Positions 1-6,675 of a stretch of 6,675 nt of DNA are shown here, in pieces; position 1 is the stretch's first letter, and each line of letters starts with the position of its first letter. Position numbers and translations under genes: made by a program. The stretch covers positions 1 through 6,675 of the forward strand of contig JAFZTG010000126.1 of NCBI GenBank assembly GCA_017618935.1, given 5' to 3'. The notes beneath the pieces were generated by a model, which made no database searches, was not told the DNA's origin, and saw nothing but the letters and a program-made list of their open reading frames with translations. This stretch comes from Bacteroidales bacterium. GTDB taxonomy: Bacteria > Bacteroidota > Bacteroidia > Bacteroidales > UBA1715.

Positions 1-942
1 GCCATCGTAGATTATGACAATGTTTTGGGTAAAACGATTGATTAAGATGATTTGTTCTTCGGTGAGCGACGTTCCCGACGATGCCACCACGTTGCAAATT
101 CCTGCCTGATGCATTGAAATTACGTCGGTGTAACCTTCAACTAAAATACATTCGTCTTTTTTTACAATTTCATTCTTGGCGAACGAAATGCCATAGAGCG
201 TCTTACTTTTGTTGTAAACCTCTGATTCTGGTGAATTTACGTATTTTGCGCCTCCTTGCACGTGTTCGTTAGCCGGTGTCATTACACGACCACCAAATCC
301 AATCACGGTTCCGGAAACCGACGTGATGGGAAACATCACGCGTCCGTGAAAACGGTCAGCCTTGTATTTGTCGCCAACGGATGTGAGTCCCACTTTTTGC
401 AGATATTCCAACTTGTAGCCTGCTTTTTCTGCGGCTGTGGTAAAAGCGTCTTTTTTCTGCGGGCTATATCCTAATTGAAATTTTCGTATGGTTTCTTCGG
501 TAAAACCGCGTTCGATGAAATAGGCGAGACCTATGTTTTTTCCTTCTTCGGTTTCCCACATGGTTTTCTGGAAGTATTTTGCCGCAAATTCGTTTACTAT
601 GTTCAAACTTTCCTTAATGTCGCGACGTTGCTTTTCCTCGTCGGTCAGTTCGGTTTCAACAATTTCAACGTGGTATTTTTTCCCTAAATAGCGGATTGCG
701 TCAAAATACGAGCATTTTTCGTGCTCTTTGATAAATGTCACGGCATTTCCCGCCTTGCCACAACCAAAACATTTGTATATTCCTTTTGCAGGCGAAACCA
801 CAAACGACGGAGTCTTTTCGTCGTGAAACGGACAACAGCCTTTGTAATTGCTGCCTGCACGACGCAATGCCACAAAGTCTCCGATGACTTCCTCAACCTT
901 GGAAAGACTTATGATTTTCTCTATCGTATCTTGTGGAATCAT
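1..942 (-). CDS. dnaG: DNA primase DnaG, N-terminal 314 residues (partial, runs off the window edge)
   Basis: DnaG makes the RNA primers for lagging-strand synthesis with the replicative helicase. The translation opens with MIPQDTIEKII and shows the CHC2 zinc finger at C37, H40, C58 and C61 (CPFH...CFGC), spaced as in known primases. The RNA-polymerase basic motif follows at about 196-219 (DRFHGRVMFPI...GFGGR). The TOPRIM domain begins with its catalytic glutamate, E269, in VEGYTDV. The reading frame leaves the window at IVIIYDG, where D313 is the first aspartate of the TOPRIM DxD motif, so the rest of TOPRIM and the helicase-binding domain lie outside. The ATG at 942 gives the usual primase N-terminus directly before the zinc finger and sits about 20 nt from a good -7 element. 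No frameshift or stop is seen. The family assignment is very secure. Confidence 0.97.
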   Translation of the reverse strand, partial: MIPQDTIEKIISLSKVEEVIGDFVALRRAGSNYKGCCPFHDEKTPSFVVSPAKGIYKCFGCGKAGNAVTFIKEHEKCSYFDAIRYLGKKYHVEIVETELTDEEKQRRDIKESLNIVNEFAAKYFQKTMWETEEGKNIGLAYFIERGFTEETIRKFQLGYSPQKKDAFTTAAEKAGYKLEYLQKVGLTSVGDKYKADRFHGRVMFPITSVSGTVIGFGGRVMTPANEHVQGGAKYVNSPESEVYNKSKTLYGISFAKNEIVKKDECILVEGYTDVISMHQAGICNVVASSGTSLTEEQIILINRFTQNIVIIYDG

Positions 943-960
943 TCTACAAAATTAAGTAGG

Positions 961-992
961 CAAATGTAGATATTTGTCTGCTTTTGTAGAAA
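961..992 (-). promoter_or_regulatory. Candidate Bacteroidota-type promoter of dnaG
   Basis: Read on the minus strand, TACATTTG (961-968) matches the -7 consensus TAnnTTTG. A TTTC (989-992), close to the -33 TTTG, lies 20 nt upstream, which is correct spacing. The predicted start of transcription is near 954, leaving a leader of only about 12 nt before the ATG at 942. The leader has no Shine-Dalgarno sequence, which is normal for this phylum. The call rests on motif matching only. Confidence 0.55.
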
Positions 993-997
993 TGAAA

Positions 998-1039
998 TTT
1001 TCGTGCTGATATATAACATACTAAAAATCAGCACGAAAA
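998..1039 (-). terminator. 13-bp perfect inverted repeat between the WYL gene and dnaG (possible terminator)
   Basis: TTTTCGTGCTGAT at 998-1010 is the exact reverse complement of 1027-1039, separated by a 16-nt loop. It begins 23 nt past the stop codon of the WYL gene. In that direction the stem is followed by TTTCATTTC, a broken T-tract, so it could terminate that transcript. The long loop and weak T-tract make it an imperfect intrinsic terminator. It also lies directly upstream of the dnaG promoter, so a protein-binding site is the alternative. The repeat is certain; its role is inferred. Confidence 0.5.
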
Positions 1040-1062
1040 CTTATTAACAATTCTGTAATTGC

Positions 1063-2082
1063 CTAAAATAGAGTAGGTTGCGTGTATGAATCTTGCAACG
1101 ATCTGATTTCGTTCAAGATAGATTTGCGCAACTTTTCAGGTGATTCAACTTTTATTTTTGAACCATACTTGAGAATCTTTTCGGTAAGGTCTTGATTCAC
1201 AATAACTTTTATTTCCAAAAGAGCCTTGTCGAGTCCTGTGTCCGTAATCGTTTGTGTGCTATGAATCGGATGATTCTTGAAATGCTCGATCATATCGGTG
1301 GAAATCTTCAACGAGACAATCGTCGGCTTGGCACTTTCGCCTGGGTGAATACCCACCAAGTATTGGAAATATTCTTCGGGTGTATATTTCGTGTTTTCTA
1401 TGAAATTTATGATTTGTGGCGAAATTGCCGCAATGTCGCTCACCGGCACCACGATAAATTCTGATGAAGGATCTTCCAAACCATAGAGATACCACTCGTT
1501 GTGATATTCTTTCAGAAAATAAGGATGGATAACACGTTGTGTTATTGATTCGTCCTTTTTTCTTATGGTTAGTTCAATTACTTGTTTTTTGATAACTGCA
1601 TCTACTATTTGCTTGAGCCACGAAACGCCTTTGGCAAGTTTCTTTGCCGATTCAAACGCCGCAATAGGGGAGTTTGGCTGTGGATTGATTGCGATAATCG
1701 CCTCAATTTTTTCAATCAGTTTGGTAATGTCGCCCAGATGAGTGTACTGCTTGTATTGCTTGAGCGTGTTTGCAACCTCGGTCAAGTTGTCAATGTCGGG
1801 TTTGCTGAGTTGCATGTTCTTGATGGAAAAATTTTCGTCGGAATATGAATAATTTCCGTCAACACATACAATAGGTGCGTTGTAACCGACAGGTTGTTTT
1901 TCACGCATGAGCGCAATGTCGTACTGAATAGAACGACGGCTCACTTTTTCCACGTTAAATTCGTCGGTCAGTTTGTGAGAAACTTCGTTGATTAAGTCGT
2001 CTAACGTCCATGTTCTTGACGTGTCACGTAAACATTCGTCAATGATACGAAATCGAAAATTTTTTGATTTATGAGCAGGCAT
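1063..2082 (-). CDS. WYL-domain transcriptional regulator with N-terminal winged helix
   Basis: The product is a 339-residue DNA-binding regulator of the HTH-WYL-WCX type. Residues about 8-85 look like the helix-turn-helix/winged region (conserved SRRSIQYDIALMR near 48-60, then NYSYSDENFSI as the wing). Residues about 155-220 form the WYL ligand-sensing domain, with the name-giving W197-Y198-L199 visible in NEWYLYG. Residues about 252-327 fit the WCX dimerisation domain. Length and order are usual for the Bacteroidota branch. The start is placed at the ATG at 2082: the frame stays open upstream, but that extension is low-complexity, unlike the family, and would cross a good promoter. The gene ends in TAG. 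WYL regulators control DNA repair, metabolism or phage-defence loci, and some sense nucleic acids. The target here is not visible; TGCAA repeats over its own promoter hint at autoregulation. Confidence 0.9.
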   Translation of the reverse strand: MPAHKSKNFRFRIIDECLRDTSRTWTLDDLINEVSHKLTDEFNVEKVSRRSIQYDIALMREKQPVGYNAPIVCVDGNYSYSDENFSIKNMQLSKPDIDNLTEVANTLKQYKQYTHLGDITKLIEKIEAIIAINPQPNSPIAAFESAKKLAKGVSWLKQIVDAVIKKQVIELTIRKKDESITQRVIHPYFLKEYHNEWYLYGLEDPSSEFIVVPVSDIAAISPQIINFIENTKYTPEEYFQYLVGIHPGESAKPTIVSLKISTDMIEHFKNHPIHSTQTITDTGLDKALLEIKVIVNQDLTEKILKYGSKIKVESPEKLRKSILNEIRSLQDSYTQPTLF

Positions 2083-2111
2083 ATCAAAAAGATTTAATTC
2101 AACTTTTATTG

Positions 2112-2154
2112 TGCAAATATAGTGCAAAAAATATGCAATGCAAGTAAAATGCAA
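2112..2154. repeat. Array of five TGCAA repeats across the WYL promoter (candidate operator)
   Basis: TGCAA occurs at 2112, 2123, 2134, 2139 and 2150. The first three are spaced exactly 11 bp, and the last two again 11 bp, so within each set they face one side of the helix. A further TGCA lies at 2163. The array covers the -7 and -33 elements of the promoter for the WYL gene. A regulator bound here would block the promoter. Binding by the WYL protein itself is an inference. TTTGCA is common just after -7 elements in this phylum, so the 2112 copy may be promoter-derived. Confidence 0.45.
2114..2144 (-). promoter_or_regulatory. Bacteroidota-type promoter of the WYL regulator gene
   Basis: On the minus strand TATATTTG (2114-2121) is a perfect TAnnTTTG -7 element. 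CTTG (2141-2144), containing the TTG core of the -33 element, lies 19 nt upstream. Transcription should start near 2107, giving a leader of about 25 nt before the ATG at 2082. This supports both the chosen start codon and independent transcription of the WYL gene from the upstream three-gene operon. Confidence 0.7.
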
Positions 2155-2171
2155 CATTTTTTTGCAGACGT

Positions 2172-2195
2172 GACAATATTTCTCGCCGTATTGTC
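2172..2195. repeat. Small inverted repeat in the gap after the pentein-fold gene
   Basis: GACAATA (2172-2178) pairs with TATTGTC (2189-2195) around a 10-nt loop. A shorter GTGCA/TGCAC pair (2202-2218) lies next to it, immediately after the stop codon at 2220. Neither is followed by a T-tract on the minus strand, so neither is a convincing intrinsic terminator for the upstream operon. They may be weak termination or binding sites, or chance. Confidence 0.25.
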
Positions 2196-2219
2196 TGTTT
2201 GGTGCAGTTTTATTGCACG

Positions 2220-2906
2220 TTATTGGGAAATGAAAATGATTCCCCCTCCGTCGTACAATTTTCCTTGGTGGAGTTCTTTTATTTGTAAGGAATGGTCTTG
2301 GATAAATGAACGGATTTTGTCGCCTTCGGAATGGGTTGACAACGAGCCGTTTATGTAGATTGTGTCGCCGAATTTTCCCATGCAGCCGCCTATGAATCCG
2401 TATTTGTAGGGTGGCAGTTGTATGCCTTCGGGCGATATGGGGAGACATTCTAGGTTATATTTCCGTAAGGTTTCATAAATGCCTCGGTCGGAGGTGATGA
2501 ACACGTTTTCGGCTATTTCCAGCAAATTGCAACGGGTGTAGGGCTGGGGGACGGAAATGTAGGTTTTGTTCGGGTTGTGTTCTATGATTGCTGTGTCGGT
2601 TAAGCCATGCTTGTGGATAATATAGTTTCGGGTGACTACGCAATTGTATGGCGTGGAATTGCGTAGATCGCTTCCCACTGCGGTTTTCCCAAATACAAAC
2701 GAGGAAACATGCCGTTTGATTTCCGAAGGCGTGTTCGGGGCAAGAATGGTGACGTCGCCTTGTGTGATAAATATGTCGGGGTGACCGGCTACGGCTTCGT
2801 AGGTGCAGTTTTCCGACAGAAACGGAATGACTGTAAACCGTCTTGCGAGCGTCTCGATTGCTTGCCGTGGACTGCGTGCATCAATAATGGCAATAGGTGA
2901 ATTCAT
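2220..2906 (-). CDS. DUF6873-like protein with pentein (guanidino-modifying-enzyme) fold
   Basis: The protein has 228 residues and unknown function. It shows the marks I associate with DUF6873: YEAVAGHPDIF (36-46), TSDRGIYETL in the middle, GFIGGCMGKFGD (170-181), then NGSLSTH (187-192) and a C-terminal DGGGIIFISQ. The last segment can be aligned by eye with the GGGxHCxT end of penteins such as agmatine deiminase, but the catalytic His-Cys pair is replaced by Ile-Phe. The protein may therefore bind rather than process a guanidino-like ligand. The ATG at 2906 lies inside the end of the radical SAM gene (26-nt overlap), so the two are probably translationally coupled. A longer frame to 2990 exists, but it lies wholly inside the upstream gene and its extra residues do not resemble the family. 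No signal peptide is seen, so it is probably cytoplasmic. Confidence 0.7.
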   Translation of the reverse strand: MNSPIAIIDARSPRQAIETLARRFTVIPFLSENCTYEAVAGHPDIFITQGDVTILAPNTPSEIKRHVSSFVFGKTAVGSDLRNSTPYNCVVTRNYIIHKHGLTDTAIIEHNPNKTYISVPQPYTRCNLLEIAENVFITSDRGIYETLRKYNLECLPISPEGIQLPPYKYGFIGGCMGKFGDTIYINGSLSTHSEGDKIRSFIQDHSLQIKELHQGKLYDGGGIIFISQ

Positions 2907-3894
2907 AGCCGTTGAGTGTTTTGTTGGTGGTGAAAGTGACGTGTTTGTACGATTTGAGCAGTTCGTCCCGATTCTGCGAATTGTAGCCAATGGCGTTGTG
3001 TAGTTCGTTTTCGGAAACGAAGATGTTGATATTCTGGTTTTTGCAAATATTTTGCATTACTGGTTTTAGTCGTTCGTGCCATATATCGGACAGTACCAAT
3101 TCTTTGAAAGACGGGTGGAACGGTCCGGCCAAAAGATATTTGTTTGACGTGAAATCCTTGTTCGGGTGAAGACCGACTTTGAGCACGGTGACGTTTTTTT
3201 CGACGAAAAGCGTGTAGATTCTGCTTGTCCACGTCACGGCTTCGGAAAGCGTGAGGGGTGTATATTTTCCTTGTGTGTAAAGTTTTGCCAACGGCGTGTC
3301 GGCAACTACCAAGGTGGGGTAGATACGGGTGGTTTTTGCCCCGAAGGCAATAATGTCGCGGGCGGTTTGCAGGGCGGTTTCAAGCGTGTCGCCTGGGAGA
3401 CCGATCATCATTTGCAGACCGAGTTGGAACCCATGGGCGTTAATTCGTTCCGAGGCCTTCTGTATGGCGTTTCGGTCGTGTCCGCGTCCCGATAGTTTCA
3501 GTACGGTGTTGTTGGTTGACTGTGCGCCGAGTTCTATATCGGTTACGTGGTAGCGTTTGAGCATACGGAGAATGTCGTCGTCAATGTAATCGGGACGGGT
3601 GGATATTCTGATTCCCGAAACGCTCCCGTTTTCTATAAACGGCTGTGCCACTTGTAGATACGATTCCTGTGTCTCCAATGGCAGACAAGTGAAACTTCCA
3701 CCGAAAAATGCGATTTGAATGTCGTAGTTTTTGGGGATTGTCGCCAAGTTTCGTTCTATAATTGTTTGTGCCTCGTGTGGTGTTGGCACGTTGATCTGCG
3801 AACTGATATGGTTTTGGTTGCAGAATATGCACTGATGCGGACACGCCAGTTGTGGCAGAAAAATCGGTATGTTGGAGTGGCGGAGGTTTTTCAT
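2881..3894 (-). CDS. Elp3-like radical SAM protein of unknown substrate
   Basis: The 337-residue enzyme binds a 4Fe-4S cluster and S-adenosylmethionine. The cluster motif CPHQCIFC supplies C18, C22 and C25 (CxxxCxxC). Further family landmarks are FFGGSFT (63-69, the GGE-like SAM contact), ISTRPD (97-102), ELGAQS (121-126) and MIGLPGDT (163-170). These resemble the radical SAM domain of Elp3/COG1243 and of coproporphyrinogen-oxidase-like enzymes. It lacks the acetyltransferase domain of true Elp3, so tRNA wobble modification should not be assumed. The start codon is 2 nt from the stop of the lipoprotein gene, and the 3' end overlaps the pentein-fold gene, indicating one transcript. The substrate is unknown; the pentein-fold partner is the best clue. 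Confidence 0.9.
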   Translation of the reverse strand: MKNLRHSNIPIFLPQLACPHQCIFCNQNHISSQINVPTPHEAQTIIERNLATIPKNYDIQIAFFGGSFTCLPLETQESYLQVAQPFIENGSVSGIRISTRPDYIDDDILRMLKRYHVTDIELGAQSTNNTVLKLSGRGHDRNAIQKASERINAHGFQLGLQMMIGLPGDTLETALQTARDIIAFGAKTTRIYPTLVVADTPLAKLYTQGKYTPLTLSEAVTWTSRIYTLFVEKNVTVLKVGLHPNKDFTSNKYLLAGPFHPSFKELVLSDIWHERLKPVMQNICKNQNINIFVSENELHNAIGYNSQNRDELLKSYKHVTFTTNKTLNGYEFTYCHY

Positions 3895-3896
3895 TT

Positions 3897-4706
3897 TTAT
3901 CGGATTCTTTTCAATACTCTTGGAGGAATGTTCGTTGTATTGTCTTGGGCGGTCATCAACGAGACGTAGTTTTCATAATATGTTTTAGCCAATTTGTGGT
4001 TTCCTGTCATCCAATAATTATCGGCAAGTCCAAGATTTGCTGCTGTATCTTCTGGAAATTTCATTAAAACCTTTTGTAACAATTGTATAGAATATTGGTA
4101 ACACTTGTTTTCGCAGAGACAGTTTGCCAATTCATTGATTATTGCGACATTGTCAGGCGTTATGCTTTCTTTGCCCAAAATAAAAACAATAGCCAACATC
4201 AGCAGGACTTTTGTGTTATTTCTATTGGTGGATAAAATTTTCTCATAATATGATTTTGTCTTTTCATTTGTTTGTATATCAGTGGTTTCTGTCAGCAGTA
4301 ATTCATTTTTGTCGTAACAAGTGTCGATGCAGAATTCTTCCAATAATTTCCCGCTTCCCGGCACACCGAATAAGGCATAATATTGCCTGGTAGATTCCGT
4401 GGTAAATTTGCAAATTTGTCGGAATGAGCCATTTTCGTTTGCGTAAATATAATCATCTATAAGATAGTTCCAATTATTTCTTTGAGTGCGACTCAATTCT
4501 ATATAATTTTCGTGGCATTTTTTGTCCCAATAGAGAGTATCGTAAAAAACGCCGTCTTTTTCTATTGTTATTGGGCATAGAACGGTGTCAATTGATAACG
4601 AGGTGGAAGTGATACGTATTTTTTCACAAAACCCGCTGTCGGTTGATTTGCACGAAACAAAGGCAACGGAAGCGAGCAGTAGTATTTTTGCAACAGATTT
4701 TGTCAT
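3897..4706 (-). CDS. Predicted lipoprotein with C-terminal TPR-like repeats
   Basis: The product has 269 residues from the ATG at 4706. MTKSVAKILLLASVAFVSC is a signal peptide ending in a lipobox-like AFVSC, so C19 should be lipidated and the protein anchored outside the inner membrane. KSTD after the cysteine recalls Bacteroidota surface lipoproteins, but export to the surface is not certain. Residues about 198-255 contain helical repeats of TPR type (IQLLQKVLMKFPEDTAANLGLA...GNHKLAKTYYENYV). The middle section (20-160) is not recognised. Nine further cysteines follow C19, an unusual number. A TTG 21 nt upstream would add seven residues, but the ATG places the basic residues correctly. It is the first gene of a tight operon with the radical SAM and pentein-fold genes. 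A -7-like TATTTTTG lies at 4725-4732 on the minus strand, without a clear -33. Confidence 0.8.
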   Translation of the reverse strand: MTKSVAKILLLASVAFVSCKSTDSGFCEKIRITSTSLSIDTVLCPITIEKDGVFYDTLYWDKKCHENYIELSRTQRNNWNYLIDDYIYANENGSFRQICKFTTESTRQYYALFGVPGSGKLLEEFCIDTCYDKNELLLTETTDIQTNEKTKSYYEKILSTNRNNTKVLLMLAIVFILGKESITPDNVAIINELANCLCENKCYQYSIQLLQKVLMKFPEDTAANLGLADNYWMTGNHKLAKTYYENYVSLMTAQDNTTNIPPRVLKRIR

Positions 4707-4724
4707 GTTTGAATGATTGTTGCT

Positions 4725-4774
4725 CAAAAATAAAAAGATTTCTTTTACTTTTTGGCTTTTGCGGGAGAAAGTAT
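4725..4774 (+). repeat. Copy 1 of a ~50-bp imperfect direct repeat flanking the AbiE cassette
   Basis: This segment aligns by eye with 6539-6588 at about 40 of 50 columns, with two one-base gaps. The shared core runs from CAAAAATAA through ACTTTTTG to GCG and AAAGTA. The copy-2 hairpin is degenerate here: ACTTTTTGGC opposite GGGAGAAAGT with mismatches. It lies 5' of the lipoprotein gene and about 120 bp before the AbiE start. It could be a dispersed intergenic repeat or a boundary of the cassette. Confidence 0.55.
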
Positions 4775-4836
4775 ATCAAAAAATATTTCATCAAAAAAGA
4801 CGAACAATGTGTAGTAAACTTTCTCAATTTCTAATT

Positions 4837-4892
4837 CAAAATAATTCATATATAACACTTTTTTTATTATATTTGCACCAAAATAATTCATA
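4837..4892 (+). repeat. Perfect 14-bp direct repeat around the AbiE promoter (candidate AbiEi operator)
   Basis: CAAAATAATTCATA occurs at 4837-4850 and again at 4879-4892, exactly 42 bp apart, or about four helical turns. The second copy ends against the ATG at 4893, and the pair brackets the -7 element at 4868-4875. A third TAATTCA core sits at 4832, 10 bp before the next core at 4842. AbiEi proteins studied elsewhere repress their own operon by binding promoter repeats (inverted in the streptococcal case). Binding here is inferred from position. Confidence 0.55.
4868..4875 (+). promoter_or_regulatory. -7 element of the AbiE operon promoter
   Basis: TATATTTG matches TAnnTTTG exactly and, like the WYL promoter, continues as GCAC. 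The ATG is 17 nt further on, so the leader should be only about 11 nt, with no Shine-Dalgarno sequence. No TTTG or TTG is found at the usual -33 distance (about 4841-4850); instead one copy of the 14-bp repeat occupies that place. Transcription may be weak or factor-dependent. Confidence 0.6.
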
Positions 4893-5696
4893 ATGACATT
4901 AAAAAAATGGATTAACGACAGAGCCATTCACGGCTTTCCTACATTTTCTATTGAAGATGTTCGAAAGATTGGAATGTATTCTTCTGAACAGATTCTTCAG
5001 AACGAACTTTCTCGACTTTGTGCAAACAAGACCATAGCAAATGTCTATCGTGGATTCTACGTCATTATGCCAATTCACTATGTCCTACGGGGTTCCGTTC
5101 CCGCGCCATACTACATTGACCAGTTGATGACCTATCTTGGCAAACCATACTACGTGTGTATGTCAAGTGCGGCAGAAATGTTGGGAGCCGCTCATCAGCG
5201 TCCGCAGGAATTTTCTATAATGACAACATTTCCCAAGCGTCGGGTTGTTTCAACACGCAATGTAACAATAAACTGGTTCTATCGAGAACAACTTCCCGAA
5301 GAAGCACTCATTACCAAAAATACAGAAACGGGAACCATTCGTGTTTCCAACCCTCTGTTGACGGTAGCCGATTTGGTTCAGTATCAACAACATGTGGGAG
5401 GTTTGTCGCGTGTGGCGACAATACTCGCGGAATTGTCGGAACAAATTGACATAGAAACACAATTTACACCGCTCATTCCATACGTAAAAAAAGCGGTTTG
5501 GCAACGGCTTGGTTTTTTGTTCGACAATGTTTTAGAAGAAAAGGAACTGGCAGATGTACTCTACGAGCAATTACGAGCCTCAGCAAAAAACATGCTGTAT
5601 GTTCCGCTCAGTACCTCGGCAAATAACACCACAACAGAAAGAGATTCTAAATGGAAAATTAACATTAACATTCAAATAGAAACCGACGATTTATGA
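4893..5696 (+). CDS. AbiEi-family antitoxin/transcriptional regulator (type IV toxin-antitoxin)
   Basis: The 267-residue protein resembles the AbiEi/COG5340 family, the predicted regulator half of an abortive-infection pair. Residues 1-60 form the N-terminal winged helix (FSIEDVRKIGMYSSEQILQN, then the turn at YRGFYVIMP, 52-60). The antitoxin body includes the family-typical YYVCMSSAAEMLGAAHQRPQ (86-105). In known systems AbiEi represses its operon and counteracts the AbiEii nucleotidyltransferase without a stable complex. The ATG at 4893 follows a promoter closely. The stop overlaps the toxin start as ATGA, the usual coupled arrangement. The frame is intact although the toxin is broken, the order of loss expected when an antitoxin is harmless alone. 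It is transcribed opposite to all the upstream genes. No gene symbol is transferred because similarity to the lactococcal or streptococcal proteins cannot be measured here. Confidence 0.85.
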   Translation: MTLKKWINDRAIHGFPTFSIEDVRKIGMYSSEQILQNELSRLCANKTIANVYRGFYVIMPIHYVLRGSVPAPYYIDQLMTYLGKPYYVCMSSAAEMLGAAHQRPQEFSIMTTFPKRRVVSTRNVTINWFYREQLPEEALITKNTETGTIRVSNPLLTVADLVQYQQHVGGLSRVATILAELSEQIDIETQFTPLIPYVKKAVWQRLGFLFDNVLEEKELADVLYEQLRASAKNMLYVPLSTSANNTTTERDSKWKININIQIETDDL

Positions 5697-6496
5697 TTAA
5701 CAGAGCCGCAATACAACAATGGAGTGAACACGCTCCATGGATTGACAATGCCCAAATTGAGCAGGATTTGATTATATGCCGTGCCTTGGTTGCCATATTC
5801 AGCGATGTGTTCTTGGCTTCGCAATTGGCTTTTCGTGGAGGAACAGCATTGCACAAACTTTATTTGTCGCCACAACCACGTTACAGCTAGGACATTGATT
5901 TGGTTCAAATCAATCCGGGACCAATAAAACCTATTCTGTACCGACTTGGCGAAGTGCTTGATTTTTTGCCCGAAAGGGTTACGAAACAAAAGCGATATAA
6001 CAATACGATGTTTTTCCGTATTGAATCTGAAATCCCGCCTACCATTTCAATACGGTTAAAAGTGGAAATCAACTGCTTTGAGCATTTCAACGTTCTTGGA
6101 TTGACAAAAGTCCCGTTTCGTGTGGAAAATTCTTGGTTTACAGGCGAAACAGAACTTACCACCTATCATTTTGAAGAATTGTTGGGAACAAAACTCCGCG
6201 CCCTCTATCAACGGAAAAAAGGTCGTGACCTTTTTGACCTGTATATTGCCCTGCAGCGAAAACAGGTTGATGTGGAAAAAGTTTTACTCTGCTATAAAAA
6301 ATATATGGAATTTGTTGTTGGTAAAGTCCCTTCATACAAGCAGTTTGTAAACAATCTTTCGGAGAAAATGAACGACACGGAGTTTACCAACGACATGCAA
6401 ACCTTATTACGACCAAACATTTCGTTTAATCCTACTGAAGCATATCAACTTGTTTACGACACATTTATAGACAAAATGGTAGGACGAAGAGATTAG
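5693..6496 (+). pseudogene. AbiEii-family nucleotidyltransferase toxin interrupted by an in-frame TAG
   Basis: This is the toxin half of the AbiE pair, a DNA polymerase beta-like nucleotidyltransferase. In known members it blocks growth by modifying tRNA 3' ends. The frame of 267 codons before the stop matches family length. It shows FRGGTALHKLY (47-57), then RYS-stop-DIDLV: codon 66 (5888-5890) is TAG where the family normally has glutamate (RYSEDIDL), so GAG to TAG is a single change. D67 and D69, the catalytic pair, follow. Downstream, LKVEIN (third acidic residue, E125) and TKLRALYQRKKGRDLFDLY (166-184; K167, R178, D179, D182) are all intact, and the frame continues to its TAG stop at 6494. 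Translation would give only 65 residues without any catalytic acid. A TTG at 5900 could restart but would miss both aspartates. The remaining sequence is undamaged, so the change is recent, is an error, or is bypassed. Confidence 0.85.
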
Positions 6497-6538
6497 TGCT
6501 GGAACGAAAAAGTTTCAAAATCAAAAATGTTTGGAGGT

Positions 6539-6588
6539 CAAAAATAAGAAGATTTTCTTTACTTTTTGTCTTCAGCGACAAAAAGTAA
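6539..6588 (+). repeat. Copy 2 of the flanking repeat, containing a perfect 12-bp hairpin
   Basis: This is the downstream partner of 4725-4774, in the same orientation, 42 nt after the toxin stop. It contains TTACTTTTTGTC (6559-6570) and its exact complement at 6577-6588, around the loop TTCAGC. A stem this strong after an operon could end transcription or protect mRNA 3' ends. However, it is followed by CAAAAACC rather than a T-tract, so it is not a standard intrinsic terminator. A dispersed palindromic intergenic element is the alternative I favour. Confidence 0.6.
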
Positions 6589-6599
6589 CAAAAACCGCC

Positions 6600-6661
6600 G
6601 TCGACGCCACATCTTCGCTAAAAAACAGTTCATTCCGCTAAACTCTCGAAATGGCGCCGAC
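6600..6661. repeat. G+C-richer inverted repeat at the window end
   Basis: GTCGACGCCA (6600-6609) pairs with TGGCGCCGAC (6652-6661) with one mismatch across a 42-nt loop. Inside the loop CGCTAAA appears twice (6616-6622 and 6636-6642). The segment is richer in G+C than the AbiE genes before it. No gene is supported in 6497-6675. It may belong to the same dispersed element as the hairpin just upstream, or be the edge of a neighbouring unit. Confidence 0.3.
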
Positions 6662-6675
6662 ACACAACCCACGCC

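What the first reader, a model, noticed from the sequence alone, without database searches (positions are those of the whole stretch)
5888..5890. Amber codon exactly at the catalytic motif of an otherwise intact AbiEii toxin
The toxin frame is open for 267 codons except for TAG at codon 66, directly before D67 of the DxD motif, where the family has glutamate. All other motifs and the length are preserved, and the coupled antitoxin is intact. The simplest reading is a recent GAG-to-TAG mutation that disarmed the toxin. Readthrough or conditional suppression, for example by a suppressor tRNA or a phage that recodes TAG, would turn it into a switchable toxin, which would be new. Stop-codon reassignment in the host is unlikely: both the WYL gene and the toxin frame end at TAG where the families end.
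Basis: partly seen in the sequence, partly recalled or inferred. Interest (0 to 1): 0.7.

Follow-up and report, generated by a model that had tools for sequence, protein, structure and literature searches.

The report
Recently broken AbiEii toxin gene
A bacterium, probably of the order Bacteroidales, carries a common toxin-antitoxin pair whose toxin gene is cut short by a single stop codon in the catalytic motif; the evidence points to an ordinary, recent loss of the toxin rather than a switchable one.

Summary
Window 5693-6496(+) is a 267-codon AbiEii toxin frame with one in-frame TAG (5888-5890, codon 66) directly before D67 of motif II; the coupled AbiEi is intact. The site is glutamate in 120 of 120 listed homologues and 80 of 80 relatives read as DNA.

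The exotic readings find no support. The window's WYL gene ends at TAG where its 96% identical orthologue in G697 ends at TAA. Two inferred genus-mates have RF1 and none of their 37 + 37 scored tRNA hits has a CUA anticodon. No relative read shares the stop. Landing on a conserved codon is not improbable (39 of 102 eligible codons). The hairpin after the stop is largely coding constraint.

Two distant relatives carry another single stop beside an intact antitoxin. The pair looks like an acquired accessory module, absent at this site in G697. The rest of the toxin shows no clear decay, so the stop is recent or an assembly error. Own genome and reads were unavailable. Interest is low.

The parts
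4868..4875 (+). TATATTTG element, 17 nt before the AbiEi start codon; TATATTTGCACCAAAA is kept upstream of the antitoxin in 13 of the 16 relatives printed. It resembles the Bacteroidota -7 promoter element TAnnTTTG (consensus recalled, from no call)
   Evidence: 25 relatives examined, 16 printed; counted by eye
4893..5696 (+). AbiEi antitoxin, intact, 267 aa, ends TGA overlapping the toxin start (ATGA)
   Evidence: Pfam PF09407 E 1.2e-22; PADLOC AbiEi PDLC02282 E 3.8e-100 over residues 1-266
5693..6496 (+). AbiEii toxin frame (267 codons plus TAG), interrupted at codon 66
5837..5842 (+). Motif I glycines G49-G50
   Evidence: motif definition from passages of PMC3985639
5879..5881 (+). Motif II arginine R63
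5888..5890 (+). In-frame TAG, codon 66; relatives have glutamate here
5891..5899 (+). Motif II D67-I68-D69, downstream of the stop and so absent from the 65-aa product
5894..5914 (+). Perfect 9-bp hairpin 3 nt after the stop; a near-palindrome encoded by the conserved residues IDLVQIN, present with 7-9 of 9 pairs (G-U allowed) in 50 of 80 relatives that have no stop
6191..6214 (+). Motif III KLRALYQR (residues 167-174)
6224..6238 (+). Motif IV RDLFD (residues 178-182)

Best explanation
This is an ordinary AbiE (type IV) toxin-antitoxin operon, carried as an accessory module by an apparently uncultured Bacteroidales genome, in which one recent nonsense substitution ended the toxin after 65 residues. 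Shown: the stop, the intact antitoxin, the undamaged remainder of the frame, and conserved glutamate at the site in relatives. Inferred: termination at UAG by RF1 leaves a 65-aa stub without D67, D69 and motifs III and IV, which has no nucleotidyltransferase activity; the antitoxin is left as an orphan that may still repress its promoter or protect against a related incoming AbiE; and the lesion is too young for further decay.
For: Frame and lesion. Glutamate at the site in 120 of 120 listed homologues and 80 of 80 DNA loci. TAG is a stop in the inferred genus: WYL ends TAG in the window and TAA at the same place in G697 (96% identical protein); 21 of 107 mechanical ORFs of at least 200 aa in fetched G526/G697 stretches end in TAG; RF1 is above its cut-off in 2 of 2 genus-mates. 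No CUA anticodon among the 37 tRNA hits of G526 or the 37 of G697 (there 150 of 169 first-look candidates were scored). Precedents beside an AbiEi without stops: L123 (TGA at column 49, motif I glycine) and L122 (TAA at column 117, on a 4.8-Mb contig); L124 has several stops and no AbiEi match in the stretch fetched. Loss is sufficient: D67 and D69 mutants of S. agalactiae AbiEii are non-toxic (passages of PMC3985639). Recent: 1 odd residue in 135 conserved columns (median of 120 homologues 1), and median toxin pN/pS against 34 relatives 0.102 versus 0.082 among the relatives. Accessory: G697 keeps colinear flanks but has no AbiE at this site; 6 of 7 genus genomes lack a close AbiEii.
Against: The rest of the toxin looks constrained, which an expressed readthrough product would also produce. 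The window toxin carries more private residues than the median homologue (5 against 1; 20 of 120 have at least 5) and a slightly higher pN/pS, so a short relaxed period fits but is not proved. The window's own genome, reads and same-species strains were not available, so an assembly error is not excluded, and the host genus is inferred from flanking genes. No copy of the same species with or without the stop was found.
Confidence: 0.86

Rival explanations
1. Sequencing or assembly error: the real genome has a sense codon at codon 66 and an ordinary intact AbiE operon.
For: Single-base lesion in an otherwise undamaged frame. The window runs into a dispersed repeat (6500-6675, up to 98% identical copies elsewhere in the inferred genus), which suggests the end of a metagenome contig.
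Against: No direct evidence. Real single-stop copies exist in relatives, one on a 4.8-Mb contig, so no error is needed.
Confidence: 0.09
2. Conditional toxin: UAG is read through or suppressed, for instance by a tRNA of a TAG-recoding phage, so the toxin is made only then.
For: The downstream frame is under constraint; a perfect 9-bp hairpin starts 3 nt after the stop; TAG-recoding gut phages exist (starts of the abstracts of PMC9523058 and PMC11210395, seen in search listings); in-frame stops in bacterial genes with dN/dS below 1 are reported (abstract and section 2.1 of PMC7918605).
Against: The stop is shared by 0 of 80 close relatives and 0 of 28 further, partly overlapping loci; 120 of 120 listed proteins have glutamate. 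No CUA tRNA among those scored in two genus-mates, and RF1 is present. The hairpin follows from conserved codons (all 9 pairs about 6% of the time by column codon frequencies; 50 of 80 stop-free relatives have 7-9 of 9 pairs), and the 110 nt after the stop fold little better than shuffles (z -0.87). The other interrupted near-full-length copies examined use TGA or TAA. Glutamate is invariant at the site, so it is unknown whether another residue would work.
Confidence: 0.03
3. TAG is reassigned to an amino acid in the host.
For: None beyond the in-frame TAG.
Against: The toxin frame ends at TAG at the usual family length; WYL ends at TAG where its orthologue in G697 ends at TAA. RF1 present and no CUA tRNA among those scored in two genus-mates.
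Confidence: 0.005
4. Re-initiation after the stop makes a C-terminal fragment (for example from TTG 5900, 198 aa) with some retained role.
For: In-frame start codons follow the stop. C-terminal 186-aa AbiEii proteins starting at residue 82 are in the protein database: P0125, P0126, P0128, P0129, P0131.
Against: Such a fragment lacks motifs I and II, needed for toxicity in S. agalactiae AbiEii (passages of PMC3985639). Any frame broken in the first 81 codons would give the same database entries.
Confidence: 0.015

Closest known systems
AbiE (AbiEi/AbiEii) type IV toxin-antitoxin, S. agalactiae type (PMC3985639, passages seen)
   Same: Bicistronic order antitoxin then toxin; motif I G49/G50, motif II R63, D67, D69 at the same residue numbers; motifs III and IV; AbiEi family antitoxin
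   Different: The toxin frame has a nonsense codon at 66, so D67, D69 and motifs III and IV are not made
Intact AbiE operons of Prevotella and other Bacteroidales (L001-L034 here)
   Same: Toxin 76-88% identical, antitoxin up to 79%, similar promoter-proximal sequence, same overlap of the two genes in the best-matching ones listed
   Different: No in-frame stop; no matching chromosomal neighbours
Relatives with one premature stop and an antitoxin without stops (L122, L123)
   Same: Single stop in an otherwise full-length AbiEii frame beside AbiEi
   Different: Different stop codons (TAA, TGA) at other positions (columns 117, 49), in distant members (50-53% identity)
Orphan antitoxins of decayed TA pairs (PMC7192599, passages seen)
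   Same: Antitoxin found without its toxin, including type IV groups
   Different: That survey is of Klebsiella pneumoniae and has no occurrence of the word AbiE in its main text; here the toxin frame is still almost entire

Membership tests
AbiEii toxin (PF08843 / DUF1814) | Sequence match to the family profile | tested here: met
   Both pieces above the Pfam cut-off (26.5 and 78.6 bits against 22.5); PADLOC PDLC02294 1-65 and 67-260 of 260
AbiEii toxin (PF08843 / DUF1814) | Motifs I-IV encoded in the frame | tested here: met
   positions; motif definitions from passages of PMC3985639
AbiEii toxin (PF08843 / DUF1814) | Continuous reading frame giving one protein with motifs I-IV | tested here: not met
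   TAG at codon 66: this copy is a disrupted member, not a working toxin gene
AbiEii toxin (PF08843 / DUF1814) | Toxic when expressed alone | not testable with these tools
   Needs expression
AbiE type IV toxin-antitoxin operon | Antitoxin AbiEi directly upstream, overlapping or adjacent | tested here: met
   AbiEi 4893-5696, ATGA overlap
AbiE type IV toxin-antitoxin operon | Antitoxin neutralises toxin and represses the operon | not testable with these tools
   Needs experiment
Programmed stop-codon readthrough gene | Stop codon conserved among orthologues | tested here: not met
   0 of 80 loci, 0 of 28 further, partly overlapping loci; no copy from the same species was available
Programmed stop-codon readthrough gene | Cognate suppressor tRNA in the host | tested here: inconclusive
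   None among the tRNA hits of two incomplete genus-mate genomes; own genome not held

The most novel reading that the evidence does not exclude
A phage-triggered toxin: UAG at codon 66 keeps AbiEii off in healthy cells, and infection by a phage that brings a UAG-decoding tRNA (as gut phages with code 15 are thought to do) lets ribosomes pass it and arms the toxin against that phage.
Probability: 0.02. Interest if true: 0.8.

Novelty: already known. Interest (0 to 1): 0.1.

Why it matters
As it stands it matters little: one more toxin gene of an accessory toxin-antitoxin pair lost by a point mutation while the antitoxin remains. Two distant relatives with other single stops beside antitoxins without stops suggest that loss of the toxin first, with the antitoxin kept, recurs in this family, as the logic of such pairs predicts. 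If the switch reading were true it would be a defence that senses phage recoding, but nothing found here favours it over decay.

Tried and rejected
Position as a signal: rejected. Of 266 other codons, 101 are one substitution from a stop and 38 of those lie at columns at least 99% conserved.

Hairpin after the stop as a recoding element: looked promising (9 bp; one of only two perfect hairpins of at least 9 bp with a loop of 3-8 in the window), rejected because the same near-palindrome is encoded in stop-free relatives and the local fold is not unusual. Against this rejection: the window's stem is the only one of the 81 with 9 Watson-Crick pairs (the 80 relatives have at most 8, or 9 with G-U in three).

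Direct repeat CAAAATAATTCATA at 4837-4850 and 4879-4892 as a conserved operator: not seen in the 16 relatives printed (7 of 25 have some direct repeat of at least 8 nt).

Flags of internal stops in G615 and G358: tblastn on the fetched DNA shows no stop within the aligned 262 residues, so I counted only L122, L123 and L124 as interrupted, i.e. 3 of the 41 near-full-length rows. L124 is flagged with 4 TAA and shows 3 stops in the alignment. Partial matches that carry stops (G489 with 1 TAG, G533, G635, G462) were not examined and are left out of the count.

Plasmid and phage collections: no plasmid match; two distant, unannotated phage-labelled records; no near match of the whole window to phages. 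Solved structures: no sequence match for the C-terminal piece at E up to 1. Rfam: none at gathering scores. Sigma-70-type promoter scan: 2 sites against 4.4 expected, no help.

Not resolved: whether the 186-aa C-terminal fragments in the protein database are other broken copies; their DNA was not fetched. A radical SAM protein 95% identical to the window's is in the protein database (P0141), so a near relative of the host exists there, but its genome could not be reached.

Full report
What is there. The window holds, on the minus strand, dnaG (5' part), a WYL regulator, a DUF6873 gene, a radical SAM gene and a TPR gene, and on the plus strand an AbiEi antitoxin (4893-5696) followed by an AbiEii frame (5693-6496). 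The AbiEii frame is interrupted by TAG at 5888-5890, codon 66. The piece before the stop matches PADLOC AbiEii PDLC02294 at positions 1-65 and the piece after it at 67-260 of 260, so a single position is missing. AbiEi is full length.

The site in relatives. Of the 8000 scored homologues the best 120 were listed, and all 120 have glutamate at column 66, with D67 and D69 invariant. That database holds predicted proteins, so copies with a stop would be missed. I therefore read DNA: of 254 relatives found in genome contigs the best 80 were kept, and 80 of 80 have glutamate there with no internal stop; one (L053) appears frameshifted near residue 209. Twenty-eight further loci, partly overlapping with these and including two fetches of one gene, also all have glutamate.

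Is the place special? A hundred and one other codons of the frame are one substitution from a stop, and 38 of those lie at columns at least 99% conserved. A random nonsense change therefore hits such a residue about 38% of the time. The catalytic position adds colour, not evidence.

How old is the lesion? The window toxin departs from consensus at 1 of 135 strongly conserved columns (M82L), the same as the median of 120 homologues, and has 5 private residues (median 1; 20 of 120 have as many or more). Its pN/pS against 34 relatives has a median of 0.102, against 0.082 for 530 pairs among the relatives with pS over 0.4; after the stop the figures are 0.121 and 0.095. The antitoxin (29 relatives) has 0.184 against 0.225. 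Synonymous differences are near saturation (pS about 0.8), so most of the divergence accumulated under constraint and the stop is young, or is not real.

Does the host read TAG as a stop? The window's own genome is not held. A genus with seven genomes was found through the flanking genes; that the window belongs to it, and that the order is Bacteroidales, is inferred from DNA identity and from the record titles. Member G697 is colinear over window 1-3922 (86% DNA identity, dnaG 94% and WYL 96% protein identity). The WYL gene ends at TAG in the window and at TAA at the same place in G697. RF1 is present above its cut-off in both genus-mates examined. All 37 tRNA hits of G526 and all 37 of G697 were typed and none has anticodon CUA. 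In G697 150 of 169 first-look candidates were scored, and both assemblies seem incomplete (no alanine or isoleucine tRNA appears in these outputs), so a missed tRNA is possible. In fetched stretches of these genomes 21 of 107 mechanical ORFs of at least 200 aa end in TAG.

A recoding signal? A perfect 9-bp hairpin starts 3 nt after the stop. It is the near-palindrome encoded by the conserved residues IDLVQIN: 50 of 80 stop-free relatives form 7 to 9 of the 9 pairs with G-U allowed (3 form all 9; none has 9 Watson-Crick pairs as the window has), and sampling codons by column gives all 9, G-U allowed, about 6% of the time. The 110 nt after the stop have a folding z-score of -0.87.

Precedents. 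In a survey of 393 genomes of the order, 41 near-full-length AbiEii matches in 40 genomes were listed, five flagged with stops. After fetching these, two prove not to be interrupted within the aligned residues and three are: L122 (TAA at column 117, on a 4.8-Mb contig), L123 (TGA at column 49, the first glycine of motif I) and L124 (stops at columns 21, 172 and 173). L122 and L123 sit beside AbiEi without stops; no AbiEi match was found in the stretch of L124. So single-stop loss of the toxin with the antitoxin kept is found elsewhere in the family, with all three stop codons if the window is counted, which no TAG-specific mechanism explains. Orphan antitoxins, including type IV groups, are reported for Klebsiella (PMC7192599, passages).

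Mobility. The nearest toxin relatives carry record titles of Prevotella and other Bacteroidales, and no alignment at E 1e-10 or better between the window and the 80 loci lay outside the AbiE pair and its immediate upstream (about 4838-6496). Only 1 of 7 genus genomes (G696) has a close AbiEii, and it is less similar (68%) than the Prevotella ones. In G697 the site beside the TPR gene holds another reading frame. The pair therefore looks like an acquired accessory module. It shares its promoter-proximal sequence with relatives (TATATTTGCACCAAAA in 13 of 16 printed).

Function. In the S. agalactiae protein the residues are numbered alike, and substitution of R63, D67 or D69, or of the motif I, III or IV residues tested, abolishes toxicity, G50A excepted (passages of PMC3985639). 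A 65-residue stub lacks D67, D69 and everything after, so loss of function is the expected result (inference).

Verdict. Observation confirmed; best read as a recent loss-of-function mutation in an accessory AbiE toxin, with an assembly error the main rival. Belinky et al. (PMC7918605, abstract and section 2.1 read) report that in-frame stops are widespread in bacterial genes, tend to persist for a short evolutionary time, and keep dN/dS below 1; that leaves readthrough open in principle, and low dN/dS alone, as here, does not decide between youth and readthrough. No conserved stop, suppressor tRNA or convincing signal supports it here.

Noticed in passing
window 6500-6675: The downstream flank is a dispersed repeat found many times in genomes of the inferred genus (up to 98% identity in G526) and contains a 12-bp hairpin (6559-6588); a 62-nt stretch at 6526-6587 is 79% identical to 4712-4773, so the AbiE pair sits between two related repeat pieces, which may relate to its insertion or simply be where the contig ends.
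   Followed up: partly
L123, toxin column 49: A distant relative has its own single in-frame stop (TGA) at the first glycine of motif I, beside an AbiEi without stops: an independent case of the same kind.
   Followed up: yes
P0125, P0126, P0128, P0129, P0131: Five separate database clusters of 186-aa AbiEii C-terminal fragments all begin at residue 82; they could be further copies broken in the first 81 codons.
   Followed up: no
L173 (G697) 2078-2433 versus window 3895-4759: The TPR gene next to the AbiE pair is shortened in G697: a stretch matching window about 3923-4433 is missing although the flanks are 86-93% identical.
   Followed up: partly
window 2223-2990: The DUF6873 gene is much less conserved than its neighbours (69% protein identity to G697, against 86-96% for radical SAM, dnaG and WYL).
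   Followed up: no
window 4837-4892: A perfect 14-nt direct repeat CAAAATAATTCATA flanks the promoter-like element and abuts the AbiEi start codon; it was not seen in the 16 relatives printed.
   Followed up: partly
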